Assembly (NCBI GenBank): GCA_026387935.1
Contig: JAPLKU010000020.1
Span: 1 to 64,000, forward strand
Length of the DNA stretch: 64,000 bases
From: Gemmatimonadota bacterium
Lineage (GTDB): Bacteria > Gemmatimonadota > Gemmatimonadetes > Gemmatimonadales > Gemmatimonadaceae
Direction of reading: 5' to 3'
Part shown: positions 1 to 64,000 of the stretch, in pieces
Numbering within the stretch: position 1 is the first letter of the stretch
Layout of the letters: each line of letters begins with the position of its first letter
The notes under the pieces: generated by a model
What the model saw: only the letters and a program-made list of their open reading frames with translations
Database searches by the model: none
Told to the model about the DNA's origin: nothing
Made by a program: the position numbers and the translations under genes

Positions 1-260
1 CCGATGGCGCGCGCACGCAGGATCACCGTCTGCCCAGTCACTCGGGCGGCGGGGACGGTCAGCGTGTACACACCCGTCTGGGCGGTACCGACCTGAATAT
101 TGACGCCTTCGAGAGCAATGGCGGCGCCAAACATCGGCGTACCATTCTCGGCGGAGACTTTACCAGTGAACGTGGCAACCTGCGCGAACATCACTGAGGG
201 CACGCCTACAACGAGCAGCTTCGCCGTCGTAAGCCACCGCGACCGGGTCCAAATCGACAT
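1..260 (-). CDS. SusC/RagA-type TonB-linked receptor, N-terminal part (runs off the window)
   Basis: The minus strand is open from an ATG at 260 to the window edge (86 codons). A GAGGGAA ribosome-binding site lies about 6 nt before the ATG. The product starts with a basic N-terminus and a hydrophobic segment ending VMFAQ (signal peptide), followed by a carboxypeptidase-regulatory-like fold (TFTGKVSAENGTPMFGAAIA). This is how SusC/RagA outer-membrane importers begin, and it matches the complete receptor at 9.7 kb in organisation. Plug and barrel are outside the window, so substrate is unknown and a carboxypeptidase-regulatory protein without a barrel is possible. Confidence 0.7.
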   Translation of the reverse strand, partial: MSIWTRSRWLTTAKLLVVGVPSVMFAQVATFTGKVSAENGTPMFGAAIALEGVNIQVGTAQTGVYTLTVPAARVTGQTVILRARAI

Positions 261-493
261 CGTCTTCCCTCAACAGATGAAGGGGTGGGGATACAAATGA
301 CTATTGGGAGCAGCGCGCAGGAAAGGCGCTGTTCCTTTGCAGACAATACTTGGACAGGGGCTGTCTACGTCACATCCGCGTTACACATCTGCGTTATTGA
401 GAATAATTGTCGACGGCTTTTCTTGCCGCAAGTAGCACTTCATTCTAAGTTTTGGCCCGACACACCGGGGCATGCCTCGGCCATATTACGGCC
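261..493. other. Divergent intergenic region between a receptor gene and a DsbA-like gene
   Basis: This 233-nt gap must hold promoters for both neighbours. AT-rich patches occur around 395-420 and 440-455. I could not assign a convincing -35/-10 pair, and I see no RNA gene or repeat. Confidence 0.4.
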
Positions 494-1123
494 ATGCCCC
501 TGAACCCAACCGCCGCGTTCCGCTACGCCGCGATCGCGATTTTCTTCGCCGCGGCCCCATGCGCCGTGTCAACTGTTTCCGCCCAATCCGCCGGCGATTC
601 GCTCTCCGCGGCCGACAAAGCGCCGCTCTGGCTGCTCATCGTGAGCGACTTCCAATGCCCGTTTTGCCGCCGCTGGCATGTGGAAACGTGGGAGACGCTG
701 AAGAAGGAGTACGTCAACACCGGCAAGATCCGCGTCGCCTTTGTCAACTTCCCGCTCGGCATGCATCCGAACGCTCGGCCCGCTGCGATCACGGCGATGT
801 GTGCGTCGGCACAGGGAAAGTTCTGGCCCGTCGCTGACCTGATCTTCAAGTCGCAGGACAAATGGAAGGACCTCAAGGACGCGAGGCCATTCTTTGATTC
901 GGTGGCGAAAGCTGGCGGCACTGATCCGGCACGGCTCAAGACCTGCGAGGCCGGCACGTCGATCCCGGCCTTGGTGAACGCCGATGTCGTCCGAATGTCG
1001 CGCGCCCAGGCACAGTCGACGCCGACCTTCTTCATCGGGAGAGCGAAGATCGAGGGCGCAGAGCCCATCGCCACCTTTCGGCGTGCCATCGATGCCGAAC
1101 TCGCCGCCGCGACCAAGCGCTAG
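494..1123 (+). CDS. Exported DsbA-like thioredoxin-fold protein
   Basis: A 209-residue protein with a signal peptide (residues 1-31, ending SAQS), so it acts in the periplasm. A CPFC redox motif sits at residues 55-58 in DFQCPFCRRWH, and a STPTFFI segment near residue 180 supplies the cis-proline loop. The helical insert with a MHPNARPAA stretch fits the DsbA/Com1/ScsC-like family (thioredoxin_4). The likely role is thiol-disulfide exchange on exported proteins. I chose the ATG at 494 over one at 452 because the signal peptide begins directly there. waaA follows 24 nt downstream on the same strand. Confidence 0.82.
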   Translation: MPLNPTAAFRYAAIAIFFAAAPCAVSTVSAQSAGDSLSAADKAPLWLLIVSDFQCPFCRRWHVETWETLKKEYVNTGKIRVAFVNFPLGMHPNARPAAITAMCASAQGKFWPVADLIFKSQDKWKDLKDARPFFDSVAKAGGTDPARLKTCEAGTSIPALVNADVVRMSRAQAQSTPTFFIGRAKIEGAEPIATFRRAIDAELAAATKR

Positions 1124-1147
1124 GCCGATGAAGCACGAGAAGCCGGC

Positions 1148-2476
1148 ATGAATCCGTTCCTTCGCGCCCCGTACCAAGTGGCGGGCCAGCTCGCGAACCT
1201 GGTCGCCGGGTTCGTGCCCTCCGGCGGAGGAAAAGTGCGCCGCTCGTTTGCGGCGCGCGCCGGAGTCATCGAGCGCGCCCAGGCCTGGGCGCGAGACGAG
1301 CGCAGTCCGAGCGCCCCGCTCGTCTGGATTCATGCCGCATCCGTCGGCGAAGGACTGATGGCGAAGCCGGTCATCGACCGCATTCGCTACGAACGGCCCG
1401 ACGCGCAGATCGCGTACACGTTCTTTTCGCCAAGCGCGCAGGAGTTCGCGAAATCGCTTCGCGTGGACTTCGCCGACTACCTCCCTTTCGACACGGCGGA
1501 CGCCGCCGACGCGATGCTCACGGCGCTGACGCCGGCGATCATCATGTTCAGCAAGCTCGACGTCTGGCCGCTGCTCGTCGCGGCAGCGGCCCGCCGACAT
1601 GTGCGGCTGGTGCTCACGTCAGCGGCGCTGAGCGAATCGTCAGGGCGCCGCTCCGCGTTGGCCAAGCTGCTGCTCTCCGACGCGTACGGTTTGCTCGACG
1701 CCGTCGGTGCGGTACACGACGACGACGCCAAGCGCCTGGTCGAAATCGGCGTGCGCCCGGACCGTATCACGATCACCGGAGATGTGCGCTACGACCAGGT
1801 CTGGGAACGGGTCAACGCGCCATCACCAAACGCCGCGCTGCTCGCGGTACTCGAATCGGTCCGCCCCACACTCGTCGCGGGCAGCACCTGGCCCGGTGAC
1901 GACGCCTGCCTCTGCGACGGGTGGGCCCAGTTGTCCACACTCGCATCAGTTCCGAAACTGCGCATGATTATCGCACCGCACGAGCCCACCGCAGACGCAC
2001 TCGCGGCACTCGAAGCGCGCGCTGCCGGGATCGGCAAAACGTGCGAGCGCCTCTCTGCAGCCACGGCCAACACCGATCTCGTCCTGGTGGATCGCATGGG
2101 GGTACTCGCTGACCTCTACGCGCTTGCCGACGTCGCGTATGTCGGCGGCGGATTTCATGATGACGGACTGCACTCAGTCGTGGAGCCGGCCGCCTACGGA
2201 GCGCCTGTGCTTTTCGGGCCCCGCTTCGACGAGAGCCGCGATGCCGTGGCGCTTGTCGCCGCCGGCGGCGGCTTCAGCGTTGGATCGGGCGTGGCGCTGG
2301 CCACGCGGCTCGCGTCGCTGGTCAACGATCCCGCCACGCAAACGCGCGCCAGTGACAGCGCCGGAGAAACGGCGGGTCAATGCGCGCGTCGCGTAATTGT
2401 TGATGGACTCGGCGCGGCGGATCGTTCCGCCGCGCTCGTCGTGCCGCTGCTCAGACCTTTGAGGCCTTCTCGGTAA
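1148..2476 (+). CDS. waaA: 3-deoxy-D-manno-octulosonic acid (Kdo) transferase
   Basis: The 442-residue product transfers Kdo from CMP-Kdo to a lipid A precursor at the inner membrane. It has the family layout: an N-terminal GT30-type Rossmann half with WIHAASVGEG and YTFFSPSAQEF, then a GT-B C-terminal half with VAGSTWPGDD, IIAPHEP and a GGGFHDDGLHSVVEPAAYG nucleotide-sugar loop. The usual N-terminal membrane anchor is weak here. Its presence shows the organism makes LPS. The last 26 nt overlap the 3' end of atpC on the other strand. Confidence 0.9.
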   Translation: MNPFLRAPYQVAGQLANLVAGFVPSGGGKVRRSFAARAGVIERAQAWARDERSPSAPLVWIHAASVGEGLMAKPVIDRIRYERPDAQIAYTFFSPSAQEFAKSLRVDFADYLPFDTADAADAMLTALTPAIIMFSKLDVWPLLVAAAARRHVRLVLTSAALSESSGRRSALAKLLLSDAYGLLDAVGAVHDDDAKRLVEIGVRPDRITITGDVRYDQVWERVNAPSPNAALLAVLESVRPTLVAGSTWPGDDACLCDGWAQLSTLASVPKLRMIIAPHEPTADALAALEARAAGIGKTCERLSAATANTDLVLVDRMGVLADLYALADVAYVGGGFHDDGLHSVVEPAAYGAPVLFGPRFDESRDAVALVAAGGGFSVGSGVALATRLASLVNDPATQTRASDSAGETAGQCARRVIVDGLGAADRSAALVVPLLRPLRPSR

Positions 2477-2693
2477 CCACGCGGACGGTGTTCTCGTCCA
2501 CCTGAAGGAAACCGCCCTCGACCTTGAACGACTGACCGTCGCCAAGTCGCAGCGTGCCGGTGCCAAGGGTCGTCACCATTGCGGCGTGCCCGGTGAGAAT
2601 ACCCACTTCGCCGTCGAACGCCGGAGCGACGACGGACGACGCGTCGCCCTCAAAGAGGACGGCTTCCGGTGAGATGACGCTGACCCTGAGCAT
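2451..2693 (-). CDS. atpC: F1 ATP synthase epsilon subunit, short form
   Basis: The 80-residue product matches the beta-sandwich half of epsilon (LRVSVISPEAVLFEGDASSVVAPAFDGEVGILTGHA, quoted in part, then VEGGFLQVDENTVRVV). It stops directly after the sandwich, so the C-terminal pair of helices that inhibits the enzyme in E. coli and Bacillus is missing. Short epsilon subunits occur in some FCB bacteria, so this need not be a damaged gene. It is the last gene of atpAGDC, starts 2 nt after atpD stops, and overlaps waaA convergently. Confidence 0.9.
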   Translation of the reverse strand: MLRVSVISPEAVLFEGDASSVVAPAFDGEVGILTGHAAMVTTLGTGTLRLGDGQSFKVEGGFLQVDENTVRVVTEKASKV

Positions 2694-2695
2694 CC

Positions 2696-4198
<1,503 letters not shown>

Positions 4199-4215
4199 CA
4201 ACTGCCAACTCCACA

Positions 4216-5076
4216 TCATTCCAGTGCTGCAGCGCCGCCCACGATCTCGGCGATTTCCTGCGTGATGCTCGCCTGACGCGCGCGATTGTAGGTGCGGCGC
4301 AACCCCGTGATCATTTCGCCGGCGTTGTCCGTGGCGTTCTTCATGGCCGTGCGCTGCGTGCTGTAGAAGCCGGCAAACGTCTCGACCAGTGCGCGGTAGA
4401 GCGCGTTGCGCACATACGCCGGCAGCAGCGTGGTCAGGATGTCCGCCGCCGACGGGAAGAGCAAATAGTCCTTCTGCGCCGTTCCAGCTGCCGGAGGTGG
4501 CACGGGCAGCACTCGCACCGTGACGGCCGGTGACGACACCGGCGACTTGAACTGCGAATGCACGACATAGACGGCGTCGACTTCACCCGCGGCGAATGCC
4601 GCCATCGGCCCATCCACGAGCGAGGCCGCATCATCGGCCGTCGGCTTGTCACCGATGTCGGTGCGCTGCACGAGCATCGTCCGACCGATGTATTTGAAGT
4701 AGCCAATACCCTTGCGACCCATCACGTGCAGGTCCACCTGGGTACCGGCCGCATCGAGGCGAGCCACCAGCTGGCGCGCTTCCTTGATGAGGTTGGAGTT
4801 GAAGGCGCCGGCCAGGCCGCGATTCGCCGTAAGGAGAATGACCGCCGCGCGCTTCTCGATCTCGGGCTGACGGAGCAACGGAAACGCACCGGCATTCTCC
4901 GGGCTGTACAAGCGCGAAATCACATCCGAGAGCGCCGACGCATACGGACGCGCCGCAATGACGCGGTCAATCGCCCGCTTCATCTTCGACGTCGCGACCA
5001 TCTCCAGCGTGCGCGTGATCTTGCGCGTGTTCTCGGTGGATTTGATCCGACCGAGGAGCTCTCGTCCTTTGGCCAT
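4216..5076 (-). CDS. atpG: F1 ATP synthase gamma subunit
   Basis: The 286-residue central-stalk subunit. The N-terminal helix MAKGRELLGRIKSTENTRKI and the C-terminal helix with MKNATDNAGEMI, LRRTYNRARQASITQEIAEI form the conserved coiled coil that turns inside the alpha3beta3 ring. LTANRGLAGAFN is the conserved Rossmann-like loop. It begins 9 nt after the atpA stop and is followed by a 95-nt spacer before atpD. Confidence 0.96.
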   Translation of the reverse strand: MAKGRELLGRIKSTENTRKITRTLEMVATSKMKRAIDRVIAARPYASALSDVISRLYSPENAGAFPLLRQPEIEKRAAVILLTANRGLAGAFNSNLIKEARQLVARLDAAGTQVDLHVMGRKGIGYFKYIGRTMLVQRTDIGDKPTADDAASLVDGPMAAFAAGEVDAVYVVHSQFKSPVSSPAVTVRVLPVPPPAAGTAQKDYLLFPSAADILTTLLPAYVRNALYRALVETFAGFYSTQRTAMKNATDNAGEMITGLRRTYNRARQASITQEIAEIVGGAAALE

Positions 5077-5085
5077 GGGCTGCGA

Positions 5086-6654
5086 CTACTTCGCGGAGGC
5101 CTTGTACTGCTCGATACCGCGGCGCAGCTCAGCCTCGGTGTCCTTCGAGATCGCCTTTTCCGAACGGATCTTGTCGACCACCTGCGGGAACTGCGCCTTC
5201 AGGTACGCATGGAAGCCCGTTTCCCAGTCGCGAACCTTCGCGACCGGCACGTCGTCGATATAGCCGTTGATCACGGCGAAAATGATCATCGACTGCGACT
5301 CAAACGCCATCGGCTGATACTGGCCTTGCTTCAACATTTCCACCGTGCGCGCACCGCGATCGAGCTGGCGCTTCGTGGCCGCATCGAGGTCGCTGGCGAA
5401 TGCCGAGAACGCTTCGAGTTCGCGATACTGCGCGAGGTCGAGACGGAGCCGGCCGGCCACACCCTTCATGGCCTTCGTCTGCGCGGCGCCACCAACGCGG
5501 CTGACGGAGATACCGACGTTCACGGCCGGGCGCACGCCCGAGTAGAACAAGTCGCCTTCGAGGAAGATCTGGCCGTCGGTGATCGAGATGACGTTCGTCG
5601 GGATGTACGCCGACACGTCACCGGCCTGCGTTTCGATGACGGGCAGTGCCGTCATCGATCCGCCCGCCTTCAGGATCGTCTTGCCGTCCACGATCTTCGG
5701 ATCTTCCGAGAGCTTCGCGGCGCGCTCGAGCAGGCGTGAATGGAGATAGAACACGTCGCCCGGGAATGCTTCGCGGCCCGGTGGACGACGAAGGATCAGC
5801 GAAAGCTGGCGATACGCGGCCGCCTGCTTCGTGAGGTCGTCGTACACGGCGAGCGTCGCCTTGCCTTCGTTGTACATGAAATACTCGGCCATCGCCGCGC
5901 CCGAATACGGCGCGATGTACTGCATCGGGGCCGGGTCAGACGCGGTCGCGGCAACGACAATCGTGTACTCCATCGCGCCGGCGGACTTGAGGCGCTCGAC
6001 AACACTCGCCACCGTCGATGCCTTCTGGCCGATGGCGACGTACACGCACACCACGCCAGTGCCCTTCTGATTGATGATTGTGTCAACGGCGATGGCAGTC
6101 TTCCCCGTGCCTCGGTCGCCGATGATGAGCTCTCTCTGACCCCTGCCAATAGGAATCATCGAGTCGATGGCCTTGATGCCGGTCTGGAGCGGCTCCTTCA
6201 CGGGCGAGCGCACGATGATGCCAGGGGCTTCGCTCTCGACCTTGCGGGTGAGCTTCGAGTTGATCGGGCCGAGGCCATCAATCGGACGGCCGAGCGGATC
6301 GACGACGCGGCCGATCATTTCCGGACCGACCGGCACTTCGAGCACGCGGCCGGTGCGACGAACTTCATCGCCTTCCTTGAGCTGCAGATAGTCGCCGAGG
6401 ACCACTGAGCCGATGTTGTCTTCTTCGAGGTTGAGCGCGAGGGCGGTGATTTTGGCCCCGGTCTTGGCGCTCGTGACTTCGAGCATTTCGCCGGCCATGG
6501 CTTTTTGCAGGCCATAGATGCGGGCGACGCCGTCCTTCACCTCAAGCACCGTCCCCACTTCCTCAACATCGAGGGAGTTCAGGTCAGCGGCTTCGATTTC
6601 CCGAAGCAGGATGTCCTTGATTTCACCGGGGCGGAGCGACGTCTGCGTAGCCAT
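5086..6654 (-). CDS. atpA: F1 ATP synthase alpha subunit
   Basis: The 522-residue non-catalytic nucleotide-binding subunit. Walker A is [37 protein letters not shown] and [28 protein letters not shown] (in part) are signature segments. I place the start at the ATG at 6654 ([14 protein letters not shown]), where homologues begin; an in-frame extension to 6747 would run through the promoter. It is the first gene of the cluster: delta (atpH) and the Fo genes are not next to it, so the ATP-synthase genes are split in this genome. Confidence 0.97.
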
Positions 6655-6698
6655 TGTTTGATCGAAACCTGAGTGGGGTCTCTGCGGGGTCAGTTGGT

Positions 6699-6720
6699 GC
6701 TTGTGAAAAATATCACAAGC
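6699..6720. promoter_or_regulatory. CRP/FNR-type operator over the probable atpA promoter
   Basis: A perfect 22-bp palindrome with 8-nt arms and a 6-nt spacer (GCTTGTGA-N6-TCACAAGC), containing the TGTGA-N6-TCACA core of CRP-family sites. On the minus strand the spacer reads TATTTT and lies 16 nt after a TTGCGC (6734-6729), which makes a plausible -10/-35 pair for atpA. A factor bound here would cover the -10 element, suggesting repression. Sequence and geometry are seen; the binding factor is inferred, and no crp-like gene lies in this window. Confidence 0.6.
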
Positions 6721-6808
6721 GCTTTCTGGCGCAAGCTTCCAGCGCATCCATAAGAGAGCGTCGACAGGCCTCCGCCGCTAGCGCATGGCTCGGGCCTCGG
6801 CCGAATGT

Positions 6809-6837
6809 GTGATCGGATGAACGCGAATGTGGCGAAT
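6809..6837 (+). repeat. Left inverted repeat of the GxxExxY unit
   Basis: A 29-nt sequence beginning GTGATCGGATGAACGCG. It matches the reverse complement of 7317-7345 at 27 of 29 positions. It lies 83 nt before the GxxExxY start codon. Confidence 0.85.
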
Positions 6838-6919
6838 AAGGTGGATACGCAACGGTGAAATGATTGGGACTGCAACAACATGGTTGCCGCGTCCGGTCAG
6901 CGCCGGTGCATCGTGCCGA

Positions 6920-7351
6920 ATGCATGGTGAACACCTCCTCGAGCGGGAACTCACCCGCTCCGTCATCGGCGCGTTTTACGACGCATACAACAAGCTCGGG
7001 TTCGGATTTCTCGAGAGCGTCTGCGCGGCGGGGCTCGAACGCCAGCTGAAGCAGCGCGGACACAGCGTGTCGCGGGAGCACGCCGTCCCCGTGATTTACG
7101 ACGGCGTCGAAATCGCCTTCCAACGCATCGACATGCTCGTCGACGGGCGCCTGGTCGTGGAGATCAAGTCGACGGAGCTGCTCTCTGCGGCCGCGAAACG
7201 CCAATTGTTCAACTACCTCCGCGGCACCGGTATGTCGGTTGGGCTCCTGCTCCACTTCGGCCCTGAACCCCGGTTCTACAGACTGGTCCACACCGCCCGC
7301 ACCGTGAATCAGCCCGATTCGCCCCATCCGCGTTCATCCGATCACGGATAG
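6920..7351 (+). CDS. GxxExxY family protein (PD-(D/E)XK nuclease-like)
   Basis: A 143-residue protein of the GxxExxY family, which belongs to the PD-(D/E)XK nuclease-like group. The name motif is at residues 29-35 as GFLESVC, so the final Tyr is Cys here. A nuclease-type core follows: Asp71 in RIDMLVDGR and Glu81-Ile82-Lys83 in VVEIKS. Gly28-Arg41 and Gln95-Tyr99 (QLFNYL) are also family-like. The cellular role of this family is not established. The gene stands alone and the right inverted repeat (7317-7345) codes for residues 133-142. I chose the ATG at 6920 (MHGEHLLERELT) because homologues start close to the LTxxVIGAFYDAYNKLG helix. Confidence 0.85.
   Translation: MHGEHLLERELTRSVIGAFYDAYNKLGFGFLESVCAAGLERQLKQRGHSVSREHAVPVIYDGVEIAFQRIDMLVDGRLVVEIKSTELLSAAAKRQLFNYLRGTGMSVGLLLHFGPEPRFYRLVHTARTVNQPDSPHPRSSDHG
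7317..7345 (-). repeat. Right inverted repeat of the GxxExxY unit
   Basis: Reverse-complement partner of 6809-6837 (27 of 29 identical). It lies inside the 3' end of the GxxExxY reading frame, six nucleotides before its last base. Together the arms bound a 537-bp unit. Confidence 0.85.
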
Positions 7352-7404
7352 AGCCGAGACCCCAGCCGAGCGCATGCAGCGGCAGCCAGTCGAAGCGGAC
7401 ACGA

Positions 7405-8223
7405 CTAGCTCCGCGAGCGCCCCCTTCCCTGCAGGAACCGCTCGATGATATCGCCGGTCCGCAGCCGCGCCAGCGAGGCCGAGCGCGTTCCGCACACGCG
7501 CTGCGCAGTACTCGTGAGGTGCGATGGCGATGCATACTCCAGCACGCGCGCGACGTCAGCCGCATCGTAGCCAGGGCACTTCGACAACTCCGCCGCCGCA
7601 ATCACGCGCACGAGGTCGATCACACGCTTGAGATTCGGCGCCCCCGCCGTCGCAAAGCTGCGCGAGAGGTGCTCGCGGGTCACACCAAGCGCGCGCGCGA
7701 GAAGATCGGTGCGCACCGGGCGTCCGCCGCGGCCAACAATCCAACGCCAGGCCCGCCGCTGCACCGGCGACTCAAGCCCCAGTTCGCCATGCGCCGGCTC
7801 GAGCGCCGTGGCAAAGCGCGCCGTGAAGGCCATCGGCACGACGATATCCCGAAGGGCCGTGTCATCAATACCATCGCCGAGGACGTCGGCAAACTCGAGT
7901 GACGCGCAGCGCGCGACCGTCGGCGCGTCGGCGGCCCGGAGTGGTGTCCAAGCGAAAAACGGCGTGCAGGGAAAATCCGCCGCGAGGCCGGCGGCCTTCC
8001 AGGTGTCGTCGGTGGGACCGGCCACGTCCACGACGACGAGGTCCACGAGCGTACGGGCAAAGGCTTCGCCCAGTTCGCCGGCGGAGCGGCACAGAATCAT
8101 CCGCCCACGCCGCCGCGGAAAAGCGCGCTTGACCAGATCGCGGGTCCGTTCGTGGGCGGCGTATGCCGCGACCGTGGGGCCGCCATCGCCGGCCGCGGGA
8201 ATCGCGCGCGCCGGAACGATCAT
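7405..8223 (-). CDS. AraC-type transcriptional regulator
   Basis: A 272-residue protein. The C-terminal ~100 residues form the two helix-turn-helix units of the AraC family (TDLLARALGVTREHLSRSF and ADVARVLEYASPSHLTSTAQR, each in the expected place). The N-terminal ~130 residues contain alternating strands such as LVDLVVVDVAGP and ADVLGDGID that resemble a degenerate receiver domain, without a clear phospho-acceptor set. Ligand or signal is unknown. Its ATG overlaps the NUDIX stop codon by four bases, so the two are probably cotranslated. Confidence 0.75.
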   Translation of the reverse strand: MIVPARAIPAAGDGGPTVAAYAAHERTRDLVKRAFPRRRGRMILCRSAGELGEAFARTLVDLVVVDVAGPTDDTWKAAGLAADFPCTPFFAWTPLRAADAPTVARCASLEFADVLGDGIDDTALRDIVVPMAFTARFATALEPAHGELGLESPVQRRAWRWIVGRGGRPVRTDLLARALGVTREHLSRSFATAGAPNLKRVIDLVRVIAAAELSKCPGYDAADVARVLEYASPSHLTSTAQRVCGTRSASLARLRTGDIIERFLQGRGRSRS

Positions 8224-8690
8224 GTCACGGGGCCCAGCACCAGCGCGCCGGCAGCGGCCAGCACTTCGCGGGCATTCTCGTGCGTCAGCATTCGCTGGCC
8301 CTGCTCAATGGTCACCCAGCGACAGGCGATAATTCCTTCGGCGCGCTGCGGCTTCGTGCGACGGTCGGGCGTCTCGAGCGCAAAGAAGTGGCAGGTCTTG
8401 TGAATCAGCTTGCCGCGAAAGCGAAATCGCCAATCGATGCTGCACACTTCGGCAACGACATCGAGATGGTCGAGTCCGGTTTCTTCTCGCACTTCGCGCA
8501 CAGCCGCTTCCGGAAATGCTTCGCCCGCTTCGACATGCCCCTTGGGAAATCCCCAACTCCGGTGCGCGTCGCGAATGAGCAGCACCAGTGTGCGTGCGCC
8601 GTCGCGCCGAAACACCACACCACCCGCCGACGTCTCGCGCTTCGCCTTCTGGTCGCGAGGTGGTGCCGTCTTCCGCGGGACCGGTTTCAA
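8220..8690 (-). CDS. NUDIX hydrolase
   Basis: A 156-residue protein with a complete NUDIX box at residues 51-73 (GHVEAGEAFPEAAVREVREE followed by TGL), the Mg-binding site that hydrolyses nucleoside diphosphates linked to another group. The N-terminal basic stretch and ETSAGGVVFRR strand are typical of the diadenosine-polyphosphate/MutT-like subgroup, but the substrate cannot be told from sequence. It overlaps both neighbours by four bases (ATGA), within the mlaF-like-NUDIX-araC operon. Confidence 0.88.
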   Translation of the reverse strand: MKPVPRKTAPPRDQKAKRETSAGGVVFRRDGARTLVLLIRDAHRSWGFPKGHVEAGEAFPEAAVREVREETGLDHLDVVAEVCSIDWRFRFRGKLIHKTCHFFALETPDRRTKPQRAEGIIACRWVTIEQGQRMLTHENAREVLAAAGALVLGPVT

Positions 8691-9448
8691 GGCGCCACGG
8701 TCAGCAGTTCCTGGCCGATCGGTGTGGCCTTGCCTTCGATGAACTGCCGTACGACAGGGTCAGTCGTGTGGCGAATCGCGTCCGGCGTGCCGCACTGGCG
8801 CACCTTGCCTTCATAGAGCATCGCGATGCGCGTGCCAATCCCCCACGCCGTGCGCAAGTCGTGCGTGATGATGATGCTGGTCACGCCGAGCTGCTGCTGC
8901 ATGCGGAGCATGAGATCGTCAATGACGGCGGCGGTGACCGGGTCGAGGCCCGTGGTCGGCTCATCGTATAGGAGGTACTTCGGGCGCAGCGCGATCGCCC
9001 GGGCAATTCCCACGCGCTTGCGCATACCACCCGAGAGATCGCTCGGCATGACCTCCGCGGCGGCGGGGAGGTCGACGAGTGCCAGGGCTTCATGTACGCG
9101 CGCCTGCACATCGGACTCGGCGAGCCGCCCCTGTTTGCGCAGCCCCATCGCGACATTTTCCCCGACGGACATCGAGTCGAAAAGCGCCGCCGACTGAAAG
9201 ACGTAGCCGATGTGTGACCGCAATTCATAGAGCTCGGGCCGCGTCAGCTTCGGGACCTCCTTTCCGTCTACCGTGACCGATCCCTGATCGGGCTCGAGCA
9301 GCCCCACGATGTGCTTGATCGCGACGCTCTTACCGGACCCGGAGTAGCCAAGGATCACGGCAATATCGCCCTCCCGGACCTCAAGCGAAAAACCGTTGAG
9401 GACGCGTTTGGACCCGAAGGCCTTATGGACGTTGTCGAGGACTATCAT
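8687..9448 (-). CDS. MlaF-like ABC transporter ATP-binding protein
   Basis: A 253-residue ABC ATPase. Walker A is GYSGSGKS (residues 34-41), Q-loop FQSAALFDSM, signature DLSGGMRKR, Walker B YLLYDEPTTGLDP, H-loop ITHDL. The FQSAALFDSMSVxENVAMGLR and SGGMRKRVGIARA forms are characteristic of MlaF/Mkl ATPases that power intermembrane phospholipid (MCE) transport. The permease (mlaE) and MCE-domain subunit are not adjacent, so its partners must be encoded elsewhere. It heads an overlapping three-gene operon. Confidence 0.88.
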   Translation of the reverse strand: MIVLDNVHKAFGSKRVLNGFSLEVREGDIAVILGYSGSGKSVAIKHIVGLLEPDQGSVTVDGKEVPKLTRPELYELRSHIGYVFQSAALFDSMSVGENVAMGLRKQGRLAESDVQARVHEALALVDLPAAAEVMPSDLSGGMRKRVGIARAIALRPKYLLYDEPTTGLDPVTAAVIDDLMLRMQQQLGVTSIIITHDLRTAWGIGTRIAMLYEGKVRQCGTPDAIRHTTDPVVRQFIEGKATPIGQELLTVAP

Positions 9449-9697
9449 GGCGGGGCCGGTTCAATAGTTCAATATAGGACGGCCGCGACTGCCGCGCGGA
9501 TTTACCCCGCGACCGCGGCGGGCGTCACAAACTTCCAAAATCTTACGGCGGCATTGAGCGGTCAAAGTCGTTACACAGCCTTGACATAGCAGGGGCATCG
9601 GCGGAAGTTCAGCAAGGTTCCAGCGGAAGGTTTTGTGAGTTCAACCGGGAGAAATCCGGCATCCGCAAAGCCCCACTACTTCTTCGGAGGCACCTCC
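9449..9697. other. Divergent intergenic region before the susC gene
   Basis: A 249-nt region between divergent genes. A TTGACA lies at 9581-9586, about 110 nt before the receptor start, but no good -10 follows at normal spacing. A GGAGG ribosome-binding site at 9686-9690 precedes the GTG at 9698 by 7 nt. Confidence 0.4.
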
Positions 9698-12600
9698 GTG
9701 CGCAGGATTTTTCTTTTTGCGGTCGCACTGCTTGTTGCGGCCATCCCGTCAGTTTCGCTGGCTCAGGGCCGCGAAATCACGGGTAAAATCACCCAGACTG
9801 AAACTGGAGCTCCCGTCAATGAGGCGATCGTCAGCCTCGTCGGACAGCCGGCCGGCGTCCGTACTGACGCTGCAGGCCAGTACCGGCTTCGCGTTCCGGC
9901 CGGCGAGGTCACGATCCTCGTCCGCGCCATCGGGTACAAGCGCCAGTCGGTGAAGGTCACCGGCGCTTCCATGGACTTCAAGCTCGACAAGGACGTGCTG
10001 CAGCTCGAAGGCGTGACGGTGACGGGTGCCGCCACGACGGTCGACAAGCGCAACGCTTCCACGTCGATCGCCTCTGTCAGCGCCGAAGAGCTCATCAAGG
10101 CGCCGGCCAAGTCGGTTGAGGGCAACCTCGCCGGTAAGGTCGCAGGAGCCCAGATCTTCGAGAACTCGGGCACGCCTGGCGGCGGCATGCAGATCCAGAT
10201 TCGCGGCGCCACGTCCATCATTGGCCAGGGCGATCCGCTCTACGTCATTGACGGCGTGATGATCTCAAATCAGTCGATCGGCGGCGGTCTCGCCTCTATT
10301 TCTCGTTCGTCCGGCTCCACCAGCTCGACGCAGGACCAGACGACGAATCGACTTGCCGACCTGAATCCAAACGACGTCGAGAGCATTGAAGTGCTCAAGT
10401 CGGCGGCGGCAACGGCCATCTACGGCTCGCGCGCCACGAACGGCGTGGTCGTGATCACGACGAAGAAGGGCAAGGTTGGCCAGACGCGCTTCAACGTGAC
10501 CCAGCGCATGGGCACGCAGAAGGCGACGCGCCTCCTCGGCTCGCGTCACTACGCGAGCTATGCGGCGGTTCAGCCGTGGCTCGGCGGCGGCGCTCAGGCG
10601 GACTCAACCGCCAAGGCGAACTGTGTAGCGGCCTGCAAGTGGTACGACTGGGAAGGCCAGCTCTACGGCACCGACGACCCGTCATACGAGACGGTCGTTT
10701 CGGCCTCGGGTGGTTCGGGCAGCACGCGTTTCTATGCGGGCCTGAATGACCGCCAGAGCAAGGGCGTCATGTACAACACCGGTGCGCGCCGCACGTCGTC
10801 GCGCATGAACATTGACCAGACGGTCGGCGAAAAGTTGACCGTTTCGGGCGGCATCGACATCACGCACAGCTTTGCGCAGAACGGCATTGGCGGTAACGAC
10901 AACTCGGGCACCAGCCCGATTTACGCGTTCGGCTATGCACCGGCCATCTACGACATCACGCAGAAGACGGGTCCCGGCCGGTATATCGGCATGTTTATGA
11001 ACGGCGGCGGCACGGCCGCGTCGAACCCGTTTGACCTGCTCGAGAACCTGACGAACAACGAAGACACGTGGCGCCAGACCGGCAACGTGCGCCTTGGTTA
11101 TTCGGCGCTCTCATCGGCGCACAACACGCTGCAGCTCTCGTACATCGCCGGTGTTGACCGCTTCCAGTTCGAAGGCAACCAGTACACGCCTGGCTACCTC
11201 CAGTTTGAGGCGGCGGACGGCTTCCTTGGCACGTCGCAGATTCTGACGACGACCAGCCGGTTCATCAACCAGAGCGTCAACGCGGTGTGGACGTACACAC
11301 CCACGTGGAGCTTCTGGAACTCGGCGCAGACGTCGTTCGGTGGCACCTACGAAACGCAGTACATCCAGAACTACAACATCCGCGTCCGCGGCCTGCTGCC
11401 GTCGCGCCGCGTGGCAGTGGCCGGTGTCGACAACTCGTTCGGTAACAGCATCACGGAATTCCGTGACCAGTCATACTACGTCAATGAGCAGATGCTGTTC
11501 CTGGACGAAAAGCTGGCCGTCACGGCCGGTTTCCGAAGTGATCGTGGCACCGCCAACGGCGACCGTGAGAAGTACTACACGTACCCGAAGGCCTCGGCGA
11601 GCTATCGCCTGGTGAACCCGCTCAAGCAGCTCACCAACCGGATTGACGAAATCAAGTTCCGCGCGGCGTGGGGCCAGTCAGGCAACCGTCCGAACTACGG
11701 CGGCCGCGACATCACCGTGGCATCGGGCGGCATCATTGGCGGCGCAAGTTCGCTGGTCGCCGCGACCACGCTCGGCAATCCGCTCGTACATCCCGAAGTG
11801 ATGAACGAGACGGAATACGGTATTGACGGTTCCGCCTGGAACCAGCGTATCGGCTTCGAAATCACGAAGTACGAGCGCAAGATCAAGGACCTGCTCCTGA
11901 ACTATCCGCTCCCGTCGAGCTCGGGCCTGGCCACGCAGCAGGTGAACGCCGGCCAGATGTCCACGAAGGGCTTCGAAATGGCGCTGACGTTTGTTCCGAT
12001 CAGCCGTCGCGATCTCGAGTGGACGTCGAAGGTGACGTACCAGCACAACGAGCAGCACATGGACAAGCTGGGCATCCCGGCATTCAACATCGGTGGCTTC
12101 GGCAGCTCGTATGGCCGTAACCGCGGCGTTGAGGGCACGATCTCATCGCTCATCTGGGGCAACCAGCGCTACAGCTGCCTGAACACCACGGTCGCCGGCG
12201 TCTTCACGCAGGGCACCGGTTCGGATGGCAAGCCTTGCCGCAAGATCGGGCCGCTCGAGACTGTTGCCGGCAGTGTGACGCGCGACTCGACCATTTCGAA
12301 CGCCGCACCGATTCATACGACCCAGTTCCTGAACACGGTGACGTGGAAGCGGTTCAGCTTTACGGCACTGCTCGACTGGCGCAACGGTGGCCACACCTCG
12401 ACGATGACGAAGAACCTCTTCGACGAAGGTGGCAACTCGCGTGACTTTGACGACAAGTCGCCGGATCCGGCGCAGACGCTCGGCCAGTATCGCTATGGCA
12501 CGTTCGCCAAGGGCGATATCTCGCCGTACATCGACAACGGCACGTATGTGAAGTTGCGCGAGCTCAGCGTCACGTTCGACGCACCCAAGAGCTGGGCCAG

Positions 12601-12784
12601 CATGGCCCGTGCACGCGAAATGCGGATCAGCTTCCAGGGCCGCAACCTCGCGATGTGGTCCAAGTATTGGAGCTTCGACCCCGAGTTCAACAACTTCGGC
12701 AACTCGAACTTCAGCCGTTTCATCGACCTCGCCCAGTACCCGCCGAGCAAGCAGTTCTTCCTCAGCATCGACCTCGGGTACTAG
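9698..12784 (+). CDS. SusC/RagA family TonB-linked outer-membrane receptor
   Basis: A 1028-residue outer-membrane importer. Order: signal peptide (VRRIFLFAVALLVAAIPSV, cut after LAQ), carboxypeptidase-regulatory-like domain (ITGKITQTETGAPVNEAIVS, ~24-105), plug with VAGAQIFENSGTPGGGMQIQ, LYVIDGVMISN and DVESIEVLKSAAATAIYGS, then a long beta-barrel ending in aromatic FFLSIDLGY. I chose the GTG at 9698 over 9635 because GGAGG lies 7 nt upstream and the signal peptide starts there. A SusD-type lipoprotein follows at once. Substrate is unknown: SusCD pairs move glycans or peptides, and no glycosidase lies nearby. Confidence 0.92.
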   Translation: MRRIFLFAVALLVAAIPSVSLAQGREITGKITQTETGAPVNEAIVSLVGQPAGVRTDAAGQYRLRVPAGEVTILVRAIGYKRQSVKVTGASMDFKLDKDVLQLEGVTVTGAATTVDKRNASTSIASVSAEELIKAPAKSVEGNLAGKVAGAQIFENSGTPGGGMQIQIRGATSIIGQGDPLYVIDGVMISNQSIGGGLASISRSSGSTSSTQDQTTNRLADLNPNDVESIEVLKSAAATAIYGSRATNGVVVITTKKGKVGQTRFNVTQRMGTQKATRLLGSRHYASYAAVQPWLGGGAQADSTAKANCVAACKWYDWEGQLYGTDDPSYETVVSASGGSGSTRFYAGLNDRQSKGVMYNTGARRTSSRMNIDQTVGEKLTVSGGIDITHSFAQNGIGGNDNSGTSPIYAFGYAPAIYDITQKTGPGRYIGMFMNGGGTAASNPFDLLENLTNNEDTWRQTGNVRLGYSALSSAHNTLQLSYIAGVDRFQFEGNQYTPGYLQFEAADGFLGTSQILTTTSRFINQSVNAVWTYTPTWSFWNSAQTSFGGTYETQYIQNYNIRVRGLLPSRRVAVAGVDNSFGNSITEFRDQSYYVNEQMLFLDEKLAVTAGFRSDRGTANGDREKYYTYPKASASYRLVNPLKQLTNRIDEIKFRAAWGQSGNRPNYGGRDITVASGGIIGGASSLVAATTLGNPLVHPEVMNETEYGIDGSAWNQRIGFEITKYERKIKDLLLNYPLPSSSGLATQQVNAGQMSTKGFEMALTFVPISRRDLEWTSKVTYQHNEQHMDKLGIPAFNIGGFGSSYGRNRGVEGTISSLIWGNQRYSCLNTTVAGVFTQGTGSDGKPCRKIGPLETVAGSVTRDSTISNAAPIHTTQFLNTVTWKRFSFTALLDWRNGGHTSTMTKNLFDEGGNSRDFDDKSPDPAQTLGQYRYGTFAKGDISPYIDNGTYVKLRELSVTFDAPKSWASMARAREMRISFQGRNLAMWSKYWSFDPEFNNFGNSNFSRFIDLAQYPPSKQFFLSIDLGY

Positions 12785-12826
12785 ACCATGACGAACCGCA
12801 ACGGAAATATCCGGAGAATGAATTTC

Positions 12827-14290
12827 ATGCATAAGCGCACCGTGGGCGCCCTGCTTGCTCTCGCCGCACTCGGCGCCTGCAAGACGAGCGACCTTAGCAT
12901 CACCAACCCGAACGCCGTGACGGTCGCGAGCGCAGCGGCGGATCCACTCGCCGTGCAGCTGCTTGCCACTGGCCTGCTCTCGGATCTTCGCGGCAACACG
13001 ACCGGGTATCCACAGACCGTGGGTATTCTCGGACGTGAGTCGTACACGTACACGCCGACGGAAGGCCGCAACACCACGCACTACCTGATCGGTATTGCCG
13101 TGGCTGGCCAGCAGAAGCTCGATCCGTCAGGGTTCGCCACCGGCGTCTGGGGCGGCCCGTACAACACGCTTCGTGACGCGTACAACTTCAATGGGACAAT
13201 CGCTAGCAACAAGGTCCTGACCGCAGCGCAGAAAGCGGCGGCCACCGGGTTTGCGCAAACGATCCAGGGCTACGCCCTTCTGCAGCTGATCGCGACGCGC
13301 GACACCGTCGGTATTGTCACCGAGATTCGTGAGGCCGCTACGGACCTCGCGCCGTTCGTGAACCGTGACTCGGCCTACAAGGCCGTGATCGGCACGCTGG
13401 ACGCTGGCTACGCGAACCTGCTGGCAGGCGGAACGGCGTTCCCGTTCACGCTGCATGCGGGCTTCGCCGGCTTCAACACACCGGCAACGTTTGGCCAGTT
13501 CAACCGCGCACTCCGGGCTCGTGCCGGTGCGTACTATGCCACCACGTCAGGTGGCGGTGCCGCAGCTTGGGCAGCGACGCTCACGGCGCTCGGCAACTCG
13601 TTCCTCAACGCCGGCGCCACCACGCGCGCGCAGCTTGACGTCGGCGTCTATCAGATCTTCTCAACGTCAACGGGTGACGCTACGAATGGGCTGACGCTCG
13701 CCACGAGCACCACGCTGTATGCGCACCAGACGTTCTCGACGGATGCGCAGCTCAAGGCGGACGGCACCAAGGACGCACGGTACGTCCTGAAGTTCAAGGA
13801 AGGGCTTCCGTCGCGTACCGGCCCGCTGACGGCCGACGGTGCCACGAGCGCGGCCTCCACGCTCGGGCCGAACCTGTACCTCACCAGCACGAGCCCGATG
13901 GGCGTGATTCGCAACGAGGAGCTCATTCTGCTCCGCGCCGAAGCCCGCCTTGCGACCGGTGACAAGGCCGGCGCGATTGCCGACCTCAACACGGTTCGCG
14001 TGAACTCGGGTGGCCTCCCGGCTTCCACGCTGACGGCAGCGTCGTCGAACGCCGACGTCCTCACCGGCATCCTCTACGAGAAGCGCTACTCGCTCTATCT
14101 CGAGGGGCATCGCTGGGTGGATGCGCGCCGCTACAACCTGCTCGCCACGCTCCCGCTCGACATCGCCAGCGGCCCGAACAAGAACTTCGTGGCCAAGGTA
14201 CTCCCGATTCCGCAGGCGGAATGCCTGGTTCGTGCAAAGAGCACGGGCGCCCTGCTCGGACCGGGTGGACAGAACAACTGCGCTCCGTAA
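12827..14290 (+). CDS. SusD/RagB family outer-membrane lipoprotein
   Basis: A 487-residue partner of the receptor upstream. It begins with a lipoprotein signal (MHKRTVGALLALAALGAC, lipobox LGAC) and the DLSITNPNAVT segment common in this family. Helical TPR-like stretches follow, and the C-terminus has the conserved RNEELILLRAEARLATGDKAGA and LYEKRYSLYLEGHRWVDARR (quoted in part), the SusD C-terminal signature. I prefer the ATG at 12827 because GGAGA lies about 9 nt upstream; starts at 12788 and 12818 are in frame. The protein is expected to cap the receptor at the cell surface and bind substrate. Confidence 0.9.
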   Translation: MHKRTVGALLALAALGACKTSDLSITNPNAVTVASAAADPLAVQLLATGLLSDLRGNTTGYPQTVGILGRESYTYTPTEGRNTTHYLIGIAVAGQQKLDPSGFATGVWGGPYNTLRDAYNFNGTIASNKVLTAAQKAAATGFAQTIQGYALLQLIATRDTVGIVTEIREAATDLAPFVNRDSAYKAVIGTLDAGYANLLAGGTAFPFTLHAGFAGFNTPATFGQFNRALRARAGAYYATTSGGGAAAWAATLTALGNSFLNAGATTRAQLDVGVYQIFSTSTGDATNGLTLATSTTLYAHQTFSTDAQLKADGTKDARYVLKFKEGLPSRTGPLTADGATSAASTLGPNLYLTSTSPMGVIRNEELILLRAEARLATGDKAGAIADLNTVRVNSGGLPASTLTAASSNADVLTGILYEKRYSLYLEGHRWVDARRYNLLATLPLDIASGPNKNFVAKVLPIPQAECLVRAKSTGALLGPGGQNNCAP

Positions 14291-14314
14291 CACCGCGCGG
14301 GAGGACTTAGCACC

Positions 14315-14358
14315 GAAGGGCGGGGACCGGATGGAACGGTCCCCGCCCTTCTGCTTTA
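14315..14358 (+). terminator. Rho-independent terminator after susCD
   Basis: A perfect 14-bp stem (14315-14328 with 14338-14351) and 9-nt loop, followed by a T-rich stretch CTGCTTTATTT. Confidence 0.9.
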
Positions 14359-14366
14359 TTTAGAGT

Positions 14367-15200
14367 GTGACTATCGCCACTCGAATCTTCCGCACCGCCC
14401 CGCTGCTGGCCTTGGCCGTCGCCATGGCGGTGCCAGCATCCGGATCAGCTCAGACGATCCGTAAGGGGCTGCCAGGCGGCCCTGCGCGCGACACTGCAGC
14501 CGCGCTGCGCAATCGCGTTGGAACCATCGACGGCTTCGTCACCGACACAGCGTTGAGCCCGCTTCAGGCCGCCGAGGTCAAGATCCTGAGCACGAGCGTC
14601 AAGGTGAATACCGGGCCGAGTGGCCGGTTTCGCCTGACGCAGGTGCCGATTGGCCAATACGTGCTGATCATCCGGCGCGTGGGCTACCACCCGACGTCAG
14701 CCGTCGTCCAGGTTGGCACAGATACGATTCGCCCATCCTACATACTCGAGCGCGGCACCACGCTCGAGGCAGCCGTCATCACCGAAAAGCGCACCTCTCG
14801 GCGGATGGCCGAGTTTGAGCAACGCCGGAAAGTCGGACTCGGCGAGTTTATGTCCGCAGAGGACATCGAAAAGCGCGCCTCGGTGTACGTCACCGAACTG
14901 CTGCGGCGATTTCAGGGCATCATCGTCGGCCCATCGTATACGAGCGGCAGCGGCGGGTCGCCAGAGTATCTCGCGCTGAGCAAGCGCGAAGGCGGCAACC
15001 CGCTCACGGGTGCGTGCCCGATGGTGGTCGTCGTCGACAACGTGACGATGCCGACGCCATTCAATCTCGAGAACCTGCCGTCGCCCAAGTATCTCGCGGG
15101 CATCGAGGTGTACCACGGCGCGGCCACGGTACCACCGCAGTTCAGTGGGATGAACAGAGGGTGCGGGGTGATCCTGATCTGGACCAAAGAGGGGTACTGA
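14367..15200 (+). CDS. Exported plug-only TonB-receptor-like protein
   Basis: A 277-residue protein: signal peptide (~1-28, ending SGSAQ), carboxypeptidase-regulatory-like domain (GTIDGFVTDTALSPLQAAEV through VLIIRRVGYHP, ~50-120), then a TonB plug-like segment (MSAEDIEKRASVYVTELLRR, VVVVDNVTMPTPFNLENL, YLAGIEVYHG). It ends without a barrel (GCGVILIWTKEGY), so it cannot form a receptor channel itself. Proteins of this layout occur in Gemmatimonadota-like genomes; function is unknown. The GTG start lies 9 nt after the terminator T-tract with no ribosome-binding site, so promoter and start are uncertain; the mRNA may be leaderless. Confidence 0.75.
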   Translation: MTIATRIFRTAPLLALAVAMAVPASGSAQTIRKGLPGGPARDTAAALRNRVGTIDGFVTDTALSPLQAAEVKILSTSVKVNTGPSGRFRLTQVPIGQYVLIIRRVGYHPTSAVVQVGTDTIRPSYILERGTTLEAAVITEKRTSRRMAEFEQRRKVGLGEFMSAEDIEKRASVYVTELLRRFQGIIVGPSYTSGSGGSPEYLALSKREGGNPLTGACPMVVVVDNVTMPTPFNLENLPSPKYLAGIEVYHGAATVPPQFSGMNRGCGVILIWTKEGY

Positions 15201-15206
15201 GAAGAC

Positions 15207-15270
15207 GGTAGTTGGTAACGACAACTTCCGCAGGCGGTGTACCGTTAATCGTGTACGGTAGCCGTAGAAA
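15207..15270 (+). repeat. Dispersed intergenic repeat, copy 2 (degenerate)
   Basis: A 64-nt sequence from GGTAGTTGGTAACGACAAC to TACGGTAGCCGTAGAA, similar at both ends to the copy at 4133-4198 and in the same orientation. Confidence 0.6.
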
Positions 15271-15277
15271 CACGAGT

Positions 15278-15319
15278 GGGGCCGGGGATCTGAGTTGATC
15301 TCCGGCCCCGCCTCTTTTT
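15278..15319. terminator. Bidirectional terminator between convergent genes
   Basis: A 13-bp stem with one G-T pair (15278-15290 with 15297-15309), loop TGAGTT, then CCTCTTTTT. It serves the plus-strand gene ending at 15200 and possibly the minus-strand sigma gene, and it is flanked by two inverted copies of the 64-nt repeat. Confidence 0.8.
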
Positions 15320-15321
15320 GC

Positions 15322-15385
15322 AGTTCTACGGCTACGGTCTACGGTGAACGTCTACTGTCGACGTGTGTCGTTGTTACGCAGTACC
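15322..15385 (-). repeat. Dispersed intergenic repeat, copy 3
   Basis: Read on the minus strand it runs GGTACTGCGTAACAAC to ACCGTAGCCGTAGAACT. It shares the last 17 nt exactly with copy 1, and most of the first 38 nt. It ends 10 nt before the sigma gene's stop codon. Confidence 0.75.
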
Positions 15386-15394
15386 GTACACGCC

Positions 15395-16585
15395 CTACCC
15401 CGCGAACGATCCGAGGGCACGACCCACTTCGCCCTCACGGAGCCGCTTGAGCGCACGATCGCGAAGCTGCCGCACGCGCTCGCGTGTGACGCCGAGCATG
15501 GAGCCGATTTCTTCGAGCGTGTGTTCGCGCCCGCCTTCGAGTCCAAAGTAGAGGCGCAGCACCTTGGCGTCGCGCGGGGGCAGCGTGTTGAGCGCCGATT
15601 CGATTTCGTCGTTGAGGAAGCGGTTCATCGCTTCCTCTTCCGTGTCCGGCATTTCGTCGGCGACGAACCGTTCGATCAGCGATCGATCGCCGTCCGGATC
15701 CATCGGCGCGTCGAGTCGCACGTCGCCGGTGTTGAGCGCGGCGAGCGACTGGACGACGTCAACGGAAAGGCCGGTGAGCTGCGCGAGTTCTTCCGGCGTG
15801 GGCTCACGACGCAGCTTCTGGCGGAGGATTTCCGACGCCTTGATGATGCGCGAGAGATCGGCCGTGCGGTTGAGCGGCACGCGCACCGTGCGGCCCTGGC
15901 GAGCCAAGGACGACAGGATGGCCTGGCGAATCCACCAGACGGCGTACGAGATGAACTTCACGCCCTGGTCCGGATCGAACTTTCGTGCAGCGGTAAGCAG
16001 ACCCACGTTGCCTTCACCAATCAGATCGATGAGCGGCAGGCCGCGGTTCTGATATTTCTTCGCGACGGAGATGACGAAGCGCAGGTTGCGTTTGACGAGC
16101 TCCTGGAGCGCGTCGGCGTCGCCCGCGCGGATCTTGCGCGCGATGTCGATTTCCTCGTGCCCCTTGAGCAGCGGGTACGTGGAGACTTCATAGAGATATT
16201 GGTCGAGGATATCGCGCTCAGGTTCACTGGGCGCAATGCCACTGGGCGCCGCGCGACGACGCTTGCGGGCCTTTGGTTCAGATGCGACTGACACGGATGC
16301 TTGCGGAGTCCTTTGCGCCGCGGCGAGCGTTGCTGCCGCCGGCACGGTAAGAGCTGTTTTGGCCGCGCTGGTGAGCTTCGCGGCCTTCGTGGGTTTCACA
16401 GGTACTGCGGCGTGCGCTGGCTTCGCCTTCGCGGCGGGCTTGGCCTTGAGCACAGCCTTGAGCACGGCCTTGGCCGGTTTGGCCGGTTTGGCCTTCGGCT
16501 TCGACGCGGCCTTCGAGTTGGCCTTGGCCTTGGCCTTTGCGGCCGTTGGCACTGGCTTCCGACGCTTTACACTTGCCGACTTCAT
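15395..16585 (-). CDS. Primary-type RNA polymerase sigma factor (RpoD/SigA family)
   Basis: A 396-residue group 1/2 sigma-70 protein. From ~125: region 1.2 (ERDILDQYLYEVSTYPLL), region 2 with RNLRFVISVAKKYQNRGLPL and KFISYAVWWIRQAI, region 3, and region 4 ending in the -35-binding helix ERVRQLRDRALKRLRE. Residues ~1-115 are a Lys/Ala/Pro-rich low-complexity tail like a histone H1 tail. The large non-conserved insert of E. coli RpoD is absent. I chose the ATG at 16585 (GGAGG about 10 nt upstream) over a GTG at 16615. Whether it is the housekeeping sigma or a close paralogue cannot be settled from one window. Confidence 0.9.
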   Translation of the reverse strand: MKSASVKRRKPVPTAAKAKAKANSKAASKPKAKPAKPAKAVLKAVLKAKPAAKAKPAHAAVPVKPTKAAKLTSAAKTALTVPAAATLAAAQRTPQASVSVASEPKARKRRRAAPSGIAPSEPERDILDQYLYEVSTYPLLKGHEEIDIARKIRAGDADALQELVKRNLRFVISVAKKYQNRGLPLIDLIGEGNVGLLTAARKFDPDQGVKFISYAVWWIRQAILSSLARQGRTVRVPLNRTADLSRIIKASEILRQKLRREPTPEELAQLTGLSVDVVQSLAALNTGDVRLDAPMDPDGDRSLIERFVADEMPDTEEEAMNRFLNDEIESALNTLPPRDAKVLRLYFGLEGGREHTLEEIGSMLGVTRERVRQLRDRALKRLREGEVGRALGSFAG

Positions 16586-16734
16586 CGGAGCTGCGCCTCC
16601 TGAGTGGTACTTCACTTCACGGTAGGAAGAGGAGTGAAAAAATAGCGCATAGTTGATGTTTTTGCCACCGTTTACGCTTGACCATTATTACACCCGTAGA
16701 TAGCTTTTTCGATTCCTGTTGGCCGCAAAGTCTT

Positions 16735-16740
16735 TATGAT
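16735..16740 (+). promoter_or_regulatory. Probable -10 element for the tRNA-Ala transcript
   Basis: TATGAT lies 30 nt before the mature tRNA-Ala 5' end. The -35 hexamer 17 nt upstream (ATTCCT) is poor, so this rests on the -10 and its position. Confidence 0.4.
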
Positions 16741-16770
16741 CGGCGGTCTTGCGGGAATACGAATGCCGGC

Positions 16771-16843
<73 letters not shown>

Positions 16844-16933
16844 CGCCGGTTCGTTCTGATGTGGGGCCGTGTCCGTCTGTTTTACGGCTATTTGCGGACA
16901 TGTTCCAGAAGTGTGCGAGAGCGTTGGTAAGAT

Positions 16934-17006
16934 GCGGGAATAGCTCAGTTGGTAGAGCACAACCTTGCCAAGGTTGGGGTCGCGGGTTCGAGTCCCGTTT
17001 CCCGCT
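16934..17006 (+). tRNA. tRNA-Gly (anticodon GCC)
   Basis: A 73-nt cloverleaf with acceptor GCGGGAA/TTCCCGC, anticodon stem CAACC/GGTTG around loop TTGCCAA, and T-loop TTCGAGT. CCA is not encoded. It lies 90 nt after tRNA-Ala, probably in the same transcript. Confidence 0.95.
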
Positions 17007-17068
17007 CTGAAATGCCGTTACTACCTCTGTCCGGTAGTCTCCGCCAGTTTGCTTTTATCCCTGTAATT

Positions 17069-17142
17069 GGGCGGTTAGCTCAGTTGGTTAGAGCGCCACG
17101 TTGACATCGTGGAGGTCACAAGTTCGAGTCTTGTACCGCCCA
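17069..17142 (+). tRNA. tRNA-Val (anticodon GAC)
   Basis: A 74-nt cloverleaf with acceptor GGGCGGT/ACCGCCC, anticodon stem CCACG/CGTGG around loop TTGACAT, and T-loop TTCGAGT. CCA is not encoded. Confidence 0.95.
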
Positions 17143-17306
17143 TTCAAACCCCTTTCTTAAATGTTCGTTAAGAGGCGTGTGTTCAGAGCCTTTCGGGGGT
17201 AGCATTGTGTAAGCCCGAACCCGGGAGGCACGCCATTTCTATGAAATGTCGCGCCACCCGGCCGTATCGCAAACCGCTCTCGTACTCCCCTCATTTGCGA
17301 GTCCCC

Positions 17307-18827
17307 ATGTACCGAACTCAGCGCTTCCTCGCCCTTACGGCCGCTATGCTCGTCGGCGGGCCACTGGCCACGCCCCTGTCTGCCCAAGCCGGCGCAGCTG
17401 CTGCAGCCGCAGCCGCGCCCGCCTGTGACATTGAGCAGCTCGTGCCGCAGCAGCTGGCGCTCGCGGCCATGGGGCGCTCCAAGATCGTTGCCGCCAAGAC
17501 GCCAGACGAAGGCGGCAAGGGCATTCGCGATGGTATGAAGAATGTGTTTGACAAGGCCACCGCCCAGAACGCCATTGGCCGCGACTACCTCGCCGCCCAG
17601 TACATGGTGATGGCGATCGAGTTCGGCGGCGAGGTCCAGACGCGCGGCAATCTGAACATGCCGGGCGACAAGAACGCCCAGATCGACCTCGTCGTTGCGG
17701 CAGACTCGCTGCTGACGATTGTCGAGACGGCAAAGCCGGCCTGCAAGGAAGAAATCAGCCAGTGGCGCGAGTACAAGCCGTTCGCAGGCCGCGTCCAGGC
17801 CGCGTACAAGGCGCTCCAGGCCAACCTGCTCGATTCCGCCGAGAAGTCCGCGAGCCGCGCGCTGATCCTGTCGAAGAGCGCACCGCAGCCGTATGACGTG
17901 ATGTGGCGCGTGCTGCAGGCGAAGAACGACGAAGAGGGCGTGGTAAAATATCTCAACATCGCCATCGAAAAGCTTGCCGGCGATACGGCGAACGGAAAGG
18001 TTCGTGCGAACCTCATGTTCAACCTCGGCCGCATGCAGGGTGACTATGCCGCCAAGGCCACGGAACCGCGGAAGGCTCAGCTCTACAAGGGCTCGGCCGC
18101 GACCTACCTGCGCGTCATCAAGGACTATCCGGCCGCCGAGGAGACGCCGTTTGCCATCAACGGCATCTCGGTAGCCTGGGCGCTGACCAAGGACAGCACG
18201 GCGGCCTTGCAGGTCCTCGAAACCGTCAAGCCGAACATCGACAAGATGGGCGATATCGCGCTGGCGCAGGCCGGCGTCGTCGCCACGCGCCTCAACCGCG
18301 GCAGCGAGGCGGCGAATCTGTTCAAGGCTGCCACAAACGCGAATCCCTATTCGCGCGACTACCTCTACAACTACGCCGCGACGCTGTTCGACCTCAAGCG
18401 CTCGACGGACATGCTCCCGGTTGTCGGCCGCCTGCTCGCGCTCGACCCGACGAACCCGGACAACGTCATGCTCTACGCGTATGCCTATAAGGGTCTGGCC
18501 GACAGCACCAAGGACGCCGCGACCAAGAAGGCCTATGGTGACTCGGCAGTCGTGTACAGCAACAAGTCCGACGCGATGAAGGCCAAGGTCATCTATACCA
18601 GCCTCGATCGCGGCAAGGAAAACACGCAGCTGCAGGGGGAAGTCGAGAATCGCGATAAGGCGGCCAAGAGCTTTACCATCGATTTCGAGTTCATTGACAA
18701 CAAAGGTGCGCTCATCGAAAAGAAGTCGGTGACCGTTGGCCCGGTTGCGCCGAATGCCACCGGCACGTTCAATGTCGAGATCGCCAAGGGTGGCGTGGCC
18801 GGCGTGAAGTACGCACCACTGCCCTAA
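17307..18827 (+). CDS. Exported TPR-repeat protein
   Basis: A 506-residue protein with a signal peptide (MYRTQRFLALTAAMLVGGPL, ending SAQA) and an Ala-rich linker. The body is helical with TPR-like pairs (for example YLRVIKDYPAAEETPFAING and ANPYSRDYLYNYAATLFDLK). The last ~75 residues are a beta-sandwich-like module (KSFTIDFEFIDNKGALIEKK, VTVGPVAPNATGTFNVEI) like FxLYD/DUF3426-type domains. This suggests a periplasmic or envelope scaffold; the function is unknown. A start at 17240 region would add residues before the signal peptide, so I use the ATG at 17307. It lies inside a tRNA cluster. Confidence 0.75.
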   Translation: MYRTQRFLALTAAMLVGGPLATPLSAQAGAAAAAAAAPACDIEQLVPQQLALAAMGRSKIVAAKTPDEGGKGIRDGMKNVFDKATAQNAIGRDYLAAQYMVMAIEFGGEVQTRGNLNMPGDKNAQIDLVVAADSLLTIVETAKPACKEEISQWREYKPFAGRVQAAYKALQANLLDSAEKSASRALILSKSAPQPYDVMWRVLQAKNDEEGVVKYLNIAIEKLAGDTANGKVRANLMFNLGRMQGDYAAKATEPRKAQLYKGSAATYLRVIKDYPAAEETPFAINGISVAWALTKDSTAALQVLETVKPNIDKMGDIALAQAGVVATRLNRGSEAANLFKAATNANPYSRDYLYNYAATLFDLKRSTDMLPVVGRLLALDPTNPDNVMLYAYAYKGLADSTKDAATKKAYGDSAVVYSNKSDAMKAKVIYTSLDRGKENTQLQGEVENRDKAAKSFTIDFEFIDNKGALIEKKSVTVGPVAPNATGTFNVEIAKGGVAGVKYAPLP

Positions 18828-18835
18828 CTGCAAGA

Positions 18836-18886
18836 GCTGGTCGACGCCTGTCGGCGTTGACCAGCCCTTCGGGCAGGTCTATTTTT
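18836..18886 (+). terminator. Probable terminator after the TPR gene
   Basis: A 13-bp stem with one G-T pair (18836-18848 with 18853-18865), a 4-nt loop, then CCTTCGGGCAGGTCTATTTTT. The T-tract is 15 nt beyond the stem, so the efficiency is uncertain. Confidence 0.55.
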
Positions 18887-18923
18887 AGTGGCTCAACCAG
18901 AGTTTTTCGGTCTGGTTGGATTT

Positions 18924-18997
18924 GCGCCCATAGCTCAATTGGATAGAGCATCTGACTACGGATCAGAAGGTTGGGGGTTCGAGTCCCTCTGAGCGCA
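18924..18997 (+). tRNA. tRNA-Arg (anticodon ACG)
   Basis: A 74-nt cloverleaf with anticodon stem TCTGA/TCAGA around loop CTACGGA, and T-loop TTCGAGT. The acceptor stem has one C-A mismatch. The A at the wobble position is expected to become inosine, reading CGU, CGC and CGA. Confidence 0.93.
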
Positions 18998-19033
18998 CTG
19001 TTTGGCCGGTTCTTCACGACGAGTTCGACATTT

Positions 19034-19107
19034 CGGGGCGTAGCTTAGCCCGGTAGAGCGCCTGCTTCGGGAGCAGGAGGTCGCAGGTTCAAATCCTGTC
19101 GCCCCGA
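19034..19107 (+). tRNA. tRNA-Pro (anticodon CGG)
   Basis: A 74-nt cloverleaf with acceptor CGGGGCG/CGCCCCG, anticodon stem CCTGC/GCAGG around loop TTCGGGA, and T-loop TTCAAAT. CCA is not encoded. Confidence 0.94.
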
Positions 19108-19120
19108 CTGAACTCACTGC

Positions 19121-19150
19121 AAAGGCATCCCCACCAGGCGGGATGCCTTT
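19121..19150 (+). terminator. Terminator-like hairpin after tRNA-Pro
   Basis: A perfect 11-bp stem (19121-19131 with 19140-19150) with an 8-nt loop, followed by CGCAATTGTT, a weak T-tract. Confidence 0.6.
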
Positions 19151-19165
19151 CGCAATTGTTGCAAG

Positions 19166-19194
19166 TTGACAGTTACTGACTGGTCGGTTATTTA
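19166..19194 (+). promoter_or_regulatory. Promoter of the tetR-tolC-emrAB operon
   Basis: A consensus TTGACA (19166-19171), 17-nt spacer, then TATTTA (19189-19194). The spacer contains TGACTGG, a half-site like that of the operator at 19237-19254. A short hairpin (about 19200-19218, arms AGGCGGGA/TCCCGCCT) lies in the leader. Confidence 0.6.
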
Positions 19195-19236
19195 TTATCA
19201 GGCGGGAGAAATCCCGCCTTTACAACAGAACCCTAC

Positions 19237-19254
19237 TGACTGACCGTTCAGTCA
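19237..19254. promoter_or_regulatory. TetR-type operator
   Basis: A perfect inverted repeat, TGACTGA-N4-TCAGTCA, ending 3 nt before the tetR start codon. Size, symmetry and position fit autoregulation by the TetR protein encoded just downstream; a similar half-site is in the promoter spacer. Confidence 0.75.
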
Positions 19255-19257
19255 TTT

Positions 19258-19899
19258 ATGAATCCAGCAGTCGAAGCAGCTTCCGACCCAAAGTGGCGAC
19301 GACTGCCCGAGGAACGGCCGCAACAGATCCTGATCGCCGCGATCGAAGTGTTCGCCGAGCACGGAATTGCCGACGCAAAGCTCGAAGAGATCGCGGCCCG
19401 CGCCGGCGTTTCCAAGGGCACGATCTACCTCTACTTCGCGAGCAAGGAAGAGCTCTTCCGCGCCGTTGTGCAGCAGCTGCTCGTGCCGCGAATCGTTGAG
19501 GTAGAGCGCGCGCTGCACGACGGAACGCCGACGCAACAGCTCGAGCGATACATGCGGCTGCAATGGGCCCACTTCGACCAGCCGGGAACGGCGGGTTGGA
19601 TTCGCCTCGTCCTCACCGAACTGCACAAGCATCCAGACCTGCAGGCGTTCTACTACGCCGAGGTCATTGCGGCGTCGAATCAGACGCTTGGCGAAATCGT
19701 CAAACGTGGCGTCGCCACTGGTGAGTTTCGAACAATAGACCCTCCCGTTGTGGTCTCGATGTTCAAGTCCATGGCGCTGATGCATGTACTCTGGTCGCAG
19801 ACGCCGCGCCCGGTGAACGTCGCGCATTCGCACCGCGCCACCATCGACGACATGGTCGACTTCGTGCTCCACGCCCTCCGCCCGGACGCCCCTCGATGA
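19258..19899 (+). CDS. TetR/AcrR family regulator of the adjacent efflux operon
   Basis: A 213-residue protein. The N-terminal helix-turn-helix (ILIAAIEVFAEHGIADAKLE, EIAARAGVSKGTIYLYFASK) is a textbook TetR DNA-binding domain, and the rest is a helical ligand-binding/dimer domain (about 75-205). The operator overlapping its leader and the efflux genes behind it indicate that it represses the operon until a toxic ligand binds. Its stop overlaps the tolC start by four bases (ATGA). The inducer is unknown. Confidence 0.9.
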   Translation: MNPAVEAASDPKWRRLPEERPQQILIAAIEVFAEHGIADAKLEEIAARAGVSKGTIYLYFASKEELFRAVVQQLLVPRIVEVERALHDGTPTQQLERYMRLQWAHFDQPGTAGWIRLVLTELHKHPDLQAFYYAEVIAASNQTLGEIVKRGVATGEFRTIDPPVVVSMFKSMALMHVLWSQTPRPVNVAHSHRATIDDMVDFVLHALRPDAPR

Positions 19900-21236
19900 A
19901 AACGAAACTCGCTCCCCTTCTCCTGCTGCTCGTCGCCGCAACAGTCCCGCTGGCTGCTCAGGCACCGGTCGCGCTCTCACTCGGCGGCGCCGCCCGATAC
20001 GCCGCCGAAAAGAGCGCCGGCCCCGACGCCGCACGCCAACGCACGGCGCAGGCCGAGGCGCGCGTGCGCCAGGGCCGCTCGGCGTTCTGGCCGAATATCA
20101 CGGCGGCGGCATACGACCATGAGAACACGCTCAACTCGGCGAGCTTTCCCTTTTCGTTCGCCGATCCGGCAACCGGTCGCTCGCTCTTCAATCCGAATGG
20201 CCAGCTCCTCGGCCCGGTGAAGACCTGGGACCTGCGGGGCACCCTGAAGCAAAACCTGTTCGACGCCAGCGCCTTTGCAAAACTGCGTGCGGCAAAGGCT
20301 GGCGTCAGCGCGGCGGAAGCCGACGCGTCAGCCATGGCGCAACAGGCTGCTTCAGCCGCGGCGATGGCGTATGTGCGCGCGCTCAAGGGCGATGCACAGA
20401 TTGGCGCGCGCATCGCGGACTCCACGCTCGCAGCAGAACTTCTCGGGATCGCTCGCGACCAGCTCTCGGCCGGTGTCGGCGTCGCTCTCGACGTGACGCG
20501 CGCGCAGTCGCAGCTCTCGCTTATGCGGAGCCAGCTGATCCTCGCGCGCACCGAACGCGAACGCGCACAGATCGAACTCGCTCGCGTGTTGGGCCTCACG
20601 GCCGGCACGCCGGTAATCCTCACGGATTCGCTCGTGGGCATTGGCGCGACTGGTGCGGCACCGGCAGAAGTTGACGCGATGACGAAGGCCAGCCACGCGC
20701 GCGCGGATCTGATTGCCATCGGTGAACTCGCGCTCTCCGCCGAACGCCAGCTCGATGCCTTGCGCGCTGAGCAACTGCCGTCCCTCTCGCTCATTGCCGA
20801 TCAGGGGTTCAACGGGAAGGCGACCGCACACCTGCTGAGCACCTACCAGTGGGGCATTCAGCTATCCATTCCCGTATTCGATGGCTTCCGCCGCGAAGGG
20901 CGGTTGGATGAACAGCGCTCGGCAATTCGCGAGCTCGACGTTCGCCGACGCGACCTCATCCAGCAGGCCGCCGCCGATGTTCGTGGCGCGCTGCTCGACG
21001 TGCGCGCGTACTCCGAGCTGCTCGCGGCTTCGGAAGAGCGATTTGGCTTTGCCGAACAGGAACTGACGCAGGCGCGCGACCGTTTCCGCGCCGGCGTTTC
21101 CGGCAATGCCGACGTGATCACCGCCTCGCTCACGCTGAACGCGGCGCGGACACAAACGATTGACGCCCGTGCCGCGCTTCAGGCGGCTCGCGTCGCGCTC
21201 GCGCGCGCGCAGGGCACCGTTACCGAACTGCCGTAG
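19896..21236 (+). CDS. TolC family outer-membrane efflux protein
   Basis: A 446-residue protein with a signal peptide (MKTKLAPLLLLLVAATVPLA). It has two repeats of long coiled-coil helices (KLRAAKAGVSAAEADASAMA, GVGVALDVTRAQSQLSLMRS, RFRAGVSGNADVITASLTLN, each the family's equivalent helix-turn positions) and barrel strands with NLFDASAF and IQLSIPVFDGFRREG. It would form the trimeric outer-membrane exit duct for the EmrAB-type pump encoded next. Confidence 0.92.
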   Translation: MKTKLAPLLLLLVAATVPLAAQAPVALSLGGAARYAAEKSAGPDAARQRTAQAEARVRQGRSAFWPNITAAAYDHENTLNSASFPFSFADPATGRSLFNPNGQLLGPVKTWDLRGTLKQNLFDASAFAKLRAAKAGVSAAEADASAMAQQAASAAAMAYVRALKGDAQIGARIADSTLAAELLGIARDQLSAGVGVALDVTRAQSQLSLMRSQLILARTERERAQIELARVLGLTAGTPVILTDSLVGIGATGAAPAEVDAMTKASHARADLIAIGELALSAERQLDALRAEQLPSLSLIADQGFNGKATAHLLSTYQWGIQLSIPVFDGFRREGRLDEQRSAIRELDVRRRDLIQQAAADVRGALLDVRAYSELLAASEERFGFAEQELTQARDRFRAGVSGNADVITASLTLNAARTQTIDARAALQAARVALARAQGTVTELP

Positions 21237-21290
21237 GCAACGCGCAAGCAACGCGCCACCAACTTCTTTCCCTCGCAGAGACTACACCGT

Positions 21291-22367
21291 ATGGCATCCC
21301 CGACAACTCCCGAAAGCGCCCCAAACGGCAAGCGCAGCAAGGCACCGATCATCCTTGGCGTGCTGACCCTCGCACTCCTCGGCTGGGGCGGAAAGACCGT
21401 GATGTACAACCGCGTACACATCAGCACTGACAATGCGCAGGTGGACGGCACGATCGTTCCCGTGCTCGCAAAGGTGGGCGGCTATGTGACTGGTGTTCGC
21501 GTCGCCGAGAATCAGACCGTGAAGGGCGGCGACGTGCTGGTGCAGGTAGACACGGCGGAGTATGCCGTGCGTCTCGCTCAGGCCGACGCCGAGCTCGCGG
21601 CCGCGCTCGCGGCTGCTGGCACGAAAGAGATGGCCGGCCAGGCGGACGCAGCCGTGAAGACGGCCGAGGCGCAGCGCTATGTAGTTGACGCGCAGATTCA
21701 GTCGGCGCGGGCGGCGCACGCCAAGGCCGTGGCCGATCTGGCGCGCGTGAAAGAACTCGTCGCCAAGCAAATCGTCTCGAAGCAGGCCCTGGACGCCGCA
21801 CAGGCGTCGTTTGACGAGACAAGCGCCTCGTTGACGGCCGCACAGCGTCAGGCTGCCACCGCGTCCGCGCAGGTCACCGGTGCCGAAGCCGGCGCGAAGT
21901 TCGCACAGGCACGGCTTGCGGCGGCCCGTGCGTCACGCGCCAACGCCGCGCTGCAGCTCTCGTGGGCCCGCGTGACGGCTCCACTCGGCGGCTCGGTGAG
22001 CCGCAAGCAGGTGGAGCTCGGCCAACTGGTGCAGGCCGGTCAGCCGCTCCTGACGATCGTGGCCGATACCAGCGCGTTCATCACGGCGAACTTCAAGGAG
22101 ACGCAGCTGGCTGATCTCAGGGTCGGACAGCCGGTGCTCATCGAGGTGGACAGCTATCCGGGATGCGCCGCCGAGGGAAAGGTGGAGAGCGTGAGCGCCG
22201 CCACGGGCGCGCGGTTTGCACTGCTTCCGCCTGACAACTCGACCGGAAACTTCACGAAAGTCGTGCAGCGCGTGCCGGCGCGTATCGTCGTAACGAAGGG
22301 GTGTGGTGCCGGCATGCCGATGCGGCCGGGCATGAGCGTCGTCGTGCACGTCGTGACGGGGTCCTGA
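21291..22367 (+). CDS. HlyD/EmrA family membrane-fusion protein
   Basis: A 358-residue periplasmic adaptor. One N-terminal transmembrane segment (APIILGVLTLALLGWG) is followed by a biotinyl-lipoyl half (STDNAQVDGTIVPVLAKVGG, VRVAENQTVKGGDVLVQVD), a long Ala-rich alpha-hairpin (~75-215), the second lipoyl half (VTAPLGGSVSRKQVELGQLV) and a beta-barrel domain. The TDNAQVDG and APLGGSVS forms match EmrA. It bridges the MFS pump and TolC. Confidence 0.93.
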   Translation: MASPTTPESAPNGKRSKAPIILGVLTLALLGWGGKTVMYNRVHISTDNAQVDGTIVPVLAKVGGYVTGVRVAENQTVKGGDVLVQVDTAEYAVRLAQADAELAAALAAAGTKEMAGQADAAVKTAEAQRYVVDAQIQSARAAHAKAVADLARVKELVAKQIVSKQALDAAQASFDETSASLTAAQRQAATASAQVTGAEAGAKFAQARLAAARASRANAALQLSWARVTAPLGGSVSRKQVELGQLVQAGQPLLTIVADTSAFITANFKETQLADLRVGQPVLIEVDSYPGCAAEGKVESVSAATGARFALLPPDNSTGNFTKVVQRVPARIVVTKGCGAGMPMRPGMSVVVHVVTGS

Positions 22368-22374
22368 GGCACTG

Positions 22375-23979
22375 ATGGCCACCGCAGCATTTCGCGCCGC
22401 GGCCACGCCGATCATTCCGGCCGTAGAGGCGGATGACCGCTACAAGCACAAATACGCCATCGCCATCGCGGTGACGCTGGCGGCAACGCTTGAGCTCCTC
22501 GACACGTCGATCGTGAACGTCGCGATTCCCCACATGATGGGAAACCTCGGCGCGACCCTCGACGAGATCTCGTGGGTAAGCGTGAGCTATATCATCGCGA
22601 ATGTGATCGTGATTCCGATGTCACCCTGGCTGTCGGCCTATTTCGGGCGGAAGAATTACCTCACCGGCTCGATCACGCTGTTCATTGTCGCGTCCATGTT
22701 CTGTGGCGCGGCGGGCAGTCTCGGCGGGCTGATTTTCTGGCGTGTGATTCAGGGCATTGGCGGCGGCGCGTTGCTCTCGACCGCGCAGTCCACGCTCTGG
22801 GAGGCGTTTCCGCCAAAGGAGATCGGCATCGGGCAGGCGATGTTCGGCGTGGGCGTGATGGTTGGGCCCACGCTTGGACCGACCGTTGGCGGATTCATCG
22901 TCGACAACTGGAGCTGGCCCTGGATTTTCTACATCAACCTCCCGCTCGGTATCATCGCGGCCATGTTGGTGTGGACCTATGTGAAGGATTCGATTCACCA
23001 GGAGCGCGCCGAGAAAGTGGATTGGCTCGGCATCGGGCTGCTCACCGTAACGGTTGGCTCCGTGCAATGGATGTTGGAGCGCGGCGAACGATACGATTGG
23101 TTCGAGTCGCCGTTCGTGTCGGGCCTTGGCATCGTGTTCGTGGTGTCGCTGGCGTGGCTTATCTGGCATGAGCTCAACACCGATGAGCCAGTGATCAACT
23201 TCCGGATCCTCAAGGACCGCCAGCTCGCCACCGGCGTCGTGATGGGTGCGCTTCTCGGATTTGGGTTGTTCGGCAGCGTATTCATTCTGCCAGTGTTCCT
23301 GCAGACGCTGCATGGGTTCACGGCGAATCAGACGGGCATGGTGATCCTCCCGGGCGCCATCGCTTCGGCGATCACCATGGCGATACTCGGCCGGAAAGCC
23401 CGCTCGATTCCTGACGGCCGGCCAGTCATTGTCATCGGATCGCTCTTGTTCATGCTCTGCATGTGGCAGCTGGCGCAGATGACGATGGACACGTCACAGG
23501 CCGACCTGTTCTGGCCTCTGGTGGTGCGTGGCGTGGGATTGGGGCTGATTTTCATCCCGCTCAACAGCATCGCGCTCGCCAGCCTGCCCCCGCGCGACCT
23601 CGCCCAGGGAACGGGCATGTTCAATCTCATGCGACAGCTTGGCGGCTCAATGGGGATCGCCGTGATGGCCACGCTGCTCTCGCGCTTCACGAAGGAAAAG
23701 AAATCGTTGCTCGCCGAACACTTGTCGATCACGACCCCGGACGCACTCGCGCGCATCGATGCATACACGCACGGATTGATGGCGAAGGGGATGAGTGCGT
23801 CCGTTGCCAAACAGGTCGCCCTCACAATGATGGACCGGACTGTGTCTGTGCAGGCGAGCGTGTTGGCGTTTTCTCGCGTCTACCTGCTGAGCGGGCTGGC
23901 GTTATTGATTGTGCTGCCGTTGATGTTCTTCTGGAAGACGGGCAAGGGTCGCCAGGCTGTACAGATGGACGCGCACTAG
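22375..23979 (+). CDS. DHA2 family drug:H+ antiporter (EmrB/QacA type)
   Basis: A 534-residue inner-membrane protein with about 14 transmembrane helices. Motif C-like and DHA2 signatures are visible: ELLDTSIVNVAIPHMMGNLG in TM1, FGRKNYL in loop 2-3 (motif A region), WRVIQGIGGGALLSTAQ, and VGPTLGPTVGGFIVDNWSW. Together with the adaptor and TolC protein it forms a tripartite pump across both membranes, driven by proton entry. The start lies 7 nt after the adaptor's stop. Confidence 0.93.
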   Translation: MATAAFRAAATPIIPAVEADDRYKHKYAIAIAVTLAATLELLDTSIVNVAIPHMMGNLGATLDEISWVSVSYIIANVIVIPMSPWLSAYFGRKNYLTGSITLFIVASMFCGAAGSLGGLIFWRVIQGIGGGALLSTAQSTLWEAFPPKEIGIGQAMFGVGVMVGPTLGPTVGGFIVDNWSWPWIFYINLPLGIIAAMLVWTYVKDSIHQERAEKVDWLGIGLLTVTVGSVQWMLERGERYDWFESPFVSGLGIVFVVSLAWLIWHELNTDEPVINFRILKDRQLATGVVMGALLGFGLFGSVFILPVFLQTLHGFTANQTGMVILPGAIASAITMAILGRKARSIPDGRPVIVIGSLLFMLCMWQLAQMTMDTSQADLFWPLVVRGVGLGLIFIPLNSIALASLPPRDLAQGTGMFNLMRQLGGSMGIAVMATLLSRFTKEKKSLLAEHLSITTPDALARIDAYTHGLMAKGMSASVAKQVALTMMDRTVSVQASVLAFSRVYLLSGLALLIVLPLMFFWKTGKGRQAVQMDAH

Positions 23980-24209
23980 CAGCGGCGTGGAAACCCAATT
24001 ACCGCGTCTCAGTTTCCAGCGTTGAGGGAGTCACAACAAGAAAGCGCGGATCGTCACGGTCGGCGCCAAGCACAACATGAGGCCATTGGAAATGGGGGGG
24101 GATCGCGGCTTGTCCCTCCCCACGGTGAGAGGTACCTTTCGCATCTCGCTTCCCACCCCTTTCGCAGCTCACGGGTTGGCCCGTGTCGCTCTCCGGGAGG
24201 CGGTAGTTG
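23980..24209. other. Intergenic region before tRNA-Arg/rho
   Basis: A 230-nt gap. It should contain the emrB transcript end and the promoter for the tRNA and rho. I see no strong hairpin or consensus promoter. CGGTAGTTGG at 24201-24210 echoes the start of the 64-nt repeat but is too short to call a copy. Confidence 0.4.
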
Positions 24210-24283
24210 GCGCGAGTAGCTCAGCTGGATAGAGCGCTTCCCTCCGGAGGAAGAGGTCGTGGGTTCGAATCCCGCCCCGCGCA
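24210..24283 (+). tRNA. tRNA-Arg (anticodon CCG)
   Basis: A 74-nt cloverleaf with anticodon stem CTTCC/GGAAG around loop CTCCGGA, and T-loop TTCGAAT. The acceptor stem has an A-C mismatch at its sixth pair. The rho gene begins 51 nt downstream and may share the transcript. Confidence 0.92.
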
Positions 24284-24334
24284 TCGCGATTTCCCTCCTT
24301 TCCGCCGTTTCGCGACACGGCTCCAGTTCCCCAC

Positions 24335-25587
<1,253 letters not shown>

Positions 25588-25591
<4 letters not shown>

Positions 25592-26031
25592 GCAGCGCCG
25601 CGCTCGGAAGGTGGATGGCCATTGACCTCGGTGACCGGCGCATCGGGTTGGCGCTCGCCGATCCAACGGGAACGATCGCCTCACCCGTCGGGTTCATCAC
25701 CCGACGGTCGGGGCACCGCGTGCCGCTCACCGCGCTGATCAACAAGGCCGTGGAGCTCGAGGCCAAGGGGTTCGTGGTGGGACTGCCACTCGACGGCCGC
25801 GGTGAGGAAGGTCTGCGGGCGCTCGAAGCACGTCGGCTCGCGGAAGAGCTGATGAAGCGCACCGGAATGGACGCGCGCCTTGTGGACGAGCGTTTTACGA
25901 CGACCGCGGCCATGCGCGCGATCAAGCTGCTCGGTGGCTCCACGCGGGGCCGGAAGGGCGACCTCGATTCCGTCGCTGCGACCGTACTGCTCCAGTTTGC
26001 GCTGCAGATCGAAGAGCGCCAGCACGAATGA
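25588..26031 (+). CDS. ruvX: Putative pre-16S rRNA nuclease / Holliday junction resolvase (YqgF)
   Basis: A 147-residue RNase H-fold protein. The catalytic acidic residues are in [25 protein letters not shown] and [11 protein letters not shown] (VDERFTT motif), with a final conserved Asp in [16 protein letters not shown]. YqgF trims the 5' end of 16S rRNA in E. coli; a junction-resolvase role is debated. It overlaps rho and mltG by four bases each. Confidence 0.92.
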
Positions 26032-27113
26032 TCGCGGCCAAGCGACGAGTTCCGACCGGGCGCGCGACGCGAATCGCGGCCGTCACTGCGCTCGCGGTGT
26101 TCATCGTGCTTGGCTGGTTTATTGTCGGTATTCCGGCGAATCTGAGCCGCGGCAAGGAAGTCCGGATCTTCATCCGCAAGGGCGCTTCGTTCCGCGAGGC
26201 CGCAGATTCGCTCGCCGCGAGCCAGCTGGTCAGCTCATCGCGACTCTTTGCGTTGTATGCGCGCGCCCGCGGCACCGATCGTACGCTGCGCTGGGGCACC
26301 TACATACTGCACGACGCGATGTCGTGGGAACAGGTGATCACGTCCCTTCGGCTCGGGCGCGGCGTGGTGCACAGCCTGACCATTCCCGAGGGATGGACCA
26401 TCGCGCAGATCAAGCCGGCGCTCGCCGACGCGCTCGACCTCGTCCCGGACTCCATCGAGGCGGCGGTGCGCGACACGGCCCTGCTCCACCGGCTCGACAT
26501 CCCGACCCCAACGCTCGAAGGGTATCTCTTTCCAGATACGTATATGTTCGCTGACCGCACCACGGCGCGTGATGCGATACACACGATGGTGTATCGGTTC
26601 GAGCACGAGTGGAAGCCACAGTGGGATTCCATCCTCCCGCGGATCAAGCTCAAGCGGCATGACATTGTGACGCTGGCGTCGATTGTCGAGAGCGAAGTCC
26701 GTCGGGGCGAGGAGCGCCCCGTCGTGGCCGCTGTGTACCTCAACCGCCTCCACGCCGGCATGGCGCTGCAAGCCGACCCCACCGTTACCTATGCGCTCGG
26801 CCGCCGGCCCGGCCGTGTGCTGTTCGTGGACCTCAAAGTGAAGTCGCCGTACAACACCTACATCCATTCCGGCCTGCCGCCCGGACCCATCGGCGCACCG
26901 GGCGCCGCCAGCCTCGCTGCGTCGCTGATGCCGGCCAAGGTGCCCTATCGGTTTTTTGTTGCCGCGGCGGACGGACACCACGAGTTTCGACGCACCTACG
27001 CCGAACATCTGGAAGCCATTCGCATGGTCCGCCAGAAAGGGATGCCGGACAGCACGCGACAATCCGCCGACTCGACGACGAAAGCCGCCGTTCCGAAATT
27101 GAAAACTCCGTGA
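26028..27113 (+). CDS. mltG: Endolytic murein transglycosylase MltG
   Basis: A 361-residue inner-membrane enzyme that cuts nascent peptidoglycan strands. It has one N-terminal transmembrane helix (IAAVTALAVFIVLGWFIVG), a LysM-like module (IRKGASFREAADSLA), and the YceG domain with the catalytic glutamate in TLASIVESEV, then AAVYLNRLHAGMALQADPTV and SPYNTYIHSGLPPGPIGAPG. The ruvX-mltG neighbourhood is common in bacteria. Its C-terminus is Ser/Thr/Lys rich and overlaps the next gene's GTG. Confidence 0.95.
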   Translation: MIAAKRRVPTGRATRIAAVTALAVFIVLGWFIVGIPANLSRGKEVRIFIRKGASFREAADSLAASQLVSSSRLFALYARARGTDRTLRWGTYILHDAMSWEQVITSLRLGRGVVHSLTIPEGWTIAQIKPALADALDLVPDSIEAAVRDTALLHRLDIPTPTLEGYLFPDTYMFADRTTARDAIHTMVYRFEHEWKPQWDSILPRIKLKRHDIVTLASIVESEVRRGEERPVVAAVYLNRLHAGMALQADPTVTYALGRRPGRVLFVDLKVKSPYNTYIHSGLPPGPIGAPGAASLAASLMPAKVPYRFFVAAADGHHEFRRTYAEHLEAIRMVRQKGMPDSTRQSADSTTKAAVPKLKTP

Positions 27114-28279
27114 GCGAAACACACGCGGTCGTGTCGGCACGCGGGGCCAAGCGATGGGCGGACGGACACCCGTGGATCTTCCGGTCGGATGTGGTGCAGT
27201 CGCCGGTTGGGCAAGCATGCGTCGTGGACGTGCGCGACCCGCGCGGCCGAGCTATCGGAACGGCGCTCTGGAGCTCGGCGTCGGAGATCGCGTTGCGGTT
27301 GCTCGATTCGGCCCTGGACACGAAGATTGACGCCGTCTGGTGGCACGAGCGCCTCGCACGGGCGATCGCACGGCGCACGGCCGTTGCGCCGGTCGCCACG
27401 GCCTACCGGCTCGTGCATGGCGAGGGCGATGGCCTCCCTTCGCTGATCGTTGATCGCTACGACCGGTGGCTCGTCGTGCAGTTGCTCTCCGCCGGACTCG
27501 AGACGTTTCGCGCCGAGATTGTCTCGGCCCTCGTGAAGCTGACTGGCTGCGCCGGAATCATTGCCCGCAATGATGCATCGGTGCGCGTACGCGAAGGGCT
27601 GTCGCGCAACGTGGAAGTGCTGTACGGCGAAGTCCCCGACGAAGTCACGGTCGAAGAGAACGGCGTGAAGTACGTCGCCGCGCTGCGGACCGGCCAAAAG
27701 ACCGGCGCGTTTCTCGACCAACGTGAGAATCGCGCGCTGGTGGCCTCAGTGGCGCGCGGGCGGGCACTCGACCTGTTCAGCTATCATGGCTCGTTCGCTC
27801 TGCACTTGGCGCGCGGCGCGTCCGCCGTCACGTCGGTGGACAGTTCGGGTCCTGCGCTGGCGCGTGGCCAACAGAACGCCGCGCTCAACTTGGCGACGAA
27901 TATCGAGTTCGTCGAAGCCGACGCTTTCGAGTTCATTCGCGCCGAGGTGCAGGCTGGGCGCCGGTATGAGACCATCGTGGTGGACCCACCAGCGTTCGCG
28001 AAGAACCGCGCGTCATTGGCCGGTGCGACGCGCGGCTACCGCGACCTGAACCTGCACGCGATGCGGCTGCTCGCGCCGGGCGGCCTGCTGTTCACCGCGA
28101 GTTGCAGCTATCACCTCACGAAGCCGCTCTTCCTCGACATGCTCCGCGACGCCGGCGCCGCGTCGGGACGGCGCCTGATCCTCCGCGGCCTGACGGCGCA
28201 GCCTCTCGATCATCCAGAGCTCGTGACGGTGCCCGAGACTGGCTACCTGAAGGGCGCGCTGCTCGAAGCGCTCGACTAG
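27110..28279 (+). CDS. RlmI-like 23S rRNA cytosine-C5 methyltransferase
   Basis: A 389-residue SAM-dependent methyltransferase. It has an N-terminal PUA-type RNA-binding domain (RGAKRWADGHPWIFRSDV), a central domain with the YRLVHGEGDGLPSLIVDRY motif of RlmI/RlmK, and a Rossmann domain with motif I ALDLFSYHGSFALHLARG, motif IV VVDPPAFAKNR and GGLLFTASCSYH. RlmI methylates C1962 of E. coli 23S rRNA; which base is targeted here is inferred. GTGA overlap with mltG. Confidence 0.88.
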   Translation: MSETHAVVSARGAKRWADGHPWIFRSDVVQSPVGQACVVDVRDPRGRAIGTALWSSASEIALRLLDSALDTKIDAVWWHERLARAIARRTAVAPVATAYRLVHGEGDGLPSLIVDRYDRWLVVQLLSAGLETFRAEIVSALVKLTGCAGIIARNDASVRVREGLSRNVEVLYGEVPDEVTVEENGVKYVAALRTGQKTGAFLDQRENRALVASVARGRALDLFSYHGSFALHLARGASAVTSVDSSGPALARGQQNAALNLATNIEFVEADAFEFIRAEVQAGRRYETIVVDPPAFAKNRASLAGATRGYRDLNLHAMRLLAPGGLLFTASCSYHLTKPLFLDMLRDAGAASGRRLILRGLTAQPLDHPELVTVPETGYLKGALLEALD

Positions 28280-28401
28280 AACAGGACCGGCGGCGTGACG
28301 CCGGAATCTGTCGGCGCGTCTTGCCTGACAGGGGTAGTGTGGGAGCGCGCTTCCGGCGATAGTGTGTTGGTCCACTGCGCGCGCGTTTCTACCTTATCGC
28401 C

Positions 28402-29181
28402 ATGACGCAGACGAAGAATCCCCGCTCGCTACGGCACGAATACGACGCGTATCTCGAGCGCGAAGTCGAAGCGTACAAGGAATCAGTGCCGCGCCAGCAC
28501 CTGATGGGCATCGCCGATCTGGCCACCGCGACCCTCGAAGGTGAACTGCAGTTGGGCATGCGCGACGTCCTGCTCGCGGCGGAAGTGGACCGGATCATCG
28601 CGCGCCGACTGAAAATCCCGACATTCGATACCTGGCGGCGCCGGCGAATGAAGAACGCGGCCGAGCCGAAACGCCCCGAATACTGGGGCCTCAGGGCCGA
28701 CTCACCGCTCGCGCACGCCATCAACTCCGTTTCGCTGACCGCGCCGGTCATCGTTTCTGGCGCGCGCGTGCAGGGCTCTGCGCTCTACCTCGCGGCGAAC
28801 GGCTGCGATGTGACGGCAATCGAACCGGAAGCCGATGTCGTCGAACGCGTGCTCAACGCCGCATCAGAAGCCGGGCTCGGCGCCCGCGTCAAGGGACTGA
28901 CGACGGACTTGAGGAACTGGATGCCGGATGGACCGGTCTCCGCGGTTATCTGCACGCCGGCTGCATTCTCCGACCTCTCGCCGCTCGAACGCGAAAAGGT
29001 GATCGCCGTGTTGCAGACCGCGACCGCCGACGGTGGCGTCCATTTGGTGGAAACGATCGTTGCCGGACAGGTCGCGCTCACCGAAGAGGAGCTGCGGAGT
29101 CACTATCGCGGGTGGGATATCAGCTTTGTTGACGAACCAGGCACGGCACGCACGTTCGTCGCCAGGAAGCATGTGATGTAA
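28402..29181 (+). CDS. Methyltransferase-fold protein with a degenerate SAM motif
   Basis: A 259-residue protein. The first ~85 residues are charged and helical (YDAYLEREVEAYKESVPRQH). From about residue 110 the order of strands and helices follows a class I methyltransferase: VIVSGARVQGSALYLAANGC, VTAIEPEADVVERVL, LRNWMPDGPVSAVICTPAAF and VHLVETIVAG. The glycine-rich motif I reads SGARVQGSA instead of DxGxGxG, but the acidic residue after strand 2 (EPE) is kept. It may be a divergent TehB-like enzyme or a non-catalytic relative. The gene stands alone, 122 nt after the RlmI-like gene. Confidence 0.6.
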   Translation: MTQTKNPRSLRHEYDAYLEREVEAYKESVPRQHLMGIADLATATLEGELQLGMRDVLLAAEVDRIIARRLKIPTFDTWRRRRMKNAAEPKRPEYWGLRADSPLAHAINSVSLTAPVIVSGARVQGSALYLAANGCDVTAIEPEADVVERVLNAASEAGLGARVKGLTTDLRNWMPDGPVSAVICTPAAFSDLSPLEREKVIAVLQTATADGGVHLVETIVAGQVALTEEELRSHYRGWDISFVDEPGTARTFVARKHVM

Positions 29182-29382
29182 CGTTTTGACACACTCTTCA
29201 GTGTGCAGATGTGTCACTCTCCAACGGCCGCCTCGATCCGAGGTGGCCGGTTCGTTTCCAACCCATTGCCGGGTCGTCAGTTAGGTGTTCGCTGGCATTC
29301 GCCGGCGACGGCATTGTACGTGCAATAGAAAGGCAGTGGCGCGAAGCGCCTATTCTATAGAACAGCACTTGTCGGAGGCAGC

Positions 29383-29559
29383 ATGCGCAAGCGGACAGAA
29401 TCGAGTGGTCGCCGCACGAATGCGACGGAGTCAACCGAGCCGGTCGGGATCGTGATTTCAAATGGCACGCGCCGCGAAGACACGCCGCGCTTTGCCGCCT
29501 ATGTGTGGGGTCCGGTCCCGGAATCGAAACTCGCCGAGGAATTGATCGCGGTCGCCTGA
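29383..29559 (+). CDS. Small protein of 58 residues, unknown function
   Basis: An ATG at 29383 is preceded by GTCGGAGG (GGAGG with 4-nt spacing) and opens a 58-codon frame (MRKRTESSGRRTNATESTEP to the end SKLAEELIAVA). The N-terminal half is basic and disordered; the C-terminal half is more hydrophobic (RFAAYVWGPVPESKLAEEL). A strong intrinsic terminator lies 54 nt downstream. The ribosome-binding site and terminator support a real gene, but I recognise no family. Confidence 0.55.
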   Translation: MRKRTESSGRRTNATESTEPVGIVISNGTRREDTPRFAAYVWGPVPESKLAEELIAVA

Positions 29560-29612
29560 CCAAGTTCGCTCGCGCGAGGGTAGGTGCGACGGCGCGCGAT
29601 AAACGGGTGGCA

Positions 29613-29663
29613 CAAGAAACAAGAGGGGCACTGGCGGTTCGCCAGTGCCCCTCTTGTTTCTTG
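29613..29663. terminator. Perfect bidirectional terminator between two tiny genes
   Basis: A 24-bp perfect stem (29613-29636 with 29640-29663) with a 3-nt loop. Both flanks are rich in A on one strand and T on the other (AAGAAACAAGAGG/CCTCTTGTTTCTT), so it can stop transcription from either side. Confidence 0.93.
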
Positions 29664-29672
29664 TTCGAAGAA

Positions 29673-29717
29673 CTACTTCTTCTTCGCCTTCTTCTTTGCT
29701 TTCTTCTTGGCAGCCAT
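29673..29717 (-). CDS. Lys/Ala repeat micropeptide of 14 residues
   Basis: The minus strand reads ATG at 29717 to TAG at 29673 and encodes MAAKKKAKKKAKKK. An AGGAG ribosome-binding site (29729-29725) lies exactly 7 nt upstream, and the 24-bp terminator starts 9 nt downstream. The repeated AKKK unit resembles the tails of histone H1-like nucleoid proteins. Possible roles are a nucleic-acid-binding micropeptide, a translation-based regulator (an 11-Lys/Ala run could stall ribosomes) or the remnant of a longer H1-like gene. No database name is known to me. Confidence 0.5.
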   Translation of the reverse strand: MAAKKKAKKKAKKK

Positions 29718-30077
29718 TGTAAAGCTCCTGTGAAGGAGTGGGTTGCCCTGGCGAACCCCCGGTGGTTCGCTGGGATCGGTTCCGCGTTTCCGCGGCGCCG
29801 CTTGTGAGCGTTCAAACACACTGAACGCAAAAGAGATTCTTCGTTGGTCCTTCAGTTTTTCGCGCGAACCACTTTCGTTGATCGTGACACGCGCGCACCG
29901 CTTGTGCTACAGAATTGTCTGTGAATTCATTTCGCGCAAGGGCCTGCGCCACATCGTACTATCCTACTGACGACCGATGTCACGTCCGCGTTTCATCGAT
30001 TCGGGTACTCTTTTCAGCATTCTGCGCTGATTCACTTCACTCGTGCGCACGCGATCATGCGTGCAGATTAGGTGTCT
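29718..30077. other. Leader of the micropeptide gene and upstream region of the SDR gene
   Basis: A 360-nt region between divergent genes. The first ~80 nt are the micropeptide's 5' leader, with a hairpin of arms GCGAACC/GGTTCGC near 29752-29771. The part from 29840 to 30077 is less GC-rich than the neighbours and should hold the SDR promoter, but I could not fix a -35/-10 pair. Confidence 0.4.
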
Positions 30078-30869
30078 ATGGATCTCGGACTCAGAGGGAA
30101 AAACGCGCTTGTGTGCGGTGCATCGAGCGGACTCGGACTTGCGATTGCGCGTGAACTTGCCGCAGAAGGTGCGAACGTCGCACTGGTCGCGCGACGCGAG
30201 TCGGAGCTCTCCGGACAGTGTAAAAAGATTTCTGAAGAATTCGGCGTGAGAGCAATCCCGGTGCCTGCCGATCTCACCCAACCGGATGCCGCGGCGCGGG
30301 TGGCGGCGGCGGTCAGTGACGCGCTCGGATCGATTGATATCTGCGTCGCGAACGCTGGCGGACCACCGTCAACGATGTTTGAGAGCACCACCGACGAGCA
30401 ATATCAGGCGGCGATAACGCTGAACTTGCTCGCGTCAGTGCGGCTCGCACACGCCGTTGTGCCGGCCATGCGGAAGCAGAAGTGGGGGCGCGTGATCTTC
30501 CTCACCTCAATGGCGGCGAAGCAGCCAGTGGCCGGATTGATCTTGTCGAACACGGCGCGGGCGGGGTTGCTTGGCTTTGCCAAGACGCTCGCCACCGAGG
30601 TTGCGCGCGACGGCGTGCTGGTGAACACGGTCCTTCCCGGCCACTTCGACACGGCGCGGGCCACGCAGCTCGCCGAAATGAAAGCGCAGCGCGAGGGCAA
30701 GCCGGTCGCGGACGTGCTAGCCTCGCGGATGGGTGGTATTCCGATCGGGCGCTCGGGTGACCCGCGCGAGATGGCGGCGGTGGTGGCGTTTCTCGCATCC
30801 GCGCGATCGAGCTTCGTGACCGGCACTGCCATTCAGGTGGATGGCGGCCAGGTGGGGACGATTTTTTAG
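30078..30869 (+). CDS. Short-chain dehydrogenase/reductase family protein lacking the catalytic Tyr-Lys pair
   Basis: A 263-residue SDR. The NAD(P)-binding GASSGLG (residues 14-20), ADLT (64-67) and NAGG (92-95) motifs are intact, and the C-terminal GTAIQVDGGQ is typical of FabG-like enzymes. Ser144 is present, but the expected Tyr157-x3-Lys161 reads Ser157-Asn-Thr-Ala-Arg161. Related SDRs with an SNxxR motif exist, so this is probably a genuine subfamily with altered chemistry. I chose the ATG at 30078; a GTG at 30072 is also in frame. Confidence 0.85.
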   Translation: MDLGLRGKNALVCGASSGLGLAIARELAAEGANVALVARRESELSGQCKKISEEFGVRAIPVPADLTQPDAAARVAAAVSDALGSIDICVANAGGPPSTMFESTTDEQYQAAITLNLLASVRLAHAVVPAMRKQKWGRVIFLTSMAAKQPVAGLILSNTARAGLLGFAKTLATEVARDGVLVNTVLPGHFDTARATQLAEMKAQREGKPVADVLASRMGGIPIGRSGDPREMAAVVAFLASARSSFVTGTAIQVDGGQVGTIF

Positions 30870-30886
30870 CCGTGAAGCCGCGGAGT

Positions 30887-31294
30887 CTACGGCTTGTTCA
30901 CGATGTCCTTCTTCAGGCTCTGGACGATCACCACCAGCTCGTTCCGTTCGCGCTCCGGCACCTTGAAGGCGTTTAAGGTCTCACCGATGTGCCCGGTAAA
31001 CGCATTCCAGATGTCGTTGGTGATCTCCATTTCGGCGTGCACCGTCTTCATGTCGCGCCCAGGATAGAAACAGGGTCCGCCGGTGGCGGCGCAGAGCTGG
31101 CCCAGCAGATGCTGGCGAATGCGCTGCACATCGCGCACCTCGAGTCCCCTGAAGAACCGGACAATCATCGGGTCCTTTACCTCGCGCGCGAGGATGTCGT
31201 CGGTGACGGCCGCAAGTGCGGCGTAGCCGCCGAGGCGCGCATAGAGCGATGCCTGCGGTGTAGCGGCGCTTTTCCTGAAAGTGGCGCAGGCCAC
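30887..31294 (-). CDS. Group 1 truncated haemoglobin, probably lipid-anchored
   Basis: The globin domain (SLYARLGGYAALAAVTDDIL onward) has the 2-on-2 fold features: DPMIVRFF at the B-C helices, a glycine pair, and the proximal haem ligand His86 in MKTVHAEMEIT. The usual roles are O2/NO binding or NO detoxification. The first standard start codon is the GTG at 31294, but the frame continues upstream without a stop and reads LRISALVIAAFTGVAC, a good lipoprotein signal with lipobox GVAC. The true start is therefore uncertain and may be a non-standard codon such as ATA at 31327. Confidence 0.85.
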   Translation of the reverse strand: MACATFRKSAATPQASLYARLGGYAALAAVTDDILAREVKDPMIVRFFRGLEVRDVQRIRQHLLGQLCAATGGPCFYPGRDMKTVHAEMEITNDIWNAFTGHIGETLNAFKVPERERNELVVIVQSLKKDIVNKP

Positions 31295-31502
31295 GCCCGT
31301 GAACGCGGCGATGACGAGCGCAGATATTCGTAGCGAGCGGTAAGACGTTCCCCTTGATAGTCTGGAACAAAGATGGTCGCCGGCTGCCGCTCGGATGCTG
31401 TGAACGGTACCGCTACGATCGACGCTGCCGAGGTGTTTGGGGTTACCTCCAGGTCACCGACGGACTTTCGTGGCGCTGTGCCGCATGCGACGTTTCACCC
31501 CC

Positions 31503-32531
31503 ATGAAAGCGCTAGTAAAAACCGCCGCGGCAGCCGGCTTTACGCTGCAAGACGTGCCCGTGCCGACCATCCGGGACGACGAAGTCCTCATTCAAGTGCG
31601 CCGAGCAGGTGTCTGCGGCACGGACGTCCACATCCATGATTGGGATGCCTGGGCGTCGGGCCGCTGCCGTCCACCATTTACCGTCGGACATGAGTTTGCC
31701 GGCGAAGTCGCCAAAGTGGGCAGCTTCGTATCGGACGTGAAGGTCGGCGACCGCGTGACGGCCGAAGGGCACATCGTCTGCGGCCGGTGCCATCTCTGCC
31801 GAACGGGCAATTCCCACATTTGCCCGAATACCAAGATCATCGGCGTAGATCGCGATGGCTGCTTCGCCGAGTTCATCGCGATGCCAGCGACGAACGTCTG
31901 GCACCTCGATGATGACATCTCATTCGAGGTTGGCGGCATCCACGACCCCATGGGAAACGCATTTCATACCGTGCTGCACGGCACCCAGATCCCGGGTGCA
32001 ACGGTACTGGTCACCGGCTGCGGCCCAATCGGCATTTTCGCCGTCGGCATCTGCAAAGCGGCGGGCGCCTCGCGGATCATTGCAAGCGATGTGAACCCCA
32101 AACGACTCGAACTCGCTCGCAAAATGGGCGCGCACGATGCTGTTCAGCCGGGCGACGCCGCCGCCGCCGTCAAGAAGGCGACCGACGGCCTCGGCGTTGA
32201 CGTTGTGCTCGAGATGAGCGGGATTCCTGCCGCCGTGCACCAAGCATTCGCGCTCGTGCGGGCCGGTGGCCGCGTGCAAATCCTCGGGATTCCGGCGAAA
32301 CCGATGGACATCGACCTCGCCACTGAAATAATTTTCAAAGGGACGACGGTATACGGCGTGGTCGGCCGACGGATGTACGACACCTGGATCCAAATGACAC
32401 AGTTCCTGCGCAGCGGACAGTTTGACCCGAGCCCGGTCATAACCCACCGATTCCCGCTATCGGCGCATGCTGAAGCGATCGCCGCCATCAAGTCGGGCGA
32501 CGCGGGCAAAGTCGTTTTTGAAATCGGCTGA
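31503..32531 (+). CDS. tdh: L-threonine 3-dehydrogenase
   Basis: A 342-residue zinc medium-chain dehydrogenase that oxidises L-threonine to 2-amino-3-ketobutyrate with NAD+. The catalytic-zinc site is CGTDVHIHDWDAW and GHEFAGEV; structural zinc cysteines lie in CGRCHLCRTGNSHIC; the nucleotide fold has TGCGPIGIFAV. The C-terminal FKGTTVYGVVGRRMYDTW is diagnostic of Tdh. I chose the ATG at 31503 (MKALVKT). The next gene starts 1 nt after its stop, giving the classical tdh-kbl pathway. Confidence 0.96.
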   Translation: MKALVKTAAAAGFTLQDVPVPTIRDDEVLIQVRRAGVCGTDVHIHDWDAWASGRCRPPFTVGHEFAGEVAKVGSFVSDVKVGDRVTAEGHIVCGRCHLCRTGNSHICPNTKIIGVDRDGCFAEFIAMPATNVWHLDDDISFEVGGIHDPMGNAFHTVLHGTQIPGATVLVTGCGPIGIFAVGICKAAGASRIIASDVNPKRLELARKMGAHDAVQPGDAAAAVKKATDGLGVDVVLEMSGIPAAVHQAFALVRAGGRVQILGIPAKPMDIDLATEIIFKGTTVYGVVGRRMYDTWIQMTQFLRSGQFDPSPVITHRFPLSAHAEAIAAIKSGDAGKVVFEIG

Positions 32532-32532
32532 C

Positions 32533-33741
32533 ATGACACTGAATCAGGGATTCCGCGCTGACCTCGAGCAGCAGATTGCCAAGCTCAAGACCGACGGCGT
32601 GTACAAGCGGCTGAACCACCTCGACTCACCGCAGGCGGCGCGCGTGCAGATGGAAGGGCGCGGCGAGGTGCTCATTCTTTCGTCGAACAACTACCTCGGA
32701 CTCTGCAACGAACCGTCTATCGTGCAGGCCGGAATTGATGGCCTGAACCGGTTTGGCGCCGGCACATCGAGCGTGCGGTTCATTTGCGGCACCTACACGA
32801 TTCACCGCGAGCTTGAGGCCGCGCTCGCACGGTTCGTGGGGACCCCGGCGTCGATGTCGTTTGTCGCGGCCTGGAATGCCAACGAGGCCGTCACCGCGTC
32901 CGTGGTGGAAGCGGGCGACTTTGTCGCGAGCGACGCGTTGAATCACGCCTCGATCATTGATTCGATTCGCCTCGCGAAGGCGATCACCAAATGCACGACT
33001 GCCGTGTACAAGCATGGCGATATCGATGACCTGATCGAGAAACTGAAGGGCGCGAAGTCGGCCCGCCGCCGCCTGATCTGGACCGACGGCATTTTCTCGA
33101 TGGAAGGTGCGATTGCGAAGCTCCCACAGCTGCTGCAGGTGGCGCGCGATCACGATGCCGTCCTGATCGTGGACGATTCGCATTCGACGGGCGTGCTCGG
33201 CGCGACCGGCCGTGGAACGGCCGAGCATTTCGGCGTCGTGGGTGAAGTGGACATCATTACGTCCACGCTTGGAAAGGCCCTGGGTGGCGCCGCCGGCGGA
33301 TTCGTGGCTGGCCCGGAAGCCCTTTGCGATATCCTCACGCAGCGCTCACGCCCGCAGCTCTTTTCCAACGCCCTGCCGCCGACAGTCGCGTGTAGTGCGC
33401 TGGCGGCGGTTCGCTTCATTCAAGCACACCCCGAACGCGTCACCGCCCTTCGCGAAAACTCGGCCTATTTCAGGAATGCGCTCCGAGAAGCGGGCTTGAA
33501 GCCGCTGGACGGTGAGACGCCGATCGTGCCGATCATCATCGGCGAGACCGCCGACGCCATCCGCATGAGCGAAATGCTTCTGGACCAGGGGATTTTCGTG
33601 ACCGGCTTTGGGTTCCCGGTCGTACCGCACGGCACGGCCCGGCTACGCTGCCAAGTGTCGGCAGCCCACACCCGGGATGACTTGGAACACGCGGTGCGGT
33701 CCATCCGAGCAGTGGCAAGCCAAGTGGGGATCGTCAAATAA
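32533..33741 (+). CDS. kbl: 2-amino-3-ketobutyrate CoA ligase (glycine C-acetyltransferase)
   Basis: A 402-residue PLP enzyme that splits 2-amino-3-ketobutyrate with CoA into glycine and acetyl-CoA, completing threonine breakdown with Tdh. Signatures are SSNNYLGLCN, GAGTSSVRFICGTYTIHREL, the acceptor region DDSHSTGVLGATGRGT and the PLP-lysine motif DIITSTLGKALGGAAGG. The start is the ATG at 32533. Alpha-oxoamine synthases such as BioF are relatives, but the tdh linkage settles the assignment. Confidence 0.96.
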   Translation: MTLNQGFRADLEQQIAKLKTDGVYKRLNHLDSPQAARVQMEGRGEVLILSSNNYLGLCNEPSIVQAGIDGLNRFGAGTSSVRFICGTYTIHRELEAALARFVGTPASMSFVAAWNANEAVTASVVEAGDFVASDALNHASIIDSIRLAKAITKCTTAVYKHGDIDDLIEKLKGAKSARRRLIWTDGIFSMEGAIAKLPQLLQVARDHDAVLIVDDSHSTGVLGATGRGTAEHFGVVGEVDIITSTLGKALGGAAGGFVAGPEALCDILTQRSRPQLFSNALPPTVACSALAAVRFIQAHPERVTALRENSAYFRNALREAGLKPLDGETPIVPIIIGETADAIRMSEMLLDQGIFVTGFGFPVVPHGTARLRCQVSAAHTRDDLEHAVRSIRAVASQVGIVK

Positions 33742-33914
33742 CCTCCCGCAGTAGGACTCAGGATCGATTGCCGGGCCTCCCGGACGTGACCCATTTCCGG
33801 TTCCCGTCATCGGATTGTTGAGTAGCTGGGCGGCCCAGATCCCACATAGGCCGGCCGGGGCGGTACCCGTCCCTTCAAGTAACGAAGTTTCTTTCCTCGT
33901 TTGAGGTGCTTGCC
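33742..33914. other. Intergenic region after kbl
   Basis: A 173-nt stretch with small GC-rich palindromes (near 33772-33784 and 33826-33836) but no T-tract. It presumably holds the promoter of the outer-membrane gene downstream; GAGGTG precedes that ATG by 8 nt. Confidence 0.35.
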
Positions 33915-34589
33915 ATGCGATCGTCCAGACTTCCGCAAGCGGTCCTGGCGGCTGTGGCCGCCACGGTGCTCGCGGGCGCCCCGCTCGCGGCGCAGGGTGC
34001 CGACTGGGATGTGCGCCCCAACTCGTGGTACTGGGGCGTGTACGGTGGGCAGACGTCGTTCGCGACGACCATCGCCCGCACCAACGCACCGATGATTGGC
34101 GCGGAGTGGATGATCACCAGGACGCGGTTCGCGCTAAACATCTTTGCCGAGCAGTCGTACTTCAACGCCGTCGGCACCATCACGGACTTCCCGACGAGCG
34201 CGCCGCGCCGCGTGGACATCCAGGATATGCGCCGCGTCGGTGGGTCCTGGATGATCTTCCTGCCGCAGTACAAGTATTTCTATCCGTGGTTCGGCGCCGG
34301 ATACGCCTTCAACTTCATTCGTGAAGCCACGCCGCAGGGCAGTTCCTTTGCGAGCCCAGCCGCGCGCGACACCATCAACACCCGCATCGAAACCGCCCGT
34401 ACAACCGGCAAGCTCTTCGGTGAGCTCGGCGTCATGGCCTCTTACAAGCAGTGGGCGCCGTTCCTTCAGTACACGGTGATGCCGACGCAGGGATCCAAGA
34501 GCTGGTTTGTGAACGGCGATGGATTCACCAACATCTGGAAACTCGGCGTTCGCTACAGCTTCGGACCCGCGATAGACGAGAAGTGGTAG
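33915..34589 (+). CDS. Exported beta-barrel-like protein of unknown function
   Basis: A 224-residue protein with a signal peptide (SRLPQAVLAAVAATVLAGAP, ending AAQG). Alternating aromatic strands follow (NSWYWGVYGGQTSF, RFALNIFAEQSYF, YKYFYPWFGAGYAF, WKLGVRYSFGP), which suggests a small outer-membrane barrel of about eight strands. It ends with a strand plus DEKW, so the C-terminal aromatic is Trp. I chose the ATG at 33915 with GAGGTG upstream rather than a GTG at 33906. No family is recognised. Confidence 0.7.
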   Translation: MRSSRLPQAVLAAVAATVLAGAPLAAQGADWDVRPNSWYWGVYGGQTSFATTIARTNAPMIGAEWMITRTRFALNIFAEQSYFNAVGTITDFPTSAPRRVDIQDMRRVGGSWMIFLPQYKYFYPWFGAGYAFNFIREATPQGSSFASPAARDTINTRIETARTTGKLFGELGVMASYKQWAPFLQYTVMPTQGSKSWFVNGDGFTNIWKLGVRYSFGPAIDEKW

Positions 34590-34598
34590 CAGCGACGG

Positions 34599-34870
34599 AA
34601 TGAGAAAGAAGAAGCGGGGCGCAGCGGCCAGTCCGCGGCCTCGCAGATCCCGATTCGCGGCGTGACCGCGCGGGCGCTTCGGCGCGCCAGCGTGCCGTCG
34701 AGAATGCGATAGCCGCGCCGCCGCCATGTGGCGCCATAGTGGTCCGGTCCATTGATAGCGAGCGCCTCGCAGAGCCGGCCCGGCCCGCTGGTGAGGTCTT
34801 CGAGTCGATAGTCCGCCTGAGCAGATCGCTCGCGACGCATTTCGTGGGGCGATCAAAAAAAGCGGCGCGG
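34599..34870 (-). pseudogene. Remnant of a DNA-3-methyladenine (alkyladenine) glycosylase gene
   Basis: Three pieces of the Mpg/AAG family lie in order on the minus strand, in different frames. AAFFDRPTKCVASDLL (about 34870-34815) is the family N-terminus. YRLEDLTSGPGRLCEALAI (about 34805-34740), then AVTPRIGICEAADWPL (down to about 34625), are its C-terminal signatures. RFFFLIPSL then continues one frame over. The middle ~80 residues, including the catalytic glutamate, are missing. So an internal deletion plus frameshifts have killed the gene. Its first codons use the T-tract of the terminator of the NYN gene. Confidence 0.75.
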
Positions 34871-34901
34871 AGAGGACCCAATCGGTCCCGTCCGCGCCGC
34901 T
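34855..34901 (-). terminator. Terminator of the NYN-LOTUS gene
   Basis: On the minus strand, an 11-bp perfect stem (34901-34891 with 34871-34861), with an inner pairing, is followed by seven T residues. Confidence 0.85.
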
Positions 34902-34942
34902 CACTGACTTTCGTTGTCGCCGCGAGGCGTTTGTGGTCGAGA

Positions 34943-36775
34943 CTACTCGGCCGCTGGTGCGTCGCCTTCCTTGCGGCGTGGACGACGCGGACGACGTGGC
35001 CGCGCCGGCTTTTCGGCAGCGGCGGCGGGCGGTTCGTCGACAACACCAACCATTAGGAGTTCCGGCGGCGGCGCGTTGCGGGCAGCACCACCACTACCGC
35101 GACCACCGCGAGGCGGCGCGCCACGCGGGCCCATGCCACGAGGCGCTGGCGGTGCGGCCGGTGCCTGTGGTTCGGCGGCGCGAGCCTCTTGTTCCTTGAC
35201 CGCGAGCTGGTCGGCGACACTGGCTGCCTCTGCCGCACGCGCAACCTCGAATGCGTTGCCGCGGCGGCGCAAATCGACGATGTCCTGGTCATGCGCATCG
35301 CGCAGAATGCGGGCAAAATTTCGCACGCTCAGGCTCTCGCTGTCGCGTCCAAGCAGGGCTTGCGCCTTCTGCCGGACGACTTCGTCCGGGACCGCATCTT
35401 CGTTATGCGTGAGTTCGGCGACGGCCGAGCGGACGAGCTTCATCGCTTCGTCGCGGGTGAGGCGAAGACCGGCGACACCGATGGAGTCGTCGGTTGCGAT
35501 TGGAGCAGCCGGAGCGACGGGCTCCGGATAGCGTGGCTGACGCGGCGGACGCGGCGCGCGCGGTGCGGCAACGCGCTCGGACGTGCGCTCAAGCGCGCGT
35601 GCTGGCGCGTGCTCGACTGGCGCCATCGCGTCCTGAGCGGCGGCGGCCGGCGTGGCGTCCATCGATCCCATCTCAAACTGCTCGGAACCCAGCGACTCTG
35701 AATCGGTCATTGACTCGTTGTCCGTCTCTGGTGCGTCGCCGGCGGCGCTGATCGCAGCGCTGGCGGTCGCTGCCGTCTCGCCTGCGCCACCACGCTTGCG
35801 GCCACGGCCCCCGCGGCGTCCGCGGCGCGAACGACCTTCGCGCGCCGGAGCGTCGCCTGACGCCGCGGCTTCGGTGCCGTCGGCACGAGCCGGTTCGGCT
35901 GCTGCCGGACGCGCCGCCCTTTGTGAAGAGGGCGCTGACGACGTCGGCGCAACATCCAGCTGACCATTCTCGAGCTTCGTCACCTGGATGAGGCCCTTGT
36001 GAGCCGCTTCCTGGCAGAACTTCGAGAACTTCGACATGCCGAGATTCTTTTCGTCGAACGAACTGTCGATGTCCTGCATCACCTGCTTCAGGCGATCCGA
36101 GCGCATGACGTCGTGGTTCTGCACCATGCGATTGATCGCCTCGGTGACCAGCTCCCACGGATCGAACTTTCGCATCGTTTCCGAGTCGCCCGACTTCACC
36201 AGTCCGGCGAGCGCGTTGTAGCTGTAGTACTCGTCGCAGTTCTGGACGAGCAGGTCGGACGACGACTCACGGATGCCGACGCCGATGACGTACTTGCCGT
36301 ATTCCTTGAGCTTGATGACCAGACTCGAGAAGTCGGAGTCACCGGAGAGGAGGATGATCGTTCCGATTTCCGGGCGCGTGAAGACGAGTTCCATCGCGTC
36401 AATCGCGAGCCGGATGTCCGTCGCGTTCTTCTTCGACGACCCATAGGCTGGTGCGAAGATGAGGTCGATGGAGGCTTCGGAGAGCGGAACGATGTACTGG
36501 GGATAGCGGCGCCAATCGGCGTAGGCGCGCTGCACTGCGACCTTGCCGTGGATGATGTCGCTGGAGAGCAGGTTTCGCAGTTCGGTCTGAAGATCCGACC
36601 GAATTCCCATCGTGACGTTGTCGAAGTCGATGAGAAGCGCCGCGTTTGGTGCGTGAACCATTGGCGCGGCGATCGCTGGCATGCCGCCCATCGAAGCCTG
36701 CACATGTGCTTGCGGCCCGCGATGCATCGGAGCGACTGGCGCCCGTGCGGGGAGGTGCGTTAGACGTCCTTTCAT
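34943..36775 (-). CDS. NYN-domain ribonuclease-like protein with two LOTUS/OST-HTH modules
   Basis: A protein of about 610 residues. Order: NYN (PIN-like) domain with acidic active-site residues in ALLIDFDNVTMG, KNATDIRLAIDAM and ILLSGDSDFSSLV; an OST-HTH/LOTUS-like winged helix (FDPWELVTEAINRMVQNHDV to GLIQVTKLENGQ); an RG-rich disordered linker (SRRGRRGGRGRKRGG); a second winged-helix-like module (LTRDEAMKLVRSAVAELTHN to NAFEVARA); and an Arg/Pro/Gly tail. The set predicts RNA binding and cleavage. The start is uncertain: ATGs at 36811, 36775 and further in are all possible, with no strong ribosome-binding site. Confidence 0.8.
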   Translation of the reverse strand: MKGRLTHLPARAPVAPMHRGPQAHVQASMGGMPAIAAPMVHAPNAALLIDFDNVTMGIRSDLQTELRNLLSSDIIHGKVAVQRAYADWRRYPQYIVPLSEASIDLIFAPAYGSSKKNATDIRLAIDAMELVFTRPEIGTIILLSGDSDFSSLVIKLKEYGKYVIGVGIRESSSDLLVQNCDEYYSYNALAGLVKSGDSETMRKFDPWELVTEAINRMVQNHDVMRSDRLKQVMQDIDSSFDEKNLGMSKFSKFCQEAAHKGLIQVTKLENGQLDVAPTSSAPSSQRAARPAAAEPARADGTEAAASGDAPAREGRSRRGRRGGRGRKRGGAGETAATASAAISAAGDAPETDNESMTDSESLGSEQFEMGSMDATPAAAAQDAMAPVEHAPARALERTSERVAAPRAPRPPRQPRYPEPVAPAAPIATDDSIGVAGLRLTRDEAMKLVRSAVAELTHNEDAVPDEVVRQKAQALLGRDSESLSVRNFARILRDAHDQDIVDLRRRGNAFEVARAAEAASVADQLAVKEQEARAAEPQAPAAPPAPRGMGPRGAPPRGGRGSGGAARNAPPPELLMVGVVDEPPAAAAEKPARPRRPRRPRRKEGDAPAAE

Positions 36776-37218
36776 TTGTCTCTGGCGAATTCGCCTGTGG
36801 CCGGGCCACATCTCGGCGCCGCGCGCCCCGAATGGGACGCGATCACGGTCGCCGCAACTTCAGCCCTGATGGTGACGGGGCGGAGGCGAACGCGCACATC
36901 AACTCTTCCGGGGGTGTTCTTTATGTAAGAAACCCTGCCGGGAGACGCTGATGGCGAAGAGGCCAACGTCCCAGCGGATGCTGGGCGGCCCGCGGATCCA
37001 TTTGCCCGGCGCCCCTTTTGGGCGGCCTTGGGAAACGGGTACAGCGCGCTATCCAACACCTTAATGGTAGCGGATCCAGGGCCCAAACACAAACCCTTTC
37101 GGTCCTAAGATTATCTATCACAATAGGCTACGAGGTTTATAAACCCGGGATCAACCGTGCTCAGCAGGGTGTATCTTTTTGAAACTCCCTTCCCCCGACC
37201 GGCGTATTGGCCCCTGTG
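36776..37218. other. Large intergenic region before the NtrY-like kinase
   Basis: A 443-nt divergent region without a supported gene. It contains a 12-bp perfect palindrome GGTTTATAAACC (37134-37145), about 75 nt before the kinase start, and an AT-richer stretch (37090-37145) that could hold the kinase promoter or an operator. GC-rich hairpins occur near 37000-37030. No riboswitch family is recognised. Confidence 0.4.
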
Positions 37219-38427
37219 ATGCGAATTGGCTTTCGGGCCAGGATTTTTGTCTTCCTGGCGCTCTTTGCGGTGGTGCCAGCGGTCATCCTCACGCTCGCGT
37301 GGGGCGGGACGATGACGCAGGTCTTGCCGCTGATGGCCGGGAAGCCCGCCTGGGATACGGTGTCGGTCACCGGTGAGCGAGCGCTCGAAGTCGCCCGCCG
37401 CAACGCGCGAACGGCAGCCGATTCGGCGACCATCGCGGCGCACCAAACCGCGCTCGCCAACTCAGTGACCATGTCGCGCCGGTTCGAGCTCATCACGGAG
37501 CGCGCGCCGCAGGCACTGATTGTGTCGAGCCTCATGCTCGTGGGGTTACTGGCATTTGTCGCGGCCCGGGCCGCCGGTCATCTGGCTCGTCAGTTGAGCA
37601 GGCCGCTCGACGAAATTGTTGCGTGGACCGGCCTGATCGCGAAAGGGGAGCGACTCCCGACTGCCGCAGCACGAGGCGCTCCGGAGTTCGGTGTCCTACG
37701 CTCCGGGATGCAGCGGATGGCCTCCGACATTGAAGCGGGCAAGCAGGCCGCACTCGAAGCGGAACGCCTGGCTGCGCTGCGTGAAAGTGCACGCCAGGTG
37801 GCGCACGAGCTGAAGAACCCGCTGACACCAATCCGCTTTGCCGTCGCCCGACTGCGCGGAAAGGTGTCGCCTGAGTTGGCCGAGACCGTTGAGGTACTCC
37901 ACACTGAGTCGGCCCGGCTGGAACAGATGGCGAAGAGCTTCGCCCAGTTTGGCCGGCTGCCTGATGGACCGATCGCCGAAGTGGACGTGGCAGAGCTCGT
38001 GGCCAATGCGCTGCGCGTTTCGGTGCCTGACCACTTTGCGCGCGACGTGCGAATCGCCTCGGGGCTTCCGACGCTGATGGGCCAACATGACGCACTCGGG
38101 CGCGCCCTCGGCAATGTGCTGCTGAACGCCGTTGAAGCGTGCGGAACCAGTGGGCACCTCTCGGTGTCGGTGGCAGCCGCGACGATCGGCGCAGCACCGG
38201 CGATCGCGATCACGGTTCGCGACAGCGGCCCCGGTGTGGACGCGTCGCAACTTGCGACGATCTGGAACCCGTATGTCACCAACAAGGCCGGCGGGACGGG
38301 GCTTGGTCTCGCCATCGTCCGCCAGACGGTGGAAGCACATGCTGGTCAGGTCGCTGCCGCGAATGCAGATGGCGGCGGAATGGTCGTCACACTGACATTG
38401 CCGGCTGTTGGCGCTGGACCGAACTAG
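37219..38427 (+). CDS. NtrY-like sensor histidine kinase
   Basis: A 402-residue membrane kinase. TM1 is about residues 9-28 (IFVFLALFAVVPAVILTLAW), followed by a short ~70-residue periplasmic loop, TM2 (~99-116), a HAMP-like linker, a HisKA domain with the phospho-acceptor His196 in ARQVAHELKNPLTPI, and a HATPase domain (NVLLNAVEAC, DSGPGVD, GTGLGLAIV). The ELKNPLTPI form is typical of NtrB/NtrY/ZraS kinases that signal to sigma-54 activators. The next gene encodes such an activator. The ATG at 37219 is preferred to a TTG at 37207. Confidence 0.9.
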   Translation: MRIGFRARIFVFLALFAVVPAVILTLAWGGTMTQVLPLMAGKPAWDTVSVTGERALEVARRNARTAADSATIAAHQTALANSVTMSRRFELITERAPQALIVSSLMLVGLLAFVAARAAGHLARQLSRPLDEIVAWTGLIAKGERLPTAAARGAPEFGVLRSGMQRMASDIEAGKQAALEAERLAALRESARQVAHELKNPLTPIRFAVARLRGKVSPELAETVEVLHTESARLEQMAKSFAQFGRLPDGPIAEVDVAELVANALRVSVPDHFARDVRIASGLPTLMGQHDALGRALGNVLLNAVEACGTSGHLSVSVAAATIGAAPAIAITVRDSGPGVDASQLATIWNPYVTNKAGGTGLGLAIVRQTVEAHAGQVAAANADGGGMVVTLTLPAVGAGPN

Positions 38428-38460
38428 CCCGCCGAACAACGGTCACCCACACTCGCCCAG

Positions 38461-39831
38461 ATGCCATCCGTTCTGATCGTCGACGATGAAGCGAACGTCC
38501 GCCGGATGGTGGGCGCATTGCTCACGGCCGAAGGATTCGAGGTGCGCGACGCCGGCGACGGCACCGCGGGCGTAGCGCGAGCCGAAGAGTCAGAGCCTGA
38601 TCTCGTCCTCCTCGACATGATGATTCCCGGAACGCTTGACGGAATGGCGGTACTCGAACGGCTCCGCAAGCGCTTTCCCGACTTGCCGGTCATCATGATG
38701 AGCGGACGCGCCGGCCTCGCTGACGCGGTGAAAGCCACGCGACTGGGTGCGGTAAACTTTCTCGAAAAACCGCTCACCCCTGAGGGCGTGTTGCTCGCGA
38801 TGGCGAGTGCGCTGGAACTCCGGCTCGCGCGGCGCGAGCGCACGGCGTTGCGCGCCGACCTCGGCCTGGCGGGTGAGTTGGTGGGCGAGAGCCCCGCGAT
38901 GCATGACCTGCGCGCGATGATCGCGCGGATTGCACCGACAGATTCGCGCGTGTTGATCACCGGTGAAAGCGGAACGGGCAAGGAACTGGTGGCGGCGGCG
39001 ATTCATGCCGGTAGTCCTCGGCGAGAGCGGCCACTTGTGCGTGTCAATTGCGCCGCCATTCCACGCGACCTGGTGGAAAGCGAGATGTTCGGCCATGAGC
39101 GCGGATCATTCACTGGAGCGACGGAACGCCGGATTGGGCGGTTTGAGCTTGCCCACACTGGCACGTTGCTCCTCGATGAGGTGGGTGACCTCGGTGCTGA
39201 GGCGCAGGCAAAGTTGTTGCGAGCGATCGAGGCGAAAGAAATCGAGCGTGTCGGCGGCGGCAAGCCGATCAAGATCGATGTGCGCATCGTCGCCGCGACG
39301 AACCGCGACCTGACGCGGTCGGTGCGCGACGGACAGTTCCGGGAGGATCTGTACTTCCGGCTGAACGTCCTCCCTATAGGAGTGCCGCCGCTGCGCGAGC
39401 GTCCAGGCGACGTGTCGCTTCTCGTGCGCCACTTCGCAGAAATGCAGCGCAGGAAATCGGGTCAGCCGGCTCCCATCTGGTTGGATGCCGGCGTGCAGGC
39501 GCTTGCGCGGTACCGCTGGCCGGGAAATGTGCGCGAGTTGGCCAATATCGTCGAGCGGCTCTCGATTCTCTGCGCCGGACGGGAAATCACGGCAGACGAA
39601 GTGCATCGTGTCCTCCCGCCAGCAGGCGACGGCGGATCGGGGCCGCCGCTCCCCGATCTCGTGGCGCCTGAAGTGACGCTGAGCGATGCGCTCGATGATT
39701 ACGAACGGTTGCTGATCACGCGGGCGCTGTCGGCCGCGCATGGCGTAGTCGCCGAGGCAGCGCGGCGCCTGCGGACGGATCGTCCGAACTTGTACCGTCG
39801 GATGAAGCGGCTCGGAATTATCGGCGCGTAG
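38461..39831 (+). CDS. NtrC/NtrX-family sigma-54-dependent response regulator
   Basis: A 456-residue activator. Receiver domain (1-120) with Asp8/Asp9, phospho-acceptor Asp52 and a Lys in FLEKPL; AAA+ domain with Walker A GESGTGKE, the sigma-54 contact loop as GSFTGA (the second residue is Ser instead of Ala), Walker B LLLDEVGDL and RLNVLPIGVPPLRER; and a Fis-type helix-turn-helix (VVAEAARRLRTDRPNLYRRM). Phosphorylated by the kinase upstream, it should open sigma-54 promoters. One such promoter lies 162 nt downstream. Confidence 0.93.
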   Translation: MPSVLIVDDEANVRRMVGALLTAEGFEVRDAGDGTAGVARAEESEPDLVLLDMMIPGTLDGMAVLERLRKRFPDLPVIMMSGRAGLADAVKATRLGAVNFLEKPLTPEGVLLAMASALELRLARRERTALRADLGLAGELVGESPAMHDLRAMIARIAPTDSRVLITGESGTGKELVAAAIHAGSPRRERPLVRVNCAAIPRDLVESEMFGHERGSFTGATERRIGRFELAHTGTLLLDEVGDLGAEAQAKLLRAIEAKEIERVGGGKPIKIDVRIVAATNRDLTRSVRDGQFREDLYFRLNVLPIGVPPLRERPGDVSLLVRHFAEMQRRKSGQPAPIWLDAGVQALARYRWPGNVRELANIVERLSILCAGREITADEVHRVLPPAGDGGSGPPLPDLVAPEVTLSDALDDYERLLITRALSAAHGVVAEAARRLRTDRPNLYRRMKRLGIIGA

Positions 39832-39992
39832 GCGTGCGACGAAGCGCCCCTTCGACATGTTTCTGTGGCGCACGCAAGGCGAGCGGAAGTGACACGCAAC
39901 GGCGAGCCGAATCTGACGGTCCGCAGCAGACACCCGCCGATCGAGCACCGCATTGTCCGGCAGAACAGCGACTTAAGTTGGCGCAGCAGGAA

Positions 39993-40008
39993 CGGCACGA
40001 TCTGTGCA
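39993..40008 (+). promoter_or_regulatory. Sigma-54 (-24/-12) promoter of the outer-membrane gene
   Basis: CGGCACGATCTGTGCA matches the TGGCACG-N4-TTGCW consensus except at two flanking positions, with GG (39994-39995) and GC (40006-40007) exactly 10 nt apart. Transcription would start near 40019, leaving a ~26-nt leader with AGGAG before the ATG at 40045. The gene for an NtrC-type activator is directly upstream. Confidence 0.7.
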
Positions 40009-40044
40009 TTTGCGATGGGCAACTTGCGACTCCAGGAGACACCG

Positions 40045-41772
40045 ATGAAGCAGTCGATGACCCATATCTGCGCGTTGCTGCTTGCACTCGCCGGCGCAGC
40101 CGGCCCGGGCTTCACCCAATCATCTTCGGCGCCGAGCACACCCGTCACACGCCGCGCAGCCGCCATATGGAATGCGTCAGCCACGGCGCGTACGAATGGC
40201 GCGTTTGACCTGCCGAGCGGAAAGACCGCGCAGGGCAGCGTTGCGGTACTGAACGGTCCGGTCACCGTATCCGGCACGGTTCGCGGTTCTTTGGTCGCGA
40301 TCAACGCCGATGTGCGTCTGGGCAAGGGTGCCCACGTGGAGCGCGACCTCATTGTGATTGGCGGAACGATTACCGGCGCGGATTCCGCGACGCTCGGTGG
40401 AGAAATTCTTCAACAGGCGGAACTGCTCCGCTACCATCTCGACCACGATGAGATGCAGCTCGACCGCGAACCCGCGTATGACGATAGCTGGTGGAAGCGC
40501 CGCAAGATTCGCCGTGAATGGACACGGGGGGCCGCGTACTCCGAGTTCCTGTACGTCGCGTCGCGTACCTACAATCGCATTGAGGGCTGGTCGTTCGTCG
40601 CCGGTCCGCGCCTTCAGCGACCAACGTCGTTCGGCGCGGTGAACATCGAGTTGTTCGGCGTGGCGCGCACGGCAAAACCGATGCGCTGGGACAATGAAAC
40701 GCTGGGCCATGACGCCAAGGCGGAGCTGCTCTTCGGCAAGCCGATTGGCGTGGCGGTTGGCGCCCGTGCCTTCAACCTCGTTCAGCCGACGGAAACGTGG
40801 CAGCTCGGCGAAACCGAAGTCGGACTCGCCGCGGCGCTGATCCACGACGATTATCGCGACTACTATGTGCGGCACGGTGGCGAGCTCTTCGCGCGCATGG
40901 TGGCCGGGCGTGACGCCGACCTGACCATTGCGCTGAGCGATGAGCAATGGACCAACCGCGACGCGCGCGATCCGTTCGCGCTTTCGCACGGCCGGGACGC
41001 CTGGCGCCCCAATCCGACCATGGATCCAGGAAGCGTGCACCTGTTGACGACGCGGCTGCGCGTTGACACGCGTGAACGGGAAGGCTCGCTGCTCGGCGGC
41101 TGGTACCTCGCGGCAGAACTCGAGCAAGGCGGCGGGAAGATCACGCGAAACGGTTCCCCAATTCAGACCGTCGCGCCGCTCAAGCCGGAACAGATATGGT
41201 ATTCGCGCGCGTTCATTGACTTGCGCCGCTACAATCGCGTGGCACCGGGAATCGGATTGGATCTGCGCGTGGCCGCGGGCGGGTGGGTGGCGGGGGATCC
41301 GTTGCCGACGCAGCGCCGGCTAAGCGTGGGAGGCCCAGGCACGCTGCCTGGATATGCGTTTCGGATTTCGCCGACGACTCCCGATCTGCTCCTCTGTTCA
41401 ACCGGCGTCACGCAAGCCGGTGCGCCGGCCCAATGCGACCGCATCGCGCTCGCGCAGGCGCAGTTGCGCTCGAGCTTCCTGTTCAGCGCGTGGCGCAATG
41501 ACGTGGACGACGATTGGTGGCGTCCAGGGTTCAACCACAGCACGTCGTGGGTGCTTTTCGCCGACGCCGGGCGCGGCTGGATGGTGGATCATGCCGGCAC
41601 TTCAACGTCGGAGCAGTATGTGAAGGGAGACGCGCTGCCCGACCTCAACTCGTTCAAGGTTGAAGTTGGCGGCGGCATCGACCTTGGCGACTTCGGCGTG
41701 TACTGGGCGAAGGCCGTTCGCGACCGGAATGCGCCCGGCCGGTTCTTTGTGCGCCTGCAGCACCGCTTCTAA
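40045..41772 (+). CDS. Outer-membrane protein: bactofilin-like beta-helix joined to an Omp85-like barrel
   Basis: A 575-residue protein with a signal peptide (MKQSMTHICALLLALAGAAG). Residues ~55-120 are short repeated strands (VAVLNGPVTVSGTVRGSLVA, INADVRLGKGAHVERDLIVI), as in polymer-forming bactofilin-type beta-helices. The rest is a barrel, with the Omp85-family loop LSVGGPGTLPGYAFR near residue 430, WVLFADAGRGWM, and a C-terminal FFVRLQHRF strand. No POTRA domains are visible. Start: ATG 40045 with AGGAG upstream. A sigma-54 promoter precedes it. Role unknown; surface or envelope remodelling is an inference. Confidence 0.75.
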   Translation: MKQSMTHICALLLALAGAAGPGFTQSSSAPSTPVTRRAAAIWNASATARTNGAFDLPSGKTAQGSVAVLNGPVTVSGTVRGSLVAINADVRLGKGAHVERDLIVIGGTITGADSATLGGEILQQAELLRYHLDHDEMQLDREPAYDDSWWKRRKIRREWTRGAAYSEFLYVASRTYNRIEGWSFVAGPRLQRPTSFGAVNIELFGVARTAKPMRWDNETLGHDAKAELLFGKPIGVAVGARAFNLVQPTETWQLGETEVGLAAALIHDDYRDYYVRHGGELFARMVAGRDADLTIALSDEQWTNRDARDPFALSHGRDAWRPNPTMDPGSVHLLTTRLRVDTREREGSLLGGWYLAAELEQGGGKITRNGSPIQTVAPLKPEQIWYSRAFIDLRRYNRVAPGIGLDLRVAAGGWVAGDPLPTQRRLSVGGPGTLPGYAFRISPTTPDLLLCSTGVTQAGAPAQCDRIALAQAQLRSSFLFSAWRNDVDDDWWRPGFNHSTSWVLFADAGRGWMVDHAGTSTSEQYVKGDALPDLNSFKVEVGGGIDLGDFGVYWAKAVRDRNAPGRFFVRLQHRF

Positions 41773-41775
41773 GAC

Positions 41776-42447
41776 GTGCGCTTCACCCGTCCGTTCGTGC
41801 TGCAGCACCTTGGCGTAGCGCTGGTCGCGGTTATCGCGGCCGGCGCTGCGCCAGTGCGCACCGTGGCGGCGCAAGCACCGGCACGGCCGACGCTGACCCT
41901 CGACCTGCCGGCGGATTCACAGCTCACGCGGCATGGTCCGCTCGTGCGCGCGCAAGCCATGCTCGCGGGCGATCGCATTCGCGAATTGCTCAACGCGGGA
42001 TTTCCGGCTCGCTTTCATTTCCGCGTGGAACTGTGGTCGGAAGGCCGGTTCTTCAACAATTTCGAGCGCGCGGGAGAGTTTGACGTGCTCGCGCGGTTCC
42101 TCCCGACCGAGAAGATGTACGAAGTCACGCAAATTCAGGACGACCGTGCGTTTTCACTCGGCAAGTTCGCGGCCCTGGCGGACGCCGAACGGGCGATTGG
42201 CCGCGCGAACGCCGCGCCGGTCGTCGCGCGGCCATCGTCGCGCCAGCAGTACTATCAGGCGGTGCTGACGGTGGAAGTGCTGTCGGAAAAAGACATCGAT
42301 GAAGTCGCACGCTGGCTGCAAGGCGATGTCACAGGACGCAACCCGGGGTCGTTCTTGTCGCGTGGCGTCCGAGCGTTCGCGACGCGACTGCTCGGCGGCG
42401 AAAAGACGCAGTACGAATTTACCAGCCCGCGCTTCAAGACGCCTTAG
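41776..42447 (+). CDS. DUF4390-type exported protein
   Basis: A 223-residue protein with a signal peptide (HLGVALVAVIAAGAAPV to VAAQ). The region AMLAGDRIRELLNAGFPARF, HFRVELWSEGRFF and FLPTEKMYEVTQIQ matches the DUF4390 layout as I know it. In beta-proteobacteria, DUF4390 genes sit next to ntrY-ntrX, so the same association here supports a link to envelope sensing. It begins (GTG) 3 nt after the outer-membrane gene's stop and would be in the same sigma-54 transcript. The function is not established. Confidence 0.72.
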   Translation: MRFTRPFVLQHLGVALVAVIAAGAAPVRTVAAQAPARPTLTLDLPADSQLTRHGPLVRAQAMLAGDRIRELLNAGFPARFHFRVELWSEGRFFNNFERAGEFDVLARFLPTEKMYEVTQIQDDRAFSLGKFAALADAERAIGRANAAPVVARPSSRQQYYQAVLTVEVLSEKDIDEVARWLQGDVTGRNPGSFLSRGVRAFATRLLGGEKTQYEFTSPRFKTP

Positions 42448-42488
42448 AACACCCTCGGCGGTGTCCGGGGCGCCGACACCACCAACCC

Positions 42489-43097
42489 TCAGGCGCGGCG
42501 CGAGGTAGCTGCAGGGGTACCGCGATGCTCCACGGCCGCGATCTGACGCAGCACACCAACACCATAGAACAGTTTGATGTACTTCGACTGAATCGGCGTC
42601 AGGCGGCGCACGGCCCATGAGAGGTGCACGAAGTGCGGCTCGACTGGCGCCTGGAGCAGGTGCATGCCGATTTCGTCTGGCAGGTGATGCGCCTTGCGGG
42701 TATTGCAGAGGCTGCACGCCGTCACGACGTTCGTCCATGCGTTCGTGCCACCGCGGGAGAGCGGCACCACATGATCGCGGGTGAGCGACTCGCGCATGCG
42801 GAGCTGGCCGGCGGCACGGCCGCAGTACTGGCAGGTGTACGCGTCGCGGGCGAAGAGGAACGTATTGGTCACCTGACGACGAAACCGGCGCGGCACATGA
42901 ATGAACCGCGTGAGTCGAATCACGGTCGGCCGCGGATAGGCACTCCGTGCCGAACGGACGAGGCGCTCGCTGTCGGCCTCTACGACTTCAGCCTTGCCGT
43001 CAATTACCAAACGCAACGCCCGCCGCAACGGGACCAGCGTCAGCGGTTCGAATGACGAGTTCAGGGCAAGGCAGCCGGCCGACATCGGGACGGTCAC
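42489..43097 (-). CDS. HNH endonuclease family protein
   Basis: A 202-residue protein. It has a Zn-binding HNH fold: CQYCG, then LTRDHVVPLSRGGTNAWTNV and CSLCNTRKAHH, so two CxxC pairs and the His-Asn-His residues are all present. The N-terminal LALNSSFEPLTLVPLRRAL and RLTRFIHVPRR are common to a widespread chromosomal HNH group, which is rarely linked to mobile DNA. Target is unknown. The start is GTG 43097 or ATG 43085; both overlap or follow a tandem repeat containing AGGTGA. Confidence 0.85.
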   Translation of the reverse strand: MTVPMSAGCLALNSSFEPLTLVPLRRALRLVIDGKAEVVEADSERLVRSARSAYPRPTVIRLTRFIHVPRRFRRQVTNTFLFARDAYTCQYCGRAAGQLRMRESLTRDHVVPLSRGGTNAWTNVVTACSLCNTRKAHHLPDEIGMHLLQAPVEPHFVHLSWAVRRLTPIQSKYIKLFYGVGVLRQIAAVEHRGTPAATSRRA

Positions 43098-43123
43098 CTG
43101 GCGGTCACCTGGCGGTCACCTGC
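43091..43123. repeat. Three tandem 11-bp repeats between ilvE and the HNH gene
   Basis: CGGTCACCTGG occurs three times head to tail (43091-43101, 43102-43112, 43113-43123, the last ending C). The repeat overlaps the ilvE stop codon and supplies AGGTGA motifs before the HNH start. Confidence 0.9.
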
Positions 43124-44066
43124 TGGCCGCGCCCGCGGCGACAGGGACGGCGGTCAACCACCCGTGCGTGTCCGGCGCGCGACCGGAGACAATCGCGAAG
43201 AACTGATCGCGAATTTTCGTCGTGACCGGACCAGCCGTACCATTTCCAAGGGTGAAGCGATCGACCGACAGCACCGGTGTCACCTCTGCTGCGGTTCCGC
43301 AGAAGAACGCCTCGTCGACCAGATAGAGCATCTCGCGCGGAATTTCCATCTCTTTCACGGCGAGGCTGTTGTCGGCCGCGATCGTGAGGATCGCATCTCG
43401 AGTGATTCCGTGCAGGATCCCCGCGGCGAACGGAGAGGTGTACAGCGTGTTGCCTTTGACGAGGAAGAGATTCTGTCCGCTGCCCTCGGCAACGTTGCCG
43501 TGGATGTCGAGCAGAATCGCCTCGTCATACCCGTTCCGCTTGGACTCCTGCTTGGCGAGTTGCGCGTTGAGATAGTTGCCGCTCGCCTTAGCCATTGCGG
43601 GATAGGTGTTCGGCGCGGCACGGCGCCACGTGGACACGCACGTATGTGCACCGCCGCCTTTGCCGTGCCCAAGCGCTTCGCTCCACTCCCAGCAGATGAT
43701 GAACGTTTCGACGGGCGCGTTGCCGCCGAAAATTCCCATCTCTTCGCCGGTGCGGACAACCAGGGGACGGAGGTAACACTGCGCGAGGTCATTCGCGACG
43801 AGGGTGTCGATGGTGGCCTTACAGAGCTCGTCGACCGACCATTTCATGTCGAGTTGATAGATCTTGGCCGAATCGTGCAGACGACGCATGTGATCCTGCA
43901 GGCGAAACACGGCGCCGCCGGTCGGCGTGGCATAGCTCCGCATCCCCTCAAACACCCCAGAGCCATAGTGCACAACGTGGCTCATGATGTGGAGGTTCGC
44001 GTCAGCCCAGTCGATTAGCGCTCCGTCGCGCCAGATCTTTGCCGTGGGCCCCTTTTTCTGCGCCAT
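43116..44066 (-). CDS. ilvE: Branched-chain amino-acid aminotransferase
   Basis: A 316-residue fold-type IV PLP transaminase catalysing the last step of Leu, Ile and Val synthesis. It has VHYGSGVFEGMRSYATPTGG near the N-terminus, the PLP-lysine in AMAKASGNYLNAQLAKQES (about residue 160), EAILLDIHGNVAEGSGQNLF, and FFCGTAAEVTPVLSVD. The ATG at 44066 has CAGGAG 5 nt upstream; an open frame continues to 44429 but reads through basic non-homologous sequence. It is followed closely by the HNH gene. Confidence 0.95.
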   Translation of the reverse strand: MAQKKGPTAKIWRDGALIDWADANLHIMSHVVHYGSGVFEGMRSYATPTGGAVFRLQDHMRRLHDSAKIYQLDMKWSVDELCKATIDTLVANDLAQCYLRPLVVRTGEEMGIFGGNAPVETFIICWEWSEALGHGKGGGAHTCVSTWRRAAPNTYPAMAKASGNYLNAQLAKQESKRNGYDEAILLDIHGNVAEGSGQNLFLVKGNTLYTSPFAAGILHGITRDAILTIAADNSLAVKEMEIPREMLYLVDEAFFCGTAAEVTPVLSVDRFTLGNGTAGPVTTKIRDQFFAIVSGRAPDTHGWLTAVPVAAGAASR

Positions 44067-44103
44067 GCCAACTCCTGGGAAAAATGTGCGGTTGTTCAGG
44101 ATA

Positions 44104-45447
44104 TTACGTGCGTTGCCCTCGGCGGCGCCACTCGCGGAGCTGCGCCGCCGCGGCCGCGGCGCGAACCGTAATCCCAGCTTCATCGCCGGAAAACCGCCGA
44201 TTGCGGACGCGATCCACTCCAGCCACGGTCGTGAGTAGCGCCTTTCGTGCCGGAGGGACCTTCCACGGCGGCTGTTCGGTGGTCGCTTCGGCATGCGAGA
44301 CCCCGAACGCCGTGAGATCTGCCGCCTTGCCTGCTTCGAGCGTACCGATTTCTTCGTCAAGACCGAGCGCGCGGGCTGCGCCCAGTGTGCAGAGCTCCCA
44401 CGCCGCTGGCCAATCATCGGCACGGCCACCGAGCGCGGTGTGCGCCTCGATTAGCAGGTCCATCCTTTCATTGCTTGCCATGGAGTCGGTACCCGCGCCG
44501 ACGCGCACGCCGGCGGCGAGCAGTTCGCGCACGGGCGCGCGGCCGTGCCCGAAGTACCGATTCGAGTAGGGGCAGGTTACGACCGCCGCGTCAACTCGGG
44601 CGATGGTGGCAATGTCCGCCGCGTCGCAGCGAACGCAGTGGATCAGCAACGCATCAGAGCCGAGCACACGATTGGCCTCGAGCATCGCCACCGGCGACCG
44701 TCCGCGCGGCGCGGTGTCGATGCCGCGGCCCTGCAAGAGAGTGGCAAAAGGGCCCTGCCCTGCCGCCACAAGCTCGGACTCCGCTTCGCTCTCTGCGACA
44801 TGCATGGCGAGCGGCAACCGCTCGGCGCGCGCGAAGTCCGCGACAGCGGCGTACAGCGCGTCGCTCACCGAATATGGAGCGTGGGGCGAGACGCCAAGCT
44901 TCACTAGCGGTGTTTCGAGCGGTCGAAGCGTGCCGATACGCTCGCGGAGCGCGGCAAGCGACGCGTCAACCTGAGCGGGGTGCGGCCCGAAGGTTTCGAT
45001 GTAGGCAATGCCGCGCGCACCGAGCTCGCGCATCGCCTCGAAGGCCGTGGACGAAGGCGCCGTGTCGGCAAAGGTCGTGATCCCGGCTTCGAGACCTTCA
45101 AGCACGCCCGCGCGCGCACTGCTGAGTTGTTCCGCCGGCGTCAGCACGTCCCGTGACTCGACGACGGCGCGAATCCATCCGAAAAACGATTCGCCGTCGA
45201 GGAGCCCGCGGAGCGCGGTGAGGTCGAGATGCGTGTGCGCGTTGACGAGGCCCGGCGCAAGGATCGCGTCGCCGAGTTCGTGCACATGCGCGTGTGTGGC
45301 GTCCGGCATATCTTCGCGCCGGCCAACCCAGCGAATGCGGCCATCTTCGACCACCACCGCCCCGTCACGGATTGGCTCGCTCGAAATTGGAAGGACCCAG
45401 GCCGCGTGGTACGCCGTGCTCCACGCGCGCGCGGGACGTTCACTCAC
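44104..45447 (-). CDS. Amidohydrolase (TRZ/ATZ/guanine-deaminase-like)
   Basis: A 447-residue metal-dependent deaminase-fold protein. Metal ligands: HTH in APGLVNAHTHLDL, His in GVSPHAPYS, His in MHVAESE.E, and Asp in VGAGTDSMASNERMDL. The N-terminal small beta-domain carries GAVVVEDGRIRWVG. Relatives deaminate guanine, S-adenosylhomocysteine or N-ethylammeline, and the true substrate cannot be assigned. I place the start at GTG 45447, which overlaps the PBP1A stop (GTGA); a GTG at 45480 is also in frame. Confidence 0.85.
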   Translation of the reverse strand: MSERPARAWSTAYHAAWVLPISSEPIRDGAVVVEDGRIRWVGRREDMPDATHAHVHELGDAILAPGLVNAHTHLDLTALRGLLDGESFFGWIRAVVESRDVLTPAEQLSSARAGVLEGLEAGITTFADTAPSSTAFEAMRELGARGIAYIETFGPHPAQVDASLAALRERIGTLRPLETPLVKLGVSPHAPYSVSDALYAAVADFARAERLPLAMHVAESEAESELVAAGQGPFATLLQGRGIDTAPRGRSPVAMLEANRVLGSDALLIHCVRCDAADIATIARVDAAVVTCPYSNRYFGHGRAPVRELLAAGVRVGAGTDSMASNERMDLLIEAHTALGGRADDWPAAWELCTLGAARALGLDEEIGTLEAGKAADLTAFGVSHAEATTEQPPWKVPPARKALLTTVAGVDRVRNRRFSGDEAGITVRAAAAAAQLREWRRRGQRT

Positions 45448-47546
45448 GGTTTCTTTGGTACGGATGCGCGCCGCGGGCACTCGCGCGTCGGCTCGGTGCC
45501 CGGGAGGTAGTACTCAGTGCGCGCATCTTCCTGCGGGCACTGCGCACCGTGGAGCAGACCGGTCACTCCGTCAATGACCCGCGACGTGATCCCCGGTGGG
45601 CGCGGCCAATCCGGCGGCGCGGGTTTTCGCTCGTACACCTCGCGCATGAAGGTCGTCCACGCCGGCGCGGCGAGGCGCCCGCCCTGCGCGTTTGGCATGA
45701 TCTGTTTGGGATAGTCGAAGCCAATCCACACGCCGGCGACAAGATCGGCGGTGTAGCCGATGAACCAGACATCGCCGCCGTCGTTGGTCGTGCCGGTTTT
45801 TCCGCCAGCCGGAATAGGGAAATACTGACCGACGCTGGCCGCGGCCGTGCCGTGGCGAACGACCCCCTTCATCATATCGACCATCAACCATGCTTCTTCG
45901 CGCGAAAGCACCTGAATGCGCTCCGACTCGGCGGTGAAGATCGTGGCGCCCTTCTCGTCCTCGACGCGAATGACCGGCGACGTTGGCACGCGCCAACCGA
46001 GGTTGGCGAATACCGAGTACGACGCGATCATCTCGACGGGATAGACGTCGGCCGACCCGATGTGGATCGAGGGATACGGCGGCACCGGCGTGGAAATTCC
46101 GAAGCCTGCCGCCATGGCGACGACGCTCTGCTCGCCAATCTCCATGCCGAGCCGGATGGCAATCATGTTGCGCGACTCTTCGAGTCCTTCGCGCATCGTC
46201 ATGTTGCCGAGGAACTTCAGGTCGTAGTTTTGCGGCTGCCACGGCTTGGTGGAATCGAGCTGCGGCACGATGAGCGGCGAGTCGTCAATCAAGTAACTGG
46301 GTGGACGCCCACTCTGAATCGCCGTGGAGTACACAATCGGCTTGAACGTCGAACCAGGCTGCCGAAGCGCCTGCGTGGCGCGATCAAACTGCGAATCTTC
46401 AAAGTCTCGGCCGCCGACGAGTGCGCGTATTGCGCCCGATCGCGGATCCATCGCGACGAACGCGCCCTGCAGATACGCCGAAACGGTGCGCGATTCTTCT
46501 TGTCCGCCGCCGGCGGCGCGCGCCATGATCTGCTCGTAAGTGCGATGCGGGAAGACGCCCGATTGCCCGCTCTCGACGATGCGCAGCTGGCGATCAAGGG
46601 CGCGTTCTGCCGCGCCTTGCAGATCGAGGTCGAGCGTCGTGTACACCTTGAGTGGATGCTCGTAGAGCCGCTTGCCGTAGCGCTCTTCGAGAATGCGCCG
46701 CACGTACTCGACGAAATAGGGGGCTGTTTCCACCGAGCCGCCGCGGCGCCGCGCGAGCCGCATCGGATAGGCCTTGGCAAGCGATGCCGATGAGTCGGCG
46801 ATGACGCCGGCGCGACGCATCAACTCGATGATCGTATTTCGGCGCTGCACGGCACGGTCGGGGAAACGTCGCGGGTTATACCGGCCCGGTCCTTTGGGCA
46901 GCGCGGCAAGTGTCGCCGCCTCGGCGATCGTGAGCTCGCGAACTGACTTCCCGAAGTAACGCTGGCTCGCGGTTTCCACACCGAATGCGCCGCTGCCGAA
47001 TCCGATCTGGTTAAGGTAGAGCTCGAAGATTCGGTCCTTGCTGTATTTGCTCTCAATCGCCCGGGCGATCTTCATTTCGCGGAGCTTGCGCGTCAGGCCG
47101 CGATCGCGGGCATCGAGCCGTTCGGGAAACAGGTTGCGCGCCAACTGCATGGTGATCGTCGAAAACCCCTGCACCACACCACCGGCGCGCGCGTTGGCGA
47201 TTACCGCGCCAAAGGCCCGGAAGAAATCGATTCCATTATGTGAGTAGAACCGCTTGTCTTCGATGACGAGGAAGGCATCGCGGACATGCTGCGGGATCTG
47301 GTCGAGCCGAACCAGCGTTCGGCGCTCCTGTCCGATCTCGGCAATGAAGCGTCCGTCGGCGGCAAAGAGGCGGGAGGTTTGCCGCGGCTGGTACTGCTCG
47401 AGCCCCGCGAGCGTGGGGCAGCTGTCGCCACGGCAGACCATGGCCCAGCCGATGCCCAGCAGGGCAAGTGCAAGCACGCCGAGGCCGGCAAGCCCGAGCA
47501 GGGCGACCATCCATGGGCGGCGGAGGAGCGGCTTCTTGGTCTGCAT
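45444..47546 (-). CDS. Class A penicillin-binding protein (PBP1A type)
   Basis: A 700-residue bifunctional peptidoglycan synthase. An N-terminal membrane anchor (WMVALLGLAGLGVLALALLG) is followed by a GT51 glycosyltransferase with FLVIEDKRFYSHNGIDFFRA and GFSTITMQLARNLF, then a transpeptidase with SxxK as STFKP, SxN as ESRNM, and KTGTT. The ~100-residue OB-like insert of gamma-proteobacterial PBP1A is not evident. The start is ATG 47546, before the anchor; a TTG at 47588 is the alternative. Divergent from tyrS. Confidence 0.94.
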   Translation of the reverse strand: MQTKKPLLRRPWMVALLGLAGLGVLALALLGIGWAMVCRGDSCPTLAGLEQYQPRQTSRLFAADGRFIAEIGQERRTLVRLDQIPQHVRDAFLVIEDKRFYSHNGIDFFRAFGAVIANARAGGVVQGFSTITMQLARNLFPERLDARDRGLTRKLREMKIARAIESKYSKDRIFELYLNQIGFGSGAFGVETASQRYFGKSVRELTIAEAATLAALPKGPGRYNPRRFPDRAVQRRNTIIELMRRAGVIADSSASLAKAYPMRLARRRGGSVETAPYFVEYVRRILEERYGKRLYEHPLKVYTTLDLDLQGAAERALDRQLRIVESGQSGVFPHRTYEQIMARAAGGGQEESRTVSAYLQGAFVAMDPRSGAIRALVGGRDFEDSQFDRATQALRQPGSTFKPIVYSTAIQSGRPPSYLIDDSPLIVPQLDSTKPWQPQNYDLKFLGNMTMREGLEESRNMIAIRLGMEIGEQSVVAMAAGFGISTPVPPYPSIHIGSADVYPVEMIASYSVFANLGWRVPTSPVIRVEDEKGATIFTAESERIQVLSREEAWLMVDMMKGVVRHGTAAASVGQYFPIPAGGKTGTTNDGGDVWFIGYTADLVAGVWIGFDYPKQIMPNAQGGRLAAPAWTTFMREVYERKPAPPDWPRPPGITSRVIDGVTGLLHGAQCPQEDARTEYYLPGTEPTRECPRRASVPKKP

Positions 47547-47646
47547 ATCCGGACTGCGGAAGCTAGGGAGGCGTCCCCGGCCGAGCAACGCGGCGGAAGC
47601 GGTCGCGTAGAGTGACAGCGCTATCCGCGCGCTCTAGCTTTCGCTC

Positions 47647-48918
47647 ATGACCGCTTCCACTCCGCTGCTCGACGAACTCGCCTGGCGAGGTCTGCTGCAC
47701 CAGCAGACCGAAGGGCTTGGCGCACACCTCGCGCAGCCGCGGTCGCTCTACTGCGGATTCGATCCGACGGCCCCGAGTTTGCACATTGGGAACCTCGTGC
47801 CCGTGATGCTGATGGTGCATCTGGCCCGGGCAGGCCATGTGTGCATCGCGCTCGTGGGCGGCGGCACGGCGATGATCGGCGATCCGTCGGGGCGGTCGGC
47901 CGAGCGCCCGCTGCTCAGCGCGAACGAGATCGACACAAACGCCGCCAAGATCGACGAGCAGCTGAATCGGGTGTTCAAGGCAGCGGGGACATCCGGCGTG
48001 ACGGGCGCAAACAACGCGACCTGGCTGCGCGAAGTGCGCATGATCGAGTTCATGCGCGATGTAGGAAAGCACTTCAGCGTGAACTACATGCTCGCCAAGG
48101 ACTCTGTGCAATCGCGCCTCGAGGGCGGGATTTCGTACACGGAGTTCTCATACATGCTGCTCCAGTCGTACGACTTCCTGGAGTTGCAAAAACGTTACGG
48201 CGTCACCGTGCAGGTGGGTGGCAGCGACCAGTGGGGCAATCTGACGGCGGGCGTGGAGTTACTGCGCCGGTCGGCTGCAGTGGAGGCGCACGCACTCACG
48301 GCGCCGCTGGTGACCACCTCGAGCGGCAAGAAGTTCGGCAAGTCTGAAGGCGGAGCGGTATGGCTCGACTCCGCGATGACCTCACCGTACAAGTTCTATC
48401 AGTTCTGGGTCAATACCGAAGACGCCGACGCCGGGCGGTATCTGCGCATGTTCACCTTTCATTCGCGCGCCGAGATTGAGGCGCTTGAGGCCGAGCACGC
48501 CACCGCGCCGCACGAGCGCGCCGCACAGAAAGCGCTGGCGCGCGCGATGACCACGATGCTGCACGGCGCTGCGGCGACTGCCGTGGTCGAAGAAGCATCG
48601 CGGATCGTGTTCGATAAGAAGGCCGACCCTGCGACGATCAGCGATGAAGTGTTCGGGACGCTCGCGCGAGAGATTCCGTCGGTTCGAATCGCGGCACAGG
48701 GCGATCTCCCCGTCCTCGATGTCCTGGAGCAGGCCTTCGCGCAGTCGCGGTCGGCGGGCAAAAACCTGCTTCAGCAGGGATCGGTCACGGTCAATGGCGT
48801 GAAGCTCGGTGCGGATGCGACATCCGTGCCGGCATCGAGCGCCGTGCGCGGCCGCTGGTTTCTGGTTCGAAAGGGCGGCCGCGACGTTGCCGTTGCCGAG
48901 CTGATCCCGCCGGCCTAG
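47647..48918 (+). CDS. tyrS: Tyrosyl-tRNA synthetase
   Basis: A 423-residue class I synthetase charging tRNA-Tyr. The Rossmann domain has CGFDPTAPSLHIGNLVPVML (HIGH equivalent HIGN), GGGTAMIGDPSGRSAERPLL, YMLLQSYDFLEL, VGGSDQWGNLTAG and KFGKSEGGAVW (KMSKS equivalent). The C-terminal S4-like domain (~360-420: LLQQGSVTVNGVKLG) binds the tRNA. This is the bacterial TyrRS short form with the S4 domain. I see no T-box leader in the 100 nt upstream. Confidence 0.97.
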   Translation: MTASTPLLDELAWRGLLHQQTEGLGAHLAQPRSLYCGFDPTAPSLHIGNLVPVMLMVHLARAGHVCIALVGGGTAMIGDPSGRSAERPLLSANEIDTNAAKIDEQLNRVFKAAGTSGVTGANNATWLREVRMIEFMRDVGKHFSVNYMLAKDSVQSRLEGGISYTEFSYMLLQSYDFLELQKRYGVTVQVGGSDQWGNLTAGVELLRRSAAVEAHALTAPLVTTSSGKKFGKSEGGAVWLDSAMTSPYKFYQFWVNTEDADAGRYLRMFTFHSRAEIEALEAEHATAPHERAAQKALARAMTTMLHGAAATAVVEEASRIVFDKKADPATISDEVFGTLAREIPSVRIAAQGDLPVLDVLEQAFAQSRSAGKNLLQQGSVTVNGVKLGADATSVPASSAVRGRWFLVRKGGRDVAVAELIPPA

Positions 48919-49039
48919 CGCCGGAGCCCCATGACCACGCCGCTCCCGCCCGACCGGGAGTTCATAGATTGCCAGCAGGCGTTCGCCGGCACTACTCGCT
49001 TGAACGCGAGTTGGGCCGACCACGAAGTCTCAGCCGTAA

Positions 49040-50197
49040 TCAAGAAGCTGCGATAAGCTCCAGCGCGCGGCCAAGCTCGGCGGGCGTGTTGTAAAAGTGC
49101 GGGGCAAGACGTACGCATCCTTCCCGCACCGAATGGAACACCTTCGCGTCGTGGAGTCGCTGGCTCGCCGCATCCAGATCAGGCGGCCGCAGCGCGAGAA
49201 CCCCCGCGCGGCGCGATGGTTCAGCCGGTGTCAGGAGTGTGATCGCGGGATTTGCCGCAACAAACGCGCTTGCCTGAGCCGCGAACGAAGCGACATGCGC
49301 CGCGACGTCGCGCACGCCAAGCTCGAGGAAGAGCCCGATGCTCTCTGCCATCGCGCCGAAGTTCACAAAATCGAGCGTCACGACTTCGAAGCGACGCGCA
49401 TCGTCGAACCAGCTGGCGTCGTAGTCGAGAAACGCCCGAAAATCGGCGGTCGCGGGCTGCGCCATCCAGCCAACTTCCGCAGGCTCCAACTGCGTGATGA
49501 GTTCTGGACGCACGTAGCAAAAGCCCGTGCCCCACGGTGAGCAGAGCCATTTCTGCGCGCCGCATGCGAGGATGTCCACCTGCGCGGCCACCACGTCGAG
49601 TTCCACGGCGCCGACGCCCTGAATCGCATCAACGAACAACCAGATACCGCGCTTTCGACAGGCGGCGCCGATCGCGGCGAGGTCGAAACGGTGGCCGCTC
49701 CAGTAGCTGACCCAGGAGAGCGCAACGCCCTTCACGCGCGCATCGGATTCAATCGCCCGCATGATCGCCGCTTCATCGGGGAGATGGCCGGCGAGCGGCA
49801 GCATGCGAAACTCCGCGCCGCGCGCGCGCGTCGCGGCCATCCATGGATACACGTTCGCGGGAAACTCGCCGGCCGTGGAAAGCACCACATCCCCCACGCC
49901 GTACGGAAGTGTTCGCGCGGCAATGTTCACGCCGTGCGACGTGTTGGTGACTAGCGCAATGCTTCCCGCTGGTGCACCGATAAGCCGGCCGGCGCGCTCA
50001 CGCGCGCGCTCAAGCACGGGAAAGAAATCTTCGGCGCGCAGCCGGAAGGGTTCGGCCCGGCGTGCGCCGGCATCGGCAATCACATTGCGCGTGCGCTGCG
50101 GGAGCGGACCCGTCGAGGCATGATCAAGAAACAGCGCTTCGCCGCGCGGCGCCCACGGAAACTCCGCGGCGCGGAGGGCCCCGGTGTCATAGCTCAC
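49040..50197 (-). CDS. Class V aminotransferase-fold PLP enzyme
   Basis: A 385-residue protein like cysteine desulfurases and isopenicillin-N-epimerase-type enzymes. It has FLDHASTGPLPQRTR, VTNTSHGVNIAARTL, SWVSYWSGHRFDL, FVDAIQGVGAVELDV and the PLP-lysine in ILACGAQKWLCSPWGTGFCY. The desulfurase active-site Cys loop is not recognisable, so the reaction is open. I place the start at GTG 50197, where homology begins, 7 nt after the acyltransferase stop; the frame is open to 50608 but that part overlaps the neighbour. Confidence 0.85.
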   Translation of the reverse strand: MSYDTGALRAAEFPWAPRGEALFLDHASTGPLPQRTRNVIADAGARRAEPFRLRAEDFFPVLERARERAGRLIGAPAGSIALVTNTSHGVNIAARTLPYGVGDVVLSTAGEFPANVYPWMAATRARGAEFRMLPLAGHLPDEAAIMRAIESDARVKGVALSWVSYWSGHRFDLAAIGAACRKRGIWLFVDAIQGVGAVELDVVAAQVDILACGAQKWLCSPWGTGFCYVRPELITQLEPAEVGWMAQPATADFRAFLDYDASWFDDARRFEVVTLDFVNFGAMAESIGLFLELGVRDVAAHVASFAAQASAFVAANPAITLLTPAEPSRRAGVLALRPPDLDAASQRLHDAKVFHSVREGCVRLAPHFYNTPAELGRALELIAAS

Positions 50198-50204
50198 GGC
50201 CTGT

Positions 50205-51158
50205 TTACGGCTCCCGCAGGTGGGCCGGCGTGTCCGACGGTTGGTGCTTCCACCGCCGATGCTGCCAGAAATACTGGCCCGGATATTGTCGCACGAGCCG
50301 CTCCAGGGCCTCCGAGAAACGGACAATGAGGTCATCCACATCCCGCTCACGATCGTCGCTGCGTGTGACCGCGATTTCTTTTGCGTAAAACACGTAGCGG
50401 CCGTCAAGCTGCCGGATTGCCTGAATGAGGACCACGGGGATCTCGTTCCGCAGCGCAAATACGGCCGCGCCGCGCGGTGTTTTTGCGGGACGTCCAAAGA
50501 ACGGCACCACGGTGGACGCGAGGCCAACGGTCGCTTGGTCCGAGAGAAACCCAACCGCCCCACCGCCGCGGAGCACCCGTGGTACTCGGCGCACGGCCTC
50601 TTTGTCATGCATCACATGCATGCCGAGCCGCTCACGCGTTCGCCGGAAATAGGCTTCTGAGAGCGGATTCGACATGCCGCGAGCGATTGGGAAGCAGGGC
50701 ACGCCACGCGCCGCGACATATGCACCAGAAAGCTCCCAGTTTCCCAGATGCCCTGCCACGAGGACGACGCCGTTCCCCTTGGCATGCGCGCGCTCGACAA
50801 TCTCCCAATTCGGCGAGGGCGCAAAGAGCTCAAGCACGCCGGCAGTGCCCCGGCGCGACACGATGGACGCCTCCACGGCGACGCGGCCGAGATTGTCGTA
50901 TGCTGCGCGCGCCACGCGGCGCACCGCGCCGGCGTTGAGTTCAGGGAATGCCGCAGCGACCTGGCGCGTGACTACGCCGCGGCGGATGCCGAGCGGCCAG
51001 TAGCCCCACTGCGCGATGGCGCCAGCAACAGACGCCGCGCCGCGTACGCCGAGCGGTGTCAGTGCACCGATAAATGCGCGGAGCGCGAGATACTCCAGCT
51101 TGTGCGCAAACGTCGGAGGGCGGTCATCGCGTCCGGCGTAGGCGACCACGTCGTTCAC
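50205..51158 (-). CDS. LpxL/HtrB-family lipid A acyltransferase
   Basis: A 317-residue inner-membrane acyltransferase. The HX4D/E motif is GHLGNWELSG (His and Glu at the right spacing), followed by ARGMSNPLSEAYFRRTRERL, GGAVGFLSDQATVG and VPFFGRPAKTPRG. These are hallmarks of the enzymes that add secondary acyl chains to Kdo2-lipid A. The MsbA-like exporter gene overlaps its start by four bases (ATGA), which fits lipid A maturation and flipping as one unit. Confidence 0.9.
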   Translation of the reverse strand: MNDVVAYAGRDDRPPTFAHKLEYLALRAFIGALTPLGVRGAASVAGAIAQWGYWPLGIRRGVVTRQVAAAFPELNAGAVRRVARAAYDNLGRVAVEASIVSRRGTAGVLELFAPSPNWEIVERAHAKGNGVVLVAGHLGNWELSGAYVAARGVPCFPIARGMSNPLSEAYFRRTRERLGMHVMHDKEAVRRVPRVLRGGGAVGFLSDQATVGLASTVVPFFGRPAKTPRGAAVFALRNEIPVVLIQAIRQLDGRYVFYAKEIAVTRSDDRERDVDDLIVRFSEALERLVRQYPGQYFWQHRRWKHQPSDTPAHLREP

Positions 51159-52969
51159 GGGCGCTGGCCGTTCTGCAACGCGTGGAGGCGCGCGTACGGA
51201 CCGTTCGCCGCCAACAGCTCTGCATGGCGGCCGCGCTCGACGATGCGACCCCGATCGAGCACGAGAATCTGCGAGGCATGCGTCACGGTCGAGAGTCGGT
51301 GGGCGATAACGAACACCGTACGCCCGGCCAGCAAGCGCTCGATGGCTTCCTGTACAAGCCGCTCGTTCTCCGTGTCGAGCGCAGACGTCGCCTCATCGAG
51401 GATCAGCAACGGTGGGTCCACCAGCAGTGCACGCGCGATGGCGATACGCTGCCGTTGGCCACCGGAGAGCCGAGTGCCCCGCTCGCCGAGTACCGTGTCG
51501 TAACCCTGCGGGAGTTGCGCGATGAACTCGTGCGCATTGGCCGATCGGGCCGCGGCTTCGACCTGCGCCTGAGAAAACCGCTGCGCCGCTCCGTACGCGA
51601 TGTTGGCGCGAACGGTGTCGTTGAACAGCACCGTGTCCTGACTCACGATCCCGGTGACGGCGCGTAGTGCCGAGAGCTTGATGTCTCGCGTATCGGCGCC
51701 GTCAATCGTGATGCGGCCAGCCGTGGGCTCGATGAATCGCGGAATCAGATCGACCAGCGTGCTCTTCCCGGCTCCGCTCGACCCGACGATGGCGACGACG
51801 TCGCCCTTCGTTGCCGAGAACGTAATTCCGGTGAGCACGGGCGCGTCCGTGCCATAGGAGAATCCAACGTCCTCGAATGCAATAGTGCTCGACAAACCGA
51901 CGATGTCCCGGGTCCCCTTGTCCTTCTGTGCTTCCGTGGGCTCGTCGAGCACTTCAAAGAGGCGTTCCGCGGCCGCGAGCGACTGCTGCGCTGTAGTTGG
52001 CGCCTGCGACAGCTGCTTGAGCGGCGGCAGGAGGCGCATCACGAGGATCATGAACGAGATCAGCGTCCCGGGATCGATCTGCGCCGGCGTGGCGAACACC
52101 TGCTTGGCACCGAACCAGAGGACGAGTACGGCAACCGTCGTGCCGAGGACTTCCGTGAGCGGACCGGCGAGGAGTGCGATGCGGGTGATGCGCACCATGC
52201 CCTTGGTGTAGCTGCCGCTCGCCGACGTGAACCGTTGGTCCTCATAGGGCTCGCCGCCAAAGCTCTTCACGAGGCGAATGCCGCTGATCACTTCCTGGAG
52301 CACGCTCGTAATTTCGCCGTAGTCGTTGCGCAGCTTGCGATGGCCCGTGCGCAACCGGCGGAGGATCGGATAGATCGTGAGCGTGATCAGTGGCGCGATG
52401 ACGAGCGAAATGAGCGCAAGACGCGGCGACAGCCCGACCAGGAGCACGATGGTCGCCAGCACCTGCGTGAAGTTCTGCACCGACTTCGTCGCGACTTCCG
52501 CGAGGATCGCCTTCGCCTGCTCCGTATCGGTGAGGATGCGCGCCATCACCTGGCCGGTCTTGTTTCTCGAGAACCAACCGAGCGAGAGGCGCTGCATGTG
52601 ACGGAACACGGCATCGCGCAGGTCGCGGGTGATGCGCTCCTGCAGCGACGCACCGAACTGTCCGCCAAGCCAAAGGAACACGTTCTTCAGCGCGACCATT
52701 CCGACGATGATCACGATGACGCCCTCGAGCGACTGCATCGGCCGGCGCTCGTCGAGGAGCGCGCCAAGGAGCCAGTTGAGCAGTGTGGTCACCCACCCCT
52801 TGTCCTGCGGAATGCCGATTCCCGTGTGGAACAACACATTCAGGAACGGAATCAGGAGCGAGAACGCAATCACGTCGAGTGCCGCGCCCACGACGTTGGC
52901 CGCGATGTTGCCGGCGAACCGCCCGGCGTGCGGGCGGAGGAACACAAGCAGGCGCCGATAGAGCCGCAT
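51155..52969 (-). CDS. MsbA-type ABC exporter (lipid A/lipid flippase)
   Basis: A 604-residue half-transporter. Six membrane helices occupy residues ~15-310; the nucleotide-binding domain has Walker A GSSGAGKST, Q-loop VSQDTVLFNDTVRANIAYGA (in part), signature RLSGGQRQRIAIARA, Walker B LLILDEATSALD and the H-loop IAHRLSTV. A dimer would flip a lipid across the inner membrane. The overlap with an LpxL-type gene supports lipid A as substrate, but other lipids or drugs are possible. Confidence 0.9.
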   Translation of the reverse strand: MRLYRRLLVFLRPHAGRFAGNIAANVVGAALDVIAFSLLIPFLNVLFHTGIGIPQDKGWVTTLLNWLLGALLDERRPMQSLEGVIVIIVGMVALKNVFLWLGGQFGASLQERITRDLRDAVFRHMQRLSLGWFSRNKTGQVMARILTDTEQAKAILAEVATKSVQNFTQVLATIVLLVGLSPRLALISLVIAPLITLTIYPILRRLRTGHRKLRNDYGEITSVLQEVISGIRLVKSFGGEPYEDQRFTSASGSYTKGMVRITRIALLAGPLTEVLGTTVAVLVLWFGAKQVFATPAQIDPGTLISFMILVMRLLPPLKQLSQAPTTAQQSLAAAERLFEVLDEPTEAQKDKGTRDIVGLSSTIAFEDVGFSYGTDAPVLTGITFSATKGDVVAIVGSSGAGKSTLVDLIPRFIEPTAGRITIDGADTRDIKLSALRAVTGIVSQDTVLFNDTVRANIAYGAAQRFSQAQVEAAARSANAHEFIAQLPQGYDTVLGERGTRLSGGQRQRIAIARALLVDPPLLILDEATSALDTENERLVQEAIERLLAGRTVFVIAHRLSTVTHASQILVLDRGRIVERGRHAELLAANGPYARLHALQNGQRP

Positions 52970-52972
52970 GGC

Positions 52973-54547
52973 CTACTTCCGCGGGGTGAGCAGCGCCAAC
53001 GGCAGGATGCACTCTTCCGGCGTCACGCCGCCGTGCAGGAACGATCCGCGATAGCGCTGTTGGTACTCGCGCAGCTTGGTCGGATACACAAAGAAGCAAT
53101 CACCGGTTGCGAGCAGCGTATTGCCGCCGGCAGTCGAGCCGCCGTGCCGAGGCAGGCGCAGGTCGTCTTCGTTCGTGAACATCAGCGCCTGCTCCGGATT
53201 TTCAGCGCGAAGATCCGCGCCAAACTTGAACCGGAGATTGTGCGTCGCGTCGCGCCGGGCGAGCACGGTGGCCGGCGTGTTGCAGTGGATCGAGCCGTGG
53301 TCGCTCGTCAGGAGCACGGGCACGCGCTTGCGCGCGGCTTCCTTGAGCAGCGAGAGCAGCGCCGACCGATTGAACCATTGCAGCGTCAGCTGCCGGAGGG
53401 CGATTTCGTCGCGCGCCACTTCATAGAGAATGGCGGATTCGCTCCGGCCATGCGTCAGCAGATCGACAAAATTGAACACGCACGCGGTAACCCCCTCTGG
53501 CGAAATCGCGTTGGCAAGGTTGCGCTCGAGGTTGTCGGAGTCGTTGGCTGACGAAATCTTGTGGTACCGCACGGGCGTGTTCCCGCGCGCCTCACGCAGA
53601 TTCAGTTCGAGCAGCTCGCGTTCGTGTGCGTTGAGGGTTTCGTCTTCTTTTTCGCCCCACCAGTCCGGGTAGCGTGCGGCGATTTCACTCGGAAACAGGC
53701 CGCTGAACAGCGCGTTCCGGGCGTACGGCGTGGCGGTCGGCAGCAGCGAGTAGTAGTGCGTCGTCTCGACTTCGAACAGCGGGGCGAGCAGTGGCTCAAT
53801 TGCCCGCCATTGGTCGAGTCGCAGACAGTCCACGACAATGAAGAGCGCGCGCTTCTCATGTTCGAGAATCGGCAGCAGGAACTCACTGACAATGTCGATG
53901 GAGAGCGGAGGACGTTCGCCTTCGATGTCCTGGTTTACCCAGCGCGGATAGTGCTTGCCGATATACTGCGCGAACGCGCGCCGCATTTCCGGATAAAGCC
54001 CGCGTAACGATCCGTGCAACCCGGACTCACCGGCGGCCGCGAGGTCGACATCCCACTGCACGACTTCCGAATAGCGGTCAATCCAGCCGCGCCAGTCGAG
54101 CGCGCGCGCGTCGGATGCCTCCATTTCGCGAAAGCGATCGACAAAACTCCGCGCCATGGCCTGTTGGCGGATCTTCGGACCTTCCAGGATCCGCGTCACA
54201 ACACTGAGCACCTGTCGTGGATTCACCGGTTTCACGAGGTACTCGGTGACATCAACACCCAGCGCTTCGCGAAGCGTGCCGTCATCTTCGGACTTGGTGA
54301 CCATGACGACTGGGAGCGTCGGCGCGAGCTCCCGCGCCTCGCGAACCATGGTCACGCCGCGCATGCCTGGCATCTGCTCGTCGATCAGCATGAGGTCAAA
54401 TGCTTGTCGCCGAAGGAGTTCGAGGGCGTCAGCGGCGTTCCGGACCATCTCCACCACGTACCCCTTTTCCGTCAGGAAAAGGCGGTGCGACTCGAGGAGT
54501 TCAGCCTCATCGTCTACCCACAGGAGTTGCTTCGGGGCTGCCGCCAT
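52973..54547 (-). CDS. PorX-like response regulator: receiver plus PglZ domain
   Basis: A 524-residue protein. A receiver domain (1-120) has Asp12/Asp13, phospho-acceptor Asp56, Thr84 and Lys106. A helical linker is followed by an alkaline-phosphatase-superfamily PglZ domain (~235-515) with FIVVDCLRLDQWR, TATPYARNALFSGLFPSEIA, LLTSDHGSIHCNTPATV and LHGGVTPEECILPL, which carry the metal ligands. This is the architecture of PorX of Bacteroidetes, a phosphorylation-activated oligonucleotide phosphodiesterase linked to type IX secretion. The start is ATG 54547, with no ribosome-binding site; see the promoter at 54556. Confidence 0.88.
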   Translation of the reverse strand: MAAAPKQLLWVDDEAELLESHRLFLTEKGYVVEMVRNAADALELLRRQAFDLMLIDEQMPGMRGVTMVREARELAPTLPVVMVTKSEDDGTLREALGVDVTEYLVKPVNPRQVLSVVTRILEGPKIRQQAMARSFVDRFREMEASDARALDWRGWIDRYSEVVQWDVDLAAAGESGLHGSLRGLYPEMRRAFAQYIGKHYPRWVNQDIEGERPPLSIDIVSEFLLPILEHEKRALFIVVDCLRLDQWRAIEPLLAPLFEVETTHYYSLLPTATPYARNALFSGLFPSEIAARYPDWWGEKEDETLNAHERELLELNLREARGNTPVRYHKISSANDSDNLERNLANAISPEGVTACVFNFVDLLTHGRSESAILYEVARDEIALRQLTLQWFNRSALLSLLKEAARKRVPVLLTSDHGSIHCNTPATVLARRDATHNLRFKFGADLRAENPEQALMFTNEDDLRLPRHGGSTAGGNTLLATGDCFFVYPTKLREYQQRYRGSFLHGGVTPEECILPLALLTPRK

Positions 54548-54555
54548 ACGGAAAG

Positions 54556-54564
54556 AAGTATAAT
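54556..54564. promoter_or_regulatory. Bidirectional -10 element for two divergent, nearly leaderless genes
   Basis: AGTATAAT reads TATAAT on the plus strand (54559-54564) and TATACT on the minus strand (54561-54556). The plus-strand GTG at 54571 lies exactly where transcription should begin; the minus-strand ATG at 54547 lies 9 nt beyond its -10. Neither start has a ribosome-binding site. Confidence 0.6.
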
Positions 54565-54570
54565 TCCCGG

Positions 54571-54963
54571 GTGCTCGGTCCCTCCCCCTTTGCCCTGGCA
54601 ATCCCGGCGTTTCGCTTTAAGGCGTTGGCGCTCGCTGCTGGGCGGGCCCCGCTGGGCGGGCCCCGCGAGGCGGCGCTCGCCGTCCTGACTGGCGCCCGGC
54701 TCGCTGCCGCCACGTCCGGCCCGGGAGCCCTCGCGGCCGACATCCGGTTCGCGCGGGCCGATGCCGCCCGCGCCTGGCTCGGCACAATAGCAGTGCCCGC
54801 TGTAGCCAAAGTGGCAGTCGCCCGGCTCATCGAAACCAGCACCCGAACCGACCAGGCGGCGCTGATTGCCGCTCTCATAAAAGTGACGGACGTCACGGCG
54901 CCCTACCTTGACCGGGCTGCACGTTCCGAGCTTGAGCAACTGGCGATTGCCCTTCAGGGCTAG
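54571..54963 (+). CDS. Ala-rich helical protein of unknown function, probably leaderless
   Basis: A 130-residue protein, strongly Ala/Arg-rich and predicted helical (ADIRFARADAARAWLGTIAV, TDQAALIAALIKVTDVTAPY). I recognise no family. The GTG at 54571 sits 6 nt after a TATAAT, so the message is probably leaderless. The frame is open upstream to 54400, but that part lies over the divergent gene. It could be the first gene of a unit with the DnaB-like fragment downstream (150 nt away). Confidence 0.55.
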   Translation: MLGPSPFALAIPAFRFKALALAAGRAPLGGPREAALAVLTGARLAAATSGPGALAADIRFARADAARAWLGTIAVPAVAKVAVARLIETSTRTDQAALIAALIKVTDVTAPYLDRAARSELEQLAIALQG

Positions 54964-55112
54964 TCCCAGCTCGCACATCACGTGATTTCGGTCACTTGCA
55001 GCGATCTGCCGGATACCCCCAGAATTGCCGGTTAGCCCCACCCGCTCGGAATTTGGCCCCTTCGCCCCATCTATCGCTCCGCCAGACCGACCTTTCGCCA
55101 CTGTCCCGACTC

Positions 55113-55445
55113 GTGAAGCGCGTCGACGCCGCCACTGATGGCGCGCCGACGGGCGACTCGTTTGCCACGGGCTTTCCGAGCGTGGACAAACGCCTTGGTG
55201 GGGGGGCTGCGCCGCGGCGATTTGGTTGTCCTCGGCGGCGAGGTTGGCGTCGGCAAGTCATCGCTTGCGCTGGCGATGGCGCTCCGGATGGCCCAGGCCG
55301 GAGTGAACTCGGCGTTTTTCACGGCCGAGATGTCGGTGGACCGGGCGATGGAACGAGTGCTCGCGATTGAAGGGCGCTCGCGCGTGGATGACATCCGACA
55401 CGGATCGCTCGATGAGTTTGCGCGCGCGGCGGTTGGCGCGGCAGC
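55113..55445 (+). pseudogene. Frameshifted, truncated DnaB/KaiC-like ATPase fragment
   Basis: The first frame gives SFATGFPSVDKRLGGG; the next frame gives GLRRGDLVVLGGEVGVGKSS, with Walker A GGEVGVGKSS, then ALAMALRMAQAGVNSAFFTA and EMSVDRAMERVLA. Joined, they match the start of a replicative-helicase/RecA-like ATPase (DnaB C-terminal type). The frames switch at a run of seven G residues (55200-55206); six would restore one frame. After about residue 110 the similarity stops at ~55445, where an outer-membrane protein fragment begins. Confidence 0.7.
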
Positions 55446-56084
55446 GGCTCGGCGCTCACGGGCGGCGTCGCGATGGCGTGGACCGTCGGTGAGTGGAACG
55501 TCGGGTTTGGTGGCAGCTACCGCTATTCGTCGCCGTTCGACGCGTATCAGGTACAGACCAGCGTCTTGCGCTTCGAACCAGGCAGCGAATCGCGTATCCG
55601 TCTTGGCGTAGACCGCAGCATTGGCGACGCACGCATTTCGTTCGCCGGCACGTACTCGGCATTTTCCTCCGACAAGGTTGCATCTACGTCATTCGCGACC
55701 GGTGCTCGCATTCTTGGGCAGGCAAGTATCGTGATGCCGACACCGGTGGGCGACGTCTCCATCGGCGAGTGGGATCTGTATCGCGCCGAAGGGCAGCAGG
55801 TTGGTGCCGTGGCGCCACGGGAGCACATCTCGAACGTGGCGGTAGCGCTCGGGTTCAACCTGGGCAGCGTCTACGTGCAGCCGAGTCTCGAGGGCCGCGC
55901 CTGGATGCGTGACAATGAGCGGGCGGGAGCGGTGGGCACGGGCGGCGTGCGGTTCCGTTTCGGATCGGGCGCGCTCACCTGGAATCCGTCGATCTCGTAC
56001 TCGATGGGCAATGTGTATCCCGGCAGCACCACCTCGGTGGATGTGCAGGGATTCCGCGCCGCGATGCTGCTGCGATATCAGTAG
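55440..56084 (+). pseudogene. 3' fragment of an outer-membrane protein gene
   Basis: The frame ending at 56084 encodes about 210 residues of amphipathic strands (WNVGFGGSYRYSSPFDAYQ, ISFAGTYSAFSSDKV, ALGFNLGSVYVQPSLEGRAW, WNPSISYSMGNVYPG, ending GFRAAMLLRYQ). This looks like the C-terminal half of a beta-barrel. The frame reads upstream without a start (GSGSALTGGVAMAWTVGEW) into the DnaB-like fragment, so the 5' part is gone. An ATG at 55473 could give a shortened product but has no signal peptide. A strong terminator follows, as expected for a real gene end. Confidence 0.7.
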
Positions 56085-56103
56085 GCTGACGTTCAGGGGT
56101 GCT

Positions 56104-56137
56104 GCAGAGGGCGGAGCCGGGTGGCTCCGCCCTCTGC
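56104..56137 (+). terminator. Hairpin terminator after the outer-membrane protein fragment
   Basis: A perfect 15-bp stem (56104-56118 with 56123-56137) and 4-nt loop, 20 nt after the stop. There is no proper T-tract (GTGTGCACG follows). Confidence 0.65.
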
Positions 56138-56223
56138 GTGTGCACGTCGGTTTGTCGTGGTGGCCTGGCGGCGGCTATCTTTCGCCGTCACCACAACGTC
56201 CCCTTTGCACGCGGAAGCACGGT

Positions 56224-56967
56224 ATGGCTGGCCACAGTAAATGGAAGAACATCAAGAGCGCGAAGGCGGCCACGGACAAGAAACGTGCCAGCGTCTTCAC
56301 CAAGCTCATTCGTGAAATCATGGTCGCGGCCAAGCAGGGTGGCAGCGACCCGGCCGGCAACCCGCGGCTCCGCACCGCCATCGAGAATGCGAGGGCGGTG
56401 TCCATGCCCAAAGACAACATCGAGCGCGCCGTGCTCAAGGGCGCGGGCGAACTCGAAGGCGTGGACTATGTCGAGACGCTCTACGAGGCGTACGGCCCTG
56501 GCGGCGTCGCGCTGATGATCCAGGCCCTCAGTGACAATCCGACGCGCGCGGTCGCCGAGGTACGCGCGAAGCTCACGCGCGGGAACGGCAACCTTGGCAC
56601 GACCAACTCCGTGTCATTCCTCTTCGACCGGAAGGGGCAGGTCTACGTCGCGGCGGCCGGAATGGACGAGGACTCGGCGATGGAGAAAGCACTCGAAGCC
56701 GGCGCTGAGGATTTCGCGAAGGAAGACGATACCTACGTGATCACGACTGCATCGGCTGACCTGCACAAGGTGAAAGCAGCGCTCGAAGCCGTCGGACTCA
56801 CGGCCACGCAGGCGGAACTCGCCTGGATTCCGAAGAGCACCGTGCGCGTCGAAGGCAAGGACGCAGAATCGCTGGTGAAGCTGCTCGAGGCGCTCGAAGA
56901 GCTCGATGACGTGCAGAAGGTTGATGCGAACTTCGACATGGACGTTTCCGCGATGGCGCAGGGCTGA
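56224..56967 (+). CDS. YebC/PmpR family protein
   Basis: A 247-residue protein beginning MAGHSKWKNIKSAKAATDKK, the diagnostic YebC N-terminus, with GPGGVALMIQALSDNPTRAV, GNLGTTNSVSFLFDRKG and the C-terminal AELAWIPKSTVRVEG. YebC proteins were described as transcription factors. More recent work links them to ribosomes and to translation of proline-rich stretches. The gene heads the yebC-ruvC-ruvA-ruvB run, a common arrangement in bacteria. Confidence 0.95.
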   Translation: MAGHSKWKNIKSAKAATDKKRASVFTKLIREIMVAAKQGGSDPAGNPRLRTAIENARAVSMPKDNIERAVLKGAGELEGVDYVETLYEAYGPGGVALMIQALSDNPTRAVAEVRAKLTRGNGNLGTTNSVSFLFDRKGQVYVAAAGMDEDSAMEKALEAGAEDFAKEDDTYVITTASADLHKVKAALEAVGLTATQAELAWIPKSTVRVEGKDAESLVKLLEALEELDDVQKVDANFDMDVSAMAQG

Positions 56968-56994
56968 CGCGTTGACACTCGTGATTGCGTCGGC

Positions 56995-57567
56995 GTGATC
57001 GTCCTTGGGGTTGACCCGGGTACCGCGGCCACGGGCTACGGCGTGGTGCGCGGCGGTGAGCCCGGCGGCCCCACACTCATTGAGTGCGGCGTGATCCGCA
57101 CGTCGCCGCGCACCACACTCGCGCGACGCGTCACAGAAATCTTCGATGGGATCAGCGACGTCATCGAACGGCACAAGCCCGATGCCATGGCCGTCGAGGG
57201 CGTCTTCTTCGCCAAGAATGTTCGGACCACGATCGTCCTCGGGCACGCGCGCGGCGTGGTGCTGCTTGCCGGGGAGCGGGCGGGCATCGTCATTCACGAA
57301 TTCGCGCCCAAGCTGATCAAGAAGACCGTGACCGGTACCGGCGGCGCCAGCAAGCAGCAAGTACAGGCTATGGTCGCGCGGTTGCTGCGACTCAAGCATG
57401 CACCGCAACCGGCCGACGCCGCCGATGGTGTGGCCTGCGCGCTCACCTGTGTGATGGGCGCCGGATTCGCGGCACGCGCCGCGCTCATCCAGCGGCTGCC
57501 CGCCGCCCGCCAGGTTGCCGTACTCCGCCCGAATCTGAGCCGACTCCGCACGGGCACCGGCCGATGA
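56995..57567 (+). CDS. ruvC: Holliday junction resolvase RuvC
   Basis: A 190-residue RNase H-fold endonuclease that cuts four-way junctions during recombination. Catalytic acidic residues are Asp7 (VLGVDPGTAATGYG), Glu in AVEGVFFAKN, and Asp in QPADAADGVACAL. GTGGASKQQVQAMV is the conserved DNA-contact loop. The GTG start is 27 nt after yebC. Its stop overlaps ruvA (ATGA). Confidence 0.96.
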   Translation: MIVLGVDPGTAATGYGVVRGGEPGGPTLIECGVIRTSPRTTLARRVTEIFDGISDVIERHKPDAMAVEGVFFAKNVRTTIVLGHARGVVLLAGERAGIVIHEFAPKLIKKTVTGTGGASKQQVQAMVARLLRLKHAPQPADAADGVACALTCVMGAGFAARAALIQRLPAARQVAVLRPNLSRLRTGTGR

Positions 57568-58169
57568 TCTCGCGACTCAGGGGAACGCTGGCCGCAAAAG
57601 GCGTTGACCGGATTGAGGTGATGACGGCGGGCGGCGTCGGCTACGCGCTGCAGATTCCGCTCGGTGTACTCGAATCACTCCCGCGCGTAGGCGAACCGGT
57701 TGACCTGCATACGGCGCTCGTGGTGAAGGAAGACCACTGGCAACTGTTCGGATTCTCTGCGGAGAGCGACCGCGCCCTGTTCAACGTGCTGCTCAGCGCC
57801 AGCGGCGTGGGCCCGGCGCTCGCACTCGGCCTGCTCTCCTCGCTCGGTGCGGCGCGCGTGGTGCGCTCCATCAGGGAGCGTGACTTGGTCACGCTGCAAT
57901 CTGTTCCGCGCGTTGGGAAGAAGGTCGCCGAACGGTTGTGCGTCGAACTCGGCGACAAGGTGAAGGCGTTCGCGTCCGAGGCGTCGGCTGAGCCCGGCCC
58001 AACACTCGACGGCGGCGCTGCGGACGCGGTTCGCGCGCTGGTGGCGCTCGGCTATTCGCATCCGGATGCCGAACGGGCGGTGCGAAAGGCGGTGGACAAG
58101 AAACCGGCCGGCACCGACGGCACGGCGGATCTCGTGCGCGCCGGGCTCGCTGAGCTCCAGCGTCGCTAA
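57564..58169 (+). CDS. ruvA: Holliday junction branch-migration subunit RuvA
   Basis: A 201-residue junction-binding protein. It has an N-terminal OB fold (MISRLRGTLAAKGVDRIEVM), two helix-hairpin-helix motifs (LLSASGVGPALALGLLSS and LQSVPRVGKKVAERLCVEL), a flexible linker, and the C-terminal three-helix domain III (AVRALVALGYSHPDAERAV) that binds RuvB. It lies between ruvC and ruvB and overlaps ruvC by four bases. Confidence 0.96.
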   Translation: MISRLRGTLAAKGVDRIEVMTAGGVGYALQIPLGVLESLPRVGEPVDLHTALVVKEDHWQLFGFSAESDRALFNVLLSASGVGPALALGLLSSLGAARVVRSIRERDLVTLQSVPRVGKKVAERLCVELGDKVKAFASEASAEPGPTLDGGAADAVRALVALGYSHPDAERAVRKAVDKKPAGTDGTADLVRAGLAELQRR

Positions 58170-58181
58170 GTTCCCGTCACC

Positions 58182-59213
58182 GTGAACAACATGTCGCGCG
58201 CCGAAATCACCACACCCGAAGTCCTCACCGAGGAATCGGTCGTTGAGCTCAAGCTGCGCCCGCAGCGGCTCGCCGAGTTCATCGGCCAGACGAAGCTCAA
58301 GGAATCGCTTGATATCTCGATTCAGGCGGCGCTCGGGCGGCGTGAACCGCTCGACCACGCGCTGTTTCATGGTCCACCTGGACTTGGCAAGACTACGCTC
58401 GCTGAACTGATCGCACGCGAACTGGGTGTGAACATCCACACGACGTCCGGTCCGGCGCTCGAAAAGCCGGCCGATCTGGTCGGGACACTGACGAATCTGC
58501 GTCCCGGCGACATTCTGTTCATCGACGAGATCCATCGGCTGCGCCCAGTCATCGAGGAGTTCCTCTATCCCGCGATGGAGGACTTCAAGATCGACATCCG
58601 TCTTTCGGATGGACCGCATGCGCAGACCGTGAGCATGACGATCGAGAAGTTCACGCTGATTGGCGCCACGACCCGGTTTGGATTGCTGACGCCGCCGATG
58701 CGCGCGCGATTCGGCATGGCGATGCGCCTGGATTTCTATCCGGCCTCGGAACTGGAAGAGATCGTGAAACGCACCGCGACGGTGGTCAATGTCGAGCTGC
58801 ACGAAGACGGCGCTCACGAAATCGCACGCCGGTCACGCGGCACTCCGCGTATCGCCAATCGCCTGCTACGGCGCGTTCGCGACTACGCGCAGGTGCGCGC
58901 CGATGGTGTGGTGACGCTTGCGGTGGCGAAGGAAGCGCTCGCGATGCTCGACGTGGATGATTTCGGCCTCGACGACATGGACGCGCGGATTGTGAAAACG
59001 ATCATCGAGAAGTTTGACGGTGGGCCGGTCGGCGTCGCCTCGCTCGCCGCTGCGATCGGCGAGGATCCGGGCACCATCGAAGAAGTGTACGAACCATTCC
59101 TCGTGCAGAACGGGCTGCTGCATCGCACCTCCCGCGGTCGTGTGGCGACCGCGCAGGCGTACCGGCACTTCGGGTACAAGGCGCCACCGGGCGCGCAGGC
59201 CGAACTGCTCTGA
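58182..59213 (+). CDS. ruvB: Holliday junction branch-migration ATPase RuvB
   Basis: A 343-residue AAA+ motor. Walker [13 protein letters not shown], Walker [11 protein letters not shown], sensor 1 [20 protein letters not shown], arginine finger region [18 protein letters not shown], and the C-terminal winged helix ([18 protein letters not shown]). The GTG at 58182 is the listed start; an ATG at 58191 ([10 protein letters not shown]) is an equally good choice. Its stop codon overlaps a CTG that may start queA. Confidence 0.96.
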
Positions 59214-59215
59214 GC

Positions 59216-61376
<2,161 letters not shown>

Positions 61377-61377
<1 letters not shown>

Positions 61378-61736
61378 TGTCATTCCTGCCTGCATTGCTG
61401 CTTCAGGCTGCCGCGCCCGCCGCGGGCGCCCAGTCACCACTGATCTTCTTCGGTCAGATGGCCGTCATCGTGGCCATCTTCTACTTCATCGTGCTGCGCC
61501 CGCAGCGAAAGCAGCAGAAGCAGCTTGAAGCGTCGCTCCTGTCGATGACCAAGGGTGACGAAGTGGTCACCGCCGGCGGCATCATCGCCGAAGTCGTTCA
61601 CATCAAGGAGACGCTCAAGGACGGCGCTCCGGCCCCGACCATGGCCGACCGCGTGACGATCAAGTCCGGCGAATCAAAAGTCGTGGTCGAGCGTGGACGG
61701 ATCGTGCGAGTCAACCGGCCGTCGAACGAGAGCTAG
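61377..61736 (+). CDS. yajC: Preprotein translocase accessory subunit YajC
   Basis: A 119-residue protein with one transmembrane helix (PLIFFGQMAVIVAIFYFIVL) followed by the diagnostic RPQRKQQKQLEASLLSMTKG DEVVTAGGIIAEV region. YajC associates with SecDF and the Sec channel in the inner membrane. The tgt-yajC order is widely conserved. The ATG shares its first base with the tgt stop codon. Confidence 0.95.
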
Positions 61737-61741
61737 CGCCG

Positions 61742-62299
61742 ATGGCGGTCCTGCCGATTCATGTCCTCGGCGCGTCCGTCCTGCGACAGGAGACGACGCC
61801 GGTCACCAAGGTGACTCCGGAGCTCCTGAAGCTCGCGGACGACATGTTCGACACGATGCACGCCGCCAGCGGCGTTGGCCTCGCGGCCCCGCAAGTCGGG
61901 CGCACCGAGCGGCTCGCCGTCGTCGAGGTTGAGGGAGAACGACATGTGCTGTTCAATCCGGAAATCGTACTAGAGGAAGGCAGCATCAAGTGGGAAGAAG
62001 GCTGCCTCTCCATTCCCGAGATTTATGGCGACGTCACGCGCGCGGCGCGGGTGATCGTGCGCGCGACCGGGCGCGACGGCAAGTTGTTTGACGTCGAGGG
62101 ACGCGACCTCCTCGGCGTCTGCCTGCAACATGAGATCGATCATCTCCATGGCAAACTGTTCATTGACCACCTGAGCTTCCTCAAGAAGCGGAAGGCCATG
62201 GCGTTGTGGGAAGATGAGAAGGACAAGTATCCCGATCTGCTGCGGATCCTCACTCCCGACTCAGTCAACGAACAAGGCGACGAGTCGGAGCGGCTCTAG
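61742..62299 (+). CDS. def: Peptide deformylase
   Basis: A 185-residue metalloenzyme that removes the formyl group from new proteins. All three motifs are present: GVGLAAPQVG, EEGCLSIPEIYG (Cys metal ligand) and CLQHEIDHLHGKLFID (His-Glu-x2-His, where Glu is catalytic). The C-terminal tail is extended and charged. It is followed by fmt, which adds the formyl group to initiator tRNA, the usual pairing. Confidence 0.97.
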   Translation: MAVLPIHVLGASVLRQETTPVTKVTPELLKLADDMFDTMHAASGVGLAAPQVGRTERLAVVEVEGERHVLFNPEIVLEEGSIKWEEGCLSIPEIYGDVTRAARVIVRATGRDGKLFDVEGRDLLGVCLQHEIDHLHGKLFIDHLSFLKKRKAMALWEDEKDKYPDLLRILTPDSVNEQGDESERL

Positions 62300-62308
62300 G
62301 CCGGTTCC

Positions 62309-63262
62309 ATGCGCGTCCTATTCTGGGGCACTCCGGACTTTGCGACGCCGGCATTGCGCGCGCTCGTCGGCGAGGGCCATGACGTCGTTGCGGTCGTCAC
62401 ACAGCCCGACCGGTCACGCGCGAACGGTGGGCGAAGCCGCTCGTCGCTCGATGCATCACCGGTCAAAGTGGTGGCCACCGAAGAAGGGATTCCTGTTTTG
62501 CAGCCGGATCGCCCGCGCGGCGAAGACTTTGTGTCGTCGCTCCGCGCGCTCGAGCCTGACGTCTCCGTGGTCGTCGCCTATGGTCATATCCTCTCGAAGG
62601 AAGTGATCGACCTGCCGCGCCTCGGCACGCTCAACATTCACGCATCGCTGCTCCCGCTCTATCGCGGGGCTGCACCCATTCAGGCTGCGATTCGCGACGG
62701 ACGTGCGGAGAGTGGCGTGTCGATCATGCGGATGGAAGTCGCGCTCGATGCCGGACCGGTGATCCTCGCGCTTCCGACACCGATTCTTCCCGACGAGACC
62801 GGAGGAGAGCTGCAACTCCGTCTCGCGGAGATCGGTGCGGAAGGCATCGTTGAGGCGCTGGCGCTGCTCGATTTGGGAGGCGCAACCGAAACAGCACAGC
62901 GCGCCGAAGCGGCGACGTACGCGAAGAAGATCGAGCGCGCTGATGCGCAGATTGACTGGAACGCGTCGGCGGCAGTCGTGGAGCGCCTCATCCGCGCTTT
63001 CGATCCAAAGCCGGGCGCGTGGACATTCCGCAGCGGCCTTGAGGTCAAGCTCTATGGTGCTCGCGTTGCCACGGGGCATAGCGGACCGCCGGGAACGGTC
63101 CTGACCGGAGAAGGCGATGCGATCATCGTGGCCTGCGGGGAAGGCGCCGTGCGCGTGCTGGACGTGCACGGCGCGGGCCGCAAGCGCCAGCGTGCGGGAG
63201 AGTGGCTCAGGGGCCGCGGCGTGGCTGTGGGCGACGTGCTGGGTGCACCGACGACCCCCTGA
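62309..63262 (+). CDS. fmt: Methionyl-tRNA formyltransferase
   Basis: A 317-residue enzyme that formylates Met-tRNA(fMet) from 10-formyl-tetrahydrofolate. It has FWGTPDFATPALRALVGEGH, the SLLPLYRGAAPIQAAI folate/catalytic segment, GVSIMRMEVALDAGPV and a C-terminal OB-like domain (~205-305). The start is 9 nt after the def stop. With def upstream and rsmB downstream this is the standard def-fmt-rsmB locus, interrupted here by an RCC1 remnant. Confidence 0.97.
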   Translation: MRVLFWGTPDFATPALRALVGEGHDVVAVVTQPDRSRANGGRSRSSLDASPVKVVATEEGIPVLQPDRPRGEDFVSSLRALEPDVSVVVAYGHILSKEVIDLPRLGTLNIHASLLPLYRGAAPIQAAIRDGRAESGVSIMRMEVALDAGPVILALPTPILPDETGGELQLRLAEIGAEGIVEALALLDLGGATETAQRAEAATYAKKIERADAQIDWNASAAVVERLIRAFDPKPGAWTFRSGLEVKLYGARVATGHSGPPGTVLTGEGDAIIVACGEGAVRVLDVHGAGRKRQRAGEWLRGRGVAVGDVLGAPTTP

Positions 63263-63271
63263 AAACCATCA

Positions 63272-63297
63272 AGGGGAGCCGCACCAGCGGCTCCCCT
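63272..63297. terminator. Hairpin terminator after fmt
   Basis: A perfect 11-bp stem (63272-63282 with 63287-63297) with loop ACCA, ending 26 nt before the end of a convergent gene. No T-tract is present. Confidence 0.6.
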
Positions 63298-63323
63298 CGG
63301 CTCATGCCAGACGAACTCAGATA

Positions 63324-63725
63324 TCAAGGCTGGTAGAGCACTCTGGTCGGCGTCATGGTTGGTGTAGCGTTGCCGGTCGTGTTACGACCGAGCTGGCCGA
63401 ACGAGTTGTCGCCCCAGCTATACACGGTGCCGGCGGAAATTGGCGGCGATCCTGGTGGCGCGGCGGCTCCAGCGTTTGCAACGCCACCGGTGAAGAACTC
63501 ACCGACCGAGAGGGTTCGGAACACGAGGCCTCCAGCGACGGCAACCGGTGAAGTGGCGGTTATCGTCGTGCCGTCGGCCAACTCGCTGTAATCGTTGCGA
63601 CCCCAGCAGTACGCGGCCTGTTCCTGCACCCTTCTAGACGGCCCGCCCAAGCCGAGAGTAACAGAAGCGGTCGGTGTGCGGCCGCCGGTATTCGTTCGGT
63701 AGCAAGCTCCGGCAGCGAGTCGCAA
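63324..63725 (-). pseudogene. C-terminal remnant of an RCC1-repeat protein
   Basis: The 133-residue frame contains RCC1-type blades: AAYCWGRNDYSELADGTT, then LVFRTLSVGEFFTGGVANAG and GTVYSWGDNSFGQLGRNTTG. A functional RCC1 propeller needs about seven blades, whereas only one and a half to two are here. The first ~35 residues (ACYRTNTGGRTPTAS) do not look like a blade, suggesting a frameshift. There is only a weak TTG start, and 38 nt further upstream the divergent rsmB begins, so the 5' part of the gene is lost. A short expressed product cannot be excluded. Confidence 0.6.
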
Positions 63726-63763
63726 AACATAATACCCGCCAGTTGGCCTTATCTTTCGCCAGA

Positions 63764-64000
63764 ATGGCGCACCTTGGTGGATCTGCAGTGGGAACAGGCA
63801 GCCGCGGCGTGATTACGCCGGCGCGCGATGCCGCAGCGCAGGTCCTCGGCGACCTGCGCGGGGGCTCGCTGCTTGACGCCGCTCTCGACCGGGCGGCCAC
63901 CCGCCTCGACCCCCGCGACCGGCGTTGGCTTCACGAGCTGGTCTACGGCACTCTGCGCAAACGGGCCTGGCTCGACGCCGTACTCGACCTGCGTGTGCGC
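63764..64000 (+). CDS. rsmB: 16S rRNA (cytosine-967-C5)-methyltransferase RsmB, N-terminal part
   Basis: The frame is open from the ATG at 63764 to the end of the window (79 codons). It encodes a NusB-like helical domain (ARDAAAQVLGDLRGGSLLDA, then DPRDRRWLHELVYGTLRKRA), the start of RsmB/Sun. The DRxWLxELVYGTLRxR motif is characteristic, and the def-fmt-rsmB order supports it. The catalytic SAM domain lies beyond the window. NusB itself is shorter and is not usually placed after fmt. Confidence 0.88.
   Translation, partial: MAHLGGSAVGTGSRGVITPARDAAAQVLGDLRGGSLLDAALDRAATRLDPRDRRWLHELVYGTLRKRAWLDAVLDLRVR

Follow-up and report, generated by a model that had tools for sequence, protein, structure and literature searches.

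The window, a stretch of 64,000 nucleotides from a Gemmatimonadota bacterium, contains a small unit in which a GxxExxY gene is enclosed by inverted arms composed of short iterons. Our analysis showed that arms of this kind are associated with GxxExxY genes and have spread. We consider it probable that the window unit represents, in its gene-bearing form, a family of palindromic repeats resembling REPIN/RAYT, with a Cas4-type PD-(D/E)XK nuclease in place of the HUH transposase. It seems to be a REP-like system of mobile repeats, not named before, that has a nuclease of its own. GxxExxY proteins form a widespread family for which we know of no settled role.

The GxxExxY unit of the window

The core of the left arm (6809-6837, − strand) and that of the right arm (7317-7345, + strand) are identical at 27 of 29 positions when one is read as the reverse complement, whereas four Markov-shuffled windows yielded just 21-24 for their best 29-nt inverted match within 1 kb. 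The inverted match described by an earlier note on this DNA is therefore real. Each core consists of three iterons of 9-10 nt. Read outward from the gene, the left iterons (− strand) are ATTCGCCAC (6829-6837), ATTCGCGTTC (6819-6828) and ATCCGATCAC (6809-6818), and the right iterons (+ strand) are ATTCGCCCC (7317-7325), ATCCGCGTTC (7326-7335) and once more ATCCGATCAC (7336-7345).

These cores sit inside a longer inverted repeat, 6758..6846 on the left (outward from the gene on the − strand) and 7308..7396 on the right (+ strand), with 67 of 89 positions matched. The note had outlined a 537-bp unit with 29-nt arms and only a GxxExxY gene inside; the gene content was as described, but the extent is larger, with 89-nt arms and a total of ~639 bp (6758..7396, + strand). 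Homology to a copy on contig C17 stops at these ends, of which the left one is uncertain by some 25 bp; the closest relative, G003, lacks 6782-7426. The outer part of the left arm has a GCCGAGNCCC tail, which is also found in other arms of the same genome. A GCCGAGACCCC tail is shared within this genome by arms whose iterons are of differing types. The neighbours of the unit are atpA (− strand, start near 6654), to which it is upstream, and a helix-turn-helix gene (7405-8223, − strand), to which it is 3′. The unit contains no transposase, as the earlier reading had it, and no Rfam family was matched in 5800-8600.

The GxxExxY gene (6920..7351, + strand) encodes a PD-(D/E)XK nuclease-like protein of 143 aa, which scored above the cut-offs of TIGR04256 (96.3 bits; cut-off 35) and PF13366 (99.8 bits; cut-off 22). 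The most plausible start is the ATG at 6920, and the rejected start at 6827 falls inside the left arm. Both ends of a naive annotation would be arm-derived, since the 174-aa ORF from 6827 begins in the left arm and the first part of the right arm overlaps the 3′ end of the gene, where it encodes the C-terminus of the protein. That the right arm is also coding had been noticed before. GxxExxY ORFs often extend into their arms and so acquire arm-derived peptide ends, e.g. HHEGTKSTK at the N-terminus of locus L044 (1474-1908). The C-terminus HPRSSD, likewise arm-derived, is common to the window protein and that of locus L088.

In an alignment of 40 sequences, G29, E32, D71, Q95 and F113 were invariant, with E81, K83 and Y99 almost invariant as well. 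The window protein retains G29 and E32 (GxxE) as well as D71, E81, K83, Q95 and Y99. This motif order, D-ExK-QxxxY, is that of RecB/Cas4-type nucleases; the site is intact in the window protein, for which nuclease activity is predicted from the sequence. The AlphaFold2 model was confident (pLDDT 90, pTM 0.81), and its best solved structural relative was the Cas4 nuclease SSO0001 (4ic1), which both aligners ranked first (Foldseek E 4e-4; VIA Z 9.2 over 98 residues at 3.8 A). Further PD-(D/E)XK folds came next, AF1548 and Holliday junction resolvases among them. By sequence profile, no solved-structure relative was found for the window protein, and Cas4 profiles matched it only marginally (E 0.01-0.06). 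No conserved cysteine column, as for the Cas4 Fe-S cluster, was present among the 40 aligned sequences. Membership of a defence system was considered and rejected, PADLOC giving only marginal Cas4 and RT-PDDEXK matches.

Arms around other GxxExxY genes

We compared the reverse complement of the 300 nt upstream of each gene with the 300 nt downstream and counted a score of at least 20 as a pass. In related genomes, 55% of 66 GxxExxY genes passed, compared with 1.2% of mismatched-gene pairs, 8% of shifted pseudo-genes and none of 30 PIN-domain genes. A second set of 76 loci from many phyla, archaea included, was picked by a protein pattern blind to the flanks; here 63% passed, against 4.7% of mismatched pairs and 0.7% of shifted pseudo-genes. 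The difference from mismatched pairs in both sets indicates that arms are matched within a gene and different between genes. About 40% of GxxExxY genes have no arms above the threshold, some of them owing to contig ends or decay. The expectation that arms would surround other GxxExxY genes was therefore borne out in both sets, but every gene has its own version of the arm, and the 29-nt sequence does not recur exactly at all of them.

Across phyla, the outward unit is CTYNGYGNN with a period of 8-10 nt, closing with GGTNAA. This period was found by a 5-mer lag count, autocorrelation over 30-nt windows being too strict. At least two units are present in 129 of 160 arms, and the commonest number is three. 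The terminal consensus of these 129 arms is CTCYGYGGTNAA, with no GTAG tag. The iterons of the window resemble the cross-phyla unit (TYCGCG core), and they too number three per arm. Genes with higher protein identity to each other also have more similar arms (Mantel rho 0.43, p 0.001; for the phylum set, rho 0.18, p 0.001).

A second control family, the 23S IVP four-helix-bundle genes of related genomes (PF05635; L170-L199), gave a different outcome from the PIN-domain genes, as 75% of 28 testable genes passed the same test. Their arms are gene-specific and inverted, with 7-nt tandem units (e.g. TTCGGAC, CTCAACT, TCTCACG) and a sharp period of 7 and 14. IVP ORFs within 23S rRNA genes have likewise been described as bounded by inverted repeats (PMC4990558). 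GxxExxY and IVP are unrelated proteins with unit lengths of their own and one architecture, which speaks for the unit being set by the encoded protein, though a common host mechanism may also account for it. The sister class with the 23S IVP protein and 7-nt iterons may follow the same logic as the GxxExxY units. In the window itself, a gene-less intergenic hairpin lies between convergent genes at 15243-15350. Its arms (27 nt, 81%) both have CTACGGT-like 7-nt units and are of the kind found around IVP genes.

Gene-less copies, empty sites and arrays

The genome of the window has three GxxExxY genes. The word CGCGTTCATCCG, which the earlier note had mentioned, is over-represented, with 10 copies and none of its reversed control. 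The full window arm is found again at three places, paired and inverted at C17:23570-23960 and at C18:245905-246040, and unpaired at C23:78772; a further arm pair is found at C25:41455-41652. Likeness to the right arm is 87% at C17, 91% over 46 nt at C18 and 85% over 54 nt at C23. The copy on C17 is internally deleted: it matches 6762-6999 (76%) and 7256-7398 (83%) of the window, lacks the middle of the GxxExxY gene, and its homology ends at the outer ends of the arms. On C18, the copy is a hairpin with no gene, and its folding surpasses that of shuffles by 12 standard deviations; the folding z values of the gene-less hairpins tested were -12, -9 and -5. Gene-less, outward-facing inverted doublets that form hairpins are thus present in this genome on C17, C18 and C25.

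The GxxExxY gene on C2, the second of the three, is likewise enclosed by inverted arms, which are of a type particular to it, and gene-less arms resembling them were found at C17:31843 and C18:222825. These two closely resemble one arm of the C2 gene; together with those at C27:15208 and C8:51210 (L413-L416), they end in TAGCGCCGAGACCCC. The third gene (C15) is at a contig end. The three genes differ, as do their arms, and there are no near-identical gene-bearing copies.

Comparison with relatives revealed empty sites, as the earlier note had anticipated. In the window, 754 bp separate atpA from the helix-turn-helix gene; the distance is 1050 bp in G005 and 75-204 bp in ten further species of the genus. 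The unit is absent at this site from 10 of 11 congeners, including G003, and in G005 the site is occupied by a GxxExxY gene whose arms match each other and are of the window type. As G003 is closer than G005, the unit at the atpA site may have been lost in G003 or else gained twice. At the G005 site (L112), GTTCGCACCTG-like tandem repeats adjoin the GxxExxY unit, and a duplicated stretch of ~50 nt is on the other side.

The site of the deleted copy on C17 is empty in both closest relatives, G003 and G005, so that the unit there was most simply gained in the lineage of the window. At the C18 site, G003 has a different sequence and no clean empty site. Because the flanks are just 70-83% identical, neither the exact ends nor any target duplication can be fixed at the empty sites. 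No clear target-site duplication was seen at the window unit or at the empty sites compared, where the ends are ambiguous, in agreement with what had been noted for the unit. The arms around other genes and the empty sites had both been set beforehand as tests for refutation, and both outcomes favour the earlier note.

We then surveyed 298 genomes of the phylum with a strict three-unit pattern, calling a genome array-rich when it had at least 10 matches above the reversed control. There were 20 array-rich genomes, e.g. with 246 matches vs 1 reversed and 235 vs 3. GxxExxY genes were found in 18 of these 20 and in 78 of the 278 others (Fisher p 4e-8). When stratified by family, the association gave a common odds ratio of 17 (p 0.0013), coming mostly from the family of the window. 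Two array-rich genomes, G245 and G114, had no detected GxxExxY gene; G286, a congener of G245, has three. Arrays of the tested pattern are few in most genomes that have a GxxExxY gene, and array matches far outnumber GxxExxY genes.

Close array pairs mostly face outward (20 of 22 in Gemmatirosa kalamazoonensis, G033, and 8 of 9 in G238), which is the polarity of the arms around GxxExxY genes. In G005, the gene-less hairpins bear the arms of the GxxExxY gene of that genome. Carriage by phages, plasmids or viruses was also considered and rejected, as there is essentially none in the collections searched (8 of 72,556 plasmid records, 0 of 50,697 phage records and one viral contig).

Proposed mechanism, alternatives and meaning

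The earlier note had suggested a minimal mobile element or else recognition, by the protein, of its own flanking repeat. With the arms found elsewhere and the empty sites, this is the best-supported reading, recognition itself being a prediction from sequence. We propose that GxxExxY would recognise the iterons of its own flanking arms and cut at the arms or at the hairpin base, with single-stranded or cruciform DNA as the probable substrate. Host repair would then complete the excision, copying or re-insertion of the unit. Gene-less derivatives, some of them arising by internal deletion of the gene, keep two outward-facing arms as a hairpin and would spread in genomes that supply the GxxExxY protein. 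In favour of recognition are the gene-specific matching, the co-variation and the co-occurrence, whereas cutting and movement are what we infer from an active site that is conserved and a modelled fold like that of Cas4. The enzyme may mobilise the doublets in trans; what was observed is the co-occurrence of genes and arrays (18/20 vs 78/278; stratified p 0.0013).

REPIN/RAYT systems, in which REP doublets form hairpins and are accompanied by REP-associated tyrosine transposases (PMC3116915), are similar in that a distinctive low-copy chromosomal gene lies between inverted repeats of its own, gene-less hairpin doublets are many and repeat type is tied to gene type. They differ in the enzyme, which is here Cas4-like PD-(D/E)XK rather than Y1 HUH (the gene of the unit matches only PF13366 and TIGR04256), and in the arms, which are here 8-10-nt iteron arrays, usually of three units, whose consensus has no GTAG tag. 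MITEs with an autonomous parent also have internally deleted or gene-less copies that retain terminal inverted repeats, but here there are no DDE transposase, no target duplication seen and no identical autonomous copies. The 23S intervening sequences with S23-IVP (PMC4990558) share the arrangement of one small ORF between inverted repeats, and in the related genomes the inverted arms of IVP genes are gene-specific iteron arms too. Their protein fold is unrelated and their iterons are of 7 nt, whereas the window unit is intergenic and not in rRNA. With Cas4/RecB nucleases (SSO0001, 4ic1), the modelled GxxExxY protein shares the fold and the D-ExK-QxxxY order, but the 40 aligned sequences have no conserved Fe-S cysteines, the length is about 130-140 aa, and the window unit has no CRISPR context.

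The arms might instead be moved by another enzyme, such as a transposase or a RAYT acting in trans, or by host template switching, with GxxExxY as trapped cargo. The unrelated IVP genes, which share the architecture with a different unit length, and the two array-rich genomes with no detected GxxExxY gene are consistent with this, and hairpin-templated repair could keep the arms matched. We nevertheless hold it to be unlikely, since none of the PIN genes, which are of similar size, has such flanks, arm type tracks the similarity of the GxxExxY proteins, array-rich genomes are enriched for the gene, and the unit has no transposase. It is improbable that the arms are regulatory or structural sites (an autoregulation operator, terminators or an RNA stem) beside a gene with an ordinary role, e.g. 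in repair or defence. The hairpins do fold strongly and are often intergenic, where terminators are possible, and the iterons look like protein-binding sites; but hundreds of gene-less copies, a deleted copy at a new site (C17) and presence or absence at orthologous loci would be left unexplained.

A classical insertion sequence with GxxExxY as its transposase would account for the terminal inverted repeats, the internal-deletion derivatives and the empty sites. The lack of near-identical gene-bearing copies, the three differing genes and arms of this genome, the absence of a transposase domain in the unit and of a visible target duplication, and the near absence of the gene from phages, plasmids and viral contigs make it very improbable. 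The REPIN/RAYT-like reading fits better than a classical transposon because the gene copies are distinct and few while the gene-less arms multiply. Imperfect inverted repeats do arise in GC-rich windows, but to chance or composition we give next to no weight: a chance match was rejected by the shuffles (27/29 vs 21-24), by the reversed word (CGCGTTCATCCG, 10:0) and by all the cross-genome controls.

In the open-access literature, which our search covered, we did not find these repeats or their link to GxxExxY described. The passage that mentions GxxExxY in PMC8934634 concerns a gene adjoining a reverse transcriptase. GxxExxY is also named in a paper on an algal virus genome, and the three papers in which iteron strings occur are, going by their titles, unrelated.

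Our analysis ties GxxExxY to a specific, testable DNA partner, namely its own flanking iteron arms. The short intergenic arrays CTCTGTGTC..., CTTCGTGTC... and CTCCGCGTT..., which reach 100-250 pattern matches per genome here, can be explained as gene-less offspring of GxxExxY units. For the family as a whole, we judge the chances evenly balanced that GxxExxY proteins are the cognate enzymes of pan-bacterial, and also archaeal, iteron-armed palindromic mobile repeats that are driven by a Cas4-like PD-(D/E)XK nuclease and are REP-like without an HUH enzyme. If the nuclease moves or maintains the arrays, families of palindromic repeats would have had more than one origin, the enzymes being unrelated.
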